Positions 1-64,000 of a stretch of 64,000 nt of DNA are shown in pieces. The stretch is from a virus. The stretch is from IMG/VR virus record IMGVR_UViG_3300046008_000242, positions 121,363 to 185,362 of that record. One strand, given 5' to 3'. How positions within the stretch are numbered: the first letter of the stretch is position 1; the number at the start of each line of letters is the position of its first letter. The position numbers and the translations under genes are program-made. The notes under the pieces are model-generated. The model was not told where the DNA came from and ran no database searches. It worked only from the letters and a program-made list of their open reading frames with translations.

Positions 1-91
1 ACAATCTGTAATTTTATATTCTGGAATAAAAGATAGAGGTTGGTATCCAGAAGGTGTTTATGTTCTATTAAGAAGTTGGTTGTCTCAATAA
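1..91 (+). CDS. C-terminal fragment of an unidentified protein (cut by window edge)
   Basis: The frame starting at base 2 is open from the window edge to TAA at 89-91 and gives about 29 residues ending GVYVLLRSWLSQ. A strong hairpin terminator follows within 20 bases, which supports a true gene end. The fragment is too short to assign to a family. It is the only plus-strand gene left of the minus-strand fibre cluster, so the two transcription units converge here. Confidence 0.55.
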   Translation, partial: QSVILYSGIKDRGWYPEGVYVLLRSWLSQ

Positions 92-110
92 ATTTATTGA
101 CAAACATAAG

Positions 111-146
111 AAATCCCATAAGACATTAAATCTTATGGGATTTTTA
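111..146. terminator. Hairpin terminator between converging genes
   Basis: AATCCCATAAGA and TCTTATGGGATT form a perfect 12-bp stem around a short loop, followed by TTTTTATT on the plus strand. It closes the plus-strand gene ending at 91 and, with the A-rich left flank, could also serve the minus-strand gene ending at 153. Confidence 0.8.
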
Positions 147-152
147 TTGGAT

Positions 153-461
153 TCAGATATGATGTCTCACTAGAACTTTGACTAAACTTTCGCATGTGAT
201 AACTTTGTTAGATACATTATTTGTTATGATTACATCAAAAACCATTTCAGGCGGTTCCAATTCATCTACATCAAATTGGTATTGAGCAATACCCTTTACT
301 GGATCTATAATATTCATATCTTTCAATTTAACAACACCCATCTTATTCTTCCAACGCAACTTAACAGAAGTCCCATTAAGATCTATCACAGAAGAATTTG
401 CATTATCCATACAGATAACCCGCAACGCAGATTCTGTATCTCCTTCAACAAAATTTGCCAT
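153..461 (-). CDS. BppU-like immunoglobulin-fold baseplate/fibre protein
   Basis: This 102-aa protein has the pattern of the phage BppU N-terminal/Ig-like domain: an early GDTESAL segment, then DLNGTSVKLRW, a turn, and VKGIAQYQFDVDELEPPEMVFDVII. In that family such domains attach or decorate baseplate and receptor-binding structures. It is the last gene of the leftmost fibre operon and its start codon overlaps the stop of the upstream 499-aa gene by one base (TAATG). The family call rests on motif pattern only. Confidence 0.6.
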   Translation of the reverse strand: MANFVEGDTESALRVICMDNANSSVIDLNGTSVKLRWKNKMGVVKLKDMNIIDPVKGIAQYQFDVDELEPPEMVFDVIITNNVSNKVITCESLVKVLVRHHI

Positions 462-1960
462 TAAAATGTTCCTCTTTTAGTTATTATATTGTTGAAATTC
501 AATTTATTATCTTCAACCGAGTTGAAATAAATCATCATCGATAAAATTTTCAAAAATTGTTTAGAATTATAAAATCCAGAAATCCTAGAATTTATTATAT
601 TAGAACGCACCGTAACGCCAATAAACAATCCTTCCAAATCATTTATCGTAGAAATTAGATTTTCTGACGATAATCCAAACACCAAATTCGCGTCAATAAT
701 TCCCAATTCGTTGATAATTGAATTAGATCCAATAGATAATGTTCTATCTTGATTCAAATAACCTTGCGATAATGCCCCAGAAACCCCAGTCAATTCTTGT
801 ATCTTAGCATTCAACGGTTCAACATTATATACGTATCCGTTAACAGTTATATTTTGTTGTAATGGTTTTGATATATTTTTACCAAAATTTGACAAATTAT
901 TAACAATTAAATTTGAAGATATTCCAAAAGACGAAGTGACATTCAATCCATTAATGATAGATGTTAATGAATTTTGTGTAATTTGTCTACCTACATATAA
1001 AGATACTCCATTTACATTAGAACTAATAGACAAACCATTTACACCTTTACCGACCGTCTTTTCTAGATTACCAGAAATTATATTTGAATTATTGGTATTG
1101 ATGTTTCTAGAAGTGATTATACCTAAAGAATTTAAATTTGTTGATGACAAATTATTCAACATTTGTACAACAGAAGAACTTGATGATACAAATGTTCCTA
1201 AATTTAAGATTCCGAATACACCTGAGACAGGAGATGTTATATCAGATACTGCTCCTATTTGCACGGAATTTAAACCAGATTGTAAATTAATACCATTAAC
1301 CAATACATTTCTATTTACAACAAAATTGTTTATATTGGTTTGAGATGATACTGATTGTTGGATAATCTGTAATTGTTTATTGATTGAATTAATGTTTGAA
1401 TTTATCGATAAAGAATTTAATACATTATTTCTAGATGTTGTGATTATACCATTACTGGAAATAGAATTTACCGTTGTTATTTGTTTGTTTCTTCCGTTAG
1501 AAACATTACCGATAGAAACAGATGAAGATGAACCACCTATAGAAACATTTATCGATTTTGAAACATTACCGATAGTTGATGTTGTCGATGTTCCAATTAA
1601 CGTTAATGACGCAGATTCATCAATTGTAACAGTCAAACTTCCTATATTACTCGTTGAATATACAGAAGATACATTTAATGTCGAATTTAATCCAACAGAT
1701 CCATTATTATTTGATAAAGATAATCCAGTTATAGAAATAGATACAGAACATTGTAAATTATTTGTATCGCTGGTAATTAAGTTGGGATTAATTATTTTAT
1801 CGTTTGATAATTGTAAAGATCCAACACTATTAGTAAGATTTCCTCCAACCAAATCAACTGTATATCCACTAACGACAGGAATCTCAACCAACGACCCACC
1901 AGATGCAGATAAGTATTTCGATCCGACTGCGAAGCCTGAAAAGGGATTTAAGTAACTCAT
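461..1960 (-). CDS. Ser/Asn-rich repetitive putative fibre protein
   Basis: A 499-aa protein very rich in Ser, Asn, Ile, Val and Gly, with recurring short phrases such as SIGNVS, LNSLGI and ISSNVNG at roughly 15-25 residue spacing. This suits a beta-solenoid or elongated fibrous fold. There is no signal peptide or recognised enzymatic motif. The C-terminal 60 residues are less repetitive and may form a cap. It starts with an ATGA overlap on the upstream beta-helix gene and overlaps the BppU-like gene downstream, so the three are translationally coupled. A structural/adhesin role is inferred from composition and position. Confidence 0.5.
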   Translation of the reverse strand: MSYLNPFSGFAVGSKYLSASGGSLVEIPVVSGYTVDLVGGNLTNSVGSLQLSNDKIINPNLITSDTNNLQCSVSISITGLSLSNNNGSVGLNSTLNVSSVYSTSNIGSLTVTIDESASLTLIGTSTTSTIGNVSKSINVSIGGSSSSVSIGNVSNGRNKQITTVNSISSNGIITTSRNNVLNSLSINSNINSINKQLQIIQQSVSSQTNINNFVVNRNVLVNGINLQSGLNSVQIGAVSDITSPVSGVFGILNLGTFVSSSSSVVQMLNNLSSTNLNSLGIITSRNINTNNSNIISGNLEKTVGKGVNGLSISSNVNGVSLYVGRQITQNSLTSIINGLNVTSSFGISSNLIVNNLSNFGKNISKPLQQNITVNGYVYNVEPLNAKIQELTGVSGALSQGYLNQDRTLSIGSNSIINELGIIDANLVFGLSSENLISTINDLEGLFIGVTVRSNIINSRISGFYNSKQFLKILSMMIYFNSVEDNKLNFNNIITKRGTF

Positions 1961-3243
1961 GTTAAATAAGCCGCATAGTCAACATGGATTGTTTCGCTTG
2001 GGTCACCAACACAAACTCTGACGTAAATGTTACCCGCTTTGGCAGGTGTGATAGTGAGTTGAAGTTTTTGTTTTACATCTAAACCATTTGTCCACACCAC
2101 ACTTGATGTTGGGTGATTAGTCGTCGCAACAACAGGTGAGGCTCGTTTATTCGTTCCAAAACTACCTTTATCCGTTGTGCCGAAGAAATCCGCGTCTAAC
2201 CAAATGTGCGAATCGTTTAATGTTACACCACAAGTCACATCGACATTTACAGTAACAGGTGCGCCAACCGTCTCATTTGGAATCGTGATAATGTCACTTT
2301 TAACATAATTCACGGCTTCATTTGCATCGGCGTTAGTGATAAATTTCCAACTACACCCTGCCGAACCTTCTGTTGCGCCTGCGTTTTTATAAACGCCACT
2401 ATCTGCAATAATCATCCCACCTGACATTTCACACTTGTATAAATACACGCCGCAATTCCACATCGTTGCGCGGAATTTTGGGTTTATAGGTCGTGTCGCG
2501 CCGCAAATGTTGGCCGACCAGCTTGAGGGCATCTTACAATTGATAAATTTAACATCACCCGATGACGCATTAGTTGTAGTGATTAGCACAGATGTTGATG
2601 CAAAATTTGAAAAATCAAAATCTTTGAATTCAATATCTGAAACACCTGTTAGATTTAAAAATCCTGTTGGCGTTACTGAACCGGATGCAATGTTCCCACC
2701 TTCAAACCGTAACGTGGTGTTACCAGGTGTGATTTTTTGTGCAGCTTGTCCAAAACGAAATGTGCAGTTCTTAAATTCTATCGAGCTTTCTTGTCCAAAC
2801 GAAGAATTACCCATAGTAAATGCAGAACCCGTACTTGTCGTCTGGAGCAAAAGACTACAGTTTTTAAACACTAAATGCGTTTGGTCAACAGTAACAATGA
2901 AGTTAGCTGTATTTGTACCTGTTCCGATATTAAAAGAGATATTTTCAATATAAGCAACGCCCGAGAACGACATTGAACTTGCGGCTGTTGTCGTGACGGT
3001 GGCTGTCGCAGGTACACCGCTCGAATCATTCACGGCAACAACTTTGACAGGGTTTCCAAAACTTCCAGCAAAAGCAAAGGTTTGAGAAACTGATAATGAT
3101 TCAGCGTGCGCTTGGCTCAAATAAATCATATCACCAGCGACATCAATTGCTGTTGCGCCTGCCAACGTTGCTTTGGCTAACGCCCATGTTCCACCATTAT
3201 CAGCATCTAAGCCGTCTGTACTTCTGACGTAAATATCAGGCAT
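1957..3243 (-). CDS. Putative right-handed beta-helix tail protein
   Basis: The 428-aa product opens with DIYVRSTDGLDADNGGTWALAKATL, typical of phage beta-helix/pectate-lyase-like tail proteins in which residues 1-60 form the capped start of a solenoid. Regular strand-turn repeats follow (EFKNCTF, EFKDFDF, KFINCKM), like parallel beta-helix rungs. The C-terminal ~130 residues look like an Ig/carbohydrate-binding beta-sandwich. Catalytic residues cannot be assigned, so it may bind or degrade a surface polysaccharide. It lies in the fibre operon with an 8-base overlap with the upstream gene. Confidence 0.6.
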   Translation of the reverse strand: MPDIYVRSTDGLDADNGGTWALAKATLAGATAIDVAGDMIYLSQAHAESLSVSQTFAFAGSFGNPVKVVAVNDSSGVPATATVTTTAASSMSFSGVAYIENISFNIGTGTNTANFIVTVDQTHLVFKNCSLLLQTTSTGSAFTMGNSSFGQESSIEFKNCTFRFGQAAQKITPGNTTLRFEGGNIASGSVTPTGFLNLTGVSDIEFKDFDFSNFASTSVLITTTNASSGDVKFINCKMPSSWSANICGATRPINPKFRATMWNCGVYLYKCEMSGGMIIADSGVYKNAGATEGSAGCSWKFITNADANEAVNYVKSDIITIPNETVGAPVTVNVDVTCGVTLNDSHIWLDADFFGTTDKGSFGTNKRASPVVATTNHPTSSVVWTNGLDVKQKLQLTITPAKAGNIYVRVCVGDPSETIHVDYAAYLT

Positions 3244-3673
3244 CTAGCACCTCACCTACTCTTTCGCTCGCTAAAATCCCAGCAATCACTAACGCTTGCA
3301 AACCCGCTTGCGTCAACGGGTCATTGCGATAAATCTGCGTAGTCTTATTAAACACTTCACGAAAATAAACAATGTTTGCATCCGTTGATGCTTGAAACGC
3401 AACCCATTCTGCTGGTGATAATCGACGCATTACTTCAACAGGTGTTAGAGGAATTTCAAAATTTGTGGCTTCTTGTAATACCCGTTCACGTCTTTGTAAT
3501 TCAATCTGAATTTGAACACCGCGTTCAAGACACACATCTTCAATCAAGCTCGCATCAGTTGACAAGTAAGTTTGCAGATACGTCCGACCGTTTGAATCAG
3601 TATGTTCTTCCGTAACAAGAATAGAACCATCAGCTTGGACACTTTGCGATTTCACTGTTGAGGTAATGTTCAT
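3236..3673 (-). CDS. Hypothetical fibre-operon protein (145 aa)
   Basis: The N-terminal 50 residues form beta-strands (VQADGSILVTEEHTDSNGR). A helical C-terminal half contains LSPAEWVAFQASTD and a VFNKTTQIYRNDPLTQAGL segment. This layout is seen in small proteins that accompany phage tail fibres, but no family is certain. It follows a ~140-bp intergenic stretch and overlaps the beta-helix gene by 8 bases, so it is probably co-expressed. Function unknown. Confidence 0.6.
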   Translation of the reverse strand: MNITSTVKSQSVQADGSILVTEEHTDSNGRTYLQTYLSTDASLIEDVCLERGVQIQIELQRRERVLQEATNFEIPLTPVEVMRRLSPAEWVAFQASTDANIVYFREVFNKTTQIYRNDPLTQAGLQALVIAGILASERVGEVLDA

Positions 3674-3812
3674 GATTTAATCCTAAGTTGGTTGTCTATT
3701 ATTGTATATAAAATCAATTTCATTTATAATATTCAAATAGTTTAGTCAAGTTGACCACCCACATTAAAATTTAGAATAGACATATATTGTTATTTAAATT
3801 TTTAGATTATCA

Positions 3813-4271
3813 TTAAGATAATCTAATTAATCCTGTGGTATCATTGTTCGTCGGCATGGTTAATGTAAATGTACCAGCTGTTACAATTTGACTACCAAAT
3901 GTATGGACAGATACAGCATTTTTACCAGTTGCTGTGTTATTGTAAATCAATACTGCATCAAACGCTGTTGATAATGTCACTCCACTAAAAACGATTGATG
4001 CTGACGGAGTTACATATGCTGTACCATTTGATGTTGCTGGAGCTGTTCCGAATGTGACATTTACCCCACCAGCAGTATATCCAGTACCAGAAACTTCACC
4101 AGTGGCAGAATAAGCTGTAGTGGCGGCACCTAATGATGCTGTAGATAGATACAACGCTGCTTTAAATGTATCTGGGGTTGTTGTTCCTCGAACAACAGAT
4201 GTTCCGAATGCGTGTAATCCATTCATTAAATCTTGTTTGAATGAAGTACACATTGACTGAGCGTTGGGCAT
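3813..4271 (-). CDS. Phage structural protein, Gly/Thr/Ala-rich beta protein
   Basis: This 152-aa protein opens with SMCTSFKQDLMNGLHAF and continues as a compositionally simple beta-rich chain (TGEVSGTGYTAGGVNVTFG, SIVFSGVTLSTAFDAVLIYN). Proteins of this pattern are common next to tail-fibre genes in environmental myophages and are usually annotated only as virion structural proteins. GGAAATAAAT lies upstream of the ATG. The role is inferred from neighbours. Confidence 0.6.
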   Translation of the reverse strand: MPNAQSMCTSFKQDLMNGLHAFGTSVVRGTTTPDTFKAALYLSTASLGAATTAYSATGEVSGTGYTAGGVNVTFGTAPATSNGTAYVTPSASIVFSGVTLSTAFDAVLIYNNTATGKNAVSVHTFGSQIVTAGTFTLTMPTNNDTTGLIRLS

Positions 4272-4300
4272 ATTTATTTCCTTTGTTGTAATTTTTGTAT

Positions 4301-4318
4301 CGATTCTTATAAGAATCG
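4301..4318. repeat. Perfect 18-nt palindrome upstream of the 4271 gene
   Basis: CGATTCTTATAAGAATCG reads identically on both strands. It sits about 30 bases upstream of the start codon at 4271 and has no T-run on the minus side, so it does not look like a terminator for the upstream gene. It could be an operator or a 5'-leader hairpin. Confidence 0.4.
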
Positions 4319-4343
4319 AAGTTTAAATGCGTCTTTTCATGTA

Positions 4344-4538
4344 TTAAAATTTACCAATTTCCGTAGAAGATGTTGTTGATTTAAGAATCAAATCAACATC
4401 ACGTTTAACTTCTTCCCCTTCTAATCGATAAATTGTTATCTTTGAAATTTCAGTTAATGTTTCATTTTGGATTACTTCTTTTTCCAATAATGATTCCTCA
4501 ATTTCACCTTTTGTTGTTAAAATTAACATATCAGACAA
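4344..4538 (-). CDS. Small hypothetical protein (64 aa)
   Basis: A short acidic protein (LLEKEVIQNETLTEISKITIYRLEGEEV) with no recognised motif, in the fibre operon between an SGNH gene and a structural gene. GATAAATAAA, resembling a degenerate late-promoter box, lies about 35 bases upstream of its start on the minus strand. Function unknown; coding status is supported mainly by position and spacing. Confidence 0.45.
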   Translation of the reverse strand: MSDMLILTTKGEIEESLLEKEVIQNETLTEISKITIYRLEGEEVKRDVDLILKSTTSSTEIGKF

Positions 4539-4679
4539 TTCCTATTACGATTCAATAAAATGTTTAATTTTATTTATCGTATTAGAAGATTTATATTTTG
4601 TTAAATTACATGAAAAACATAAATGAGATTTTCAAACATCATTCAGAAAGTTTAATTTACTAATCTTTAGTGTTGAATT

Positions 4680-6079
4680 TTAAAATTTATTTAGCAAATT
4701 ATTGAATAGTTCATTAGCTAAGAACAAGCCCGTTTGTTTATGACCAACATTAGATGGGTGAGTACCATCAGAGCTAACGTATAAATCAGAGTTTCCATCT
4801 CCTGTTGGAGCTGTTGTTTTACCCGTTCCAGTCAAAAATCTACCAACTTTTCTAGTTTGAACTGGAATAAAAAGGATATTTTCAATGTTGGCGACAGCAG
4901 CGGCTATTGCATTTTCCATTACTATATCATACGAGTTAGTAAATAAATAAGGAGCTGAATTAGACCCAAAAAATACTATTAAAGAATTTGGAAAATACGC
5001 TTTTAACCTTGATACAAAATCGGAAACTGCTGATGTCATTACTTCGGAAGAACTTGTCGAATCATTGACTCCACCAAATACTGTGATTATGTCAGCTTTC
5101 TGATATTTAGCATGAGTTTCAAGTTGTAACGCAAATCGGGGGATGCTCCCGTTAGCCAGTGCTTCTCCAACATTTTTACCAGCAACATACCCTGTTGAAC
5201 CTTTCGCCACATTCACTAAATTTATAGTACCTATACCTCCAAAAGCATTGACTAGGTAATTAACTAAGCCGTTTGAATATGAGTTAGAAATCCCAACACC
5301 CTTCGCTAAAACTATCTCCAAAATGTAGCCAGTTTATACGACTCAACACAGGTGTTATTGTATGAGTAACTTTTGTATATATGTCCGATATATCTCGACA
5401 CTGAAAATGGATTCTGCGATTTGCGACAGATGTAAATTTAACTTTTAAGTAATTATTTCCACCCGATACACTATAACCAGATGCAGATGCGTTAGCCGCA
5501 ACACCTGTTCCAAGTGTTGCGTTAGATACTATTACCCCATTTACATAAAGATTAAATACTGTTCCGTTAGTACATCTTAGATAGAAGCAGTCGCCATACA
5601 AATCAAATGTAAGTGTTGTTCCTAATGTTTGTAAACCCCACCCAGCCGCATTTCCACTTGCTGCAATACCTATATTCCCAGCAGTATTGTAAGCAGTTAT
5701 ACTGCTTGGAAATCTCCACCAATTTGTACCATAATTTATTACACCTATCCCTTCGCTACCACCTTTAACCCACTGTGCTGCGTGCGCTATTTGCGATGGA
5801 GTAGGTGTAGTTACACCAGAGCCACCCATTATGTATGTGATTTTGGTTGCGGAGTCAGTGCTATCTGTTGATGGTGAACTTGCACTAGACGATAGAGTTG
5901 GATTGTCAACCACCAACGGATAAGCGGCTGACGCATCACTCATTGTACCTCCGACTAAGGAGTCGTTTTGTCGCTGTGACAAAAATAACTGAGTCAGACT
6001 GTTAGATAGTTTGTGGGGGGTTGTCTCGGTTTTGTTGCATACCTTTTAAAATTACAACATTTAACAAAGATTTATTCAT
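4680..6079 (-). pseudogene. SGNH/GDSL-hydrolase tail-fibre protein A, two frameshifts
   Basis: Three consecutive frames make one fibre protein. The ATG at 6079 (AGGAAAAAAT upstream) encodes the leader MNKSLLNVV..., which hits TAA at 6002-6004 just after a run of six C (plus-strand G at 6015-6020). The next frame runs to 5284 and carries SGNH block I (LHFGDSFSEG). The last frame, to 4680, carries block III-like FGGVNDS and block V DGTHPSN. Both joins need a +1 shift, equal to removing one base from the C6 run and one from a GGG at about 5300. The family includes acetyl-esterases and other hydrolases acting on surface glycans. As written the protein is broken; the alternatives are phase variation or base-calling error. 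Confidence 0.75.
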
Positions 6080-6097
6080 TATTTTTTCCTATATTAA

Positions 6098-7480
6098 TTA
6101 AAATGCTTGATGATACATACGAACTCTACCAAATTTAACCGTGCCAGACGCATTTGCTCCGAGCTTCGCGTCAAGATAACACTGTAACCCTGCAATACTA
6201 GCTACGTTTTCAGGAACTCTCAGTATAGGTGTTCTTACTCTGATTGAATATCCTTCTGACGCAGCTCTAACCGCTGACGTAAAATTACCACCAGCTACAG
6301 CGCAGCTAAGTTGCGTTGTTCCAAGAAAAGGTGTGTCAACTGGAGAAGTGCCAGATGTAAATGAAGCCAAAAGACTAACACCAACGTCTAATATATTGAC
6401 GGGATTTACGACAACTATATCACATTCCAAGAAGTATCTTGAACCACCGTAAATACAATCAGGAAACGTTGTTAATGGTGTTGGTGTTGCTCCATTCATC
6501 ATAAATCTAACTATATCACCATCGGTAGATGAAACAATTGTAGCAGATTGGAAGAATTCTTCTGAACCAACAGGCTGCTTCGCAATCACGAAATCGGGTG
6601 GTATTACATAATTCTCAGTATTGTCAAAAGTCCAAGTAGGTGTTCCAGCATTGTTAATTGACCGCCATCCATCAGCAAGATTACCTGTACCGTTTGTTTT
6701 TAATGCAGCTTGTCCTAGCGTTCCGCTTCTGAATGAAGAATACATAATTCTAAATGGCGTAAAATCTTTGTAAATATCAATGTTTTTTGAGCTGAGTGTT
6801 ACGGCAGATTTCATCGCTACCATTGCAGATTTTCCAATGCGTCTGCTTCCTTCATTTGATGGGTGTGTCCCATCGTTCATCATATTAGTGACTGCCACGC
6901 GGATAGTTGGTTGAGTCGAATCCCAAATTGCCGAAAATGAATCAAATACAAAAACAGAATTACTTGCTAGAGATGTTATAAAAGTGTTCAATCGGTCTAA
7001 TAATTGAATTTTTGAATCAGTAGGCGTTGATATTCCATTGTTAGGTAAAATAGTTCCGATTACAACTATTTTACCCGCAGCAATTAGTCGATTGATTCCG
7101 TTAGATATATGAGTTGATACCGATGTAAATGTGCTGTCTATAGTTGCTTGATTAGCTGCTGACGACATATTGATAACATCATTAGTACCAGTCATAAGCA
7201 TTACAACTTTTACGTCATCAGGAATGAACGATGTTCTGGTCATGATTGCTCTTGTCATGTCGCCAGAAATACCTAATTTACAAGTATATTCAAATGGTGC
7301 GCCAATGTACCAGTTAGCCCAATTCCAAATTGATTCCGCCGTTGCTGTGTTATAAACGCCAGAAGCCATTACTCTAGCTGTAATAGAATCACCAAGTAAA
7401 GCGGCTTTGATGTGAGACCCCCCCGTATTCACAGAGTTGAGAGATTTCAATGATGCGATGTTGATTAAATTTTTATTCAT
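6098..7480 (-). CDS. SGNH/GDSL-hydrolase tail-fibre protein B (intact)
   Basis: A 460-aa intact member of the fibre family. The leader MNKNLINIASLKSLNSVN is shared with gene C. It is followed by a seven-G tract (plus-strand C at 7418-7424) that is in frame here, then block I ALLGDSITA (Ser at about 32), block III TGTNDV (about 98) and block V DGTHPSNEG (about 212). The C-terminal ~230 residues are beta-rich and probably bind receptor or trimerise. SGNH enzymes cleave ester bonds, often O-acetyl groups of surface polysaccharide; the substrate here is unknown. It is the first gene of the leftward fibre operon and has its own AAGGAATTAAC leader. Confidence 0.8.
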   Translation of the reverse strand: MNKNLINIASLKSLNSVNTGGSHIKAALLGDSITARVMASGVYNTATAESIWNWANWYIGAPFEYTCKLGISGDMTRAIMTRTSFIPDDVKVVMLMTGTNDVINMSSAANQATIDSTFTSVSTHISNGINRLIAAGKIVVIGTILPNNGISTPTDSKIQLLDRLNTFITSLASNSVFVFDSFSAIWDSTQPTIRVAVTNMMNDGTHPSNEGSRRIGKSAMVAMKSAVTLSSKNIDIYKDFTPFRIMYSSFRSGTLGQAALKTNGTGNLADGWRSINNAGTPTWTFDNTENYVIPPDFVIAKQPVGSEEFFQSATIVSSTDGDIVRFMMNGATPTPLTTFPDCIYGGSRYFLECDIVVVNPVNILDVGVSLLASFTSGTSPVDTPFLGTTQLSCAVAGGNFTSAVRAASEGYSIRVRTPILRVPENVASIAGLQCYLDAKLGANASGTVKFGRVRMYHQAF

Positions 7481-7556
7481 GTTAATTCCTTGTTACAACG
7501 TTTATTATTTTATTGCATTAACAAAGCATAGGTATCTGTTAATGGATTTGTGAAAT

Positions 7557-7596
7557 AAATCAATTATATTTATTTAAACTAAAATATAATTGATTT
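7557..7596. promoter_or_regulatory. 15-bp perfect inverted repeat in a divergent intergenic region
   Basis: AAATCAATTATATTT at 7557-7571 is the exact reverse complement of 7582-7596. Each arm contains TATAAT facing outward (plus at 7585-7590, minus at 7563-7568). The site lies between the divergent fibre operon (minus) and the early-type genes (plus), so it may be a pair of divergent -10 elements or a shared operator. No clear -35 boxes were seen. Confidence 0.4.
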
Positions 7597-7617
7597 GAAA
7601 TTACTCGCGGAGATAGC

Positions 7618-7887
7618 ATGATTTACACATCAAACGCAAAATGGATACTATATAGAATTGATTCTGATGGCATCAAACATATTGTAAAAGAGTATCCAGA
7701 TAAACCGACAATTTATCAAATTATAGATTTGTTTATACAAAATATGGATGCATTGCATGATAAATTTAGACAAGGATATCTTGATGCATTTAATAATCTG
7801 TTAGATGGGAAAATTGTTGAGATAGAAATCTATAAGAAGAAACGTTTTAAACTTGAGAGGAATTTATACGATGTTAATTATTTCTAA
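7618..7887 (+). CDS. Hypothetical early protein (89 aa)
   Basis: The first gene of the rightward early-type block, with GCGGAGAT 6 bases upstream of the ATG. The protein is mixed alpha/beta with a lysine-rich end (EIYKKKRFKLERN). No family recognised. Its end overlaps the next gene by 17 bases, so the two are coupled. Confidence 0.6.
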   Translation: MIYTSNAKWILYRIDSDGIKHIVKEYPDKPTIYQIIDLFIQNMDALHDKFRQGYLDAFNNLLDGKIVEIEIYKKKRFKLERNLYDVNYF

Positions 7888-8548
7888 GTATAAAGATTAC
7901 TACGACCATATTCCATACAATTATGGTGTAGATAAAACCATTATTTTCAATCGTTCTAAATTGAAATGGAGCGAATCTGTCGAATGTCTTATCGATAAGA
8001 ATAGATATTCGTTTCCTGATATTTACCAACATAATCGATATGTTAATTCTGTAAGAGGAATTGGTCCAGAGTATAATTATGAGATTAAATGGATTTCAAT
8101 TTGTGGTAGATTACATTTAATCGTCAGAGACATTAGAATACCAAAATCTGGATTTGCTCTGATTACAAAACAAATTTATGACGAGATGGGTTGGAAGAAT
8201 AGGAAATATGGTTGGAAGAATAATAGAGATCCGTCGTTTGAAGAATGTATTGGTAAATCCGAACCAAAGGAATTTATAATCAGATTACATAAATTGTTCG
8301 ATAATCCTATATTTGAAATTTATGAGGATTGTGATAGGAATTTCCAGTTCGATTCTGTTGAAAATTTAGGAGAATTAGGATTTGGTAAATTGTATCCACC
8401 AAATATAATATACCAGAACATATTACATTTTATCTGTAATGTTATGGTAGACAATCCAGACACACTTCCTCCAGTTGAAATATCCGATAAAGATAAAATT
8501 GTTGGTCATGGGTTTGACATCAAACAAAGTTTTAGGAATAGAAAATGA
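7871..8548 (+). CDS. Hypothetical early protein (225 aa)
   Basis: The ATG at 7871 is preferred because GAGAGGA lies 9 bases upstream; a TTG at 7853 is also in frame. The protein is aromatic- and charge-rich (ISKYKDYYDHIPYNYG, WKNRKYGWKNNRD) without transmembrane segments or a motif I can place. It ends with an ATGA overlap on the phosphatase gene, which suggests joint translation. Function unknown. Confidence 0.6.
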   Translation: MLIISKYKDYYDHIPYNYGVDKTIIFNRSKLKWSESVECLIDKNRYSFPDIYQHNRYVNSVRGIGPEYNYEIKWISICGRLHLIVRDIRIPKSGFALITKQIYDEMGWKNRKYGWKNNRDPSFEECIGKSEPKEFIIRLHKLFDNPIFEIYEDCDRNFQFDSVENLGELGFGKLYPPNIIYQNILHFICNVMVDNPDTLPPVEISDKDKIVGHGFDIKQSFRNRK

Positions 8549-9093
8549 ACATATATCCAAACCATGCATCTATCTACACTGATAGATTAATTGCCATTGT
8601 TGGTATAAATGAAATCAAAGATATCGAAGTAGAAGATAAAGATAATTCTGTATTGATTTCCATTACAGAACCTGGATCCAAGTTTATCGATGATTCAATT
8701 AAACAAAATTATTATGATACATTAGAAGTCCAGTTCTGGGATATTACAAAATCCCATGATAATTACAAAATCATATCAGACGAAATCGCCAAGAAAATCA
8801 GAAGATTCATCTTAAACAACAGAGAATGTCGATTTGCTGTACATTGCTCTGCGGGTATCTCTAGATCTGCTGGAGTAGCATCTGCTATCGAATGTCTATT
8901 GGATTTCGATGGAGACGTGTATGCTTATCAATTACATGGTTCAGATATAAGAAGATATTGGCGTTACCATCCTAATCATACAGTATTCTTAAAGGTGGTT
9001 GGTGGTAATGATATGGATGTACCACCATTTCCTGTATATGAATTTGATGAATCAGATAAAAATGTTGACCAATATCTCAAACTAATTTTATGA
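8545..9093 (+). CDS. Dual-specificity/tyrosine protein phosphatase
   Basis: The signature HCSAGISRSAG (His100, Cys101, Arg107) is the HCxxGxxRS phosphate-binding loop of cysteine-dependent protein phosphatases. Asp66 in FWDITKS, about 35 residues upstream, is placed like the general acid. The 182-aa length fits a minimal DSP domain. In this family the Cys forms a phospho-cysteine intermediate while removing phosphate from Tyr/Ser/Thr or nucleotide substrates. Related phosphatases occur in other large myophages, and a role in disrupting host signalling is inference. The start overlaps the upstream gene (ATGA). Confidence 0.85.
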   Translation: MNIYPNHASIYTDRLIAIVGINEIKDIEVEDKDNSVLISITEPGSKFIDDSIKQNYYDTLEVQFWDITKSHDNYKIISDEIAKKIRRFILNNRECRFAVHCSAGISRSAGVASAIECLLDFDGDVYAYQLHGSDIRRYWRYHPNHTVFLKVVGGNDMDVPPFPVYEFDESDKNVDQYLKLIL

Positions 9094-9138
9094 TATAAAT
9101 TATAGGGACACTAACAACAACTTGAGAGAGTCGGAAGG

Positions 9139-9738
9139 ATGCATTCACCATTTCCTGTGGCATATCTAGCATACCATATTGTAAGAGAGTATCTACATAA
9201 ATGAAGATTCATTAACAGTCATCGATATCGGTGGTTCCACTGGCAAGTTATTAGATGCCATACAGAAACACACTGATATTAAGATACATAAATTTGTCAA
9301 TATAGATCCCACTGTATTTGAACAATCAGTCGAAAATGAATATGTTGAATTCATACATGATAATGCACAAGATTATCTAAAGACAGTTAGAAATAAGGTT
9401 CAGATTATCCTTTCTATTTTTACATTACAATTCTTGGATAAACATGAACGAGCATTGATACTTGAACAGATTAAGGATAGATTATCTGATGATGGAGTAT
9501 TGTTTATCGCTGAGAAGTTTTACGTCGAATCTGCCGAGTATCAAGAATTGTATTGAGGAACATGAAACGTAAGTATTTTTCTGATTCAGAGGTATTGGAT
9601 AAGGATAACAAATTGTTGAAACATCTTAAATTGAAAACTGAACAAGAGTTTATCCTTGAGATGGAATCATATGGTTTCAAGGTTGTGAAGTATTGGAATT
9701 GTTTACATTTCAATGAGTTTATCTGTACAAAACAATAG
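9139..9738 (+). pseudogene. CmoA-like SAM-dependent methyltransferase, frameshifted
   Basis: GGAAGG precedes an ATG at 9139 that encodes MHSPFPVAYLAYHIVREYLHK, then TGA at 9202. In the +1 frame the sequence continues as TVIDIGGSTGKLLDA (SAM-binding motif I) and later IILSIFTLQFLDKHERALIL and GVLFIAEKF, the arrangement of CmoA-type tRNA wobble-uridine carboxy-SAM synthases. A second shift near 9545 leads into a third frame ending at 9738 with EFILEMESYGFKVVKYWN. The first break equals one extra A in AAA; the second equals one missing base. The whole reads as one ~200-aa protein that is inactive as written. Confidence 0.7.
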
Positions 9739-9803
9739 AAATTGGTTTTAATTGTATCTGTATTAAATTATAATGTTGTTTTATTTGAATTGGAGTATAT
9801 ATT

Positions 9804-10178
9804 ATGGTATTAGATGGCGAAATTGATTCTTTGTTGAAAAAGGAACAATATACAGATGAAGAGATATTTGAATTTTGTAAAGATTATATTGGTAAAAGAG
9901 ACGTGTATGGTGATTTAAAATTGAATTACTTTGAGATCTCAGATGAAGAACTCTGGTCGAATATAGATACAGAATTTAAATATGCGGCTGTTGATTGTTA
10001 TGTTAAAAATGTTACATCTATCTGGTTGTTTGTAGAAGAACCCATTTTCAAAGATTTCTATGGAGATGGTATGATGTGGCAAGATAATGCTGGTTCAGAT
10101 ACGATTCATCCTACCATTAATTCGGTGCATGTTAATGGTAAATCATTTAGAGATACATTGAGAGTAAGACCATGTTAG
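9804..10178 (+). CDS. Hypothetical protein, tandem paralogue 1
   Basis: A 124-aa acidic protein sharing a pattern with the next gene: EIFEFCKDYIGK, then DEELWSNIDTEFKYAAVD and IWLFVEEP. The two are adjacent and overlap by 7 bases, which indicates a tandem duplication. The phrase FKYAAVDCYVKN...IWLFVEEP resembles the repeated AIDIDGEIYEFEEEP segment of the broken gene at 60883-61690. GGAG lies upstream of the ATG. Function unknown. Confidence 0.65.
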   Translation: MVLDGEIDSLLKKEQYTDEEIFEFCKDYIGKRDVYGDLKLNYFEISDEELWSNIDTEFKYAAVDCYVKNVTSIWLFVEEPIFKDFYGDGMMWQDNAGSDTIHPTINSVHVNGKSFRDTLRVRPC

Positions 10179-10534
10179 ATTTAGAACATACAAAGAAACA
10201 CCTTGAATCAATGTATGGAGATGATGAAATAATTGAATTCTGTAAATGGTATCTAGAATCACATTTTATCGGTAAGAATTACTTCGATATTACAGATGAA
10301 GAACTTTGGTTGAATGTAGATACAGAATTCAAATATGCATGCGTAGATCCATATGAAAAAGATAAACCGACTATCTGGTTGTTTGAAGAAGAACCAACAT
10401 ATGATTATCATGATGGAAGAAGTAATCCAGAATATTGGTTTAAATCAAATGTTGTTGGTATGGAACATCTAAAGATTACAGAATTTGTTATCGATGTTTC
10501 CGATTATAGAAAATCATTAAGAAAACGACCATAA
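10172..10534 (+). CDS. Hypothetical protein, tandem paralogue 2
   Basis: A 120-aa paralogue of the preceding gene with the same order of segments: EIIEFCKWYLES, DEELWLNVDTEFKYACVD, IWLFEEEP, and a C-terminal basic end RKSLRKRP matching FRDTLRVRP. Strong acidity suggests a possible protein-interaction role, for example a host-takeover factor, but this is inference. Confidence 0.65.
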   Translation: MLDLEHTKKHLESMYGDDEIIEFCKWYLESHFIGKNYFDITDEELWLNVDTEFKYACVDPYEKDKPTIWLFEEEPTYDYHDGRSNPEYWFKSNVVGMEHLKITEFVIDVSDYRKSLRKRP

Positions 10535-10552
10535 CCTTTTAGAGGAACACAA

Positions 10553-11161
10553 ATGATTCCTAATTTTTACTCAACATATTTTGATGATATTATTGATTAT
10601 CCAAAGAATATCATCCATAATCCGTTACCAATCGATACATTTTGGAATTACATATCATGTACATATTTGAATGGATTTATCAATCATGTAAAACCAATTA
10701 AATGGTATTCTGTCGATAGATACTCTAATCCAAACAAGATACTTTCCAATGGAGTATCAAAATACGATTACATCGACAAATTGATTGATGGATCTGTAGA
10801 TACACCATTTCATACAAATTTGCGTATGTTTGAAGATGATTGTATTATTCTAGCTGAATATGATTTTGAATATGATTATTGGGATTTCTTTGAAGAATTT
10901 TCTAATGACAATGAATCTTATGTTAATCATCTAAGAGGAATGACGCATCTTATCATGTTTTATTATGATAGTGATACAAAAGATTGTTCTATTGGTAAGT
11001 TTAGGACAGATGATTCTAAGGAACAAGTTATTGAAAATCTTGAGAAATATCTTAAATCAATCTCATCAGATCCTCTACGTATTGAACAAGGATACGATAA
11101 CGGATTGATGGGTTTCAGAGAGATACCAATTAAATTATTGAACGGTTGGATAGGTTACTAA
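10553..11161 (+). CDS. Hypothetical early protein (202 aa)
   Basis: Begins MIPNFYSTYFDDIIDYP after TAGAGGAACACAA, a good ribosome site. The protein is rich in Asp, Tyr and Asn, has no membrane segment and no motif I recognise. It lies in the rightward early block, one base before a small membrane-protein ORF. Confidence 0.6.
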   Translation: MIPNFYSTYFDDIIDYPKNIIHNPLPIDTFWNYISCTYLNGFINHVKPIKWYSVDRYSNPNKILSNGVSKYDYIDKLIDGSVDTPFHTNLRMFEDDCIILAEYDFEYDYWDFFEEFSNDNESYVNHLRGMTHLIMFYYDSDTKDCSIGKFRTDDSKEQVIENLEKYLKSISSDPLRIEQGYDNGLMGFREIPIKLLNGWIGY

Positions 11162-11162
11162 T

Positions 11163-11264
11163 ATGAAAGAAGATGATTTAGTTAAACATTTAATTCTGTT
11201 CACATTATATGCTGGAATTGCGTATAATGTAATTAGATATGTATCTAATTGGATAGGGTTATGA
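11163..11264 (+). CDS. Small single-pass membrane protein (33 aa)
   Basis: ATG at 11163 opens a short ORF, MKEDDLVKHLILFTLYAGIA..., with one hydrophobic stretch (LILFTLYAGIAYNVI) after a charged start. It begins one base after the previous stop and its TGA overlaps the next gene's ATG (ATGA at 11261-11264), so it fits the coupled-gene pattern of this block. Function unknown. Confidence 0.5.
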   Translation: MKEDDLVKHLILFTLYAGIAYNVIRYVSNWIGL

Positions 11265-12052
11265 TAGATGATTCTAATGAGAAGTTATATCAACAATTGA
11301 AACACTATCCACCGATAGAGGATAAACCATTACACGATTCTCTATCATCAGTGTTGGATTATCTAAATTCATTAAAAATGAAACAATCATACAGATATCT
11401 CGGATTGACAGATGGATTCTGTCTTGACATCTATCCTAATTCTAGATGGTATAGATTCTACTTTGATAGACACAATTACATTAAATATGTCCCAGATATC
11501 TTAAAAATACTTGATACATTTAGTGTCGGATACTCATTAGACGTTTCTAGTAGTTTTAACACTTATGCATTATTTGTAACCAATGGGAATTATAAAGACA
11601 TCGTTTCGTTTGATAGAGTATCAAATACAAAAGATCCATTATATGAAAAATCATTATTTGATTTGTTTAATATAAGATTCGAATCAAATCACGTATTGAC
11701 TTCATATAGTAGGACATCGAATGGATTTACATGTAATTTCTATACAAAGAAACAATGTATGGAGTTCGAAAAGAAATGCGTTGAATTGATACCAGAACAT
11801 ACATTGAATTGGAGAACGACAGTTTGTGATATTTTAGATAAGAAGATATATTGTTGTGATATTATCATGAAAGATGAAATCGAAGATAAACAATATGTTA
11901 CATTGAGTGAGATGTTTGGTTCTATTCCAAAGAAACTAAGAAAGAAAAAAGTTAAATCGACTGGTCTACTAAGTATGTTAGAATCTTATACTCCGTCAGA
12001 GGAACAACGTGAATTGTATATGAAGATGTTGGAGATGGTTAAGAATGAATAA
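11261..12052 (+). CDS. Hypothetical early protein (263 aa)
   Basis: The ATG at 11261, overlapping the upstream stop, is preferred over an in-frame TTG at 11249. The N-terminal two thirds alternate strands and helices (YRYLGLTDGFCLDIYPNSRW). The C-terminal part is helical and basic (PKKLRKKKVKSTGLLSML), with a final amphipathic segment. No domain recognised. It is the last gene before the nucleotidase. Confidence 0.6.
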   Translation: MIDDSNEKLYQQLKHYPPIEDKPLHDSLSSVLDYLNSLKMKQSYRYLGLTDGFCLDIYPNSRWYRFYFDRHNYIKYVPDILKILDTFSVGYSLDVSSSFNTYALFVTNGNYKDIVSFDRVSNTKDPLYEKSLFDLFNIRFESNHVLTSYSRTSNGFTCNFYTKKQCMEFEKKCVELIPEHTLNWRTTVCDILDKKIYCCDIIMKDEIEDKQYVTLSEMFGSIPKKLRKKKVKSTGLLSMLESYTPSEEQRELYMKMLEMVKNE

Positions 12053-12120
12053 TGTATCAATTAAATTCTTTTAAAATATCTTCATCTGTATTATAATGTT
12101 ATTTTATTGGAGGATATTAA

Positions 12121-12567
12121 ATGAAAGTGTATTTTGATTTGGACGGGGTTCTGGCTGATTTTGAATCTGGATATAATAAGATGTTTCCTGACGCAGACAT
12201 CTTCAACAAAGATGAATTGGACGAAAATAAAAAAGAATTCTTTAAAAATGGATTCTTCTTATCTTTACCAGTTATTGAAGAAGGAATAGAACTTCTTAAG
12301 AAATACGTTGATGAAGGATATGATGTTGAAATTCTCACTTCAGTTGGTGATAATGACACTGGAGAAAATGCATTACATAAACAACAATGGGTTGATAAAT
12401 ATATACCATACAAGATTAAAATGAATTGGGTTAAGAAGGCGAAAAATAAATCCATGTTCGCCAATAACAATTCTTTATTGATAGACGATAGAGAACAATC
12501 ATTAATCCCATTTAAATCTGCTGGCGGAAATATATTGAAATTCATTAGAACTATTAAACCGACTTAA
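12121..12567 (+). CDS. HAD-family 5'(3')-deoxyribonucleotidase-like protein
   Basis: The N-terminus VYFDLDGVLADFESGYN is HAD motif I (DxDxV) of the 5'(3')-deoxyribonucleotidase group. Motif II is EILTSVG near residue 78 and motif III/IV is NNSLLIDDREQ near residue 120. The length of 148 aa is compact but complete. Family members dephosphorylate nucleoside monophosphates, so the protein may shape the dNMP pool during infection. GGAGG precedes the ATG, a TATAAT lies about 30 bases upstream, and a hairpin terminator follows directly. Confidence 0.8.
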   Translation: MKVYFDLDGVLADFESGYNKMFPDADIFNKDELDENKKEFFKNGFFLSLPVIEEGIELLKKYVDEGYDVEILTSVGDNDTGENALHKQQWVDKYIPYKIKMNWVKKAKNKSMFANNNSLLIDDREQSLIPFKSAGGNILKFIRTIKPT

Positions 12568-12585
12568 CATGGTCGGTTTTCTTTT
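12554..12585 (+). terminator. Hairpin terminator after the nucleotidase gene
   Basis: AAACCGAC and GTCGGTTT form the stem around TTAACATG, followed by TTTTCTTTT. The stem overlaps the last codons of the nucleotidase gene. Confidence 0.75.
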
Positions 12586-12596
12586 GGATTCAGAAA

Positions 12597-12851
12597 ATGA
12601 TTTTACAGATTAAGATATGGAAAGATAGAATTTATATTTGTGATGTATTTCCATTCGACGTTTATCGTTCTATAATAGAATTCTCATCTAATGATAAACA
12701 TAGAGTTGAGATTATAGACGAATACTTGATGAAACGCAATTATGATTTACGTCGAATAGAGAAATATGAAAATGGTTATCTATTACATGTCGATAAACAA
12801 ATGATGGTAGATACCCAAATTGAAGAATTAACAAGGAACATAAGGTATTGA
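12597..12851 (+). CDS. Hypothetical early protein (84 aa)
   Basis: An ATG right after the terminator opens a charged alpha/beta protein (MILQIKIWKDRIYICDVFP). It ends one base before the next ATG region (TGATATG), so it is coupled to the SDPCY-motif gene. No family recognised. Confidence 0.55.
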   Translation: MILQIKIWKDRIYICDVFPFDVYRSIIEFSSNDKHRVEIIDEYLMKRNYDLRRIEKYENGYLLHVDKQMMVDTQIEELTRNIRY

Positions 12852-12852
12852 T

Positions 12853-13281
12853 ATGAGCAAAGATAAAATTGAAATTAAAAGTGGTAAAGTTGTTGCATCG
12901 GATCCATGTTATACGCTTGATGTACATTGTCTATTTGTAACAGAAATCGATAATGGGATATATCAAGTGTATGCTGAAAAATCAACAAGCGGATACGTTA
13001 ATGAATTGGTGATGATTAAAGTCCAAGACGATTTGGATATTGAAACATTAGAAAAACGTTTATTATTTGATGATATTGGAGTTGATTGCGGTTCATTTGG
13101 TTTCTTCGATTACGATAGATTCTTAGATACAGATTCGAGATGTGTAATATGCGATGATTCTCCATTAGAATCATTCGTTCCAACAGGTGTTGGCGACGGT
13201 ACGTTTGATTTATTTGGTTATTACAATAATGACGTATTAGTTGGATTACGAATTGCTGAACAAGGTGATTTAGATGAATAA
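12853..13281 (+). CDS. DUF4241-like protein with SDPCY and GDG motifs
   Basis: The order of conserved segments, KVVASDPCY at residues 13-21, VDCGSFGFFDYDRF near 77 and TGVGDGTFDLFGYYNND near 115, matches a small protein group known from bacteria and phages and usually annotated DUF4241. Its biochemical role is unknown. It overlaps the helicase gene by 8 bases, so the two are probably co-translated. The family name is from memory of the motif order. Confidence 0.5.
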   Translation: MSKDKIEIKSGKVVASDPCYTLDVHCLFVTEIDNGIYQVYAEKSTSGYVNELVMIKVQDDLDIETLEKRLLFDDIGVDCGSFGFFDYDRFLDTDSRCVICDDSPLESFVPTGVGDGTFDLFGYYNNDVLVGLRIAEQGDLDE

Positions 13282-14485
13282 TGATATATTGTTACATGCA
13301 TTAAGAGAAAACTTTGGATACACGCAATTCCGTCCAAAACAAAGAGAAATCATTGAACATGTTATCTCTGGTAAGAATGCATTAGCGTTACTCCCCACCG
13401 GTGCTGGCAAAAGTTTATGTTACCAGATACCCTCTATTGTCATGGATGGAGTTGGCATTGTTATTTCCCCTTTGATTTCATTGATGCAAGACCAAGTGGA
13501 TAATCTAAAGAAACGTGGAGTTAGAGCAGAGTTCCTTAATTCATCATTAAAATCAAACGACATAGAACGTATTGAATATGAATTGATGAACAATCAGATT
13601 GACCTATTGTATATCTCACCAGAACGTCTGAATAAACAAGGAACAATCAATTTTCTTAAGACATTAAAGATTTCGTTGTTCACTATCGATGAGGTTCATT
13701 CTATTTCACAGTTTGGTCATTCATTCAGAGAAGATTATATGAAATTACATATCATTCCTGAACAATTTCCTGGAGTTCCAATTTTAGGAATGACGGCAAC
13801 TGCAGATTCAGCCGTTAAATTAGATATCTTACGAACATTGAAGATGGAAAATGATAAAGTGTTCATTACCAGTTTCGATAGACCAAACATCTATTATGAA
13901 GTGAAAGTTAAATCTAAAGGATCTGAATTCAAACAGACATTGGATTTCATTAAACGTAATGATAGACAAAGTAATGGAATTGTATATTGTCTATCAAGAA
14001 AGACCACAGAGGAAATGAACCAATACCTCCAGGATAATGGGGTTAATTCAGTGGCATATCATGCTGGGTTTAAGAATGAAGAACGTAATGACATCCAACG
14101 TAAATTCATTGATTGTCATTATAAAGTAATTGTTGCTACTTTGGCATCTTTCGGGGTCGGAATAGATCATCCATATGTTGATTTTGTTGTTAATGTTGGC
14201 TTACCTAAAACCATTGAAGAATATTATCAGAGTAGTGGTCGTGGTGGTAGATCCTCTCAAAAAGCTAAATCTTTATTGTTATGGTCAAAATCTGACGCTA
14301 CAATGTTACAACGATGGATAAACGAATCGACAGCACATCCTGACCAGAAACGTATTGAGTCTAATAAACTGGATGCCATGATAAATTTTGCTGAACAATA
14401 TTCTTGTCGAAGAGTTGCGTTGTTGAAGTATTTCGACGAACATCCTAATTACAAGAAATGTAACAATTGCGATAATTGTAAATAA
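13274..14485 (+). CDS. recQ: RecQ-type DNA helicase, short form
   Basis: A superfamily 2 helicase with motif 0 FGYTQFRPKQREII, Walker A LLPTGAGKS (41-47), motif II IDEVHSISQFGHSFR (139-142, DEVH instead of RecQ DEAH), motif III GMTATAD, and motif VI YYQSSGRGGR. After the helicase lobes come the RecQ zinc cysteines, the last three as CNNCDNC at the extreme C-terminus. The winged-helix and HRDC domains of bacterial RecQ are absent. RecQ enzymes unwind forked and recombining DNA 3'-5'. This is an unusual addition to a T4-like repertoire and was probably acquired from a bacterium. A terminator follows. Confidence 0.9.
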   Translation: MNNDILLHALRENFGYTQFRPKQREIIEHVISGKNALALLPTGAGKSLCYQIPSIVMDGVGIVISPLISLMQDQVDNLKKRGVRAEFLNSSLKSNDIERIEYELMNNQIDLLYISPERLNKQGTINFLKTLKISLFTIDEVHSISQFGHSFREDYMKLHIIPEQFPGVPILGMTATADSAVKLDILRTLKMENDKVFITSFDRPNIYYEVKVKSKGSEFKQTLDFIKRNDRQSNGIVYCLSRKTTEEMNQYLQDNGVNSVAYHAGFKNEERNDIQRKFIDCHYKVIVATLASFGVGIDHPYVDFVVNVGLPKTIEEYYQSSGRGGRSSQKAKSLLLWSKSDATMLQRWINESTAHPDQKRIESNKLDAMINFAEQYSCRRVALLKYFDEHPNYKKCNNCDNCK

Positions 14486-14488
14486 AAC

Positions 14489-14521
14489 AAAGCCGACTAT
14501 CTTAATAGGATAGTCGGCTTT
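14489..14521 (+). terminator. Hairpin terminator after recQ
   Basis: AAAGCCGACTATC and GATAGTCGGCTTT form a 13-bp stem with loop TTAATAG, followed by a short T-rich tail. The same stem-loop and flank (GATTGGATGAAATTTAT) recur at 15528-15561. Confidence 0.85.
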
Positions 14522-14594
14522 CGATTGGATGAAATTTATCTTTTATTCTGTGTAAATAATAGTATAATAAATTATAGGGAATAAAGGATATGTT

Positions 14595-14975
14595 GTGTTG
14601 AATGAAATGTCAACGTATAAGGCATCTAAGTTTGGGATAACATCTAATGACGTTAAAATATATTTCTCGATTAAAAATGCAAGTCATGGATGTAGGGTGA
14701 AAGCGTTTGTCGGTTCATTTAATTCTTCGGACGATTTCCAAATTTCTATACCAGATTGTAAAATAATAAGAGACACTAAATCTATACCAAATAATATAAA
14801 ACAAGAAATTATAGAATTCTGTATTAAAAATTCTTTTGAATTAGAACAATATTGGAAATATGGTAAAGATTATTCTTCAGAAGATTTTAATGATATGTTA
14901 ATTAGAATGAAATTGGACAAATCTGAAATTATAAAATCAAAAACAATTAAACTATCCTCGGTGTTAAAATTATGA
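14595..14975 (+). CDS. Hypothetical protein (126 aa), paired with the next gene
   Basis: A GTG at 14595 with AAAGGA 7 bases upstream is the best-placed start; an ATG at 14607 is possible. The segments VKIYFSIKN, FQISIPDCKIIRD, NNIKQEIIEFCIKNSFELEQYW parallel the next gene (SFRISVKD, LKISIVNSKIVYDG, DTKKEIVKFVSSLKNQFIHFW), implying an old tandem duplication. The order resembles DUF4160-like proteins, which is uncertain. Confidence 0.55.
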   Translation: MLNEMSTYKASKFGITSNDVKIYFSIKNASHGCRVKAFVGSFNSSDDFQISIPDCKIIRDTKSIPNNIKQEIIEFCIKNSFELEQYWKYGKDYSSEDFNDMLIRMKLDKSEIIKSKTIKLSSVLKL

Positions 14976-15463
14976 TGTTACATAACAATATACATTATTG
15001 TGCGAATTTATCAGATATAAAAAAGTTGGTATATTATTGGCAACCGTTAAATTCATTTAGAATATCCGTTAAAGATACATATTTATCAATGGATAATGGA
15101 TGTTTTGATATGCATTCTAAATGGTATGGAATACATCCTCATATTACATTCTTTCCGTCTGATAAACAAATTCATGATAAATGTTTAAAAATTTCCATAG
15201 TGAATTCAAAAATTGTTTATGATGGATTGCCGGAATTATCTATGGATACAAAAAAAGAAATTGTTAAATTTGTCTCATCATTAAAAAATCAATTTATACA
15301 TTTTTGGAATAATGGAGATTGTGATGAATTTTTAGATTACGATTATCTGGAATTATATCGCAATAGGATTATACATTCTTCATCAAAAATGTTGGAATGT
15401 AATATAGAATATAATTTACAACCATTAAAATCTCTATTGTTGAATCATTTGTTCGATGGATGA
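14972..15463 (+). CDS. Hypothetical protein (163 aa), paired with the previous gene
   Basis: Starts within the stop of the upstream paralogue (ATGATG at 14972). HPHITFFPSD, then SKIVYDGLPELSMDTKKEIVKFV and FIHFWNNGD resemble the DUF4160-like order of strand, helix and Trp motif. No enzymatic motif. It is the last clear gene before the non-coding cassette array. Confidence 0.55.
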   Translation: MMLHNNIHYCANLSDIKKLVYYWQPLNSFRISVKDTYLSMDNGCFDMHSKWYGIHPHITFFPSDKQIHDKCLKISIVNSKIVYDGLPELSMDTKKEIVKFVSSLKNQFIHFWNNGDCDEFLDYDYLELYRNRIIHSSSKMLECNIEYNLQPLKSLLLNHLFDG

Positions 15464-15527
15464 TTATTTTAATCTTGGTGAGATTATTGACGGATACATT
15501 AGAAATATACAATTATTAAGAAATAAA

Positions 15528-15561
15528 CAAGCCGACTATCTTAATAGGATAGTCGGCTTTT
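15528..15561 (+). terminator. Hairpin terminator, duplicate of 14489-14521
   Basis: GCCGACTATC/GATAGTCGGC with loop TTAATAG and a TTTT tail is identical in stem and loop to the recQ terminator, and the following 20 bases also match almost exactly. This shows copying of a terminator module within 1 kb. Confidence 0.85.
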
Positions 15562-15805
15562 GATTGGATGAAATTTATAGATATTTTATCCCAGAATATA
15601 CATAATTGTTTTGTTTATTTGTCCAATAATCCATCTTAGTGGAACGTTCCATATACAATCCAATCAACTCTACATCATGTAAAATAAACGTTGCATATAA
15701 TCCAAATATGAGCGATTGACAATATCGATGTAATATCTTAATCATCGAAAGAGTCTTGTGATAATTTTAGACATCGAGTCTGTATTATACAGTTAAAGAT
15801 ACTCC

Positions 15806-15834
15806 TTGACTTTTCGACAAAACATCGTTATAGT
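15806..15834 (+). promoter_or_regulatory. Sigma70-like early promoter, array 1 module 1
   Basis: TTGACT at 15806-15811, a 17-nt spacer, TATAGT at 15829-15834, then AGACTATGTCGA. It drives rightward toward the 42-codon ORF at 15963. Confidence 0.75.
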
Positions 15835-15962
15835 AGACTATGTCGACACTTTGAGTTAGGTTCATTAATTGGTTTTAATATTACTACAACATAACTTAGA
15901 CTCTTATTTTAATCATATATTATCATAAATAATTGTATTATAACAATTAGAGGTAATACTCA

Positions 15963-16091
15963 ATGGAATTTAAGAATCAATACCATGGATTATTCGATAA
16001 CAGAATAGTGTTAGGAACTATCGGAGAAGGATATCTCTACGATTCATCAGATGTAACAGATTATCGATATACCATCACTTGGTTAAGATGA
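15963..16091 (+). CDS. Small ORF inside array 1 (42 aa)
   Basis: AGAGGT lies 9 bases before an ATG at 15963. The ORF encodes MEFKNQYHGLFDNRIVLGTI... and ends at TGA 16089-16091, followed within 10 bases by a hairpin terminator. It sits 130 bases downstream of the module 1 promoter, so promoter, ribosome site, ORF and terminator are in a working order. No homology recognised. It may be a surviving cassette gene or a fragment. Confidence 0.45.
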   Translation: MEFKNQYHGLFDNRIVLGTIGEGYLYDSSDVTDYRYTITWLR

Positions 16092-16097
16092 CATTTC

Positions 16098-16132
16098 AAT
16101 CCTGTAATATGGAAACGTATTATGGGATTTTT
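16098..16132 (+). terminator. Terminator, array 1 module 1
   Basis: AATCCTGTAATA and TATTATGGGATT pair with two G-U pairs around TGGAAACG, followed by TTTTAAT. Confidence 0.6.
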
Positions 16133-16373
16133 AATGCGTAAAGGTTTCTTATAACATCCATTATTTGCTCGTTAATGGACTCTAGTGGAATCTTTAATAT
16201 ACGGAGCAATCAACTCTATGTCATACAATTTAAACGAGCAGTAGCGGACAAATATGGTTGTTCCTTGTATATCCAATGTATCGAAAGAGTCTTAAGATAT
16301 TTTACTCGATGTGTAATGTATCGAAATGGTCATCTTAATCATCGAGTGTGAATTATACAACGTCTTAAAACTC

Positions 16374-16402
16374 TTGCCTTTTCGATAAAACATCGCTATG
16401 AT
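16374..16402 (+). promoter_or_regulatory. Sigma70-like early promoter, array 1 module 2
   Basis: TTGCCT at 16374-16379, a 17-nt spacer, TATGAT at 16397-16402, followed by the conserved AGACTATGTCGATCC. Confidence 0.75.
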
Positions 16403-16536
16403 AGACTATGTCGATCCTTTGAGTTATATCCGTTGTCTGCATTTAATTGTTTTTAATATTACTAAGACGTTTATTATTCATTAACTAATCATATTAAGAC
16501 GCTTATTATACATGAAAATTCCATATAAAATCTTTC

Positions 16537-16593
16537 GACTCCATTTAGATCCCGTTGAGAACCAAAAGTTCCTTCGGGATTTTTATTGGAGTC
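16537..16593 (+). terminator. Terminator, array 1 module 2
   Basis: ATCCCG...CGGGAT stem with TTTTTATT tail, nested inside an outer GACTCC...GGAGTC pairing. A near-identical copy lies inverted at 54962-55018. Confidence 0.8.
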
Positions 16594-16847
16594 AATTTAC
16601 AGTATTCTGACATAGAACATTCCTTAATTCATCCATATAATGGACGTTAATCCACCTTAATGAAACATTCGGTGGATTACTCAATCAACTCTATGTCATA
16701 CATTTTTAACGAGCAGTAGTGAGCAATTATAGATGTCTACTGTAAATATAACATATCGAACTAACCTTCATGTATTATTTCGATATGTTAATCATCGAAA
16801 GAGTAACCTTAGACATCGAGTGTGTAATATACAACGTCTTAAAGTCC

Positions 16848-16876
16848 TTTCGAAATCCTAAAAAGAGTAGTATGAT
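16848..16876 (+). promoter_or_regulatory. Promoter with TTTCGA box, array 1 module 3
   Basis: TTTCGA at 16848-16853, a 17-nt spacer, TATGAT at 16871-16876, then AGACTATGTCGATCC. The -35 position lacks a TTGACA-like hexamer and carries the TTTCGA box instead. Confidence 0.65.
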
Positions 16877-16990
16877 AGACTATGTCGATCCTTTGAGTTA
16901 TGTTCTTTAGGTGGCATTAATATTACTATATTATATTCTAGTGTAACTTAGACATTCATTTACAACAATATTCCCATATAAAATCCTTCG

Positions 16991-17028
16991 ATCCAGAAAG
17001 AGTCGAGAAACTCAATCTGGATTTTTAT
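16991..17028 (+). terminator. Terminator, array 1 module 3
   Basis: ATCCAGA...TCTGGAT stem with inner GAGTC/GAAACTC pairing and a TTTTTATTG tail. A close copy lies inverted at 54493-54532. Confidence 0.8.
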
Positions 17029-17268
17029 TGTGTATAATTTAACAATATCCAACCAAGAACATTCCTTAATTCATCTGTCATTTGGACGTTAATGGACTCT
17101 AGTGAAACGTTCTGTATATCATCCAATCAACTCTACATCATGTAAAATAAACGTTCCATATTCAACAATTATAGATGTCTACTGTTAATTCAACATATCG
17201 AAACCGTCTTAGAGATATCTTAATCATCGAACCCATATCTTATTGTATATTACAGGAAAAGAAAACTC

Positions 17269-17297
17269 TTGACTTTCTCGAGAAACTCCACTATGAT
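17269..17297 (+). promoter_or_regulatory. Sigma70-like early promoter, array 1 module 4
   Basis: TTGACT at 17269-17274, a 17-nt spacer, TATGAT at 17292-17297, then AGACTATGTCGATCC. It is about 95 bases upstream of the gene at 17394 and is the obvious promoter for the four-gene operon to its right. Confidence 0.8.
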
Positions 17298-17393
17298 AGA
17301 CTATGTCGATCCTTTGAGTTATATCCGTTACTGTCATTTAGTTTATTTTAATATACTAAGTGTCTTCCTCGACTTTATTATACATCATTTAAC

Positions 17394-17624
17394 ATGAACC
17401 AAGACACTATAACAAGGAAGATAGAAAACTGTATTAGACGTAAAGTGTTGTTCGAACTATCTTACAATAAAGAGAACACTTATGTCACTATCGATACAGA
17501 TATCCATAAGAATGATTTATCGATATTCGACATAAAAGAATTCGATATCTGGATGAAACAAAAGAACATAATATATGAACCAACAATTTCTGAAACAGAG
17601 TACCTAACCATTATAATAAAATGA
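17394..17624 (+). CDS. Hypothetical early protein (76 aa)
   Basis: The first gene after the promoter array. MNQDTITRKIENCIRRKVLF is helical and basic, followed by an acidic alpha/beta part. It ends with an ATGA overlap on the next gene. The ribosome site is weak. No family recognised; position directly behind strong early promoters suggests a host-takeover role (inference). Confidence 0.55.
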   Translation: MNQDTITRKIENCIRRKVLFELSYNKENTYVTIDTDIHKNDLSIFDIKEFDIWMKQKNIIYEPTISETEYLTIIIK

Positions 17625-17812
17625 AAGAAGAACAAGACTTAACATTATTGAAAAACGCAAAATCAATTTTAGAAGATACAATTCGATGTATCGACATGGA
17701 TTCAAATCTAGTTAGTTTTGAATTAAAAACATCTAAACTTAAAATTGTTAGAGCATTAGATTATCTGGATGAACTAGAAGAAAGAATGAGATTAGGAGAA
17801 ACAAATGTTTGA
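17621..17812 (+). CDS. Hypothetical early helical protein (63 aa)
   Basis: An almost entirely alpha-helical, acidic small protein (LLKNAKSILEDTIRCIDMD, LDYLDELEERMRLGE), possibly a two-helix coiled coil. Coupled to both neighbours by overlaps (4 bases upstream, 8 downstream). Function unknown. Confidence 0.55.
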   Translation: MKEEQDLTLLKNAKSILEDTIRCIDMDSNLVSFELKTSKLKIVRALDYLDELEERMRLGETNV

Positions 17813-18161
17813 TTTAACAGGAATAAATGATATGAATTCATGTTTTAATGAGAAAACTGGTCAATTTATAGATCCAAATTTCGATAGACATGATGATAGA
17901 CCATGGGATTATGAATTTACAGCAGATAGAGCTAGATTTATCTCTAATCGATATAATGATAAGATTAAACAATTTGTTGGATATTGGTTGTTTCAAATCA
18001 AGAAGAAAGCTGGCGAGGGTAAGCGAAGTTGTTCGTTCAAATACTTTTATAAAGGTGGATATGCTTACCAGAAAGAATCTCTTAACAGATTATTGGAATT
18101 GGGATATCTGGTTCGTTCCGTCAAAGAACCAGATGGTATTAGAATAATTGTAACATGGTGA
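17805..18161 (+). CDS. Hypothetical early protein (118 aa)
   Basis: Starts MFDLTGINDMNSCFNEKTG after TTAGGAGAAACAA, a strong ribosome site. The central part (FVGYWLFQIKKKAGEGKRSCSFKYFYKGGY) is basic with aromatic residues, then an amphipathic helix and a DGIRIIVTW end, reminiscent of a small winged-helix DNA-binding fold. That reading is tentative. Confidence 0.55.
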   Translation: MFDLTGINDMNSCFNEKTGQFIDPNFDRHDDRPWDYEFTADRARFISNRYNDKIKQFVGYWLFQIKKKAGEGKRSCSFKYFYKGGYAYQKESLNRLLELGYLVRSVKEPDGIRIIVTW

Positions 18162-18166
18162 AATAT

Positions 18167-18730
18167 ATGAAAGGTTTAAATGTTGTTATCAATTCTAGAT
18201 TACTACAAGAAAGAACATCTGATGAAACTTACGGGGAATGGTATTCCGAATATAAAAATACATTGGCGAAAATTAAATTTACAGAATCTGCTCCTGATGT
18301 TGTTACGTCATTAGATGTTTCTGTAGGAGATAAACTCTATATTGTATGGATAGAATGGTCGTCTGGGGATTCATTTGGGACTTCCATTAGAGGAAATGTT
18401 GAGACATTGGGTGTTTTCAAGGACGAACAATATGCCTTGCGATTTTCGGAATTTGTTAAACAAACTGATGAAATAGAAGAATCGTTAAGATTATCATCTT
18501 CAACAATAAGTGTTCAATATCTTAGAGATAAATTTAAAAAGGAATTCCCTAAATTTGATAATGTTGAAATCAATTTAGTTGATAACAATAAACTATATTC
18601 TTGGGATAACGGATGGAGATTGACGTATAAAACAGAATGTGGTCAATCTATTGAATTTAGATATTTTCCATGGGTTGGTTATTTTGAAACATTAGAAGAT
18701 GTTAATGTCGATTATAAACACATTACATAA
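18167..18730 (+). CDS. Hypothetical early protein (187 aa)
   Basis: The ATG at 18167 has GGTGA 5 bases upstream; an in-frame ATG at 18155 has no ribosome site. VGDKLYIVWIEWSSGDSFGTSIRGNVETLGVF followed by YALRFSEFVKQ resembles small phage proteins with a beta-sheet domain that are of unknown function. It is the last gene of the early operon and is followed by a terminator facing the converging fibre operon. Confidence 0.6.
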   Translation: MKGLNVVINSRLLQERTSDETYGEWYSEYKNTLAKIKFTESAPDVVTSLDVSVGDKLYIVWIEWSSGDSFGTSIRGNVETLGVFKDEQYALRFSEFVKQTDEIEESLRLSSSTISVQYLRDKFKKEFPKFDNVEINLVDNNKLYSWDNGWRLTYKTECGQSIEFRYFPWVGYFETLEDVNVDYKHIT

Positions 18731-18732
18731 TA

Positions 18733-18766
18733 AAACTGGATAACGTATTATTATCCAGTTTAGTGT
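18733..18766. terminator. Bidirectional terminator between converging operons
   Basis: AAACTGGATAA and TTATCCAGTTT form an 11-bp stem around CGTATTA, flanked by A-rich and T-rich sequence on the two sides. It lies between the stop at 18730 (plus) and the stop at 18771 (minus). Confidence 0.8.
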
Positions 18767-18770
18767 AATT

Positions 18771-20358
18771 TTATGTGGTTGTTGCGTCCGTTATAATTCC
18801 AAGTGTGGCTAGTGTCGACAACAGTGATGTCAAGGCGGCACCAGATGATTTTGACCCTGTAACAGAGGGTGGTGTGCTTGGAATTAGTGGAATTGTATTT
18901 GTTGAAAGGTTGTTATTTACTCTTGAATAAAATGTCGTTTTTCCCGTTGTTTGATTTACATGACCATTCACGGCGTATCTTGAAATATCTCCACTAAAAC
19001 TAGGGTTTCCGTAACCTATAATGACACCTGATCCTCCTGACCAAGCTGGTGATACAAACAGTCCGACAGCTCCAGACATATCAGTTATCTGCATCCAGCG
19101 ATTTGTCCTAAGATAACCATCAAACCCAAAATTATCTGATTCAAACTTCGATGCCACTGTCTGTCCTTCTAGCTTTCTAACTACAAGTGATGCGGTTTTG
19201 ACCAAATTATTTGATACAACACTAGCTTGTGGATAGTTAGGCATACTGGTAAGCCCGACTATCTTTCCTATCTGCGCACCTAATTGTTCTCTTTCGGTTG
19301 CATTCACATGATTACCATCGTACGCATTATCTCGACTAAGAATATCTTCGTAACTACCTAACACCGAAAACGAATCCAAGAACATATTGTTTCGAGATTC
19401 GGCAATGTTTTTAATTGCTTGCCCTTCTTGGAAAGAAGGAGCATTGACTTTAGATAACCCAGCATCTATAACACCTGCTGTTGGTGCAATAAACAAGTAA
19501 TCTGAACCCGTCCATCCAGCATCGAATCTACTTAAAAGGACATTAAGACCATTACTCGTATCATTTATTAATGTGGCATTACCTTCTCTCATGTGATAAG
19601 TAGTTAAATCTGGAGCAATGTCCTGATAAAACTTTGTTAAAATTGCGGCTGGTGCAGATAGCGCGTTGACTAGACTTAATCCACCTACGGATAGTTGAAC
19701 TAAACAAACACCAGAAACAAGGGTGTTAACATATCCACAAGTCAATACGGGAACTACTCCGCTGACCGCAGTGATTTTAATGCGTCTAGCAACCACAGCA
19801 CCTACCGTAACTGTAGCAATTTGCAAATCTGGTGTAGCGTTACTTAGGTTGAATGTCCCAACTGTCGTCTGCACTACACCAGCATTGTCTACCAATTCAA
19901 CCAGAGCAGTACCTAATCCAACACCTTTCGCCAAGTAAGCCGTGAATTTTGTCCCAGTCATTGCGCTTCCAGAAGCTCCAAATGTGGCTGTTGCATTTGC
20001 TGACAATTCCCTATGACTCCCAATTGCCCAATACGCATAACTACTTACGGTAGTCACCGTTCCCGTTGATGAATCCATGGATATTCCACCTAAAGACGAT
20101 GTTCCGTCGCCGATTTGTGACCCTGCATAACCCACTACTCCAAAAGTATCTTTTAGGTTTCTTGAAATTGTTGTTGAACCAAAACCTGCAACAGAATCGC
20201 CAAATGTAAAGATAGTTGCCTGTGCGATAGTTCCGTTCACTATTTTATAAATCTTTTTATAAAACTTATTTTGGCTGTAAGTTAAATTGTCAACACCCCC
20301 CCCCATTCACGGAGTTGAGAGATTTCAATGATGCGATGTTGATTAAATTTTTATTCAT
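18771..20358 (-). pseudogene. SGNH/GDSL-hydrolase tail-fibre protein C, frameshifted at a G9 tract
   Basis: The true start is the ATG at 20358, which encodes the same leader as gene B (MNKNLINIASLKSLNSVN). It runs into nine G (plus-strand C at 20296-20304) and stops two codons later at TGA. Eight G would join it to the 511-aa downstream frame. That frame has block I TFGDSVAG, a degenerate block III (HMREGNATL) and block V DGNHVNA, then a beta-rich C-terminal domain of about 150 residues. An ATG embedded in the tract can still start the downstream frame without the leader. The tract sits exactly where B has seven in-frame G. Confidence 0.75.
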
Positions 20359-20402
20359 GTTAATTCCTTGTTAAAACGTTTATATAATTTACAATAATTT
20401 GA

Positions 20403-21549
20403 TTATATACCTAAATCTAAAATTGCTTTGGCTAGTTTATACACCAAGAACTCATGCCCTTCCGTTGTAGGGTGAGTTCCATCAGAAAGCACATACAAGT
20501 CGCAGTTTCCAACGCCAGTTGTAGTACCGACTCTACCTGTACCTGTCAACCAAGAACCTGTTACTACGTTATCTGTGTTATCTCCCATGCTATCTATAAA
20601 ATAAACACCTTTACTATGTGATAAGCTCTTTAATGCGCTATTTAAACTAAGTCTAGTGGAGCGGCTTGGTGACCAAGGTGACAACACAACAATCTTTGCC
20701 GCCGCTTTCCCATTAGTCTTAATATAGTCAATACATAAACCTGCTTCATCGATGATTGCAGCGTCGGTATTCGCTGTATCGTTTATACCGTTTGCGATAA
20801 TATACACATCAGCGGAAATTAAATCGGCGGGCAGTCTGTCGCGTAATTTTATTTTTGGAGTAGGCGCGGCAATATATCCTGTTGCGCCTACACCTGATGA
20901 AAATATACAAGCCCCTAAGATTCTCCCTAGATTAGCGGCATACCCATCAACATTACTTTGACTTGAGCCACCTTCTGTAAAAGAATCGCCAAAAATCTGA
21001 ATGGTCGGGTTTGTATTAGCGAATTTACCAATTGAATCTGTAGGTGATATATTTATTCCACCGAAAAACGTATTGCCTGCACATTCAATAGTGATATGTC
21101 TGTTTGCTCTACTTCCTAAGTCTACAAGCGTGTAATAAAGGCTACCGTTTGACGGGTATGAAGTTGTCGATGTGCTTATAAGAAGTCCATCAACTAGAAC
21201 TCTAATCGCGGCAGACGAACCCATCCCCTTTGTGTAAAATTCAAATTGTTGTCCATCAAAAACAAAATCTATAGTAGTTTGCCTGTATTGAATTTCCATA
21301 ATTAACACCCTGAGCTTTGTAAAAATTATAGTCGGGATAAGTTCCTCCCGCAACCACCATCGGAGCTGATATTGAGAATACGCTCGAAGATGGAGGAATC
21401 AATACTTTGTTTGCGATAACACTGGCAGCACCCGCAGTACCAAGTGTTATTGTTCCGTAGCCGGACAAGGGTTTGATTGGGAACATTTTATCAAATAACT
21501 TAATATGGTTGGGTCTCATTATATAATGATTGATTAAATTTTTATTCAT
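20403..21549 (-). pseudogene. SGNH/GDSL-hydrolase tail-fibre protein D, frameshifted
   Basis: The ATG at 21549 encodes MNKNLINHYIMRPNHIKLF and a beta-rich N-terminal region that stops at 21256. A +1 shift near 21270, equal to one T less in TTTT, joins NYYRF to VFDGQQFEFYTKG. The rest carries block I IFGDSFTEGG, block III ANGINDT and block V DGTHPTTEGH. The domain order equals gene A (N-terminal beta domain, then hydrolase at the C-terminus), and the two share TGTGRV/TGTGK...GNSDLYVSSDGTHP-like phrases. Inactive as written unless frameshifting or a base error is involved. Confidence 0.75.
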
Positions 21550-21622
21550 GTTAATTCCTTGTTAGAATGTATATTCTTTTATATGTACGGCAATACTTTG
21601 TCTTTTATGCTTATCGCAGCAG

Positions 21623-21916
21623 TTATTCTTGCGATTCCCACGCTAAAACAGGCAATTCAGCTTCAATTTCTTGCCATGTCGTAGCCGTTGAAGCGTAAAA
21701 TGCTTGCCACGTTGCATCGTATAGCATTTGGAATGTAAGGGCTTCTTGCTGCCATACTGGGTTTGTTGAACTAAGCAACATGGTGACTTCTTGAATATCC
21801 ATGTCTTTTTCTTTTGCGAATGCAATTAGTCTTTGTTCAACCAGCGTCGCAAGAGCTACATAGGCAGGTTCAGGTGCTGTAGGAATGTAATCGTCTGCTA
21901 AATATGTTTGTCCCAT
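21623..21916 (-). CDS. Putative tail-fibre assembly or accessory protein (97 aa)
   Basis: A helical, acidic protein (MGQTYLADDYIPTAPEPAYV, LVEQRLIAFAKEKDMDIQEV, YDATWQAFYASTATTWQEIE). Length, composition and position directly beside fibre genes resemble small tail-fibre assembly proteins. The similarity is general, not a family match. GGAGAATACAAC precedes the ATG. Confidence 0.5.
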   Translation of the reverse strand: MGQTYLADDYIPTAPEPAYVALATLVEQRLIAFAKEKDMDIQEVTMLLSSTNPVWQQEALTFQMLYDATWQAFYASTATTWQEIEAELPVLAWESQE

Positions 21917-21928
21917 GTTGTATTCTCC

Positions 21929-22604
21929 TTAGCCGCAGGTTCTAAGTGTGACAGTGTAGCTAAGTAATTGTAGCGTGTCGGATGCCGTTCCTGCCGCTAG
22001 TCCTGACGTGACAGTCAGGTATTGGTCTGTGGTGTTTAATGGCGAAGGAATGGTTGTGGGGAAATCGATATTGTTAGTGTTGTCTAGCCATTTTCTTAGG
22101 GTTGTATTTGAGATAGACTCTAAAAACCTACGCTCATTTGAAACTCTGTTGGCGGCAGGTACACCGCCAATCGCGGAAACAATGGTGTCTGCGCCTGACG
22201 CGCTAGTGCCAAGTCTGTACCTAACCATGTTTGATGCAACAGGACTTGCTGTATTTGGCTTGCTGATATACGTTTCGATTAAAATTCTATCGCCAATTTG
22301 AAACAATCCCGCAGGAATTTTGCAAGTCGTTGCTGGTGAATCAATTAAAAGCGTGGTTTCGCCTGTAGCTGTTGCGCCGTTTATTGCCGTTTGCGCTCCT
22401 AACTTAATTACTGTTACTTGACCACCAACGGCTCTCCACCGCACACCATCGCTATACCACTCACTGCCACTCACTGCCACCCATGCCAATATCAGTGAAC
22501 AGAAATCTATCAACATAAGCCTTAACAGTTGTCGGGTCAGGGCGTTCAGCCCATGTGCGTATAAATAAACTTCTGCCTTCTGGAAAAATCGTTGTTGTTC
22601 CCAT
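21929..22604 (-). pseudogene. Tail-fibre-region protein broken by a 10-bp tandem duplication
   Basis: The ATG at 22604 (TAATG overlap) encodes MGTTTIFPEGRSLFIRTW...DIGMGGSEW, then stops. A 10-bp unit, plus-strand TCACTGCCAC, is present twice at 22461-22480. Removing one copy joins GGSEW to YSDGVRWRAVGGQ in the downstream frame, which runs to 21929. The restored protein would be about 220 aa, with a DGVRWR-like turn common in phage tail-knob proteins and a beta-sandwich C-terminal part. The break cannot be a homopolymer miscall. Confidence 0.7.
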
Positions 22605-22999
22605 TACGCACCCACCGTAATTCTAAGATTAGCGGCTGATAACGCTGATGCACCACCATACGTTGCACTTGAGATAATACAAAACACATACGCCCATTGC
22701 TGCGTTGACGTTGCGCCTGTCGTATCTTTAACAGCAGAACCAGCAGGTGACGCACCTAATACAGACGTAGCGAATTTAACGCCGTTGCCGATTGCAGGGG
22801 TAACTGATTCGTTACTACCATACCAATCAATTGTCACACTCGCCGTACCAGTACCTGTGAATGTGGCTGTTGCTTGAAGTGTGGGGTTTGATTTAGGTAA
22901 CGAAGTTGTAATTGAACTTATTGAACCAGTTGTGGTTGTGGAAAATGTTAATGGAACGGTTGTTCCTGAAATACTATTGACATTATTGTTTGCAATCAT
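22604..22999 (-). CDS. Putative tail-fibre accessory beta protein (131 aa)
   Basis: Ser/Thr-rich beta protein: SISGTTVPLTFSTTTTG..., then ATATFTGTGTASVTIDWYGSNES and WAYVFCIISSATYGGASALSAANLRI. This pattern is typical of small Ig-like or jelly-roll fibre components. It overlaps its upstream (ATGA) and downstream (TAATG) neighbours, which supports co-translation. Function inferred from context. Confidence 0.55.
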   Translation of the reverse strand: MIANNNVNSISGTTVPLTFSTTTTGSISSITTSLPKSNPTLQATATFTGTGTASVTIDWYGSNESVTPAIGNGVKFATSVLGASPAGSAVKDTTGATSTQQWAYVFCIISSATYGGASALSAANLRITVGA

Positions 23000-23260
23000 G
23001 CAATCACCGCAGTTAATAAACCAGCATTTGAATTTACTACCAATTTATACCAACCATCTGTTAATGGATCTAATTGGTAAATTTCATTAGAAGAAATTGT
23101 AATCATATTAGAGAAAAATGTGCCATCTAATGAACCATATAAAGTTACATTAAATGTTGAAGTGCCATTAACCTGGATAAACGAGCATGTCCCACCTAAA
23201 AATTTAATGATTTCTTGACCATTTGTCGTCGATTCATTTTTTTAAGAAAAATGTTTTCAT
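22996..23260 (-). pseudogene. Small fibre-operon beta protein, frameshifted at an A7 run
   Basis: The ATG at 23260 gives MKTFFLKK then TGA. Shortening the seven-A run (plus-strand T at 23237-23243) by one gives MKTFFLKNESTTNGQEIIKF and a continuous ~87-aa protein, continuing CSFIQVNGTSTFNVTLYGS and ending with LLTAVIA* at 22996. The restored protein is beta-rich like its neighbours. The stop overlaps the next start (ATGA). Confidence 0.6.
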
Positions 23261-23272
23261 GTATATGTCCCT

Positions 23273-23626
23273 TTACTTGAGATTATTCAATTTATACAAT
23301 GTTGAATTGTTTAATGATTGGACTTCATCGATGATGTTTTGGATTTCAGAGTATTCTCCGCATTCTGCTCTATTCGAGTCTATCCATGAACGAACCGTTG
23401 TAATCAACATAATAGGGTCTGTTGGATTAGATACAGTTGGATATTGAGTGATAATTCCAAATCTACCTTGATGATTTTCGGCTAATGAATCCGCTAGATC
23501 GATAATAGAATTGTAGTATTCATCTAATGCTTTATGTTGTGCGTAAGAAGTTGTCTGGAGATGAGCCTGATGGGCTTTGTTTCTTGCATCAAATAACAAA
23601 GCAATTAATTGTGGCATTTTATTCAT
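23273..23626 (-). CDS. DUF5856-like phage protein
   Basis: A 117-aa all-helical protein: LIALLFDARNKAHQAHLQTTSYAQHKALDEYYNSIIDLADSLAE. The HQAHLQT...HKAL...YYN..IDL..S.AE pattern matches the ferritin-like helical DUF5856 family found in many large phages. The His/Glu arrangement hints at a metal-binding four-helix fold, but function is unknown. It is the first gene of the second fibre operon, with a good AAGGGAATTTCC leader. Confidence 0.6.
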   Translation of the reverse strand: MNKMPQLIALLFDARNKAHQAHLQTTSYAQHKALDEYYNSIIDLADSLAENHQGRFGIITQYPTVSNPTDPIMLITTVRSWIDSNRAECGEYSEIQNIIDEVQSLNNSTLYKLNNLK

Positions 23627-23674
23627 GGAAATTCCCTTAATGTATTAGTTTATATTATTTAATTAGAAAATATC

Positions 23675-23702
23675 TTTCGATGATTGAGATAACATTTATA
23701 AT
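23675..23702 (+). promoter_or_regulatory. TTTCGA-box promoter (plus) for the 23750 gene
   Basis: TTTCGA at 23675-23680, a 16-nt spacer containing GAGATAACATT, TATAAT at 23697-23702, then AGAATTTAAGTTGG. The same sequence is seen, mirrored, at four minus-strand sites upstream of single genes. Confidence 0.7.
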
Positions 23703-23749
23703 AGAATTTAAGTTGGAATAATCTAACGAACTTAGAGGATAAATATAAC

Positions 23750-23959
23750 ATGAAACATTTTACAAACTTGAAAGAATTTGAAGAACAATTATCTGAATCT
23801 CAATTAGATTCAATTATGAAATTAATTGAAACTGATGGTTGTTCACACGATTTCCAAATCAAATTGGTTGATTTGTTATATAACATTGGTATCGTGTGGG
23901 AAATTAGTCAAGCATTATATGCGTCTAATTTTATCATGGATGCGAATATAGATAAATAA
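23750..23959 (+). CDS. Hypothetical protein (69 aa)
   Basis: An acidic helical protein (MKHFTNLKEFEEQLSESQLDSIMKLIE) about 45 bases downstream of a TTTCGA-box promoter, with GAGGATAAAT before the ATG. No family recognised. Confidence 0.6.
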   Translation: MKHFTNLKEFEEQLSESQLDSIMKLIETDGCSHDFQIKLVDLLYNIGIVWEISQALYASNFIMDANIDK

Positions 23960-23986
23960 TATCATTAACATTAGGAATATAAAATC

Positions 23987-24457
23987 ATGAGTACATTTGA
24001 ACAATTCAAACAAATTGTTATGAACGAAATCGCTTTGGATCCATCGACTTCTATTAAAATGAAGGATAAGAAGATCGATCCAACTACATTTGGTGAAAAA
24101 TTTGGCGGATCTATTTTAACCAAACTTAAATCAAAAGAAATTAAATCTGGTAATGATTTAGGTAGATTGATGGGAGTCATCGAAGATTATGTTGACGAAG
24201 ATGATAATACGGATGCATATGTTAAGCAAACTGGTGGTAAGATTGTAATCACTTATCCGTTTATTTTAACTCCACCAAATAAAGAATTAGTGGATGATTA
24301 TACAACTGTTATGGACCTATCGCAATATAAACAATTAAAAGCTCATGTATCTGGTATGTGTTCTAAACATGAATACGAAACACCAGCTGAGGTTGGTGTG
24401 AATAAAAGATATGTCTGTATTACGTTCTATCCTAAACGATTACCTGAAGAAGATTAA
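23987..24457 (+). CDS. Hypothetical protein (156 aa)
   Basis: The N-terminal helical part (FEQFKQIVMNEIALDPST) is followed by a basic region, an acidic DEDDNTDAY, and a beta C-terminal part (KIVITYPFIL, NKRYVCITFYPKRL). Second and last gene of a short plus operon that ends at a hairpin terminator. No family recognised. Confidence 0.6.
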   Translation: MSTFEQFKQIVMNEIALDPSTSIKMKDKKIDPTTFGEKFGGSILTKLKSKEIKSGNDLGRLMGVIEDYVDEDDNTDAYVKQTGGKIVITYPFILTPPNKELVDDYTTVMDLSQYKQLKAHVSGMCSKHEYETPAEVGVNKRYVCITFYPKRLPEED

Positions 24458-24460
24458 AAC

Positions 24461-24492
24461 AAAACCGATTAGAATGTTTTCTAATCGGTTTT
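24461..24492 (+). terminator. Hairpin terminator after the 23987 gene
   Basis: AAACCGATTAGA and TCTAATCGGTTT form a 12-bp stem around ATGTTT, followed by TTTCTTT. The 215 bases between here and 24708 hold no convincing gene. Confidence 0.8.
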
Positions 24493-24707
24493 TCTTTAGG
24501 TGATTTAATTGAAATTTAAAATATAATTCCAAAAAGTTAAATCTGAATCATTGATAATTGAACCTATGGGTGGAGTTTCTGAACCAATATATGCATACGG
24601 TTCAGAATTTGCTGTATTAAGATTGTTCACGAAGTTTCACGGTTACGAACGAATGTGGAGCAGATTTCTCTAAGAATCTTAATACATGGTATTTTGTTAA
24701 CAAATAA

Positions 24708-27503
24708 TCAATACAATACAAACTTCTCAGCAACTTTCTTATCGTTGACGTAAGTGTATGTTCTTTTCTCGTTAGACGAACCATCAGATTTACCAGTGGA
24801 CATAACCGTTTCTGTTCCATATGAAATGTGTATCCAATTCTGGTCACTACCTCTATATTCTAATATCAAGTGTTTCCATGTAGGTAAGGCTGCCTTGATA
24901 TCAAGAACCAAATTATACATCTGAGATCTTGATTTCTTAGGATCTAGACGCATATCCATAGCCCTACCTTTAAAATGGTCGGAACCAGTAATCTTACCTT
25001 TCTCGGATGCTTTAGTCCTCAATCCATCATTTACACACCAAGCTCCAGTTTGAGATTGACAAGAATATTTACCTCTTGATGGACCTAACATCTCATATAA
25101 CACTTCAGCTACATTCTCAGCCAAAAATGCTAGATTGTCCACTAGATCTTCTCTCTTGTATAAAATATGAGATGGACCTGTATCGGTTAATCCTTTTGGT
25201 AATAGGATATCTTGAGGCATGGCATTTAACGGAACAAATGAACCTAATGTGAAATTCTTACTTATCTTAAATGATAATGGAAATTCTTTACTATTCCTAA
25301 TTGACGTATGAATATCTGGATTAGACGTTGGTTTTGATACATGAGAAGGATCTTTTATTGTATCGGATAATCCTTTATCTTCATCAACCTTCTCATCTGG
25401 TTTAGCAGCCGAATCTGGAACTGGGGTTGGTTCTTTTGGTTTATCAGTTATATCTGGGTATGCAGCAGATTTGCGTTCTTGCATTTCTTGATATTGTTTA
25501 GACATATCATCCTCATTTTCAAATTTAGCATTTTCCTTTACATTACGTTCTGGTGCTTGCATAGGTTCCATTGGAGATACATTAGAAGATAAGATCTCAG
25601 GATATTTCCTATTGAAAGATTTTCTTTTGAAATTGCCATTTTCTGAAATTAAATTTTTGGAATCATCCTCGTCCCCTATTTTCACTGTAGAAATAGGATT
25701 GAAAAATATATCTGGTTTTTTGTATTTTGGTAATTTGACAGAAGGGGCTTCACTAGGACTAGAATCACTTGAACCTGTTCTATTACCAGAATCATGAGAA
25801 TGCGTCACGAATGGTTCTAACGGCAATTTACCATTTATATTAATAGCAGAACCTGTTAAGAAAATATCCCCTCCAGATTTAAGAGAAACAACATCATTAG
25901 AATTTAAGTGATAACTTTTACAAATATGGAATAAATTACTATCCGCATTTAGAATTATATCTGACTCTGATTTAATTGTGGTGGAACCAACGGAATTCAT
26001 ATTAATATCTTTATCCGTTTTAAATGTAATTCCTGCTGGAGATTCAAACCCTAAAATTCCTCTGGAACGATACGTATATCCACCATAAACCTTTTCTTCT
26101 TCTTTGGTGTCTGGTGGATTATTATCAACTGTTCCTGTTTCTAGATTATAATCTCCTCCAACAGATACATTGAAATTATTACCAACATTAAAATTTAAAT
26201 CATGAGCAACACCCACTGTAACGTCATGATGGAAAGCACAATTTGCATCACCATTCACCTCAAGATTAACATCTGAATTACATTTAATGTTAATCTGACC
26301 TTCCACCGTTAGATTACAAGATCCTTTAATATACACATATCCATTACGTTCCATTATACTGTAATTATCACCAATAATCTGATTAACGGTTGTTCCATTG
26401 GCGTCAATTTCCGTGAATGTACCAGAACGATGGAAATAATGTGTTCTTTCATTTCCTGGAGTATCGTCAATTTCAATTACATGACCAGATTCAGTTTCCG
26501 TGACTTTATTGAAAGGATATTGAGAAGAAATAGGTGATTTTGGTTGGTCGTATTCTTTTCCAAATGGTAAATCAATACCAACATTCCTGACAGAATCTTT
26601 AAATTCTATACATGTTCTTCTAAGTACACCTCTTGCCAATCTATTGGTGTCAGATTCATTCATGTATTCTCTTAATGGATACTTACCTTGTGGATCTGTA
26701 AATCCAACCTTGGAATAATTTGCATCTCGATTTTCTCTAAATGCCTCTTGTTTGTGAGTCGGCTCTCTTGTTATCTCTTGTTCTGTTCTCTGAGGTTCAG
26801 TATTACCTGCATCTTTGTTAGAAGGTTTTGGTGTAACAGTGGATTGTTCTGGTGGCATATTTGCTTCTTTAACTGGAGGTAAAGAAGCAAGTCCATCGAC
26901 GGTTGGTTTTGCACCAGAGCCTAACGATTTGAAAAATTCATATCTCTGACGTTTCTCATTGAAATTTTTATCCTTTGTTCCACTATTAACCTTCTGTTGG
27001 ACTATCGTAAAAATATCAGGACTAGATTGTATATCCTTTAATTTTGGTAATTTCATGAATAAGAATGCCACAACAATTTTCATCATGATATCATCATTCA
27101 TAACTTTATATGGATCGGCAATAATTCCTGGATCTACACCGTACACCTTAATGAATGATTTTGTTGTATCTTTATAAGTTGCCAATCCTGTTAATTGGAT
27201 AATACCTTTACCATAATATACCCATTGAGAAGCAGGCAATCCTTTACGAGTACAATATTGTTGAGTGAAATATGCTTGTTTATCATGACCAGAATATAAT
27301 TCTTCGATAGGTAAGAACCCAGATTCAACAGAACAAATACCCAATACTGCGGCCTGACAAACATCATTTGTTATTCCAGCTTCTTCTAACGCAATAACCA
27401 ATCTTTTTATATTTGCTAATTGTATCTGTTTAATGTTAGATTGTTTAGAATATCGTTTTGGTATTAATAACCCTTTTGGTAAGGTATCTGTATTGATTGA
27501 CAT
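24708..27503 (-). CDS. 5: gp5-like spike with GH19 lysozyme and M15 peptidase domains
   Basis: A 931-aa multidomain protein; the ATG at 27503 (AAGGAG upstream) is preferred over earlier in-frame codons. Residues ~15-200 are a GH19/chitinase-type lysozyme domain (VCQAAVLGICSVESGF, YYGKGIIQLTGLATY). Residues ~330-560 hold a gp5 C-terminal-like triple-stranded beta-helix with short repeats (DVNLEVNGDANCAF, DYNLETG). A Pro/Ser/Glu-rich linker covers ~590-730, and a C-terminal M15 D-Ala-D-Ala peptidase has SDHFKGRAMDMRLD and WIHISYG as metal-site segments. Together these would puncture the outer membrane and cut both glycan strands and peptide stems during DNA entry. T4 gp5 carries only a muramidase. 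Confidence 0.8.
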   Translation of the reverse strand: MSINTDTLPKGLLIPKRYSKQSNIKQIQLANIKRLVIALEEAGITNDVCQAAVLGICSVESGFLPIEELYSGHDKQAYFTQQYCTRKGLPASQWVYYGKGIIQLTGLATYKDTTKSFIKVYGVDPGIIADPYKVMNDDIMMKIVVAFLFMKLPKLKDIQSSPDIFTIVQQKVNSGTKDKNFNEKRQRYEFFKSLGSGAKPTVDGLASLPPVKEANMPPEQSTVTPKPSNKDAGNTEPQRTEQEITREPTHKQEAFRENRDANYSKVGFTDPQGKYPLREYMNESDTNRLARGVLRRTCIEFKDSVRNVGIDLPFGKEYDQPKSPISSQYPFNKVTETESGHVIEIDDTPGNERTHYFHRSGTFTEIDANGTTVNQIIGDNYSIMERNGYVYIKGSCNLTVEGQINIKCNSDVNLEVNGDANCAFHHDVTVGVAHDLNFNVGNNFNVSVGGDYNLETGTVDNNPPDTKEEEKVYGGYTYRSRGILGFESPAGITFKTDKDINMNSVGSTTIKSESDIILNADSNLFHICKSYHLNSNDVVSLKSGGDIFLTGSAININGKLPLEPFVTHSHDSGNRTGSSDSSPSEAPSVKLPKYKKPDIFFNPISTVKIGDEDDSKNLISENGNFKRKSFNRKYPEILSSNVSPMEPMQAPERNVKENAKFENEDDMSKQYQEMQERKSAAYPDITDKPKEPTPVPDSAAKPDEKVDEDKGLSDTIKDPSHVSKPTSNPDIHTSIRNSKEFPLSFKISKNFTLGSFVPLNAMPQDILLPKGLTDTGPSHILYKREDLVDNLAFLAENVAEVLYEMLGPSRGKYSCQSQTGAWCVNDGLRTKASEKGKITGSDHFKGRAMDMRLDPKKSRSQMYNLVLDIKAALPTWKHLILEYRGSDQNWIHISYGTETVMSTGKSDGSSNEKRTYTYVNDKKVAEKFVLY

Positions 27504-27504
27504 A

Positions 27505-28311
27505 TTATTCAACTCCTTGTAACATTTTATTTGGTGGTAAATTTGTATCAAAGAAATTCAATGCTGTATCTTTCTCGATATTTGCGTCCACCAAAGGAGG
27601 ATTCTCTGAATAAGGAAAATACATATATTTTTTTGCGTCAGAAGGATCTGATGGGTTTATATTAGAAAACATCTGAGAATCTACGTTATCCCATTTAGAA
27701 GGTTCATTCATATAAAAGATAAACATATTCAATGTTGTATCGAATTTACCAGTGAAATAAACAACACCAGAATTATCTAAATCAGAAGTCATCCTTATTT
27801 CATATATTGTATCCAATTCTGTTACAGGAACTTGTACCAATTTATAAAAATTGAGATGAGTTTCATTAGACTGTTCATCACTAGATAATCCTAGATTATC
27901 CGCCGCAGATGAATCCATCATCAGATCTAAAGCAGAACCAACAATACCGATAGTTGAATCTAATAATCCATCTCCGTCTGTAAATACAACACCTCCTGTT
28001 AATTCGGAAATTGTCTGCGCAGATTTGGTCATGGAAATACCGTACAACGTACCCATTACAAGAAATTGTTGGTCATAATCGTCTAAGAATGTACCATATA
28101 CTGTGGTTCCAGGAACAATACCAGTTGGAGATTGACCTATTCCCGAAATGGAACCAGAATAAACAGATCCACCAACGGGACTCCAAGGTAAATCTTCTGT
28201 GGGTAACACTTGTTTATCTTCCGTATGGTAACTGTAAATTCTTACTCTAACCCTACCTAATTCCAGTGGATCTAATCTATCTTCCACTACTCCAATTTTA
28301 ATAAAACTCAT
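27505..28311 (-). CDS. Baseplate hub/spike OB-fold protein (gp5 N-terminal/VgrG-like)
   Basis: GVVEDRLDPLELGRVRVRIYSYHTEDKQVLPTEDLPWSP, then GIVPGTTVYGTFLDDYDQQFLVMGTLYG, is the gp5/VgrG OB-fold signature (residues 5-100) that joins hub to spike. The remaining ~170 residues are not recognised. In T4 the OB-fold, lysozyme and helix are one protein; here the OB domain is separate and its TAA is followed immediately by the spike ATG (TAATATG), consistent with a split gp5. Confidence 0.75.
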   Translation of the reverse strand: MSFIKIGVVEDRLDPLELGRVRVRIYSYHTEDKQVLPTEDLPWSPVGGSVYSGSISGIGQSPTGIVPGTTVYGTFLDDYDQQFLVMGTLYGISMTKSAQTISELTGGVVFTDGDGLLDSTIGIVGSALDLMMDSSAADNLGLSSDEQSNETHLNFYKLVQVPVTELDTIYEIRMTSDLDNSGVVYFTGKFDTTLNMFIFYMNEPSKWDNVDSQMFSNINPSDPSDAKKYMYFPYSENPPLVDANIEKDTALNFFDTNLPPNKMLQGVE

Positions 28312-28314
28312 AAT

Positions 28315-29649
28315 CTATCCTTTGTTTAGATTCACAATCATTGAATCTTTAATTAGTTCCAATACGCATTCATGATATGTTCTATCTACATAATGTCTTA
28401 ATGAACAAATAATATAATCACCCGATAAACTACCATCTTTTAGATCCATATCATCAAAGTAAGTTGGTTCTTCTCTATAGATGTCTAAAGTCACCTTTTG
28501 ACCAACTGTGTAATCTGTCCTACCGTAAATGGTTATCTGAACTTTCATGGAATGAGCCAAAGACAAAATGGACATTCGTTTTTGGATTACATTGGAATTT
28601 GATATATTATGTAGACTACCATCAAAAATACCATTCATTTTAGGTACAGATAATAAACACGATTGATTAGAAGAAATGACCTTTTTCGATACAGAGGAAT
28701 ATGGATTTAATCTAACTGAATCTTCATAATGGTCTTTATAATCAAACGGTATAGAACGATAAGATTTTGTTGTTAGATTGTACGTAAACAGATTTGATGT
28801 AAATGCACCACCTCTAATCCTATCCATGTAATTGAATGCTTCTATAATCTTTAATTCAATTACATTTGAATAATTGCGTTCTATATCTCTAGTGGAACCA
28901 CCATCTGATGAGAAATTTCTATTGAAATCATTGTATGTAAATGTTCTGGTAGATTCTCCTGTATACAATGATTCTAATGAAATGAAATTCAATCCATTTT
29001 TATTCTCAAAGAATAGATAAGATGGTGTTCCAGGAACAACGGTTCCATCTGGTAATGTTCTATCTTTGGTCACAGCATGTTCAGTCAGATAATTCAGATT
29101 CTTTACAGGACTCCAGAAATTTGAAATGTACGTATGACCATTTTTTGTTTCTTCTATGTTGAATCGTTTTAATTGTTCTTCTGTGACTTCATCAGGTTTA
29201 CTTTGGTAAGATGAATACGTTTTCAGTATATCCGAAGCAATATGTGAAATTGATTTATCGTCAAATTTCTTGGATATCTTAATGTTTAGATCCAATATAG
29301 CTTCTTTGGAAACAAAATGTATAACATATCCCACTAATCTATTCTGTAGATATTCATAATCTGTTATCTTATAGATAGCAAATTTACCAGAAATTGAATC
29401 TTTATTCTGGTCTAATTCTGGGGTGACGAATAGTAACTCTAGGAATTCTTCACCGATAATAGGCATATTGGCTATCATACTTAGAGGATCTTGTACAACA
29501 ATGTTTCCTGTAATGAAAGGTGAAAACAGATCTTCGTATATATTGTAAGAAATCGCTTGATTCTGTATATCAACGTAATTGTTATCTTTTGTAATAAGAT
29601 AAGATTTCTTAATCTGAATTTCACCCGCATTTTTTAAATCGGAACTCAT
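28315..29649 (-). CDS. Baseplate hub protein (gp27-like)
   Basis: A 444-aa protein with ISYNIYEDLFSPFITGNIVVQDPLSMIANMPIIGEEFLELLF at residues ~30-75, the pattern of T4-like hub (gp27/gpD fold) proteins, and KVTLDIYREEPTYFDDMDLKDGSLSGDYIICSLRHYVDRTYHECVLELIKD at the C-terminus. It lies between gp53 and the OB-fold protein in the same operon, as expected for the central hub. It overlaps gp53 by ATGA. Confidence 0.75.
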   Translation of the reverse strand: MSSDLKNAGEIQIKKSYLITKDNNYVDIQNQAISYNIYEDLFSPFITGNIVVQDPLSMIANMPIIGEEFLELLFVTPELDQNKDSISGKFAIYKITDYEYLQNRLVGYVIHFVSKEAILDLNIKISKKFDDKSISHIASDILKTYSSYQSKPDEVTEEQLKRFNIEETKNGHTYISNFWSPVKNLNYLTEHAVTKDRTLPDGTVVPGTPSYLFFENKNGLNFISLESLYTGESTRTFTYNDFNRNFSSDGGSTRDIERNYSNVIELKIIEAFNYMDRIRGGAFTSNLFTYNLTTKSYRSIPFDYKDHYEDSVRLNPYSSVSKKVISSNQSCLLSVPKMNGIFDGSLHNISNSNVIQKRMSILSLAHSMKVQITIYGRTDYTVGQKVTLDIYREEPTYFDDMDLKDGSLSGDYIICSLRHYVDRTYHECVLELIKDSMIVNLNKG

Positions 29650-30227
29650 AATAAATTCATCTCCTGGATTATAGCATCAACAATCGACTTAGGAATTATT
29701 TTAATCTTACGTTTCTCATCATTGATAAACGATTCATAATCATAATTGGTGACCCTATGGTCGGAAACATATTGTTGATATAGATTAAAGTTTTGTAGAT
29801 CTTCTTGATATGTTGGTGAATTTAAATCAGTTGGTTTATCAACAACTTCTGGGGTATCTATGATTACCTTAATCCCATTTATGGTTTTTTCATAATGATG
29901 CGTCTTGTATTCATTACCAACCCCATATTTGTCTGAGGTGAATTTGTATAAAGATTTAGATGAAATAGGAAAATCATTTAGATAATGGAATTTATAATTG
30001 ACTAACATGATTACCCAATGATAATATGGAGAATCATAAAGTTTCTCGGAAACAATCTCAGGAGTGTCATCGTTTTGTATAGTGTAATCTTCGAATGATG
30101 TTATATTGGCTTCCATCAATTTGCGTATTCTTACATTTTTTGAAATGTCTACAATGTTTATTGTTTTGACCGTTCCATCTGAAGAGACGAATGGATAATC
30201 AATTTTATTGAAATTATTAAAATACAT
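29646..30227 (-). CDS. 53: Baseplate wedge protein gp53
   Basis: 193 aa, close to T4 gp53. MYFNNFNKIDYPF, then the family's ELYDSPYYHWVIMLVNYKFHYLNDFPIS equivalent at residues ~60-90 (here SEKLYDSPYYHWVIML...), and a C-terminal RKIKIIPKSIVDAIIQEMNLL. gp53 joins wedges around the hub; it carries a LysM-like domain in T4. It sits between gp48 and the hub gene. Confidence 0.85.
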   Translation of the reverse strand: MYFNNFNKIDYPFVSSDGTVKTINIVDISKNVRIRKLMEANITSFEDYTIQNDDTPEIVSEKLYDSPYYHWVIMLVNYKFHYLNDFPISSKSLYKFTSDKYGVGNEYKTHHYEKTINGIKVIIDTPEVVDKPTDLNSPTYQEDLQNFNLYQQYVSDHRVTNYDYESFINDEKRKIKIIPKSIVDAIIQEMNLL

Positions 30228-30230
30228 TTT

Positions 30231-31268
30231 TTAAAATCCATAATCATTAATGGAACCACTATTTAATGTGGTCAATTCTTTAAATTCTAACGACATGTTA
30301 ATCTGGGATGGAGTTCCGTCAACAAATGTTGAAAAATTACCATTTGGTGCATAATCAACAGTCATACCCGTTAATACACAAGATGTATGTTTATGTACAG
30401 CAGTGTTTTCGTTTGCTCCAGAATAATACTGGATGTCAAATTCAGAAGGGAATACATATAAGAACCCGTCTGCATCTTTATAACTTGGATGCATATGAAC
30501 TTTAAACAAATTGATAATTCTCAATACATTTTCTGCTTCTGCTTCATTTTTTGGAGCAAATCTATATGAGAATGAGAATTGTCTTAAATCGACAGATTTA
30601 AAAATCAATTCCGTTTTTGGATTGATTGTGGTATTAGTTGCAGCCTTGAATTTATCGTTACTGTTTAATAATTTCATTTCTGCCCCAGCTGCCATAGTTC
30701 CAGCCAATGAATTTGCTCTATTTGGATCTATCAGGTCTAAACCAAATGTTAATTTAGTTAGATCGATTTCATCATAACTCACAGAATATCTAACTTGTAA
30801 CGCAGTTGGCATATGTAACACTACAGCATCTGTTATACGTTTTGTTGTATTGGTTTTATCTTTGACATTACTCGCCTGAGCTCCATCTACCGCAGCCTTA
30901 GTGTCCTTAGATGCATCTTCAGATGTTTTTTTAGGGGATCCGTCGCCTTCTTTTGGTGCATTTGGATCTAATAGATTGGCAAATTCCAACAACGTTTTTA
31001 CTACATTTGAATTTGCTATCTGGGGAATAGACATAGGGTTTCTAATGGCATCTACCACTATATTACTATTTGAAGCGAATTTAGAATTCTCCTGGACATT
31101 AACGAAAAACACTACATAGTTGTCTCCGTATTCTTCTGGATTCTTAATATCAGAAGGATACGAATATGATGAGATGTTATATTTAGAACCTTCTGAACCC
31201 ATCAATTGAGTGGAATTACCAGCAGCCGCATATGATTTTTTGGAACGTCTTTCTTGAAATGATGGCAT
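30231..31268 (-). CDS. 48: Baseplate tail-tube cap protein gp48
   Basis: 345 aa, as expected for gp48. PEEYGDNYVVFFVNVQENSKF near residue 45, a linker rich in Lys, Asp and Thr (100-140), then ITDAVVLHMPTALQVRYSVSYDEIDL and FKSVDLRQFSFSYRFAPKNEAEAENVLRII, typical of the tube-initiator fold. gp48 caps the hub and starts tail-tube polymerisation with gp54. It opens the leftward baseplate operon, divergent from gp4. Confidence 0.85.
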   Translation of the reverse strand: MPSFQERRSKKSYAAAGNSTQLMGSEGSKYNISSYSYPSDIKNPEEYGDNYVVFFVNVQENSKFASNSNIVVDAIRNPMSIPQIANSNVVKTLLEFANLLDPNAPKEGDGSPKKTSEDASKDTKAAVDGAQASNVKDKTNTTKRITDAVVLHMPTALQVRYSVSYDEIDLTKLTFGLDLIDPNRANSLAGTMAAGAEMKLLNSNDKFKAATNTTINPKTELIFKSVDLRQFSFSYRFAPKNEAEAENVLRIINLFKVHMHPSYKDADGFLYVFPSEFDIQYYSGANENTAVHKHTSCVLTGMTVDYAPNGNFSTFVDGTPSQINMSLEFKELTTLNSGSINDYGF

Positions 31269-31332
31269 TTATATATCCTCTTGTTTTGTATTATTTAATA
31301 CATAAATAACAATAAAACATGGAAGAAAACGA

Positions 31333-31773
31333 ATGGCTAAGAGATATCCCAAACCAGTTAAATGGACTCCAATGCATCCAGAAAAATATGCTGGAGATCC
31401 AACTACAATCATATTAAGGTCTTCATGGGAAAGACGGTTTTGTAAATGGGCAGACGCGGACCCAAGAGTGCTTAAATGGTCATCAGAATCATTCTGTATT
31501 CCTTATGTATCTCCATTAGATGGTAAAGTCCATAGGTATTTTCCTGATAATTTAATGTCATTTAAAACAAAGGATGGTATTAAAACATATTTGGTTGAAA
31601 TAAAACCATTTTCTCAGGCAAATCCTTCGAAGAGTAAGAGGAGGACTACATTCATCAAAGAAACAGAAGTGTATGCAGTCAATATGAGTAAATGGGAAGC
31701 TGCAGAAAAATGGTGTAAAGCAAGAGGTTATGAATTTATTGTATTAACAGAATACGAATTAGGTATAAAATGA
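31333..31773 (+). CDS. 4: Head completion protein gp4
   Basis: KYAGDPTTIILRSSWERRFCKWADADPRVLKWSSE, VHRYFPDNLM and YLVEIKPFSQ follow T4 gp4 (gp50/65) order. The E...D...ExK residues (SSWER, PDN, EIKP) give it a PD-(D/E)XK-type nuclease core. It acts at head completion before tail joining. TACATAAATAA, a near match to the late-promoter box, lies about 35 bases upstream. Confidence 0.85.
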   Translation: MAKRYPKPVKWTPMHPEKYAGDPTTIILRSSWERRFCKWADADPRVLKWSSESFCIPYVSPLDGKVHRYFPDNLMSFKTKDGIKTYLVEIKPFSQANPSKSKRRTTFIKETEVYAVNMSKWEAAEKWCKARGYEFIVLTEYELGIK

Positions 31774-32591
31774 GCGAACAAGATAAAACACCAAAATTAA
31801 AAATTCGGTTGAAGACCCCAAAGGAACAACCAAAAGAAGAACCCAAGCAAGCTCCTGCTCCAAAATTAAAAATTCGGTTGAAGGTTCCTAAACCAAAAGA
31901 AGAACCACCTAAACCAAAAGAAGACCCTACTCCAAAATTAAAGGTTCGGTTGAAGGTCCCAAAGGAAGAACCAAAACCAAAAGAACAACCTAAACCGAGT
32001 GTAACAAAGAAACCAACACCGGAACGTAAAGAACAACAGAGGACAATTAAGGATAAACTTTCTAGAGCGTCTTCGTATGAAATTTCTGAATTAAGAAAAC
32101 AGTCTAAGTCATGGTTCAATTCTGAAGTCCAAAAATTGGCAAAATCGAATGATGCTACCATTAAAGGAACAACAACATTAAAACCAGAAATTGGCGTAAT
32201 GTATTCTTTCTATTACGATGCCAAACTTAAAGATACATTACCTTATTGGGATAAATTTCCATTGGTATTTCCGTTCCGAATCTTACCAGATGGATTTATT
32301 GGTATAAATTTCCATTACGTCCATTACAAAGATAGAATAATACTGTTAGATGAATTACAATCTATTGCTGTTAGTACAAGAACGGATGTTAGTACAAAAT
32401 TGAAACTATCGTATTCTTTATTACAAAAAATGGCACATCATAAGAAATTTCAAAAATGTGTACATAGATATTTGTTCAATCATCTAAGGACTCCGTTAAA
32501 AAAGATACATTCTGATAAATGGATTGTAGCGTGCCTCTTACCAAACGAGATGTTTACAGGAGCAACAGCAAAACAAGTTTGGAGTTATTAA
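31770..32591 (+). CDS. Lys/Pro-repeat protein with gp2-like DNA end-protector candidate domain
   Basis: Residues 1-90 hold three repeats of the form TPKLKIRLKTPK separated by Pro/Lys/Glu linkers, then a basic spacer. Residues ~115-273 are globular: MYSFYYDAKLKDTLPYWDKFPLVFPF, GFIGINFHYV, and a helical end. The globular part resembles the T4-like protein beside gp4 that is annotated DNA end protector (gp2) in cyanophages; I hold this loosely. The ATGA overlap with gp4 fits a head-completion partner. Confidence 0.55.
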   Translation: MSEQDKTPKLKIRLKTPKEQPKEEPKQAPAPKLKIRLKVPKPKEEPPKPKEDPTPKLKVRLKVPKEEPKPKEQPKPSVTKKPTPERKEQQRTIKDKLSRASSYEISELRKQSKSWFNSEVQKLAKSNDATIKGTTTLKPEIGVMYSFYYDAKLKDTLPYWDKFPLVFPFRILPDGFIGINFHYVHYKDRIILLDELQSIAVSTRTDVSTKLKLSYSLLQKMAHHKKFQKCVHRYLFNHLRTPLKKIHSDKWIVACLLPNEMFTGATAKQVWSY

Positions 32592-33203
32592 ATGTCCAAT
32601 AGAAATACATTAGATGAATTCATTTCATTATCGAAGAATGAAGGTCTGAGTAGAGCAAGTCATTACGATGTTGATATCATCACTCCACCAAAAATCTTTA
32701 AGGATCCAGGAAGGAACGTCAAACAAATTGCCGATCCATTAGAAGGGAAATATATGATGTACTGTAAAGCTACATCATTACCTGGAACCAATTTATTGAC
32801 CAATGAAGTTACAACATTTGGCGAAAATAGAGAAATGCCTTATCAACGTTCTTACGATAATCTAAATTTGTCGTTTATGATGGATATTGATTTGAAAATC
32901 AAACGATTCTTTGAGAATTGGATGAATGGTATCATAAATCCTGTTACAAGAGTGCAAGAATATTATGATAATTATATTGCCACAATAACAATAACAATTA
33001 ATGATAATGCGTCTAAATCATCAAGAGAAAGATTGAACAGGACAACAAACGAACGATTCAAATTAACATTATACGAATGTTATCCAAAGACTATTGGAGA
33101 AATGACATTATCGTACGATTCAGAAGGATTTGCTGAATTACCTGTTACAATGAATTACAAGTATTACAAGATAGATCCCATTGAGGATTCATCTAAAAGA
33201 TAA
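32592..33203 (+). CDS. Tail tube/baseplate tube-initiator protein (gp54/gp19-like)
   Basis: SHYDVDIITPP at residues ~25, MMYCKATSLPGTNLLTNEVTTFGENREMPYQRSYDNLNLSFMMDIDLKIKRFFENWMNGI, then LTLYECYPKTIGEMTLSYDSEGFAELPVTMNYKYY. This is the tail-tube fold of gp19/gp54. The order next to gp4 and gp16 suggests gp54, the tube initiator, but a tube subunit cannot be excluded. It begins directly after the upstream stop (TAAATG). Confidence 0.7.
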   Translation: MSNRNTLDEFISLSKNEGLSRASHYDVDIITPPKIFKDPGRNVKQIADPLEGKYMMYCKATSLPGTNLLTNEVTTFGENREMPYQRSYDNLNLSFMMDIDLKIKRFFENWMNGIINPVTRVQEYYDNYIATITITINDNASKSSRERLNRTTNERFKLTLYECYPKTIGEMTLSYDSEGFAELPVTMNYKYYKIDPIEDSSKR

Positions 33204-33215
33204 CAGGATTTAAAC

Positions 33216-33692
33216 ATGGGAAGATTAAATGATAATTTGACAGAGATTTTCAATCTGGATGAAAAACCTATCGAGAGTAATGTAGTTTCTGTTGAATATA
33301 AAGAATCAACATTACCAATAATAAAAGAAGATTCCACGGAACAAAAAGACAAAGATTTTGAACAAGTTAGAATCAACATGTATGAATTGTTGAATCAAGG
33401 TACAGAATTATTGGAAGACGCAATTCATATAGCAAGAGAATCAGAACAACCAAAATCGTTTGAGGTTGCTGCCACTATAATGAAACAATTAACCGAGATG
33501 AATAGTCAGATACTAAGTCTACATCAAAGAAGACAATCTATAGAAGATAGTGTCAGTAGACGTAAAGATATCGCTCAACCAACCAATGTTCCATCACCAA
33601 CAGTTACGAATAACACTATGTTTGTCGGTACAACAGCCGACCTGAATAATATCATTGAACAAATGGGAATGAAAAATGTTACCAAAAATTAG
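33216..33692 (+). CDS. 16: Terminase small subunit gp16
   Basis: The central helical pair DFEQVRINMYELLNQGTELLEDAIHIARESEQPKSFEVAATIMKQLTEMNSQILSLHQRR matches T4 gp16 (VRRNMHFQQ..., [22 protein letters not shown]). The C-terminal NNTMFVGTTADLNNIIEQMG corresponds to gp16 NATVFMGSPTELMDEI. gp16 forms a ring that recognises DNA and stimulates gp17. The length of 158 aa is normal. The large subunit gp17 is not in this window. Confidence 0.85.
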   Translation: MGRLNDNLTEIFNLDEKPIESNVVSVEYKESTLPIIKEDSTEQKDKDFEQVRINMYELLNQGTELLEDAIHIARESEQPKSFEVAATIMKQLTEMNSQILSLHQRRQSIEDSVSRRKDIAQPTNVPSPTVTNNTMFVGTTADLNNIIEQMGMKNVTKN

Positions 33693-34398
33693 TTTGCCAA
33701 TATACAACGCAATTTTACCATCAACAGAAGAAACCGTTAAATTCCATCCTTTTTCAGTCAAAGAAGAAAAACATCTATTGATTGCTCAACAATCTGAAGA
33801 CGAAAATGTTATGTTGGATACAATGGAATTGGTTGTATCTAATTGTCTAGTGTCAGAAGTGGATGTATCTAAATTAGCATTTTTTGATATACAATACTTG
33901 TTCTTACAGATTAGAGCTAAGAGTGTCGGCGAAATCTCGGATTTAATTTTTGCTTGTGATGTATGTGAAGATGAGAATGCTAGAGTTAAAGTGTCATTCA
34001 ATCTAACAAAGATTCAAGTTGTAAAGCATGATAATCATACAAAACGTATACCATTATTCGATGATGTCGGTATCGTAATGAAATATCCCAAATTTGATAT
34101 TCTAAAGGCATTCAATAATGTGGAAACGGATGATTATCAATTATCTTTGGATATGGTAATTGATTCTATTGATTATATCTACGAGGAATCTGAGATCCAC
34201 AGACAAGAAGGATTATCTGATGAAAAATGGAAGGCGGAATTGACAGATTTTGTGGAAGGATTGACTGATGATATGTTATCAAAAATCTTAGTGTTTTTTG
34301 AGACCATGCCTAAACTGACACAAAAGGTGAAATATACATGTCCAAAATGTGGATTGGTTCATGATAAGATTATGGAAGGTATTGAACATTTTTTTTAA
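33676..34398 (+). CDS. 26: Baseplate hub assembly protein gp26
   Basis: LPKISLPIYNAILPSTEETVKFHPFSVKEEKHLLIAQQSED is the T4 gp26/baseplate PF12322-type start. Cys pairs CDVC near residue 95 and CPKCG near 225 suggest zinc binding. The 240-aa length fits. It overlaps gp16 by 17 bases and gp51 by one (TAATG). Confidence 0.8.
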   Translation: MLPKISLPIYNAILPSTEETVKFHPFSVKEEKHLLIAQQSEDENVMLDTMELVVSNCLVSEVDVSKLAFFDIQYLFLQIRAKSVGEISDLIFACDVCEDENARVKVSFNLTKIQVVKHDNHTKRIPLFDDVGIVMKYPKFDILKAFNNVETDDYQLSLDMVIDSIDYIYEESEIHRQEGLSDEKWKAELTDFVEGLTDDMLSKILVFFETMPKLTQKVKYTCPKCGLVHDKIMEGIEHFF

Positions 34399-34577
34399 TG
34401 GCTCTATGTCATGACAATTTGATGAATCATTATAAGATGAATTTTTCTTTAATGCAGCATCACGATTATAATCTAAATGACATAGAGAGTATGTTACCAT
34501 TTGAACGTGAAGTGTACGTATCTTTATTAATGAATCATCTAAAAGAAGAAGAAGAACGAATTAAAAGGAAGAAATAA
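34398..34577 (+). CDS. 51: Baseplate hub assembly catalyst gp51 (short)
   Basis: An ORF of 59 codons not longer than many spurious ones, but its content is gp51-like: FSLMQHHDYNLNDIESMLPFEREVYVSLL then NHLKEEEERIKRKK. Such proteins follow gp26 in T4-like genomes. Both ends overlap neighbours (TAATG at each). Confidence 0.8.
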   Translation: MALCHDNLMNHYKMNFSLMQHHDYNLNDIESMLPFEREVYVSLLMNHLKEEEERIKRKK

Positions 34578-37500
34578 TGGCAAGTATAGATTCAATACTA
34601 AAGAGACAATTAGAACATCTAAGTTCATTGGATAACAAAACGACAACCATATCCGACGCAATACAATATATTGAAATAACATTAAATGAGACCAATAGAT
34701 TAACAAATAGATCTAACACGGAATCGGCTTATGAAGAAAATTTCATTAGACAGAAAGAAATGAACAATTCGTTGAAGATAATCGAATTGTTATCTGATAT
34801 AAAAAACAATTCTTCATTAAAATCAACAATTAAAGATACACCAACACCCAATGAACCACCAAAATCAACACCACAAAAGACTCCAGACAAATATGATGTT
34901 GGTTCAACTGGTGGGATAGGTTCTTTAATTAAGAAGTCATCGGCTGGTAACTTACTATCATTAAAACAATTTGCCACAAATGTGATGGGTGTCGACGAGA
35001 AATCCAAACTTGGTAAATATCTTTCCGATAGAGAATCATTTAAACAATACGCTAAACAAGCCAAAAAATTAAACCCAAATTATGATGTTAAAGAAGACCC
35101 TAGATATAAAGAATTTAAAACATCTTCTGCCATCAAGAAACTTGGAACTGGCGGCTTATCATTAGGTAGTAATAAGATAATCCAAGAAGTTGTTGGTAAT
35201 CTTGGATTAAAAGATACAATGGAGGGATATAATCGCAACAAAGAGATGCACCAAGAATATGCATCTAAGGTCATAGAACAAAATCCAGAATTGTTAGAAG
35301 GTAAAGATCGTTCAGATGTTGAAAAGGAACTAATCAAAGAATCAAAATCATTAACAGAAATGAAACGTTCTTATAATGATTTGTTTGATAAATTATCTGC
35401 GTATAAAGACATATCCCCTAACGCAGAAACTGAAGAATCGTTTAAGTTATTATCTGATGAATTATCTAAATTAAGAGATAACATACAATCTAAAGATAAA
35501 TTGTTTATACAACAAGAAATTCCATCTGTTACTCCAGAACCACAAAAAGAAGATAAATTTCCAAAAGTAAAACAAGAACCCATTATTATCCAACAACAAA
35601 TAGAACATCTATCTGATACAATAAAAGAATCGACTGATAAATCAAATAAAATTTCAACAGATGTATCTGAATCCCAACAAGAAGATAATCTACAGAAGAT
35701 AAAAACATTTAATGTATTAACCAACCAATTAGATGTCCAAACTAAAATCTATGAGATATTGAAAAAGGGTAAATTTGGGGTTGGTGATTCGAAAGATGAG
35801 GATGAAGACTCTTCATTATTTGGTGGATTGTTTGGTGGTAAAAAACCTAAAGGTAAACCAAAATCTCCATTATCAAAAAGATTACCAAAGAAATTTGGTG
35901 CTGGTAAAAACGCGGTTACAGAAGCAGTTGAAAAAGTAGGTCCAATCAGATCCATGGCAAGTAAAGCATCTTCTGCCATTAAAGGAACATCAATTGGTAA
36001 ATTTGCTTCTAACGTAGTCAACACTGTAAAGAGTTCAACTGGTGTTGGTAAAATAGGAGGTGCTCTTAAATCTGTTGGTACTAAAGTTATCGGAGGTGTT
36101 GGCAATAAATTGAAAGGAAGTATGGCTTCTACCATAGGAACTTCTATAGCAAAACGATTACCGACAGCAATGGGAGAAGTGTTTGGTAAATCTATTCCTA
36201 TTATCGGAGCGGCTCTAGGTGTCGGTGAAGGTATCAGTAGATTGATGAAAGGAGACGTAGCAGGAGCAGGATTGGCTGCTGTTTCTGGATTGGGTTCAGC
36301 AGCCACCGCTATACCAGCCACTGTAGCATTATTGGCAAACGATGTTTATGAAGATGTTTATGGTATTTCTCCGTTATCGGATCCGATGGTAGGAGATAGA
36401 ATGACCGAAATCAAAACATCTGTTGAGGAACAAGTCCAGAAATTCTTTACAAGTAAAGCAGAAGAACCAGAAAAACCTAAATCTGATGATTCTACTGACA
36501 CTTCAAAAATTCCTAAGGTTACGCCAGAAGAACCAGAAAAACAAAGTCTTATGTCTTCTATACCAGAGTTTAAGATGCCAGAAGTTGATTTATCTTCTTT
36601 AGGTAAAGCGGCGCATGCTGCAATAACATCTGGTGGTAATGTATCCCATTTTGCCAAAAGTATGGATGTCAAGGGTGGTGCTGTTGTAGATACTATTTCC
36701 AGTAAGATTACAGATATTGCTAAATCCGAATTGGGTGTTGATACCTCTAACTTCTCACCAGAAAATAAAGAGTTGGCTAAAATTTATGACTCTTATAATA
36801 AACAAAAAGAATCATCAGAACAACAACAATCTCTAATTGAACATATAACACAAGCACACGATGTTGGCAAGAAGATTGTAACTAAGGCAATGGAAACAGA
36901 TGGATTATCTGCTGCAATGAAAATACCAGTACCCAAGGTTGCAGTTAAGGCTATCGATACTTCGGCGGATGTAATCAGAAGAATTGCTTCTAAGAAGATA
37001 CCTTCTATGATGGGTAAGGTGGTCGGTAAATCTATTCCGTTCTTAGGTGCCGCATTAGGTGTTGGTGAGGGTGAGGGTATTAGTAGATTGGTTGATGGGG
37101 ATATTGCTGGAGCAGGATTAGCTGCTGCATCTGGATTTGGTTCTGCTGTAACTGCTGTACCATTATCTGTTGCTCTGATGGCAAAAGATATCTATAAAGA
37201 TGTATATCAAGTTGCTCCAGAAAATGACCCTATGGTCGAAGAACGTATGATACATCTAAAAGATATCGTTGGAGAAGAAGTTAAGACATTTCTTAATAAG
37301 GCTGCATCTGGATTTTCTAACAAACCCGTAGATGTTTCAAAACCAGAAAATTCTGTTTCCATAAACGGAGAACCATTATCTACAACACCAGTTGTATATC
37401 CAAATATATCATCTTCTGTTACTCCAGAATCTTTAACAAATGTGTCTGCTCCTAGTAACCCCGTAGATGTTTCTGGTGTATCAAAGATGGTTCCAGAAAA

Positions 37501-37759
37501 TACATTATATCAACCGTTATCCAAGATGCCAGAGAAACCAAAAAGAGAAACAGCCAATATAATGTATGAAACTTCCGTCAAAACTGAGACGGCAAAATCA
37601 GAATTGAATAGACAATCAAATGAACCTTCAGGAAATAACATAGTGAATGCTCCAACAAATGTCAATAACAATTCCACAACAGTACAATCAAAAACTGTTA
37701 AGAATAATGATAGGACTGTGATGGATTATTTCCAAAATAGATTTAACTTCAACGGATAA
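34577..37759 (+). CDS. Large tail protein, probable tape measure/baseplate hub component
   Basis: 1060 aa, long helical and charged N-terminal half (residues 1-420, coiled-coil stretches around 230-310), then Gly/Ala/Lys-rich segments. A ~95-residue unit occurs twice, near 537-630 (GKSIPIIGAALGVGEGISRL...) and 816-910 (GKSIPFLGAALGVGEGEGIS...), each hydrophobic with GAGLAA, like membrane-active tape-measure segments. The C-terminal 130 residues are Pro/Ser/Asn-rich. Position after gp26-gp51 and size support a tape-measure role (gp29 equivalent). No enzymatic domain seen. Confidence 0.6.
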   Translation: MASIDSILKRQLEHLSSLDNKTTTISDAIQYIEITLNETNRLTNRSNTESAYEENFIRQKEMNNSLKIIELLSDIKNNSSLKSTIKDTPTPNEPPKSTPQKTPDKYDVGSTGGIGSLIKKSSAGNLLSLKQFATNVMGVDEKSKLGKYLSDRESFKQYAKQAKKLNPNYDVKEDPRYKEFKTSSAIKKLGTGGLSLGSNKIIQEVVGNLGLKDTMEGYNRNKEMHQEYASKVIEQNPELLEGKDRSDVEKELIKESKSLTEMKRSYNDLFDKLSAYKDISPNAETEESFKLLSDELSKLRDNIQSKDKLFIQQEIPSVTPEPQKEDKFPKVKQEPIIIQQQIEHLSDTIKESTDKSNKISTDVSESQQEDNLQKIKTFNVLTNQLDVQTKIYEILKKGKFGVGDSKDEDEDSSLFGGLFGGKKPKGKPKSPLSKRLPKKFGAGKNAVTEAVEKVGPIRSMASKASSAIKGTSIGKFASNVVNTVKSSTGVGKIGGALKSVGTKVIGGVGNKLKGSMASTIGTSIAKRLPTAMGEVFGKSIPIIGAALGVGEGISRLMKGDVAGAGLAAVSGLGSAATAIPATVALLANDVYEDVYGISPLSDPMVGDRMTEIKTSVEEQVQKFFTSKAEEPEKPKSDDSTDTSKIPKVTPEEPEKQSLMSSIPEFKMPEVDLSSLGKAAHAAITSGGNVSHFAKSMDVKGGAVVDTISSKITDIAKSELGVDTSNFSPENKELAKIYDSYNKQKESSEQQQSLIEHITQAHDVGKKIVTKAMETDGLSAAMKIPVPKVAVKAIDTSADVIRRIASKKIPSMMGKVVGKSIPFLGAALGVGEGEGISRLVDGDIAGAGLAAASGFGSAVTAVPLSVALMAKDIYKDVYQVAPENDPMVEERMIHLKDIVGEEVKTFLNKAASGFSNKPVDVSKPENSVSINGEPLSTTPVVYPNISSSVTPESLTNVSAPSNPVDVSGVSKMVPENTLYQPLSKMPEKPKRETANIMYETSVKTETAKSELNRQSNEPSGNNIVNAPTNVNNNSTTVQSKTVKNNDRTVMDYFQNRFNFNG

Positions 37760-37763
37760 TTAT

Positions 37764-38237
37764 ATGAAATCAGGACAAACCATATTTTTCAAAGAATCAA
37801 ATAATTGGTTAATCAATAAAATAATCAAATTTTGTACAAATTCTGATTACATACATGTTGGTATTGTTTATGGAGACGGATTGTATATTATTGAATCTCA
37901 AATTGGGTCCAATAGAAATATAAATCCAATGAACGATTATAATGGTAGAAAGTATATTGTATTGGATACAACACATTTATGGGAACAAAATAAACAAGAT
38001 ATTTTACAAACCGTGTCTAAAATAAAATACGGATATTTTGATTTGTTTGCTGTTGGTATGAAGAATTTACTAGGTAGAATTGGTATTGATATTAAAGTGA
38101 GAGATTACGCAGGAGAAATATGTTCAGAATACGTATCCAAATGTTTTAAATTACCAGAAACTCAAATCTCCCCAGTTGAATTATTTGACATGTTGATAGA
38201 TATGAAGATAAACATAATTGACGATAACGATACGTAA
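37764..38237 (+). CDS. YiiX-like permuted papain amidase/peptidase
   Basis: His in SDYIHVGIVYGDGLYIIES (residue ~30) precedes Cys in YAGEICSEYVSKCF (residue ~112). The His-before-Cys order is that of permuted NlpC/P60 (YiiX-like) enzymes, which cut amide bonds in peptidoglycan or lipids. 157 aa, without signal peptide. It starts 5 bases after the tape-measure-like gene, so it is probably a virion or late protein. Substrate unknown. Confidence 0.7.
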   Translation: MKSGQTIFFKESNNWLINKIIKFCTNSDYIHVGIVYGDGLYIIESQIGSNRNINPMNDYNGRKYIVLDTTHLWEQNKQDILQTVSKIKYGYFDLFAVGMKNLLGRIGIDIKVRDYAGEICSEYVSKCFKLPETQISPVELFDMLIDMKINIIDDNDT

Positions 38238-38249
38238 ATTTTATCCAAT

Positions 38250-38286
38250 AAAAATCCCAGAGCATTTAGACTCTGGGATTTTTATT
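38250..38286. terminator. Bidirectional terminator between converging late genes
   Basis: AATCCCAGAG and CTCTGGGATT form the stem around CATTTAGA, with AAAA on the left and TTTTTATTT on the right. It serves the plus gene ending at 38237 and the minus gene ending at 38309. Confidence 0.85.
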
Positions 38287-38308
38287 TAGAACAATAATTG
38301 TTCCAGCA

Positions 38309-38545
38309 TTATGCTTTACGTTTTAACAATTCAGTTAAATCATCATTCAAAGCCTTGGCAAGTTTGTAATATGATTTTGAATCAACAGAATTTGATGGAT
38401 CCAATTTAACAAGATTCAACGATAATCGTTTGACACTAGAAATTAAATCACCATCCGATTTACCAGCTGCTTCTTGTAAGTTATCAAGATCGACATCTTT
38501 AGTCAATCCTTCCATAATTTCTCTATACTCTAAAAATGATTTCAT
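38309..38545 (-). CDS. Small late protein (78 aa), MKSFxEY start
   Basis: MKSFLEYREIMEGL is the opening seen in several T4-like capsid-associated or prohead small proteins. The rest is helical with a basic end. A TATAAATA late promoter lies 30 bases upstream, inside the end of the preceding gene, so it has its own late transcript. Function unknown. Confidence 0.6.
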   Translation of the reverse strand: MKSFLEYREIMEGLTKDVDLDNLQEAAGKSDGDLISSVKRLSLNLVKLDPSNSVDSKSYYKLAKALNDDLTELLKRKA

Positions 38546-38573
38546 GTTTGTTTCCTTTAATGTTTGAATACAT

Positions 38574-39344
38574 TTATTTATATACTCTATCGTCGAACCG
38601 ATTCAATACATCAATAAATTCTTCTGGTAATCTACTAAGAGTTTCCGTTAAGATGTATTTTGGGATATCCTTATAATATGCTTCTGCTATACCACCTAAG
38701 ATAGCACATAATGTATCCGTATCTCCACCAAGACTAACTCCGTTTCTAATTGCATCCTCGAAACTATTTGATTCCAAAAATGCTATGATTGCTTCTGGAA
38801 CCGTTCTCTGACAAGTTACATTGAATCTATATGTTGGTCTGATTTCATCTAATGTTCTATCCAAATCATATCCAAAATACTTTACAATTTCGTGTTTGAT
38901 TTGTTCTTTAGAATAATCTCTCCTAGCCAACAGAATTGCCAATGCTGTAGCTTGAGCACCTTTAATACCTTCTGGATGATTATGTGTAATTTCAGCGGAA
39001 CGTTTTGATTCAAATAACACTTCATCAATAGTGTTATATAGGAATCCGATTGAAGAAACTCTCATGGCAGAACCATTACCAAAACTGTTATATGGTTCAA
39101 TATCATCCGAAAATAACCATTGTTTAAACATACCACCGTATCCTGCTTCAGGATAATTTCTTCCATACTTCTTTACAGTTTCAATAAGATTATCACCACT
39201 GAGTATAGAATCTGCCACAGCGATTGTTAATACAGTGTCATCCGTGTAAATTGAATCTTCATTGAATAATTCAAATTCTTTTTGTTTTACGTTATCAAAT
39301 TCAAACACAGAACCGATAACATCTCCAATTATAGCACCTATCAT
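38574..39344 (-). CDS. ADP-ribosylglycohydrolase (DraG/ARH-like)
   Basis: MIGAIIGDVIGSVFEF, YTDDTVLTIAVADSI (residues ~33-47), NGSAMRVSSIGF and SLGGDTDTLCAILGGIAEAYY (residues ~203-223) are the metal-binding segments of this family. Enzymes remove ADP-ribose from proteins or small molecules. In T4-like phages, ADP-ribosyltransferases modify host polymerase; a glycohydrolase could reverse host or phage ADP-ribosylation (inference). The next gene upstream overlaps by ATGA. Confidence 0.9.
   Translation of the reverse strand: MIGAIIGDVIGSVFEFDNVKQKEFELFNEDSIYTDDTVLTIAVADSILSGDNLIETVKKYGRNYPEAGYGGMFKQWLFSDDIEPYNSFGNGSAMRVSSIGFLYNTIDEVLFESKRSAEITHNHPEGIKGAQATALAILLARRDYSKEQIKHEIVKYFGYDLDRTLDEIRPTYRFNVTCQRTVPEAIIAFLESNSFEDAIRNGVSLGGDTDTLCAILGGIAEAYYKDIPKYILTETLSRLPEEFIDVLNRFDDRVYK
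38575..38582 (-). promoter_or_regulatory. Late promoter TATAAATA for the 38545 gene
   Basis: A perfect TATAAATA on the minus strand, 30 bases upstream of the ATG at 38545. This is the T4 late -10 element read by gp55. It overlaps the stop of the ADP-ribosylglycohydrolase gene. Confidence 0.65.
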
Positions 39345-39622
39345 AATGTTTCCTCATTTAACCAAGATTTAATCTGTTCAACCGATACAGATTGTTTTAC
39401 AATTTTACTGTTCATTCTGATATATTCTTTCATATTATAATCACATATACCTAAAGAACCATACACTCTAGACATATCAATACCTTTTGGTGGATTTCTT
39501 AATTCAATTTGTACATATACATGAGATTTATGTACAAAATTATCCAAGACGTATTGGACATCGCGTTTTTCAAATTCATTTAATGCTTGGAATTTACGTT
39601 TAGTTGTTAGATAGGTTGCCAT
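39341..39622 (-). CDS. Hypothetical protein (93 aa) upstream of the ADP-ribosylglycohydrolase
   Basis: MATYLTTKRKFQALNEFEKRDVQYVLDNF..., helical with a central beta part; no family recognised. It has its own TTTCGA-box promoter 35 bases upstream and is coupled to the ADP-ribosylglycohydrolase gene by an ATGA overlap, so the two form an operon. Confidence 0.6.
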   Translation of the reverse strand: MATYLTTKRKFQALNEFEKRDVQYVLDNFVHKSHVYVQIELRNPPKGIDMSRVYGSLGICDYNMKEYIRMNSKIVKQSVSVEQIKSWLNEETL

Positions 39623-39653
39623 TAGATTATCCTCTGTAAATATATTGATTTCT

Positions 39654-39681
39654 ATTATAAAGGTTATCTAGAATATCGAAA
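39654..39681 (-). promoter_or_regulatory. TTTCGA-box promoter (minus) for the 39622 operon
   Basis: On the minus strand: TTTCGA, a 16-nt spacer ending AGATAACCTT, TATAAT (39659-39654). The spacer and -10 match the sites at 45974, 46484 and 56980. Confidence 0.7.
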
Positions 39682-39797
39682 GATAAATTATACATGGATA
39701 ATTGTTGTTTTAATGGTCGTTTAATACACACTGTAGATATGGTTGGTATACAAAAGATATATTTGAAATACAACATTTATATCCAAATTTTATCCAT

Positions 39798-39836
39798 AAA
39801 AAATCTCATTTAGAGTTTTAATCTAAATGAGATTAT
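39798..39836 (-). terminator. Terminator after the PEP-CTERM gene
   Basis: AATCTCATTTAGA and TCTAAATGAGATT pair over 13 bp around GTTTTAA. TTTTTTA follows on the minus strand. It begins 3 bases after the PEP-CTERM stop. Confidence 0.8.
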
Positions 39837-39838
39837 TA

Positions 39839-40696
39839 TTAAGAATTCAATAATTTATTTGATAATGAACGTTGTACAATATATCCTAAACCAAGGAACA
39901 TCACCAGAGAAGATGGTTCTGGAATTTCAATGGTGTCTCCAGTAACATGAGCGGTTCCGCCTAACAAATAACTATCTTCTTTCGCCGAATTATTGATATG
40001 GAAAGATGATGTGAAATGTAAATCTGCATCATTCATCAATGAATTTGTATCAAAGTATTTCATTGCCGTCCCAGAAATTACATCTAAGAATCCAGAACCA
40101 GAACCATAAATCGCAAATGGATTAAAAATGTCATACCCTGTACCAACCAATAATCCGTTACTTTTCAATTTCAAAAAACTGATACCATCAGATGCAGAAG
40201 CTAATGTTGGTGCATTTTCAGTGAAATCTGGTGTTGGATCGACTAGAAATTCAACAGTACCATTACCAAATGTATACGAATATTTTAATGAATTGATGGT
40301 AGGAAAAAATGAACGTTTATCTCCAGAACCAATTAAAAATGAATTGTTAATGTTATCAACGGAAGTTCCATTCCAAACTTGTTCATATGTTTTAAAATAT
40401 GTATTAACACCATCATATTCTACACTGTTTGAACTAGAAGATAACATTTGATATGAGAATGTGTATGTCAATTCACACGCTTGACAAAATTCAGTTTGAA
40501 ATCTACCATTCAATTTATTCACTTCACCATAACCAATAATCGTATCGCCTACTGATTTAGATGTAGTCTCAAACAATCCACCATCCATCGTCAAATCTGA
40601 ACCATCCGTAGGTTCCCAATATACACCATTAACTGTAGTTGCCGAAGCGAAATTAATGGAACTGATAATCATCAAATATAATAACAATTTTTTCAT
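39839..40696 (-). CDS. PEP-CTERM sorting-signal protein
   Basis: Start at 40696 chosen because AGGAGAATAAA precedes it and a Sec signal peptide follows (MKKLLLYLMIISSINFASA). The mature part is beta-rich (about 240 residues) with a Cys pair in FCQAC. The C-terminus is PEPSSLVMFLGLGYIVQRS then basic residues: PEP motif, hydrophobic helix, positive tail. That is the PEP-CTERM signal that host exosortase cleaves when proteins are exported, often alongside exopolysaccharide. A TATAAATA late promoter is upstream and a terminator downstream, so it is a single-gene late unit. Phage-borne PEP-CTERM proteins are rare; it may alter the host surface or biofilm. Confidence 0.85.
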   Translation of the reverse strand: MKKLLLYLMIISSINFASATTVNGVYWEPTDGSDLTMDGGLFETTSKSVGDTIIGYGEVNKLNGRFQTEFCQACELTYTFSYQMLSSSSNSVEYDGVNTYFKTYEQVWNGTSVDNINNSFLIGSGDKRSFFPTINSLKYSYTFGNGTVEFLVDPTPDFTENAPTLASASDGISFLKLKSNGLLVGTGYDIFNPFAIYGSGSGFLDVISGTAMKYFDTNSLMNDADLHFTSSFHINNSAKEDSYLLGGTAHVTGDTIEIPEPSSLVMFLGLGYIVQRSLSNKLLNS

Positions 40697-40721
40697 TTTA
40701 TTCTCCTGTTTGTGTTGTAGA

Positions 40722-40729
40722 TATTTATA
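40722..40729 (-). promoter_or_regulatory. Late promoter TATAAATA for the PEP-CTERM gene
   Basis: TTTTATAAATATC on the minus strand, 26 bases upstream of the ATG at 40696. A perfect T4 late -10 box, in line with the gp55 and gp33 genes in this window. Confidence 0.7.
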
Positions 40730-40758
40730 AAATGGAAACGAGTGATTCAATATCCATT

Positions 40759-41304
40759 TTAACCGTAATTAGCAAATTCACCAAAATACTTATCAGCTGC
40801 TCGTTTATAAGATTCATGAGCACCTTGTGGTGTATCGAATAATCCTAGATAAATTTGTTTGCCATTGTATTTAATCATAGATTGATATTTTCCAGACTTC
40901 TTATGGAAGAATGAACCTTTAAGACCAGTCGACAGATTACCGAAAGAACGACTATTTTGAGAATTTTGTGTAGGTGTTGCTTCTCTTAGATTAACCAATC
41001 TGTTATCTAATCTGTTACAATTAATATGGTCAATTGTTTTTGGTTCAACTTCGTAACACATTTTGTAAATAATTCTATGTGCATATAACACCGCAGCATT
41101 TATCCCAACTTTCCAATATTCATTTGTTGAATCGAAACTTCCTGCTTCTTTACCAGCGTACTTACTATTGAACACTTTACAACCAAGGTCTGTATTAAAA
41201 TGGTCTGCTGGTCTAATCTTCCATGTTAATGTACCTTTAGATGGATTGCAGATAAAACATTCGTTTAAAAATTCAACTGATGGCAATTCATTAATTTTAA
41301 TCAT
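40759..41304 (-). CDS. HNH homing endonuclease with AP2-type DNA-binding domain
   Basis: Residues ~85-115 hold the HNH core (TIDHINCNRLDNRLVNLRE). The C-terminal KGSFFHKKSGKYQSMIKYNGKQIYLGLFDTPQGAHESYKRA is an AP2-like DNA-binding domain (residues ~128-170). This pair is typical of free-standing phage homing endonucleases, which copy themselves between genomes by cutting and repair. It stands between gp32 and the PEP-CTERM gene, a typical insertion place. Confidence 0.85.
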   Translation of the reverse strand: MIKINELPSVEFLNECFICNPSKGTLTWKIRPADHFNTDLGCKVFNSKYAGKEAGSFDSTNEYWKVGINAAVLYAHRIIYKMCYEVEPKTIDHINCNRLDNRLVNLREATPTQNSQNSRSFGNLSTGLKGSFFHKKSGKYQSMIKYNGKQIYLGLFDTPQGAHESYKRAADKYFGEFANYG

Positions 41305-41381
41305 ATTTAAAATCCTATAACATTAAATTCGTACAACATAATCTTTTAAAAGAAAATTCTATGATTTCTTACGTAAACAAA

Positions 41382-41414
41382 ATGGAGAACAGAATTAACT
41401 GTTCTCCATTTTTA
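41382..41414 (-). terminator. Terminator after gp32
   Basis: ATGGAGAACAG and CTGTTCTCCAT form an 11-bp stem around AATTAA. The same stem and loop recur at 60264-60296. It follows the gp32 stop at 41422. Confidence 0.8.
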
Positions 41415-41421
41415 ATTTGTA

Positions 41422-42339
41422 TTACATATCTGCAGCTAGTGAATTAAAGTACGACATTAAATCTTGTTCATCAGACGAACCACCAATTGATGGATTTGGA
41501 GCAGAAGCAACTTTCGGTTCATATGCAGGAGCCGATTTTGGTTCTGGAGCAGAATAACTATTGGTCATTGATGCTGCAGTAGGTGTTTCTGGTTGATTTG
41601 GATATAACACAGAATTAGCCTTACGAGATAATTCTTCAAAAGTTTTAAAGTTTTTAGGATCCAAGAATTCGCGCAAAGGATTTTGTTGTTGTAACACTGC
41701 CAACATTTTGTTTTCATCACCACCGCATAATTCAGATGGAGAATCAAAGAACGATTGGTCGTAGTTAGGATATCCTTCTACATTTTTAACACGGAGTTTG
41801 AAGTTTGCGCCTTCAAATGGACAGAATACATTGACTGGTTTATCTTCAGCAAATGCTGGTTTAGCTTTATCCATGATTTTATCAAAGATTTTTTTGCCAA
41901 ATTTAAAGAAGAACACTTTGCCGTTGTTGTCTGGATTAGCAGGGTCATTTACAATGTAGATATTTGCTGTAAATTGAGTTCTACGTTTTTGTTCGCGAGC
42001 CAAGTTTTTATCTGATTCAAGACCAGTGTTCCACAATTTTTGGTTGATTTCTGATAATGGATCATCTTGACCAATAGTCGTCAAAGAGTTTTCAATATAC
42101 CATTTGCCTGTTGGACCTTTGAATGCATGCGAATAGATGCGAACCCAAGGTAAATCATCACCTTCTACTTTAGGAAGGAAACGAATTTCAGCAGAACCAT
42201 TACCAACTTTATCACGGGTTGGTTTCCAGAAGCGAGTGTCATCATCGGAACGAGTTGACGGAGATACAATTTTTTCTAATTCAGCAGTGATTGAAGAGAA
42301 ATCAGCGTTGCGCATTTTACGTAAAGATTCGATGTTCAT
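41422..42339 (-). CDS. 32: Single-stranded DNA-binding protein gp32
   Basis: 305 aa, near T4 gp32 (301). The N-terminal LRKMRNADFSSI corresponds to the basic cooperativity LAST-type segment. The core has WKPTRDKVGNGSAEIRFLP, WVRIYSHAFKGPTGKWYIENSLTTIGQDDP and ANIYIVNDPANPDNNGKVFFFKFGKKIFDKI. The C-terminal end is acidic (DEQDLMSYFNSLAADM), as needed for partner contacts. The zinc-ligand cysteines of T4 gp32 are missing in the 60-95 region, as in several distant relatives. It coats ssDNA in replication and repair. Genes gp59 and gp33 follow upstream, as in T4. Confidence 0.9.
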   Translation of the reverse strand: MNIESLRKMRNADFSSITAELEKIVSPSTRSDDDTRFWKPTRDKVGNGSAEIRFLPKVEGDDLPWVRIYSHAFKGPTGKWYIENSLTTIGQDDPLSEINQKLWNTGLESDKNLAREQKRRTQFTANIYIVNDPANPDNNGKVFFFKFGKKIFDKIMDKAKPAFAEDKPVNVFCPFEGANFKLRVKNVEGYPNYDQSFFDSPSELCGGDENKMLAVLQQQNPLREFLDPKNFKTFEELSRKANSVLYPNQPETPTAASMTNSYSAPEPKSAPAYEPKVASAPNPSIGGSSDEQDLMSYFNSLAADM

Positions 42340-42353
42340 AATTTTCCTTTGTT

Positions 42354-42959
42354 TTAAAAATTTAGTAGTTTTGTTTTAAACGAGTTGAGTAATGATTTTT
42401 CATATATTGTTATCATCTTATCAATATCTATATTAAAGAATCCATTGAATTTCTTCAATCTTAAAATATCTTTATTGAAAACCACAGAATCAACATTATC
42501 TAAGAAACCATTAATAGTATTTAGTATGTTAATTGTTTCTGGAGTAATTTGACCCGCCAGATACATTTTCCAGACTAATGGAACAGAACTTGAAAATTCA
42601 AATAAATTGGATTCATTTGTCTTGTCAATCTCAAGTTCAATAGTATCTATATCTTCTTTGAATGTATGAGTTATTGATTGTTTTCTTTTCAGGAACATCA
42701 AATAATTATCAACAGATTCATCTAAATTATAGATACAATTTACATTACCATAGGCAATGTTTGCTGCAATGAATTGAATCACTTCAATATCATCTTTAAA
42801 GTATTTTGCTGCACCTTCAAATAATTTATAATCTCTTCTTTTTAGGTAAGTTGCGTAAGTGTGACTGGTCTTACCTTTATGTGTGAAGATATTGTAATTT
42901 GCTTTTGTAAAATGCAGCTTAATAGATTGATAATAACAATACAGAGAGTATCCGTTCAT
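42354..42959 (-). CDS. 59: Helicase loader gp59
   Basis: MNGYSLYCYYQSIKLHFTKANYNIFTHKGKT is the gp59 N-terminal signature, followed by SHTYATYLKRRDYKLFEGAAKYF. 201 aa, all-helical C-terminal half. gp59 loads helicase gp41 onto gp32-coated forks. It lies between gp33 and gp32, the T4 order. Confidence 0.9.
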   Translation of the reverse strand: MNGYSLYCYYQSIKLHFTKANYNIFTHKGKTSHTYATYLKRRDYKLFEGAAKYFKDDIEVIQFIAANIAYGNVNCIYNLDESVDNYLMFLKRKQSITHTFKEDIDTIELEIDKTNESNLFEFSSSVPLVWKMYLAGQITPETINILNTINGFLDNVDSVVFNKDILRLKKFNGFFNIDIDKMITIYEKSLLNSFKTKLLNF

Positions 42960-42960
42960 C

Positions 42961-43176
42961 TTATAACTCTATGGTTGTTTTTCTTGGTAACATACCAGAA
43001 TCAATATATTCTTGTTCAATTTTATCTTTGATGGAACGATTTAACATCGGAACAATATCTGTTATTTCAAGTAAATGTTCTTCGCAATATTCCAATAATG
43101 TATCAATAATTGAAATCTTCATCACTTTGGCTTTCGATTCAATGAAGATTGAAAATTCGTTAATTGTATTAAACAT
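42961..43176 (-). CDS. 33: Late-transcription coactivator gp33-like
   Basis: A 71-aa helical protein (FSIFIESKAKVMKISIIDTLLEYCEEHLLEITDIV) with NRSIKDKIEQEYIDSGMLP at the C-terminus, the pattern of short gp33 homologues in cyanophage-like genomes. gp33 links RNA polymerase and gp55 to the sliding clamp at late promoters. The order gp33-gp59-gp32 supports the call. Confidence 0.75.
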   Translation of the reverse strand: MFNTINEFSIFIESKAKVMKISIIDTLLEYCEEHLLEITDIVPMLNRSIKDKIEQEYIDSGMLPRKTTIEL

Positions 43177-43317
43177 TTAGACCTTTGTATCTTCTTGAGG
43201 AATTTCTGGTAATTGTGACCATTTAGAATCATAATTACCACCACGAATGTTTCCCATTATCTGCCAAATGGTTCCCATCATCACAAAGTACAGAATGTAT
43301 AACGACATGTTCTTCAT
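43177..43317 (-). CDS. Small membrane protein (46 aa)
   Basis: The ATG at 43317 encodes MKNMSLYILYFVMMGTIWQIM, one membrane helix, then a polar tail ending PQEDTKV. Its TAA abuts the gp33 ATG (TAAATG), as for co-translated genes. Too short for a family call. Confidence 0.55.
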   Translation of the reverse strand: MKNMSLYILYFVMMGTIWQIMGNIRGGNYDSKWSQLPEIPQEDTKV

Positions 43318-43399
43318 TCTTTTTGCTTTCGATTGAGGATAGCGAAATAGGCTTTCTCATACAACTCCATTATATGATATTTTTAAAATAACGAAACTC

Positions 43400-43915
43400 T
43401 TAATTTCTCTCTTTATAAAATTGATGAGGTCCAACTTTAATGGATTTGGATATATGCATTTTTTTATTATGCGACATCCTACCCATATCAAAAAATGTTG
43501 AACCATTAGTAATATCTTTAACCTGATTACGGTAAATCATTTTTGCCATGTAAAACGATCTGAATTTTTCATCTTCTTTTATGGTTGGTAAATGTTTCAT
43601 ACAAGCATAAGAGAATTGACACATTCCATCAGTTTTCTGATGAGTAACACCACAGACAGTATCTGGGAATTTCTCAGATTTCACTCTATTCATAACCACT
43701 AGACCAACAGATGCCATACCCGTAACGGATTCACCTCTAGCTTCTCTGTATATAGCCTCACCCAAACAATTGATTTCTTTTTGGACAGAAATCGGTTTCC
43801 CAATTGATTTCTGTATAGAAGGAGATTTCTTATTTGTTGATTTCTTATCGATTCCATATACAACATTCATCGATAAAATTAAGATTAGAATAGTAGCTAT
43901 AATCTTTTTTAGCAT
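43400..43915 (-). CDS. SleB-like cell-wall hydrolase with signal peptide (endolysin candidate)
   Basis: The N-terminal signal peptide MLKKIIATILILILSMNVVYG is followed by a basic linker and a Hydrolase_2/SleB domain: NCLGEAIYREARGES (catalytic Glu in EAIYREARGE), GLVVMNRVKS, FPDTVCGVTHQ, CQFSYAC and a C-terminal HQFYKE. This family cuts peptidoglycan glycan strands. With an N-terminal hydrophobic helix it may be exported or be a SAR-type endolysin. 171 aa. No holin was recognised nearby, although the 46-aa membrane protein is adjacent. Confidence 0.85.
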   Translation of the reverse strand: MLKKIIATILILILSMNVVYGIDKKSTNKKSPSIQKSIGKPISVQKEINCLGEAIYREARGESVTGMASVGLVVMNRVKSEKFPDTVCGVTHQKTDGMCQFSYACMKHLPTIKEDEKFRSFYMAKMIYRNQVKDITNGSTFFDMGRMSHNKKMHISKSIKVGPHQFYKERN

Positions 43916-44020
43916 AATTTGTGTTCCTTTTTTGGCGCATGTATTAGGTACATTTAATACACACTTTCCAAATCAGCGTTATACTATATTATTTGCTACG
44001 ATTTGGACAAGGCATCCATA

Positions 44021-44686
44021 CTAAATTCCCGTAGATAATCTATAATCTTCTCTACATTGTTTAGCGGAAGCAATCCAAGGAAGAATTGGCTCGATAAAAA
44101 TTTGAGGTTCTTCATCATCAACTGAAATCAATACTACGATTTGTTTAACATTGATTCCAGTCAATTCTCGGAAAGACATTCCATAGAATGCACACTGTTG
44201 AAAGTAATTTGTAATCCATTCCTTACGTTTTAATTTGCCTGAAGTTTTAAAATCGATAACAGATAGTGCACCTTTATACTCTCCAATACAATCGGCGGTT
44301 CCTGCCACTTGTAATAGATCCGAGAATAATCTTATCTCAACTCCATGTACGTTATCAATATCATTTAAAATTGGTTTGAATTTATCCCAATTTTCCACAT
44401 CAAACTCATCTGGGAAAACTACATTATTGTTAATGTAATCTTCACATAATGAATGAATTCTAGTTCCTCTATTAGACGCTCTTGAGGAAATCTTATCGGC
44501 TTCAGTAGCCCCTACTTTATTCCTCCATTCATTAATTGATTCTCTTGATGCGTAACTTGTAACAGAAGTTACGCTTGGATATCTTTTACCAGTAGACGTT
44601 TGATAGAATCTAGAACCATTAACGTCAATTCTATCAGCTTGTGGTAACTCATGATGTATATGTTTAAACATTATTTTCTCATTCAC
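44021..44686 (-). CDS. PD-(D/E)XK exonuclease (Cas4/RecB-like)
   Basis: YPSVTSVTSYASRESINEWRNKVG...RGTRIHSLCEDYINN is the family's N-terminal pattern (residues ~36-88). AGTADCIGEYKGALSVIDFKTSGK has the D...DFKT active site (residues ~127-150) and WITNYFQQCAFYGMSFRE the QxxxY motif. 221 aa. Such nucleases process DNA ends in recombination or packaging in T4-like phages. Located beside other recombination genes. Confidence 0.85.
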   Translation of the reverse strand: MNEKIMFKHIHHELPQADRIDVNGSRFYQTSTGKRYPSVTSVTSYASRESINEWRNKVGATEADKISSRASNRGTRIHSLCEDYINNNVVFPDEFDVENWDKFKPILNDIDNVHGVEIRLFSDLLQVAGTADCIGEYKGALSVIDFKTSGKLKRKEWITNYFQQCAFYGMSFRELTGINVKQIVVLISVDDEEPQIFIEPILPWIASAKQCREDYRLSTGI

Positions 44687-44725
44687 TTTTATACATATTA
44701 TTTTTATCCAATAACGTTTATCTAT

Positions 44726-44974
44726 TTAGATGTTAGTTGTTCTGTTCAGGACGGAACCTGGAGTTTTTGAATGTATCTTCTGTAATACTTCTTTGAATCC
44801 ATTATCCTTACGTCTAGAAGCATCTAATTTATGAGAATCAATTAGAGCAGTTCCACCTGTAATAACAATTTGCATCTTAGGATTCTCATCTTTGAAAGTG
44901 TCCAAAGATGAGATAGACATAAATTTCTCAACAATTTCATCTGTGTCTACATTTTTAAACGTATAAAATGGCAT
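44726..44974 (-). CDS. FmdB-like small protein (82 aa)
   Basis: The ATG at 44974 is chosen because MPFYTFKNVDTDEIVEKFMSISSLDTFKDENP has the shape of T4-like FmdB-type regulatory proteins (MPxYxFxNxxTxExFxKxM). The zinc cysteines of bacterial FmdB are missing. Upstream in-frame sequence belongs to the neighbouring gene. Function unknown. Confidence 0.65.
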   Translation of the reverse strand: MPFYTFKNVDTDEIVEKFMSISSLDTFKDENPKMQIVITGGTALIDSHKLDASRRKDNGFKEVLQKIHSKTPGSVLNRTTNI

Positions 44975-44975
44975 A

Positions 44976-45401
44976 TTATAATTGTACCAGATAGATGGAT
45001 TTACAAAGTTCAGTTTTCTTTTTAGTTGTTCGTTTAGAATCAACATAATTTTGGATCCAAACTTCTCTATCAGATAATGTTGAAGACCAATACCAACCAC
45101 CAGAAAACCATTTACGATTTGTTCTCAATAAATCCAATAACATTTCTTTTGTTGGCAATTCGCCATTTAATGTAACGGATTTGTCGATAGATTCATACCA
45201 TGTTAATGGTTCATCTACAACCAAGACTTTATAATTGGTTCCATTAACTGTAATCTGATTTTCGATTACAGTTTCTTCAATCACTTGTTCTGGTTGAACA
45301 GACGGTTCTTCTTGGATTACTTCTTTTGTAATTTTACTCTTAACAGATTTTACAGTCTTCCGTTCTTCTACGATAGGTTCATCAACTTCTTGTAATGACA
45401 T
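44976..45401 (-). CDS. Hypothetical protein with LPTKEMLLDLL...WYWSS motif
   Basis: Residues 1-50 are charged and Glu/Val-rich (linker-like). The remainder holds LPTKEMLLDLLRTNRKWFSGGWYWSSTLSDREVWIQNY, the LPT..E...L......GWYWSS..... pattern of the DUF1566/Lcl fold that bacterial and phage receptor-like proteins use. It may be a structural or surface-binding protein. It sits one base upstream of the FmdB-like gene. Confidence 0.5.
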   Translation of the reverse strand: MSLQEVDEPIVEERKTVKSVKSKITKEVIQEEPSVQPEQVIEETVIENQITVNGTNYKVLVVDEPLTWYESIDKSVTLNGELPTKEMLLDLLRTNRKWFSGGWYWSSTLSDREVWIQNYVDSKRTTKKKTELCKSIYLVQL

Positions 45402-45411
45402 ATTTTATCCT

Positions 45412-45642
45412 TTAGATGTTCAACATTGTTCCAAATCCATAAATTGTTAGCATTCCAGCATTAACTGTAATCATGGCTTTATCTTTAATCCTAAGAGCCC
45501 ATATAGTGAATAACAATGAACCGATATTCAATACGATAATGTTAAAAGGAGATAAACCGATTGAAGTTAAGATGGCACCAAATAATGACACAACAGTTGC
45601 CACCCATTTAATCTGTTCAGTAATTTTTTTAGACCTAGACAT
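45412..45642 (-). CDS. Small integral membrane protein (76 aa)
   Basis: A basic N-terminus (MSRSKKITEQIKW) precedes two to three hydrophobic helices (VATVVSLFGAILTSIGL, IIVLNIGSLLFTIWAL, AMITVNAGMLTIYGFGTML). The SemiSWEET/PQ-loop-like layout is noted but unproven. Function unknown. Confidence 0.6.
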   Translation of the reverse strand: MSRSKKITEQIKWVATVVSLFGAILTSIGLSPFNIIVLNIGSLLFTIWALRIKDKAMITVNAGMLTIYGFGTMLNI

Positions 45643-45683
45643 GTTTCCTCTTATTAATTGTTTGTGTTAAATTACTTAATGCT

Positions 45684-45929
45684 TTAAATTTCAAGCATAT
45701 AAATTTGTTTTTGGTTAAAATCAATGGTAAATTTGACTTCTTCAGAATCAGACAAAACAGATACAACATATTTAGTTTCATCCGTTTTGTCTAAAGTGTA
45801 AACATTAACTTCATGGATTAAAGCTAATTCTTCTCTCAAAACTTTTAATGTTTTTGAAACAGACGTTTTAACAAAGATTTGGTTTAATGAACCAAGTTTA
45901 ATCATACCAGCAATAACAAAATATAACAT
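45684..45929 (-). CDS. Hypothetical protein (81 aa)
   Basis: Begins MLYFVIAGMIKLGSL, a short hydrophobic start, then an alpha/beta chain. It has its own TTTCGA-box promoter 45 bases upstream and an AGAGGTTGTC ribosome site. No family recognised. Confidence 0.55.
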   Translation of the reverse strand: MLYFVIAGMIKLGSLNQIFVKTSVSKTLKVLREELALIHEVNVYTLDKTDETKYVVSVLSDSEEVKFTIDFNQKQIYMLEI

Positions 45930-45973
45930 GACAACCTCTCAAATAAAATTTAAAATTAACCAACTTGAAATCT

Positions 45974-46001
45974 ATTATAAAGGTTATCTTTACGTTCGAA
46001 A
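45974..46001 (-). promoter_or_regulatory. TTTCGA-box promoter (minus) for the 45929 gene
   Basis: Minus strand: TTTCGA, 16-nt spacer ending AAGATAACCTT, TATAAT (45979-45974), then AGATTTCAAG. Confidence 0.7.
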
Positions 46002-46027
46002 GATTTATTTTTAATATTCTCGAATAA

Positions 46028-46261
46028 TCATAATTTATCCAACTCTGCTTGTAAAATGTTAATACGTTCTTGTAATAACTTACGAGTATTTTCAGTTCTT
46101 TCGATTTTCAATACATGAAGAGCTTCAATCATATCATCAAGTTCATTACCGTTGATGATTTCTAAAACAGCACAACAATCATTCCCTTCCGATTCAATAC
46201 GTAAATTTCCATCATCATCAATGGAAAAATCCAAATCGCCAAATCTATAACAACTTGTCAT
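46028..46261 (-). CDS. Hypothetical acidic protein (77 aa)
   Basis: MTSCYRFGDLDFSIDDDGNLRIESEGNDCCAVLEIING is a small beta domain, followed by a helical coiled-coil end (KLLQERINILQAELDKL). Separated by one base from the upstream 61-aa gene, so one operon with it. Function unknown. Confidence 0.6.
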   Translation of the reverse strand: MTSCYRFGDLDFSIDDDGNLRIESEGNDCCAVLEIINGNELDDMIEALHVLKIERTENTRKLLQERINILQAELDKL

Positions 46262-46262
46262 T

Positions 46263-46448
46263 TTAAACTCCTCTGAATATATAAAAATCGATAAATTTAT
46301 AGAACAATTTTGACGACATTACAACATTTTCAACTGGATTGAATTGTTCCATCTGACCAACTAGATAATCTTGATATACATCATCTTCACCATTTAATCT
46401 ATCAGACCGATATTGACTTCTTAACCTTTTGAATTCAACCTTGTTCAT
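46263..46448 (-). CDS. Hypothetical protein (61 aa)
   Basis: MNKVEFKRLRSQYRSDRLNGEDDVYQDYLVGQ, a charged helical start and hydrophobic end (FYKFIDFYIFRGV). It is the first gene of a two-gene unit behind the promoter at 46484-46511, with AGAGGTTATC before the ATG. Confidence 0.55.
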   Translation of the reverse strand: MNKVEFKRLRSQYRSDRLNGEDDVYQDYLVGQMEQFNPVENVVMSSKLFYKFIDFYIFRGV

Positions 46449-46483
46449 AGATAACCTCTACATTTAAAATTAACATGAATTCT

Positions 46484-46511
46484 ATTATAAAGGTTATCTT
46501 GTCCGTAGAAA
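46484..46511 (-). promoter_or_regulatory. TTTCGA-type promoter (minus, degenerate box) for the 46448 operon
   Basis: Minus strand: TTTCTA in place of TTTCGA, 16-nt spacer ending AAGATAACCTT, TATAAT (46489-46484). Confidence 0.65.
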
Positions 46512-46514
46512 GAA

Positions 46515-47083
46515 TTATTTTTTAGATAATTTACTCATGTTCATGGCGGATGATTTAGACAATGAAACTGTAGTTGGTTTAGGGTTAGATGACAATTTCG
46601 ACATATCCATTGATGATTTAACTGGAACAGATGTTGGAATTGGAGTTACACTTGATGGCGGTTTATAAGAAGCAGATTGACTCAATTTATTCATATCCAT
46701 TGCCGATTGTTTAGGAGTAACAACTGGAACGGGTTGTGGTGCATTATTCGGAGCAACAACTTGTTGAACAGGAACATTAGTTTGACGATTATCAATGATA
46801 ACAGTTTTATGTTCAACAACTCTTTCTACTTGTTTATCATTAGAATTCATTGCGTTAGAGATGGCATGACCTAATAATGCCCAGTAGCCATATTCATTAA
46901 TGTATTATCTTGTTGATTGACAACCGCAGGTGCTGCCACAACTTGAGGTTGAACCATGGCAGGTTGTTGGATTACCACAGGGGTTTGTTGTTGTGGATAT
47001 TGTTGGTAATTATTCTGGTTTGGTTTATCTGAACAAGCTGTTAATAGAGTTCCGATTGTCATCACTAATACTAATTTTTTCAT
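46515..47083 (-). pseudogene. Lipoprotein with SMDMSKLS repeats, frameshifted
   Basis: The ATG at 47083 encodes a lipoprotein signal (MKKLVLVMTIGTLLTACSDK, lipobox LTAC) and a Gln/Pro-rich linker, and stops after NMATGHY. In the -1 frame the sequence continues without interruption as YGYWALLGHAISNAMNSNDKQVE into the 111-aa downstream frame, which has three MDMNKLS/MDMSKLS/MNMSKLS repeats. A single missing base near 46890-46900 explains the split. Alternatively they are two genes, the second starting at ATG 46850. The joined protein of about 190 aa would be anchored in the outer membrane. Confidence 0.6.
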
Positions 47084-47094
47084 ATATAAAATTC

Positions 47095-48816
47095 CTATTG
47101 GTTATCGTCCACTATGACTGAGAAGTCATTACGTTTTTCAAATTTAATTACATTTGGTATCTTTTCGACATTTGCTGGATTATGTGAGATAACGAAAATG
47201 TTTGAACCCTTTAATTCCTTCAATAGATTTAGGATAAACTCATTACCCTCTGCGTCTAATGATGCATCTAACACTTCATCCAGAATCAACAAGTTTGTGT
47301 TGGCAGAGTTTTTCAATCTAGCAATTTCTCTCCAACAGAATAACAACGCAATGTTGATTCGGAACTTTTCACCTTCGGAAAAGTTAGAAAACGTCATACT
47401 ATCTCTATGGCGAGATTTAATGGTCTCATTAAAATTCTCATCTAATGTGAATCCAACGTAGAAGTCCATTATATGGAGATACTTGTTGATAATGTTATTC
47501 ATGGCAGGAATATATTCTTTGATGATAGAGGATTTGATGCCACCATCTTTCAACAATAATAATCCAGCTTCCTCGATTGACGATTTTTCTAACAATTCAT
47601 TCTTTCTGTTAATCCATGAGATTGCGTTATCAACCAATTCTTTCAACAACAATTTCTCTTTATCGATATCACCAACACTACCAGCGGCATCCTCAAGATC
47701 CTTCTTAAACTTGTTTATCTGATTGTCTTCAAACCTAATCTCAGATTCAAGTTTAGATTTCTCTGTTGAGATTTTTGTTATCATGGTTTCAATTGATATC
47801 AATTCAGTCAACTGTCTATCAACTGTTTCAAATTCAACATTAAAATTATATAAAGATTCATCCAGAATAGAAACCGATTCGGATAATGAAGCAAGAATTG
47901 TATCAGAATGGTCATGAGTGATTTCCTGTTTACATAATTCACATTCTTGGTTATCCTTGAAGAATTTCTTCGATTTATCTAATGTTTCAATCTCATGTTT
48001 AATCTTCCTGATAGAATTATTCAATGTCGAATATCTATTGGATAACATTTCTTTATCAACAATCAACAATTTCTTAGATTCAATATCATTGACAACCAAA
48101 CCCAATAGATTCTTCTTCTTAAGGTTTGATGTTTCATGTTCATCAATCTTGGTTTGGATAAAATCAATCTCAGATTGTTTATTGGTCTCAAGGTGTTTAA
48201 TAATCTTCTGCTGGGATTCAACCTTATTCTTAGCCAATGTCAAATTAGAATCAATATATTTGATTTCCTCTTTGGTCTTCTGTGATTGTTCTTTCAACAA
48301 TGTATTCATCACAGAGAAGATCCTGATGTCAAGGATATCCTCAACAATTTCTCTACGTTGGGATGATGATAATAACATGAATGGTATATATGATGATGCT
48401 CCTAAGATTACCACCTGACAGAACGTCTTATAGTTCATCTTCAGTATCTGTTGCTCCAAGATAATCTGATAATCCTTGACCGCAGATTCCTGATTCAACA
48501 ATACATCATTCTGATATATCTCAAAAATGTTTGGTTTGATTCCTCGTCTAACCAAATATCTTACACCAGATTCCGAAAATTCAATTTCTGTAACTAAATT
48601 CTTCTGGTTGATAGAATTAACCAATTGACCCTTGGTTATATTTCGATATGGTCGTCCGAACAACGCAAACGCCACTGAATCTAGTATGCCTGAAGTTTTT
48701 CCTGACCCGTTAGATCCTGTCACTACTGTGGACGCGTGGGCATCCAATATCATTTCACTGAAATTATTACCAGTAGATAATAAATTCTTCCATCTTACTT
48801 TATGAAATATAATCAT
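47095..48816 (-). CDS. 46: Recombination endonuclease subunit gp46 (Rad50/SbcC-like)
   Basis: 573 aa. Walker A TGSNGSGKTSG (residues ~33-43), long coiled-coil arms with a CELC zinc hook near residue 290, ABC signature NFSEGEKFRINIALLF and Walker B LLILDEVLDASLD, then FVISHNP. gp46 is the ATPase of the gp46/47 complex that resects DNA ends and degrades host DNA. The start overlaps nothing but lies 4 bases downstream of gp47's stop, the T4 47-46 order. Confidence 0.93.
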   Translation of the reverse strand: MIIFHKVRWKNLLSTGNNFSEMILDAHASTVVTGSNGSGKTSGILDSVAFALFGRPYRNITKGQLVNSINQKNLVTEIEFSESGVRYLVRRGIKPNIFEIYQNDVLLNQESAVKDYQIILEQQILKMNYKTFCQVVILGASSYIPFMLLSSSQRREIVEDILDIRIFSVMNTLLKEQSQKTKEEIKYIDSNLTLAKNKVESQQKIIKHLETNKQSEIDFIQTKIDEHETSNLKKKNLLGLVVNDIESKKLLIVDKEMLSNRYSTLNNSIRKIKHEIETLDKSKKFFKDNQECELCKQEITHDHSDTILASLSESVSILDESLYNFNVEFETVDRQLTELISIETMITKISTEKSKLESEIRFEDNQINKFKKDLEDAAGSVGDIDKEKLLLKELVDNAISWINRKNELLEKSSIEEAGLLLLKDGGIKSSIIKEYIPAMNNIINKYLHIMDFYVGFTLDENFNETIKSRHRDSMTFSNFSEGEKFRINIALLFCWREIARLKNSANTNLLILDEVLDASLDAEGNEFILNLLKELKGSNIFVISHNPANVEKIPNVIKFEKRNDFSVIVDDNQ

Positions 48817-48819
48817 ACT

Positions 48820-49884
48820 CTATCCTTTGTCCGATACATTGATTGCTTCATTGAACAGACCAGATAATAGATTTTTAATCTTTTGTTTATCACATTTTGA
48901 TTCAATGGAATCAACGTAATTACTCATGATAACTCTGGTGTCAGTTAAATCAATCTTCTCATCGATAATGCCATCTTGATATTCAGATAGATCCTCCATG
49001 ACTTTAATATCATTACAACCAGCAGAATATAATCGTTTCATGAATGTATCATATGCATATAGATCTTTCTTATTGATTACGATAACTTTAACATATTTCC
49101 CAGAATACTGAGAAGTTGATTCTTTTGTATAATCAGTGTTCGAATCATCATATTCAATTCTGGCGAATACTTTATGTGGATTTGGAATAAACTCTCTGTT
49201 AAGAGTTTTAATATCAAGTACATGGAATCCTTTCTGGTCGTTATAATCACTCCAGGTCATCTCATATGGAATTCCTGTATAGTGTACATTACCATTATTA
49301 GATTGAGTGTGGAAATGTCCCGTTAGAATCAAATCGTATTTCTTGTAGAAATCATCTAATACAATACCACCATGACTTTCTACACCCTTATACATCGGGA
49401 AATTTGCAAATTCAAAGTGACCAATACACAATTTAGAAGAGCTTTCTTGAATCATCTTATTGACAACAGCTCTATTTTCAGCGCAGATCCAAGGAATAAT
49501 ATCAATAGAGATTCCGTTGAAATCAATGGTAGTTGGTTTGTCATACACCGTAATGTTATCATATTCCTTTAATAACAGACTTGATGAATTGACTTCTAAT
49601 GTTTCTCTGAAGTAAATATCATGATTGCCAACCAACGTATGGAGTTTGATATTGTTTTCTTTTAGTTTGTCGAAGAAGCATTTTCTGGCTTCATATAGAC
49701 TTAGGAAATTGATGGATTTCCTTGTATCAAATAGATCCCCTAATTGGAATACGGTATCAATGTTATTTTCTTTTAGATAAGGAATTAATACATCATTTGC
49801 GAATAGATCTAATTGTTTATGGAATACCAGACTCGAATTGCGGACAGCAATATGGATATCCCCTAGGACGCAGACTTTATCCAT
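48820..49884 (-). CDS. 47: Recombination endonuclease subunit gp47 (Mre11/SbcD-like)
   Basis: The ATG at 49884 (GAGG upstream) is preferred over an upstream in-frame codon. Metallophosphoesterase motifs are in order: VLGDIHIAV (residues ~6-14), FQLGDLFDTR, TLVGNHDIYF and LTGHFHTQS. gp47 is the Mn-dependent nuclease of the gp46/47 complex. 354 aa, close to T4 gp47 (339). It overlaps the upstream gene by 8 bases. Confidence 0.93.
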   Translation of the reverse strand: MDKVCVLGDIHIAVRNSSLVFHKQLDLFANDVLIPYLKENNIDTVFQLGDLFDTRKSINFLSLYEARKCFFDKLKENNIKLHTLVGNHDIYFRETLEVNSSSLLLKEYDNITVYDKPTTIDFNGISIDIIPWICAENRAVVNKMIQESSSKLCIGHFEFANFPMYKGVESHGGIVLDDFYKKYDLILTGHFHTQSNNGNVHYTGIPYEMTWSDYNDQKGFHVLDIKTLNREFIPNPHKVFARIEYDDSNTDYTKESTSQYSGKYVKVIVINKKDLYAYDTFMKRLYSAGCNDIKVMEDLSEYQDGIIDEKIDLTDTRVIMSNYVDSIESKCDKQKIKNLLSGLFNEAINVSDKG

Positions 49885-50158
49885 CGACAACCTCAATATG
49901 AATTTTTGATTCTGATACCGTAACCACTATCTTACTTTTGTTCATGGTGTGTAATTCAAATTCATAATATTGTTCCAATACCATTAAATGATAACAATGT
50001 ACAGTAGGGTCTACTCTCCAAGCATTATCAAAAACACTTTCAAAATCATACGATTTGAATTTTAATGTTCCCGAATCAAATAGAGAAATTATTTTATTGA
50101 TTACAAATGTATCATTTCTCAAATTTGTGGATTTACCCATTAGATTTACATCAATCAT
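49877..50158 (-). CDS. Hypothetical protein (93 aa) upstream of gp47
   Basis: MIDVNLMGKSTNLRNDTFVINKIISLF, then a beta C-terminal part (KIVVTVSESKIHIEVVDG). Starts with an ATGA overlap on the previous gene and ends inside gp47. No family recognised. Confidence 0.6.
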   Translation of the reverse strand: MIDVNLMGKSTNLRNDTFVINKIISLFDSGTLKFKSYDFESVFDNAWRVDPTVHCYHLMVLEQYYEFELHTMNKSKIVVTVSESKIHIEVVDG

Positions 50159-50475
50159 TTCTTATTTCCTTTTACGTTGATTCTAATTGTCCCATATCCA
50201 AATCGAATTTTAATTTTGATGTTTAATTTGGTTATTGCTCTGAGTTTGGTTACATAGATACCAGCATTTTCAATTTTATAAAATTCAATATAATCAAACG
50301 AGGTTTTATCTAATTTACGAAACCATTTTAATAAATCTGCGGATAACAATTCATGATTGTAATTGTTACGTAAATCTAATATGAATTCTGGGTTATCAAT
50401 GTTTCCAATTAGGTAATCAATATCAACTAAACTTCTATTGATTAAATTTACATCACCTTTAATTTCAATTTCCAT
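50155..50475 (-). CDS. Hypothetical protein (106 aa)
   Basis: The ATG at 50475 is preferred, with TTGGAG 9 bases upstream. An alpha/beta protein (MEIEIKGDVNLINRSLVDI; basic end INVKGNKK) between the gp55 and gp47 genes, ATGA-coupled to the next. It may be a paralogue of its downstream neighbour (both small, KIxIxxxxxxIxVxG ends). Function unknown. Confidence 0.6.
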   Translation of the reverse strand: MEIEIKGDVNLINRSLVDIDYLIGNIDNPEFILDLRNNYNHELLSADLLKWFRKLDKTSFDYIEFYKIENAGIYVTKLRAITKLNIKIKIRFGYGTIRINVKGNKK

Positions 50476-50490
50476 TTTATACTCCAACTT

Positions 50491-51135
50491 TCATAGATCT
50501 TCAGATAGGAATTCTTCAATTTCTGTTTCATCAATATCCAATTCAGGAATATCAATTTCTTCAATTTTGGTTTCATCTTCCAAGAAATCCATTAACGAAT
50601 TTCGATGTTCCTTAATGGGTTTTTCTTTTATCTTCTTTTCGTAGTATTCAGAATAATCAGTTTGTTGATAACTTTTAATAATTTCAACATATTCTGTTAC
50701 AATGTCTTGATTATCGGTTTCATTTTCCAGGATAGAAGATAAATCAACATTTTTAATTAATTGTTGTCTAATGTATGTCTGTTTGCGTTCTTTGAGGATA
50801 CGCTGGACAAATGTATTATGTACAGAAGCAGTAATATACGAAAATGGTTGAGTAGAACGTTCTGGATCAAAAGAATCAAAATACTTGATGCCATTTAGGA
50901 TGGCATCTTGAATCATCTCATCTTTAAATGAATAACTAAAGAATCCAGGTCTGTTGGCATATTTGTGAGCAATTTTAATGATACATTCTGCTTGGTATCT
51001 AGTGATTGGTGGTTTTGGTTTACCTTCCAATTCGGCTTCCTTGATTAAACGTTTTCGTTCAACAATAGAATTATAAAGTTTTTCTTTGTTAACATATTCG
51101 CGTTTCTCTACTTCTTGTTTTGTTTCTTCCGTCAA
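50491..51135 (-). CDS. 55: Late-transcription sigma factor gp55
   Basis: 214 aa with YQAECIIKIAHKYANRPGFFSYSFKDEMIQDAILNGIKYFDSFDPERSTQPFSYITASVHNTFVQRILKE (residues ~50-120), the sigma region 2 of T4 gp55. An acidic C-terminal tail (DIPELDIDETEIEEFLSEDL) is where T4 gp55 meets the sliding clamp. It directs polymerase to TATAAATA boxes, two of which are seen in this window. Confidence 0.92.
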   Translation of the reverse strand: MTEETKQEVEKREYVNKEKLYNSIVERKRLIKEAELEGKPKPPITRYQAECIIKIAHKYANRPGFFSYSFKDEMIQDAILNGIKYFDSFDPERSTQPFSYITASVHNTFVQRILKERKQTYIRQQLIKNVDLSSILENETDNQDIVTEYVEIIKSYQQTDYSEYYEKKIKEKPIKEHRNSLMDFLEDETKIEEIDIPELDIDETEIEEFLSEDL

Positions 51136-51214
51136 GATGGTTCTCCAAGGTTATTATTGAATAATCTATTATACTTGATTATTCATTTAATACAAGATTA
51201 TTAAGACATCTATA

Positions 51215-51330
51215 TACATCCATTATTTGTCGTTTAACCAATGTTCATTCTATATAACATAGAGTTGATTGCTCTGTATACATAACGTTCCATTATAGTG
51301 GATTATTGGACAAATATGGATGTATTATAA
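51215..51330 (-). repeat. Isolated copy of cassette leader element (a)
   Basis: The minus strand reads CCAATAATCCAC...GGAACG...AGCAATCAACTCTATGT with the 65-base consensus of the array (a) element, followed by an 8-codon ORF MLYRMNIG (51260-51234) and TAA. It is between gp55 and the 39-aa gene. It stands without the rest of a cassette and is the only copy outside the two arrays apart from the one attached to the 56100 gene. Confidence 0.65.
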
Positions 51331-51337
51331 GACATTA

Positions 51338-51457
51338 TTACATGTAATTAAATCTATCAATACCATCTATACCGATATTGTATAAGATATAGTTGTTTCC
51401 GTCCACCAATAGATAAACTTCACCATATCTGAATTCACCTTTACCGCTTACGTTCAT
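51338..51457 (-). CDS. Small protein (39 aa)
   Basis: The ATG at 51457 overlaps the stop of the upstream gene (ATGA). MNVSGKGEFRYGEVYLLVDG... is a short beta protein ending at TAA 51338. Too short for a family call; the ATGA coupling supports expression. Confidence 0.5.
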   Translation of the reverse strand: MNVSGKGEFRYGEVYLLVDGNNYILYNIGIDGIDRFNYM

Positions 51458-51924
51458 GATACTCTCTCAAATGATTTTAGGAATTCATCTAATGGGATTG
51501 TTGCATCATAATCGTTGGTCGTATATGTCACAGAATTATACACCAATTGTTTTGAAAACATTTTACCAACAGTTACAATCTCATGTTCTGTGTTAAATTC
51601 AGAGAATTTCCAGACTTGTCCTGGAGCAGGAACATCCCATTTCTCCACCATATGTTCTTTAATTGTAAATGTTTGAGATGCCAACCATTTGAACATAAGA
51701 TCTTTGACTTCAGATTCCTTCATGTATCTGTCGATATTGGAATGTTGTAACATATAATTCCATAACGAATCAACATCATTTCTTGATAATCCAACCACAA
51801 TCTGTTCTGGGTTATTTTGTTCAATCCATTTTGCTATCTCAGATTCAATATCCTTCATTGGAACAGATTTAATATGAGATACAAATTGGTGAACCTTACT
51901 GTCTGGAAATACTTTAGATGTCAT
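51454..51924 (-). CDS. Hypothetical protein (156 aa) downstream of DNA ligase
   Basis: Helical N-terminal two thirds (KVHQFVSHIKSVPMKDIESEIAKWIEQN, SRNDVDSLWNYML) and a small beta end (PGQVWKFSEFNTEHEIVTVGKMFS, like an SH3-type fold). It starts 4 bases after the ligase stop. No family recognised. Confidence 0.6.
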   Translation of the reverse strand: MTSKVFPDSKVHQFVSHIKSVPMKDIESEIAKWIEQNNPEQIVVGLSRNDVDSLWNYMLQHSNIDRYMKESEVKDLMFKWLASQTFTIKEHMVEKWDVPAPGQVWKFSEFNTEHEIVTVGKMFSKQLVYNSVTYTTNDYDATIPLDEFLKSFERVS

Positions 51925-51927
51925 ATG

Positions 51928-53304
51928 TTACTCCTTAAATTGAGCCAATAGTTTTTCTTTAATGTCTTTTACAGCACTTTCAAATTTCAATTCAATTTCT
52001 TCAAATGTGTCGGCAACATTCTTATCAAATCGTTCTTCCTCAAATCTTGGTAAGAATAATGAATAGAATGGATTACTCTTATTTGGTGATGTAATCATAT
52101 TTGCTTTAACAGAGATAATCTTACCAATTGATTCTTCTCTTGATTTATGGAATTTCAAACGTTGTGCGTCTTTCATCCCAGAGATATTCACTTTCAACAA
52201 TCCATCTTTCGATTGACAGATAATGGAACCAAATGTCTTCTCATTCTTACCCTTACCATCTTTGAATCCGATAATCTCAAGTTCAATTGAATCAACTTCC
52301 AATTTCAATTTGACTTGTCCTTTGCTGGTCTTATCTTCCCAAAATGAATCAGGATGTTTTACAACAGAACCTTCTAATCCAAGTTGTAGATTATGCTCAA
52401 AATGTTGAATCATCTCATCGATAGAATGAACCATTCTTGTTTCAATCAATTCGATACAACCATCTGTTGATTTAACTTGATTGGATAATGTATCGAAACG
52501 TTCTCTGTAAGGAATCTTGATTGAACATTTAGAGGATAATTGGTCTAATGGAATTTGATCCCATACAACAAAATAAGGTTCATCACCAAACTCGAATTCT
52601 CCACCTTTTGATACACTGTTAAGAATACCATTAGACAATTCTCTTGGTAAGATAATCCCATCTCGTTTGACCATCAACTCACCTTGCGTCTGAGTGTTGG
52701 TCTGTAAATGTAATCTGGTCTGATTGACGATGTTATTGAATTTATCTAATGGAAATTCATTACCGTTTCTAGATAACATCTTAACATCACCAATCGCATC
52801 ATGATTAAGGTTACAATATAATGAATCTGCTTTCAATTGTGAGAATACACCTTGTTTAAGATTCCATTTATCGAATTTGGTACCAGCCAAAGATGAACAA
52901 CGTTGATAAGGATATTCTGGAATCAAGTCTTTGAACACTTTATTAACAGTCGATGAATTTACACCACATTTTAAATCTTTCTGGATAATCAACTCGATAA
53001 TCTTTGCATCTTCTGTTGATAATTCTGAAAGAATGGCCTGAAGATGCTCAATTGCTAGATTACCAGTTAAATCTCTACTTGACAATTTGGATAATGAATC
53101 TAATCCTTGTTCTAATGGGATAAGGTCGATTGATTTAATGTATGATGGAATCTTACGTTGATAGAATTGGATTGTTGGGTCTAACGCAAGAACCAACACT
53201 CGTTGTAACAATTCATTGTCGATATGTGATGTTAAGATGTCGATCTTATCGTTTCTTGAATTGGTTGAACGTAATTGTTCGATTATACTTGTAACTGATG
53301 ACAT
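51928..53304 (-). CDS. 30: ATP-dependent DNA ligase gp30
   Basis: 458 aa. The active-site Lys is K158 in FSQLKADSLY (T4 gp30 uses K159 in a KADG motif; here the Gly is Ser). Motif III/IIIa FGDEPYFVVWDQIP, motif IV LGLEGSVVKHPDSFWED, motif V VKLKLEV. It seals nicks in replication and repair. The N-terminal 130-residue helical domain is the T4-type DNA-binding domain. Confidence 0.9.
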   Translation of the reverse strand: MSSVTSIIEQLRSTNSRNDKIDILTSHIDNELLQRVLVLALDPTIQFYQRKIPSYIKSIDLIPLEQGLDSLSKLSSRDLTGNLAIEHLQAILSELSTEDAKIIELIIQKDLKCGVNSSTVNKVFKDLIPEYPYQRCSSLAGTKFDKWNLKQGVFSQLKADSLYCNLNHDAIGDVKMLSRNGNEFPLDKFNNIVNQTRLHLQTNTQTQGELMVKRDGIILPRELSNGILNSVSKGGEFEFGDEPYFVVWDQIPLDQLSSKCSIKIPYRERFDTLSNQVKSTDGCIELIETRMVHSIDEMIQHFEHNLQLGLEGSVVKHPDSFWEDKTSKGQVKLKLEVDSIELEIIGFKDGKGKNEKTFGSIICQSKDGLLKVNISGMKDAQRLKFHKSREESIGKIISVKANMITSPNKSNPFYSLFLPRFEEERFDKNVADTFEEIELKFESAVKDIKEKLLAQFKE

Positions 53305-53314
53305 GGTTTTATTC

Positions 53315-54061
53315 CTATAACAATTTGATGATTTTGTTTAATTTCTTTTCAATCTTCTGTAGTTTAACATCCATCTCATTACGTTCCTGTTTTAATCGTT
53401 CATTTTCTTGTTTCAATTTTTGAATTTCTTTATCATGGGAACCTTCGATCTTACCTAGATAACCAGATGTTCTTGATTTGACTACATACAAATCGTTATC
53501 TACGATTGAGATAACATTGTCGAAATATGCGTTAAATAATGAACCTTGATATGGAGCATCGCGTTTATTTGTGACGACGCATAACAAATTATTTGTTCTA
53601 ACCAATTCTATCAATTCCATGCAGATTTTCTTTTTATCTTCGTATCCATCTGAAGACTTTGGAGATAGAGATTTGACGATACGTTCGATGTTATCAATCA
53701 ATAATGTTGTACATTTTAGATCGATGTTATAATCTCTAACCATTTTCTTTAACAGATAATCTATCCCATCAACTGTAATTTCACGCAAATCGATTATAAT
53801 AACTTTGTTACCATCTTTTTCCAGGATCTCCGTAATTGGTTGATAAATCGAAGAGGATATATTACGAAATCCTTTATATTGTTCGACTGGACTAGAACCA
53901 GCAAGTGTAATATGAATGATGTGTTGATTTGGTATAGATGAACCAATTTCACATAATGTTTTTGTCTTACCAGAGCCTTCAACTCCGTATAATATTGTTA
54001 ATTCTCTAGTTTCTAACATTTTATTCTTGTCATTGATTCGTTCTACAATACTTTTTGTCAT
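53315..54061 (-). CDS. RecA-fold/P-loop ATPase with coiled-coil tail
   Basis: 248 aa. Walker A LYGVEGSGKTKTL (residues ~25-37), Walker B CTTLLIDNIERI (~118-129) and a basic C-terminal coiled coil (KQENERLKQERNEMDVKLQKIEKKL). The size and spacing suggest a RecA/RadB-type ATPase rather than a full UvsX. The lack of a DNA-binding loop motif leaves its role open; it sits beside ligase and recombination genes. Its promoter is at 54101-54128. Confidence 0.65.
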   Translation of the reverse strand: MTKSIVERINDKNKMLETRELTILYGVEGSGKTKTLCEIGSSIPNQHIIHITLAGSSPVEQYKGFRNISSSIYQPITEILEKDGNKVIIIDLREITVDGIDYLLKKMVRDYNIDLKCTTLLIDNIERIVKSLSPKSSDGYEDKKKICMELIELVRTNNLLCVVTNKRDAPYQGSLFNAYFDNVISIVDNDLYVVKSRTSGYLGKIEGSHDKEIQKLKQENERLKQERNEMDVKLQKIEKKLNKIIKLL

Positions 54062-54100
54062 GTTTATACTCTCTATGTTGAATGGAAAACTACAGGATCT

Positions 54101-54128
54101 ATTATAAATGTTAAAATTGAAAAAGAAA
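54101..54128 (-). promoter_or_regulatory. Promoter (minus, degenerate TTTCGA box) for the 54061 gene
   Basis: Minus strand: TTTCTT, a 16-nt spacer ending TTAACATT, TATAAT (54106-54101), 40 bases upstream of the ATG. Confidence 0.6.
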
Positions 54129-54242
54129 GATAAAGTTTATACATTGAAATGATAGTCTATAAAATGTATAATAAACGCCTAAGTGTGATTGAAGTATATT
54201 AAACGTAAATAATAGACCTAACTCAAAACGTCGACATAGTCT

Positions 54243-54271
54243 AGTATAATGGAGTTTTATCGATTTCGAAA
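54243..54271 (-). promoter_or_regulatory. TTTCGA-box promoter, array 2
   Basis: Minus strand: TTTCGA (54271-54266), 17-nt spacer, TATACT (54248-54243), then AGACTATGTCGACG. Confidence 0.65.
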
Positions 54272-54368
54272 GGAGTTTAAGACTCTGTTAATATCATACT
54301 CGATACATTATACCATCTTAAGACTATTTCGATGTGTTAAATTTACAAGAGATATCCATATTTGCTCA

Positions 54369-54395
54369 CTACTGCTCGTTAAAAATGTATGACAT
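54369..54395 (-). other. 8-codon leader ORF MSYIFNEQ in array 2
   Basis: ATG TCA TAC ... CAG TAG on the minus strand, identical to the ORF at 16693-16719 in array 1 and one of five such 8-codon ORFs at the (a) element. Confidence 0.4.
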
Positions 54396-54492
54396 AGAGT
54401 TGATTGGACCGTATATTAAAGATTCCACTAGGATGGAATAACGTCCAAATAACAGATGGTTTAATGTTTATTCTTAGTAGATAATCTGTATC

Positions 54493-54532
54493 CAATAAAA
54501 ATCCAGATTGAGTTTCTTGACTCTTTCTGGAT
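54493..54532 (-). terminator. Terminator, array 2 (copy of 16991-17028)
   Basis: Minus strand: ATCCAGAAAGAGTC...GACTC-like inner pairing, TCTGGAT outer stem, TTTTTATTGG tail. Confidence 0.8.
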
Positions 54533-54679
54533 CGAAGGATTTTATATGGGAATATTCGTGTAAATGATAGTCTAAGTTATGTTTAAATGTTGTATAATAA
54601 AGTCGAGGAATACACTAGAACATAATAAAGTAATATTAATGTCACCTAAAGAACATAACTCAAAGGATCGACATAGTCT

Positions 54680-54708
54680 ATCATACTACTCTTTCTACCA
54701 TTTCGAAA
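54680..54708 (-). promoter_or_regulatory. TTTCGA-box promoter, array 2
   Basis: Minus strand: TTTCGA (54708-54703), 17-nt spacer, TATGAT (54685-54680), then AGACTATGTCGATCC. Confidence 0.65.
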
Positions 54709-54961
54709 GGACTCCGAGACGATGTATATTACAGTTTCGACGTTTATTTGTATCCTTTCGATGATTAAGATATCGAAAGAAACGTCTTACGATGTTTCGA
54801 TATGTTGAATAAACAAGGAACATCTATATTTGGAGTTTAAACAACGATAAAAATGTATGACATAGAGTTGATTGCTCCGTATATTAAAGATTCCATTAAG
54901 ATGGATTATTGGGCAAATAACAGATGTTTGAGGAATGTTCTACATCAGAATAATGTAAATT

Positions 54962-55018
54962 GACTCCAATAAAAATCCCGAAGGAACTTTTGGTTCTCAA
55001 CGGGATCTAAATGGAGTC
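54962..55018 (-). terminator. Terminator, array 2 (copy of 16537-16593)
   Basis: ATCCCG/CGGGAT stem inside GACTCC/GGAGTC, with TTTTTATTGG on the minus strand. Confidence 0.8.
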
Positions 55019-55153
55019 GAAAGATTTTATATGGAATATTCATGTATAATAAACGTCTTGATATGGTTTAGTTAATGAATAATAAGAGTCTAAGTTATGA
55101 TATAGTAATATTAAATGGCATTTAGAACATAACTCAAAGGATCGACATAGTCT

Positions 55154-55182
55154 ATCATAGTGGAGTTTTATCGAAAAGGCAA
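55154..55182 (-). promoter_or_regulatory. Sigma70-like early promoter, array 2
   Basis: Minus strand: TTGCCT (55182-55177), 17-nt spacer, TATGAT (55159-55154), then AGACTATGTCGATCC. It is almost identical to the 16374-16402 promoter. Confidence 0.75.
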
Positions 55183-55463
55183 GAGTTTTATAGACGTTGT
55201 ATAATTCATGCTCGATGATTAAGATATTCCTTTCGATGTCTGAGATTACTCTTTCGATGATTAACGTATCGAAAGAGTACATGAAGACTGTTTCGATATG
55301 TTATATTTACAGTAGACATCTATATTTGGATTATATGCAACGTTTATTCTACATGATGTAGAGTTGATTGGATGATATACAGAACGTTCCATTAGGATGG
55401 ATTAACGCCCAAATAATGGATGTTATAACAGTTACCATTGAATGTATATTGTTAAATTATACT

Positions 55464-55500
55464 CAATAAAAATCCCACTCAGAAACTAATCTGGTGGGAT
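55464..55500 (-). terminator. Terminator, array 2
   Basis: ATCCCAC...GTGGGAT stem with TTTTTATTGAG tail on the minus strand. Confidence 0.75.
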
Positions 55501-55666
55501 GCTTATGTCGAAATGAGGTTCGAAGGTTTTTATATGGGAATAATGTTGTAAATGATAATCTTAATATGATTAGTTAATGAATAATAAACGTCTAAGTTAC
55601 ACTAGAAAACAATATAGTAATATTAATGCCACCTAAAGAACATAACTCAAAGGATCGACATAGTCT

Positions 55667-55695
55667 ATCATAGTGGATATTCTACCATTTCGAAA
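55667..55695 (-). promoter_or_regulatory. TTTCGA-box promoter, array 2
   Basis: Minus strand: TTTCGA (55695-55690), 17-nt spacer, TATGAT (55672-55667), then AGACTATGTCGATCC. It lies just downstream of the 55762 gene. Confidence 0.65.
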
Positions 55696-55761
55696 GGAGT
55701 ATCGGATGTTGATGTTTACACATTCGATGTTATAGATTACCGATAAGACTCTTTCGATGTA

Positions 55762-56100
55762 TCAAATTATTGTTTCGATCGAAGTAATCTTAACATTATT
55801 TGATTTACGTCTATCCAACATATATTCATTATGGTTTAATCTAACAAAATGTTCCATGCCAGATTCAATGTTAAATTTACAGATAATCTCATACCTTCCG
55901 TCAACCAATTTAGAATTGTTAAATTTTCCATCCTTTACTCGTTTTTGGATGAAGTCAATGTTTGGGCTGAACCATTTAAATCTATTGGTGAAATCCAATC
56001 TATTGTTTGAATTATCATATTCCAATTTACACATAGCTCTATACAATATCATAGTACACCATTTATTTGTTGAATATGGAACGTTTATTTTACATGACAT
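55762..56100 (-). CDS. Hypothetical protein (112 aa), intact cassette gene
   Basis: The ATG at 56100 is chosen because it is the same ATG as in the array (a) leader (AATCAACTCTATGTCATG). The product MSCKINVPYSTNKWCTMILYR... is Asn/Lys-rich with RFKWFSPNIDFIQKRVKDGKF and DGRYEIICKFNIESGMEHF; no family recognised. Its 5' 25-30 bases are repeated in array 1 (17125-17165) without the rest of the gene, so the arrays carry beheaded copies. A longer start at a GTG (56133) is possible. Confidence 0.6.
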   Translation of the reverse strand: MSCKINVPYSTNKWCTMILYRAMCKLEYDNSNNRLDFTNRFKWFSPNIDFIQKRVKDGKFNNSKLVDGRYEIICKFNIESGMEHFVRLNHNEYMLDRRKSNNVKITSIETII

Positions 56101-56186
56101 AGAGTTGATTGCTCCATAATCATAACGTTCCACTAGAGTCCATTAACGTCCAATTAACAGATGATTTAAGAAACCTTTACGCAATA

Positions 56187-56222
56187 AAAATCCTCAATCA
56201 ACTTGTCAGTCAATTGAGGATC
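56187..56222 (-). terminator. Terminator after the 56914 gene
   Basis: ATCCTCAATTGACTG... pairs with ...GATTGAGGAT; TTTTTATTG follows on the minus strand. It separates the modification cluster side from the cassette gene. Confidence 0.75.
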
Positions 56223-56230
56223 TTAAATTG

Positions 56231-56914
56231 TTATTTGTATTGTTCAATCATTTCCAAAAGATTAGCATAAGATTGACCACAATATGTTTGGAACATCAAT
56301 CTATGTTCAGTTTTGTAATCTTCAGATGTTAATAAAGCAACACCCATTTCAGCGACTTCCTTAGGAACAATCAACACTTCACCGTCTTCGAACACTGTTT
56401 TAATGGTTGAATCGGAATCTAATGATTTATACAACTGACATAAAATGTTATCGAATTTGATATGTAAATCTTCATCGTCTTCAATAATAGTTTCTTCTTC
56501 GATGATTTCATCTTCATCGAAAGAACCATTATTAACGTTATCTGCCAAATCTTTTAAGATTTCCAATCCTTTTTTGAAATCAGCTTCTTTATTAGATACA
56601 ACAACATTAGAAGAAACAGTTTTGAAATTAGTTGGTTTCTTAACATCAGAACGTAATCTAGAACCATTAATAATGTCAGTCAAATCAACAACAATTTCTG
56701 GTAATTTATAAGAACCAGTGTCTGCTCTGTTATCTTTGAACCATTGATTTGCGCATTTAGGTGATGACGTTCTTCCCAACAAATAATTGGTTTCCAACAC
56801 GATTGGTTTAGTGATGAATTGAGTTTCTTTATCAGAATTGTCCCAAACATAACGCAAGATTGATGTATATAATTCAACTGTGTTTTTTCTTTCTACTTTA
56901 ATTTCGTTTGACAT
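56231..56914 (-). CDS. Hypothetical acidic protein (227 aa)
   Basis: The ATG at 56914, with AAGGGTGG upstream, is preferred. The N-terminal part is helix/strand (RKNTVELYTSILRYVWDNSDKETQF), the middle is strongly acidic (DEDEIIEEETIIEDDEDLHI), and the C-terminus helical. No motif recognised. It has its own TTTCGA-box promoter and terminator, so it is a monocistronic, probably well-expressed gene. Confidence 0.65.
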   Translation of the reverse strand: MSNEIKVERKNTVELYTSILRYVWDNSDKETQFITKPIVLETNYLLGRTSSPKCANQWFKDNRADTGSYKLPEIVVDLTDIINGSRLRSDVKKPTNFKTVSSNVVVSNKEADFKKGLEILKDLADNVNNGSFDEDEIIEEETIIEDDEDLHIKFDNILCQLYKSLDSDSTIKTVFEDGEVLIVPKEVAEMGVALLTSEDYKTEHRLMFQTYCGQSYANLLEMIEQYK

Positions 56915-56979
56915 GATAACCACCCTTATATAATAAATTGTTTGATTTAAGTTCGTTGGATTCTTCCAACTTGAAATCT

Positions 56980-57007
56980 ATTATAAAGGTTATCTTCATC
57001 ATCGAAA
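56980..57007 (-). promoter_or_regulatory. TTTCGA-box promoter (minus) for the 56914 gene
   Basis: Minus strand: TTTCGA (57007-57002), 16-nt spacer ending AAGATAACCTT, TATAAT (56985-56980), then AGATTTCAAGTTGG. Confidence 0.75.
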
Positions 57008-57014
57008 GAAATTT

Positions 57015-58028
57015 CTAAAGAAAAAATTCGTTAATTCCAAAATTATTTTTATCTTCAGGAAACATCATCTCCAATTTTGTTAAAGAACCATAGGTTATGA
57101 ATTCTTCAAATCTAGATTTATCGATGGTATCTGTTATAACATTTTTATGCAGACATTCGGTTCTGGCTTGATATAAAACATCCCAATCAATACCATGCCA
57201 TTCACATTTCCTTGTATTTTCAATATCGATAGCCTGTCTTGCTATATAATAACCGAGATATCGTCCATCCCTAACTCTAAACAACTTTTTATATGCACAA
57301 AGAAACGTTTCCATTGTAAAAAAGTTCAACTCAGATTTCAATTCAGGAAATCTTAATCTCATCTCCTGTAATATCTCCTTCGCCTTCAATTCTAATGTAA
57401 GATATTCTTCAGATGTAAATCTATCATCTAATCTATCGTCCATTCCCAATGCCAACAATAATCCCTTACGATGAGACTCTGACGGATCGTGTTCATTTAA
57501 CATTAATGATGACGGTACATTTGGAATTCCCGCAGTATGATTCAGATGTTGAAGATAGAAGTAAGCAAAGTATCTACCAAATCTATTGTAATTCTTCCTG
57601 ACAAATTCCGATAAATTATCAAATGTCTGTTCCTCATTATCGCCATAATACTTACATAATGTACCCTTCTGAGAATTTCCCATTGCCTTCTTATAGGAAT
57701 CAAACATCATTGCCAATGAACCATTATTGAATTTGGCGTCAGTCTGGTAACGTAATCGTTTCTTGTTTTCGATTGCCCATCCTGAGATCTTATCCAATGT
57801 CACCAATTCATAATCAGGAAATTCATTAAACATCACCCAAGATGTTGGCAACTGATATGTATTACCATACAACCAACACAACCATAACTTCTGTTCCTCG
57901 TTATGTTCGTATCTATCGTGTAAATAATTGGTCATCCAGACAGCAGGGTCGACGTCTCCATGTTTTAATGACCATGCATAAAACTTGATGAATCCCTCTA
58001 GTCGATTCTCCTTCAATCTATAATCCAT
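57015..58028 (-). CDS. Amino acid:DNA transferase (ADDT/aGPT-PPlase)-like protein
   Basis: 337 aa from ATG 58028 (AAGGA upstream). The N-terminus FIKFYAWSLKHGDVDPAVWMTNYL...EEQKLWLCWLYGNTYQLPTSWVMFNEFPD and the middle KNYNRFGRYFAYFYLQHL and FTMETFLCAYKKLFRVRDGRYLGYYIARQ follow phage ADDT proteins (alpha-glutamyl/putrescinyl thymine pyrophosphorylase clade 2), DNA-glycosylase-like enzymes thought to attach an amino acid to a modified thymine. The call is from memory of motif order; no catalytic residue is proved. It overlaps the glutamine amidotransferase stop by 11 bases, so both are translated together. Confidence 0.6.
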   Translation of the reverse strand: MDYRLKENRLEGFIKFYAWSLKHGDVDPAVWMTNYLHDRYEHNEEQKLWLCWLYGNTYQLPTSWVMFNEFPDYELVTLDKISGWAIENKKRLRYQTDAKFNNGSLAMMFDSYKKAMGNSQKGTLCKYYGDNEEQTFDNLSEFVRKNYNRFGRYFAYFYLQHLNHTAGIPNVPSSLMLNEHDPSESHRKGLLLALGMDDRLDDRFTSEEYLTLELKAKEILQEMRLRFPELKSELNFFTMETFLCAYKKLFRVRDGRYLGYYIARQAIDIENTRKCEWHGIDWDVLYQARTECLHKNVITDTIDKSRFEEFITYGSLTKLEMMFPEDKNNFGINEFFL

Positions 58029-58707
58029 TCTGTAGATCCTTATCAATAATATCGGTATCAACTGTGTTCAATGTAAATCCATCTATATGGTAATATACAT
58101 TATGTCTAATTGATTCAGATTTCAATCCAACTCGATTAAATATATTACCAGTGGAACCAATTATAAATCCTCTATCTACTCCCATCTCCAATAAATGCAA
58201 TGGTCGTTTACCATTACGATAGAATACCATACTCTTATCTTTATGTAATTCGATAACAGCCATTGAACTATCTCGCCATTCATGTAATGGTGATAGATTA
58301 CTTTGTATGGTCTTTAAAATCAATTCTGAATCATTTTCTGTTGAACATTTATATCCATATAATGATTCCCAATTCTCGTACAATTCCTGCGTAACAACTC
58401 CATTATGTACAATACAGATATCATCTGACACAATAGGTTGGTTAAACGTTAAACATGACGTGGAGTATCTACAATGGACAATCATAGTCAACGTATTATC
58501 TGTATCAACAAAATCTGACACTTTATACATCTCAAGGAACTTTGTTGCGTTTAATGATTCTTTACTTGTATAAATGGTTCCATCTCTAACATAGGATACT
58601 CCTGTTGCATGCATTCCTCTTATCTGAGTTTGTAATATCAATTCCTTGATTATAACTAAATCTAATTTGGTTACGTCTTTAATCTTAACACCCAATACAC
58701 CACACAT
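58018..58707 (-). CDS. Class II glutamine amidotransferase (Ntn hydrolase)
   Basis: The N-terminus MCGVLGVKI puts Cys2 as the nucleophile after Met removal. RGMHATGVSY, HCRYST (binds substrate), CIVHNGVV (NG loop), ENDSELIL and AVIEL follow GATase II order. The 229-aa protein is the amidase domain alone, without a synthetase partner. It would release ammonia or transfer the amide group. Directly upstream of and overlapping the ADDT-like gene, it is likely part of one pathway. Confidence 0.85.
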   Translation of the reverse strand: MCGVLGVKIKDVTKLDLVIIKELILQTQIRGMHATGVSYVRDGTIYTSKESLNATKFLEMYKVSDFVDTDNTLTMIVHCRYSTSCLTFNQPIVSDDICIVHNGVVTQELYENWESLYGYKCSTENDSELILKTIQSNLSPLHEWRDSSMAVIELHKDKSMVFYRNGKRPLHLLEMGVDRGFIIGSTGNIFNRVGLKSESIRHNVYYHIDGFTLNTVDTDIIDKDLQNGL

Positions 58708-58728
58708 ATTCTATCTCCAGTAAAACGA

Positions 58729-58757
58729 AAAATGGAGAAGCGATGAGGCTTCTCCAA
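58729..58757 (-). terminator. Terminator after the 469-aa oxygenase gene
   Basis: TGGAGAAGC and GCTTCTCCA form a 9-bp stem around a 5-nt loop with TTTTTCG on the minus strand. The GATase follows 20 bases later, so it may be read through. Confidence 0.65.
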
Positions 58758-58763
58758 TCTTAT

Positions 58764-60173
58764 TTAAAAGAATTCTTCCAAACCTGTCGACTCAAAATAC
58801 TCAATCAACCATGGGTGATGTTTATCCAACCATTCTCTACCCTTATCGTGTTTCAATAAGAATTCGTACCATTCTCTGGCGTTCTCATAATTACCATCTT
58901 TTGTTTTAGAATCACCCCACATACTCGGGGTTGTTCCGTTCCAAAGTGGTCGCCACAATGGATGAGATTCATCTTTACGTCTAACATCTAGGAATAATTT
59001 TCTGTAATCTTCGTATTCCTTTGAACCGCCATTAAACATGTCATCTCTAAAATAGAAGATTACACTAATACGTTCTGCGTCTGGTGAATGTTTAATGAAA
59101 TCAGTGTTTCCATGGATGATTTCATGATTATTAGCAAAAATGGTATCGCCTGGTCTAAGATTAACAGCTACTCTATATTCAGGAAATACTAGATATGCTC
59201 CATCATAATTGTGATTCTTAGAAATCACTGAGATATTACTTAATCCATCAGACAAGTCGCCAAAATCTCGATGTCCATAGGTTTTCCATGTGTTATTTAC
59301 AGTGATTGTGGTGAATACGGTATCAGGAATAACGTATGCTGGATCTATCTTATCACAAGCAGCTTTCTGATTACTCCATCTCCAAGGCATATTCTCTTTG
59401 AAACCTCGATTCAATGCCTGAGCAAATGGATAACACAATTTGTATTTTTCAAAATTATGTTCAGTGTATGCTGTATGACGTAAGAATGGAATTCTAGGAT
59501 ATCTACCATAACCTGGTCCAGCAATACCACTATAAGCTGGAACTGCATACACTGTACCAGAAATCCAATTCTTCATAACATCCAATGCCTTGGTTTGAGC
59601 TTCTTCTTTTGGTAAAGATTCCAATTCTTCAACTAATTTATCGAAGGAGAAATCTTCTGGAATTTTATTGGTCAACCAGACGCTTGCCCTCATTTCTGGT
59701 GGATACTCTTTTGTTTTCAATTCTTGTAATGTATCAAATCCATCTAATGTTGTAATTGGATTGATGAAATACTCTAAAATATCATGTTGTCTTTGCGTGA
59801 ATCTTTGGCGGCGTTCTTGTAAGTCATTATCAATATTATCTTCAACAGAACCAGCAGCAGTTCCTCTATTATTTGAAATAGTGGCGGCATCTTTCAATCC
59901 AGCATATCCTGCTTCTTGTTCCTCTAATGTAAAGAAACCCTTCCGATATTTGAATGCAATTCGACGTTCATCCATACCCATATGACATTCTTCGCATTTT
60001 GATGTACAATCAGCTTGCGTCGATAAATCACAAACTGGTGGAATATACACATCACAATCTTCATCAATGTCACCACCTTCTCCGATTAGAATATCATAAT
60101 GTGAACTATTGAGAGATTTACCCAATAGATGTTCACAATCGTGTTTTTCTTTTGCTACAATAATTCTTGCCAT
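58764..60173 (-). CDS. TET/JBP-like 2-oxoglutarate/Fe(II) dioxygenase 2
   Basis: 469 aa. The double-stranded beta-helix motif is WKTYGHRDFGD (His301, Asp303), then NYDGAYLVFPEYRVAVNLRPGD, EIIHGNT (His354) and Arg368 in AERISVIFYFR. The GAYLVFPEY...LRPGD part is the TET/JBP pattern. An N-terminal Cys cluster (CDL, CTSKCEECHMG, residues 48-63) may bind zinc, and ATISNNRGTAAG at ~98-108 is shared with the paralogue. Relatives hydroxylate methyl groups of DNA bases (5mC or thymine). The substrate is not known here. It is a diverged paralogue of the gene at 61934. Confidence 0.8.
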   Translation of the reverse strand: MARIIVAKEKHDCEHLLGKSLNSSHYDILIGEGGDIDEDCDVYIPPVCDLSTQADCTSKCEECHMGMDERRIAFKYRKGFFTLEEQEAGYAGLKDAATISNNRGTAAGSVEDNIDNDLQERRQRFTQRQHDILEYFINPITTLDGFDTLQELKTKEYPPEMRASVWLTNKIPEDFSFDKLVEELESLPKEEAQTKALDVMKNWISGTVYAVPAYSGIAGPGYGRYPRIPFLRHTAYTEHNFEKYKLCYPFAQALNRGFKENMPWRWSNQKAACDKIDPAYVIPDTVFTTITVNNTWKTYGHRDFGDLSDGLSNISVISKNHNYDGAYLVFPEYRVAVNLRPGDTIFANNHEIIHGNTDFIKHSPDAERISVIFYFRDDMFNGGSKEYEDYRKLFLDVRRKDESHPLWRPLWNGTTPSMWGDSKTKDGNYENAREWYEFLLKHDKGREWLDKHHPWLIEYFESTGLEEFF

Positions 60174-60263
60174 ATTCTATTTTCCTAATTTTAAAAATAC
60201 ATTATACTCTTTAATGAATTAAAAAGAAATCTTCTTTCGTACATTATATATAATACGAAAATC

Positions 60264-60296
60264 TAATGGAGAACAGAATTAACTGTTCTCCATTTC
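60264..60296 (-). terminator. Terminator after the 60874 gene (same hairpin as 41382-41414)
   Basis: ATGGAGAACAG/CTGTTCTCCAT stem around AATTAA, identical in 28 bases to the terminator after gp32. Confidence 0.8.
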
Positions 60297-60301
60297 TTAT
60301 A

Positions 60302-60874
60302 TTACCAGCTAATTGTCCATGTAAATTTGTTCATTATAGGTTTCTGTCTACGAACATCAATAAAGAAACCATTCTGAGTAAATTCCATTTTAAGTTTTTC
60401 CGTCCGTCTTACAAATTCTGTATCATGGACATCATACATCAAAAATGTATATTGAGCAACATTTACCTTATCAGATTTACTTGATTCAATCTTTTCGATA
60501 ATTTCAGCTCTGATTACATCAATCATTTCCTTGACAATAACACTTGCCGATGGTATATCATTATTTGAAACTCGTTTGGTGTATTCGCTTCTATCTAACA
60601 TAAGAAGAATTGTAGAATGTAATAATCCTTCAGAACCATCAAAATCAAAGAAGAAATGTGTATTTGGGATACATTTATATCCACCTAGTTTTAAAAACTC
60701 ATTCAAATTAAAAACCACAAGATTTGCACCAAATTGTGTTAAATTTCTAAAATGATTATAGATGTGGTCTCTATCGTAAGCATTCATTTTATCAACAACA
60801 AGACAAACTGGTATTCCATGTATCAATTTATCAACAATCTGGTTGTATAACTTCAATTCATTAATTGGATTCAT
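60302..60874 (-). CDS. Hypothetical protein (190 aa) in the modification cluster
   Basis: MNPINELKLYNQIVDKLIHGIPVCLVVDKMNAYDRDHIYNHFRN..., then a beta/alpha domain and a helical part. VCLVVDKMN and LVVFNLNEFL suggest a nucleotide-like fold, but no Walker motif is present. It lies between the two oxygenases. Function unknown. Confidence 0.55.
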   Translation of the reverse strand: MNPINELKLYNQIVDKLIHGIPVCLVVDKMNAYDRDHIYNHFRNLTQFGANLVVFNLNEFLKLGGYKCIPNTHFFFDFDGSEGLLHSTILLMLDRSEYTKRVSNNDIPSASVIVKEMIDVIRAEIIEKIESSKSDKVNVAQYTFLMYDVHDTEFVRRTEKLKMEFTQNGFFIDVRRQKPIMNKFTWTISW

Positions 60875-60882
60875 ATATCAAC

Positions 60883-61690
60883 CTATACGTATAATTTATT
60901 TTCGAGTAATGTTTCTTTCCAATCAATAACTCCAGAAAGAATATCTTGTTGTAATTTTTGGTCTAATTTAATCGACTGAGTTTTAAATTGTCCAGTTGAT
61001 TTTTCATCCCACATTTCGTCATGGGTCGATTCAATTCTAGGTTTTCCCACATAGAACATACCCTCTGGGATACAATTAATTCCATCTAGATCGATAGCAA
61101 AATAATTAAATTCACTTCCAACATATTTCCATACGTCTCCTGCTACAAAGTCTTTATATGTTAAAATTAAACTATCATCTCTTTCTTTAATTGCTGTTGA
61201 TGCATCAAATCCTTCTGGTAATTCAACGTCATGAATGTAACAATACTCTCCATCCTCTTCTCCAGAAATCCAAACCCCATTTCCGATATGTTGGTTTAAT
61301 ATCCCATTCTGCTACACTTCCGTCTGAATCAATAGTGACATACACACTATCAATGTTTTTAAATTCATATTCTTTCAACATATCACATTTTTTGTATTCC
61401 TGTCTATATAGAATCATATTAGAACAATCTGATAATGTTACGTCAAAATCAATTAGTGTTTCAATATATCTAAATCTTTCATCACTAGACCATACTCCAT
61501 TATCATATTTTGGTTCTTCTTCAAATTCATAAATCTCGCCATCTATATCGATAGCAACACAAGTGGCCCAATCCAGTTTAAATTCGTAACCTTTCAATGG
61601 GTTACGACAAACTGATGGTTCTTTTACTTCCGATTCATTATAATTTTTAATGAAATCAACAATCTGATTATCCCAGTAACCCGTTATCAT
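60883..61690 (-). pseudogene. Hypothetical protein with GNGVW repeats, frameshifted
   Basis: The ATG at 61690 (GGAATTGTCTTA upstream) opens MITGYWDNQIVDF... and contains AIDIDGEIYEFEEEPKYDNGVWSSDE. Near 61285 the frame breaks: the current reading gives YRKWGLDFWRR and a stop at 61229, whereas the +1 frame gives TYGNGVWISGEEDGEYCYIHD and continues to TAG at 60883. The restored protein (~268 aa) would hold two such EEP.YxNGVW units. One extra base in ACATATCGG explains it. Related in pattern to the acidic tandem genes at 9804-10534. Confidence 0.6.
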
Positions 61691-61844
61691 TAAGACAATT
61701 CCACATATCCTCGAATATTGAATTATCTTCAATACGTTTCAATTCTTCCTTAATCAGACTGATAGGAACTTCCACTTGTTGACTTGATTCATCGTCTGAG
61801 ATATTAACAGAATCTTTATATTTCAATTTGGTAATTTTAATCAT
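61668..61844 (-). CDS. Small hypothetical protein (58 aa)
   Basis: The ATG at 61844 has GGAG 9 bases upstream; a TTG at 61859 is in frame. MIKITKLKYKDSVNISDDESS is basic then acidic, with a helical end. It overlaps the following gene by 23 bases. Function unknown. Confidence 0.5.
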   Translation of the reverse strand: MIKITKLKYKDSVNISDDESSQQVEVPISLIKEELKRIEDNSIFEDMWNCLNDNGLLG

Positions 61845-61898
61845 TTTGGTTTGCTCCAATTAAATTGTAAGAATGTATATTATACTCTAAATAGAAAA

Positions 61899-61925
61899 TG
61901 GAGATAGAACTTAATCTATCTACAT
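61899..61925 (-). terminator. Weak hairpin after the 454-aa oxygenase gene
   Basis: AGATAGA and TCTATCT pair (7 bp) on the minus strand with CCATTTTC following. Short; a partial terminator at best. Confidence 0.45.
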
Positions 61926-61933
61926 TTCATATG

Positions 61934-63298
61934 TTATCCCATTAGATCTTCTAATGTTGATGCTTCAAATAAATCTTTCAAGTCTTGGTGATAATCATCC
62001 ATCCATTGGCGACCTTTCTCGTGTTCCAACAGAAAATCATACCATTCTTTAGATTCCCACATACCAGCAACAACCCCATTGAAGTATTCATGCCATTTTG
62101 GATGATTTTTGTTTAATCTATTCCTCTCAACAAACGAACGTCTATAATCTTCATATTCCTTTGTTCCTAAATCTAACATACCATCTCTAAAATACGACAC
62201 AACGCTAATTCTATGTGCATCTGGATCATTTTTGGTGATTTTAGTGTTACCATGAATGATTTTAGCATTTTCTACAATCAACAAATCTCCAGGCCTAACA
62301 TTGACCGCAATTCTGTATTCAGGAAATGTTAAGTATCCACCAGAGTAATTATCATTATCTGATAATACCAATAGATTGGAAATAGAATCTCGAAGGTTGG
62401 AAAAGTCGCGATGACATGCAGTAGTCCATGTATTATTCACAGTTAAGGTGGTGAACACTGTCTCAGGAATCAAAAATTCTGGATCTATCTTATCAGCCGC
62501 ATCTTTTTGTAATTGCCATCTTCTTGGCATTAATTCTTTAAAACCGCGATTAAGCGATTGGATAAATGGATAACATTTCTTAAATTTCTCGTAATTATGT
62601 TCAGTGTATGCGGTTGCTCTACCATAAGGTTGTCTTGGATATCTAGTCCAACCATTCCCAGCGATCCCACTCATAGCAGGAACTGCCATGGATGTTCCAG
62701 ATACATGTTTCTTATGAATTCGGATAGCTTCAGCCTGAGCTTCTTCTCTGGTCATCTTAGATAACGCATCAACCCATCCTTCAAAATCAAACATTTCCTC
62801 GCCATATAGAACCCATACAACACCTTTTGTTACAGTTAAATCATCTTTACGTTTGCGTAATTCAGATAATGTATCGTCATCGTATAATGAATCTAATGGG
62901 TTCATGAAATGGTCAAAGATAGCTCGTTGGTAATCTGATACATAATTACGTTTGGCATCTTTGTTGTTAGATTTATCACGTTCCAAGTAATTACCAGCAG
63001 CGATTCCTCTATTGTTTGAGATTGATGCAGCATCCTTCAATCCTTCTAATGCCATATCTTGTTCTTCTTTGGTGAAGAAGTTCTTACGGAACTTGAATGC
63101 CACCTTGAATTCATCTAATCCCTTATCGCATGCGTTACATTCAGATACACAATCAATTTTGGTCTGTAGATCACAAACTGGAACCGTATATACGTCCGTA
63201 TCTGATTCAATCAAAACATCGTAGAATGAATCGTCTACGAATGTTCCAAGTAGATGTTCGCAATCTAGTTTTTCTTTGGCTACAATAATTTGAACCAT
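61934..63298 (-). CDS. TET/JBP-like 2-oxoglutarate/Fe(II) dioxygenase 1
   Basis: 454 aa. WTTACHRDFSN (His296, Asp298), NYSGGYLTFPEYRIAVNVRPGD, KIIHGNT (His349), Arg363 in AHRISVVSYFR: the three metal ligands and the 2-oxoglutarate Arg of TET/JBP-type dioxygenases. The N-terminal CDLQTKIDCVSECNACDKG may bind zinc; ASISNNRGIAAG is shared with paralogue 2. GH.A..Y.EHNYEKFKKCYPFIQSLNRGFKELMPRRW is also common to both. It follows the 175-aa gene by 4 bases. Confidence 0.8.
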   Translation of the reverse strand: MVQIIVAKEKLDCEHLLGTFVDDSFYDVLIESDTDVYTVPVCDLQTKIDCVSECNACDKGLDEFKVAFKFRKNFFTKEEQDMALEGLKDAASISNNRGIAAGNYLERDKSNNKDAKRNYVSDYQRAIFDHFMNPLDSLYDDDTLSELRKRKDDLTVTKGVVWVLYGEEMFDFEGWVDALSKMTREEAQAEAIRIHKKHVSGTSMAVPAMSGIAGNGWTRYPRQPYGRATAYTEHNYEKFKKCYPFIQSLNRGFKELMPRRWQLQKDAADKIDPEFLIPETVFTTLTVNNTWTTACHRDFSNLRDSISNLLVLSDNDNYSGGYLTFPEYRIAVNVRPGDLLIVENAKIIHGNTKITKNDPDAHRISVVSYFRDGMLDLGTKEYEDYRRSFVERNRLNKNHPKWHEYFNGVVAGMWESKEWYDFLLEHEKGRQWMDDYHQDLKDLFEASTLEDLMG

Positions 63299-63301
63299 AT
63301 T

Positions 63302-63811
63302 TTATCCTTGTCTGTATGAAGATGATTTAAAGAATTCCCGATTAGTCATTTGTCGATTATAAGGAATTACATCAACTGTTGAATTTCTATCCGTAACAGG
63401 AACATTTGTCATTGGAATAATTTTAGATAGATCTGGATGGAATACCGATCTATCCATTTTAACTTTCTCAGACCATATTGTGTTGTTTGGTTGAATCGTA
63501 TTTTCATTGTCAGGAACATCATTAAAATCGATAATCTTTAACTTACCATCAAATGTTCCTCTATCATTAGATATTTCAGTTTCCTGTTTATATCGTTCCC
63601 ATAATTGAGTTGTAATGGTTTCATTTAACGTAGCAGAAATACATGAACCTGATACATGACATCTATATTTCATGTTTGGATCTGTTATATCCAAATTAAA
63701 GTAACCACAATTCTTACAGGATTCTTTGATATTCAACAATTCAAGATGTTTGGAAATAGATTTATTATATTTGTCTTGGATTGTAATTAATTGTTCTTTA
63801 AATGGTATCAT
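63302..63811 (-). CDS. Hypothetical protein with zinc-like CxxC and ISNDRG motif
   Basis: The ATG at 63811 is preferred (AGGA upstream); an in-frame TTG lies at 63829. SCKNCGYFNLDITDPNMKYRCHVSGSC gives four Cys of a zinc site. LWERYKQETEISNDRGTFDG resembles the ISNNRGTAAG segment of the two oxygenases, so it may share an N-terminal module or partner with them. It is coupled to the oxygenase gene and lies next to the gene fragment at the window edge. Confidence 0.55.
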   Translation of the reverse strand: MIPFKEQLITIQDKYNKSISKHLELLNIKESCKNCGYFNLDITDPNMKYRCHVSGSCISATLNETITTQLWERYKQETEISNDRGTFDGKLKIIDFNDVPDNENTIQPNNTIWSEKVKMDRSVFHPDLSKIIPMTNVPVTDRNSTVDVIPYNRQMTNREFFKSSSYRQG

Positions 63812-63818
63812 AAGATTC

Positions 63819-64000
63819 CTAGAATACAAAATCAGAAGTGGTAACTTGTTTGGTTTTATTTAGAGTTGACATCGGATTATCTTTGAATGGGGTGTAATCA
63901 ACTGAACCCTTACCAGAAATGTTTGTCTGAGCTGAATCCTCTAAATCAAATAATCTCATCTTAGAACGATCGATGCCAACGGTGAATCTTTTATAGTAAT
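63819..64000 (-). CDS. C-terminal end of a helicase-type protein (candidate gp41), cut by window edge
   Basis: An open frame on the minus strand from the window edge to TAG at 63819-63821, reading YYKRFTVGIDRSKMRLFDLEDSAQ and a polar tail ending TSDFVF. The VGIDRSKMRLFDLED pattern is like the end of DnaB-family replicative helicases of T4-like phages (gp41). Only the last ~60 residues are visible, so this is a guess. Confidence 0.45.
   Translation of the reverse strand, partial: YYKRFTVGIDRSKMRLFDLEDSAQTNISGKGSVDYTPFKDNPMSTLNKTKQVTTSDFVF

Follow-up and report, generated by a model that had tools for sequence, protein, structure and literature searches.

Why should a large phage genome carry tandem sets of promoters and terminators with hardly a gene between them? 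The question is raised by two arrays in the window, i.e. the whole 64,000-nt stretch of DNA that was analysed (G000:121363-185362), which is part of a 249,362-bp phage record (G000). The phage is called T4-like because T4-type proteins are encoded in the window (gp46, ligase, baseplate hub, tail sheath, terminase and baseplate wedge); even the nearest phage gp46, from cyanophages, shares just ~43% identity. A sequence-only reading had described eight ~400-bp modules in two inverted arrays and proposed that they were PeSL cassettes which had lost their genes and now acted as promoter banks, recombination targets or short-RNA producers. All eight modules were found in their places (Table 1), the order of elements and the AGACTATGTCGACA / CG variants were as described, and the modules do repeat, with an average size of ~460 bp instead of ~400 bp.

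Table 1. Features of the two arrays in the window; arrays are named after the genome blocks that they separate.
Feature	Position in window	Strand	Remarks
Array E/F, four promoter modules	15590..17393	+	between blocks E (left) and F (right)
Array E/F cores	15835, 16403, 16877, 17298	+	
E/F module 1 promoter, TTGACT-17-TATAGT + core AGACTATGTCGA	15806..15846	+	
42-aa ORF (MEFKNQYHGLFDN...) in E/F module 1	15963..16091	+	SD-like AGAGG; orthologue in G002 array a5
E/F module 1 terminator-like stem-loop + T-run	16098..16136	+	
E/F module 2 promoter, TTGCCT-17-TATGAT + core	16374..16414	+	
E/F module 2 terminator	16548..16588	+	identical to F/G copy at 54967-55008
E/F module 3 promoter, TTTCGA-17-TATGAT + core	16848..16888	+	
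E/F module 3 terminator	16990..17031	+	
E/F module 4 promoter, TTGACT-17-TATGAT + core	17269..17309	+	
Free-standing 5' half-module	51200..51330	-	upstream of 50491-51135; window 51268 = G000 172630
Array F/G, four promoter modules	54140..55761	-	between blocks F (left) and G (right)
Array F/G cores	54231-54242, 54668-54679, 55142-55153, 55655-55666	-	
F/G module 4 promoter, TTTCGA-17-TATACT + core	54231..54271	-	
F/G module 3 terminator	54493..54535	-	
F/G module 3 promoter, TTTCGA-17-TATGAT + core	54668..54708	-	
F/G module 2 terminator	54967..55008	-	identical to 16548-16588
F/G module 2 promoter, TTGCCT-17-TATGAT + core	55142..55182	-	
F/G module 1 terminator	55464..55505	-	
F/G module 1 promoter, TTTCGA-17-TATGAT + core	55655..55695	-	
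96-aa gene	55762..56052	-	between partial (5' half) module and F/G module 1
Terminator + promoterless 5' half-module (CATCTGTTAATTGGACGTTAATGG...AATCAACTCTATGTCAT...)	56053..56224	-	

The two arrays turned out to belong to a larger set. The core AGACTATGTCGA is present in 25 dispersed copies in G000, gathered in seven arrays at about 10, 40, 77, 97, 137, 176 and 210 kb, and those in the window are the fifth and sixth, at 137 and 176 kb. A relative with a genome of 234,735 bp (G002) has 24 cores, likewise in seven arrays, and altogether four IMG/VR contigs bear the core in arrays. Each array is a tandem set of 2-5 modules, mostly gene-less, with a mean core spacing of 463 bp in G000 and 471 bp in G002 (568, 474 and 421 bp in array E/F and 437, 474 and 513 bp in array F/G). 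With up to two mismatches allowed the window holds 16 core matches as against 5.0 expected, a number reached by none of 100 shuffles. Searches of array DNA against phage records and of bacterial genomes with the exact core pattern gave zero matches, comparable arrays were not found in the distant T4-like contigs G011 and G015 (~57-65% capsid identity), and in other viral contigs there were single matches to module fragments, mostly due to chance. An orphan single module lies inside block C between two minus-strand genes (G000:43784-43795; L010:10785-10796) and is followed by a half-module.

The plan of the module is constant: the terminator of the previous module is followed by a conserved upstream region of ~250 bp, a promoter, the core, an unstructured leader of ~150 nt and the next terminator. 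The upstream consensus (CATTATTTG..CaaTAATcc.., TAaTGGAA.., CAATCAACTCTA and repeated [A/G]TCGA, with 2-5 such sites per region) is common to G000 and G002, as is that of the leader. A hexamer at the -35 position (TTGACT, TTGCCT or TTTCGA), a 17-nt spacer and a -10 box (TATGAT, TATAGT, TATACT or TATGCT) occur in 48 of the 49 modules of both genomes, so that a host-type promoter is predicted in every unit bar one copy with an inverted core. The sequence-only reading had made its case depend on conservation of these boxes in related genomes, and they are retained in G002. Its 17-nt spacing is exact in all eight window promoters, but TTGACT stands at -35 in only two of them, with TTGCCT in two and TTTCGA in four. 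As TTTCGA, found at most -35 positions of the modules, is a poor sigma-70 match, these promoters may depend on an activator or on another holoenzyme. The near-invariant core lies at the predicted start site and contains the dyad GAC-TAT-GTC. In the one exception (G000:10485-10496; L009:10485-10496) the 11-bp centre of the core is inverted between GAT and ATC with the remainder in the original orientation, which fits a quasi-palindrome template switch.

The pattern TTGAC-N17-19-TATNNT followed by AGACTATGTC was found in 98 stretches in IMG/VR compared with one for a reversed control; the 98 include a large coding group (VDYVVVDE) as well as the phages studied here, and the non-coding excess is thus below 98, though still clear. 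The same pattern occurs 10 times in bacterial genomes, all of them Clostridia/Peptococcaceae, and several of these 10 are just upstream of apparent tRNA genes. AGACTATGTC immediately downstream of a -10 box is seen again in many unrelated phage contigs and in Clostridia, in the latter apparently at promoters of tRNA operons (L182, L184, L187, L190, L193 and others; L170-L179). Permuted tmRNA genes (Rfam RF04321) were seen in phage contigs L088, L183 and L216.

Each leader typically ends with a stem-loop and GGATTTTTATTG, placed between successive promoters. Such a terminator lies 127-191 nt past the core in 30 of the 48 scored modules, all 30 of them gene-less, and 142-191 nt past it in the two window arrays. 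The near-identity claimed for the terminators holds, GATCCCGTTGAGAACCAAAAGTTCCTTCGGGATTTTTATTG being identical in both arrays and GATCCAGAAAGAGTC(G/A)AGAAACTCAATCTGGATTTTTATTG one base apart. The last module of every array has no such terminator ahead of the next gene; in the window it is absent between E/F module 4 and the downstream operon (17394-18730) and between F/G module 4 and the gene at 54061. The idea of a plain promoter bank is therefore unlikely unless terminators are bypassed, because the operon can be reached without crossing a terminator only from the last promoter of the array. Transcripts of ~120-190 nt are still predicted, as the notion of short-RNA producers would have it, and the modules might be regarded as a family of regulatory RNAs of that length in which diversity between copies is a functional feature. 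The promoter and terminator kept in the 30 gene-less modules, together with a constant RNA start and a variable body, would agree with this, but the leaders fold no better than shuffled sequence (mean z 0.03), alifold recovered essentially the terminator alone, an Rfam search gave no match and the longest leader ORFs average 22.2 aa against 21.1 aa in shuffles, none being above chance. A regulatory RNA family is thus very unlikely. Among specific candidates a structured small RNA was ruled out by the fold statistics and the lack of an Rfam match, and hidden ORFs in the leaders by lengths no better than those of shuffles.

That the cassettes are gene-less is true of most modules but not of E/F module 1 or of the upper edge of array F/G, whose 96-aa gene has an 80%-identical orthologue in G002, syntenically placed at the left end of block G. 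Units flanking single cassette genes are not the rule, and only a few edge modules carry one. The suggestion that the arrays had lost their genes fared badly. Two genomes at ~67% protein identity retain the gene-less architecture, the core and the spacing, the genes that are present occupy outer array edges at the same syntenic place in both, and comparison of the relatives for gain and loss between modules found array genes keeping to the same block end; a lost-gene origin is not supported by these sequences. Hopping of cassette genes between arrays was also considered and rejected, the 42-aa ORF, the 96-aa gene and an HNH endonuclease gene each being at an unchanged block end. The last of these (PF13392) is inside the A/B array (L009:10810-11481), and in G002 its orthologue occupies the corresponding end of block B; that the enzyme supplies breaks is speculation. 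Promoterless 5' half-modules also stand free at G000 172630, 198469 and 214163 (214040-214222), one of them between two convergent terminators.

Comparison of the modules with each other revealed extensive exchange. In aligned upstream and promoter sequence the closest module was within the same genome in 48 of 48 cases and in a different array in 46 of 48, and exact stretches of 30-92 nt tie each module to several other arrays. The modules are, on this sequence evidence, mosaics homogenised within each genome. Resemblance between modules of one array is slightly lower than between random pairs (-230 to +45; P 0.009 in G000 and 0.049 in G002), a small effect that would agree with the loss of tandem copies when they resemble each other too closely.

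Further evidence on the role of the arrays came from the two genome arrangements that were compared. Reciprocal best hits between G000 and G002 numbered 263 (mean protein identity 67%), giving 255 anchors once filtered, and 244 of these fall in seven collinear blocks bounded by arrays; the program gave eight runs, since a local gene swap near 198.7 kb splits block G/A once. The blocks of G000 run A B C D E F G, those of G002 A -B C -F -D -E G. In both genomes arrays lie at each of the six broken adjacencies and at the one that is conserved (G-A), and by hand calculation the chance that six random gaps of ~244 would all fall among the seven array gaps is ~3e-11. Of the roles proposed in the sequence-only reading, that of PeSL-like recombination targets is the one that the breakpoints support. 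In the outgroup G011 a gap of 83 bp separates gp17 from gp18, the two being neighbours as they are where block ends C and B meet in G000; the B/C order of G000 is thus ancestral and the inversion of B in G002 derived.

Misjoining at repeats during metagenomic assembly would likewise preserve array polarity, and could in principle have produced the block permutation. Exact repeats between arrays reach at most 95 and 92 nt, however, and the end overlaps of the contigs are 126 and 127 nt, from which, as in circular contigs, k=127 is inferred; an assembly at k=127 would not misjoin the arrays, as their repeats are below the overlap length. Moreover, the G002 junctions a1, a2, a6 and a7 recur in contigs G001, G003 and G004, which are 99.97-100% identical to G002 in the array regions compared (~96-99% in part of one G001 stretch), and the gp18-gp17 junction of G000 agrees with the order in G011. 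Judged from these sequences misjoining at the arrays is unlikely, and an artefact as the source of the permutation as a whole is highly improbable.

The arrays are also polarised with respect to the genes beside them. In G000 as in G002 the block ends into which they point are A_r, C_l, D_l, E_l, F_l, F_r and G_r (l, left; r, right), and 14 of 14 junctions join one driven and one non-driven end, a rule with which 3.1% of random arrangements comply. In a breadth-first search four inversions, all between arrays that face opposite ways, turned one order into the other; dropping the orientation rule gave no smaller number. Six of the seven arrays are at the head of an operon, array F/G standing before the AAA-ATPase/ligase/gp46 operon that closes block F on the right, and the array facing C_l is directed toward the terminase gene from its 3' side and drives no operon. 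Genes at driven ends encode mostly small unknown proteins, with acetyltransferase-like and esterase-like proteins, an AAA-type ATPase and DNA ligase, while no array drives the runs of tail sheath, capsid and baseplate genes; this content fits early regions, which is not proof that they are early. Purely transcriptional arrays, with breakpoints coinciding only because operon borders alone tolerate rearrangement, would account for the six at operon heads, and selection would purge breakpoints inside operons. Yet operon borders and gaps between convergent or divergent genes are numerous elsewhere (e.g. 18730/18771 in the window) with no breakpoint at any of them, the gp17/gp18 array is a breakpoint although it lies antisense within a run of late genes, and sequence exchange between arrays is directly visible in the modules. 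It is thus unlikely that the arrays are transcriptional only.

Iteron-like ATCGAA repeats, the [A/G]TCGA sites, dyads such as TCCACTnnAGTGGA, the free-standing half-modules, placed between convergent terminators, and the dispersal over seven sites might instead suggest replication origins or some other DNA-level site, with transcription serving initiation. This is improbable, as GC skew tracks the coding strand and flips with block inversion, not at fixed sites, and the half-element gives a weak fold signal that is not consistent from copy to copy (mean z -1.4/-0.8), for which reason no hairpin is claimed. A replication-linked skew was looked for and was not seen.

Other genes of these phages were noted in passing. 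Window positions 58764-60173 (minus strand) encode a 469-aa phrog_24024 protein with a weak match to queuine tRNA-ribosyltransferase, whose relatives in Cr30 and DLP6 carry the label SNF2 DNA repair; the window protein may belong to deazaguanine DNA modification. In G002 the portal gene (L028:10843-13728) carries an intein (PF14890, E 5e-13), and a smaller insert in the terminase gene (L029:8003-9982) matches inteins weakly; G000 has neither.

The reading preferred here, with a probability of about 0.72, is that these are early-promoter/insulator arrays of the PeSL kind at seven junctions, which would also provide homologous-recombination tracts for the shuffling of whole blocks. The module anatomy and number, conservation in two genomes, mosaicism, coincidence with breakpoints and polarity are observed, and it is from these that we infer early timing, insulation and recombination. 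The last promoter of an array would drive the adjoining operon early in infection, with antisense or short RNA as the only product of the array facing the terminase 3' end, and the inner promoter-terminator units would insulate the operon from the neighbouring block and give short untranslated transcripts. Whole blocks would be inverted when arrays aligned with like polarity undergo homologous recombination, and because exchange would occur inside the array the driven operon would keep an intact promoter whatever block had been joined to it. Transcription is most likely the primary selected role, shuffling being a tolerated and perhaps useful consequence. A more tentative and rather doubtful extension is that the arrays are themselves a selected genome-shuffling system, with polarised promoter-insulator tracts at every junction, block inversion or exchange leaving every operon a working promoter, and dissimilar tandem neighbours preventing array collapse. 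The preferred reading gives a concrete account of how a large T4-like genome could be rearranged without destroying transcription units, by means of arrays pointing into the operons that they serve; it would unite PeSL cassettes with the repeat regions of Campylobacter phages and predicts the junctions and their polarity in further relatives.

PeSL cassettes of T4-type phages were reportedly treated by Arbiol et al. in 2010 (Genome Biol Evol 2:140) and Comeau et al. in 2014 (Genome Biol Evol 6:1611). The arrays resemble them in the early-type promoter and stem-loop terminator, in the many dispersed copies and in the tie to genome shuffling, which is seen here by genome comparison. The units here differ in their length of ~460 bp, their long conserved upstream region and their mostly gene-less tandem arrays of 2-5, and the arrays border blocks of ~20-50 kb in place of single-gene cassettes. 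The PeSL papers of Arbiol et al. and Comeau et al. are cited in PMC4503421. In the haloarchaeal virus HGTV-1 a TATA-like box and inverted repeat precede many ORFs, a motif that its authors compare to PeSL; there it stands before single ORFs, and gene-less arrays are not described (PMC3950731). In the Campylobacter group II phages CP21, CP220 and CPt10 four repeat regions, RR1-RR4, divide a T4-related genome into large modules, of which B and C are inverted between relatives at the repeats, and some repeat regions hold ORFs (PMC4546147). The CP21 units are 72-86 bp long with the core AAACTTAAAGCAA and no reported promoter (PMC4546147), and those inspected show no evident plan of -35/-10 and terminator, unlike the modules here. 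The 85-bp units of the Campylobacter phages have no sequence relationship to these modules; copies of AAACTTAAAGCAA number zero in G000 and G002, and there are seven arrays as against four regions. In both systems, however, repeats separate the rearranged modules of a T4-related genome and blocks are inverted at them. The present case is one of PeSL-type units in arrays that serve as block borders, and so combines both precedents.
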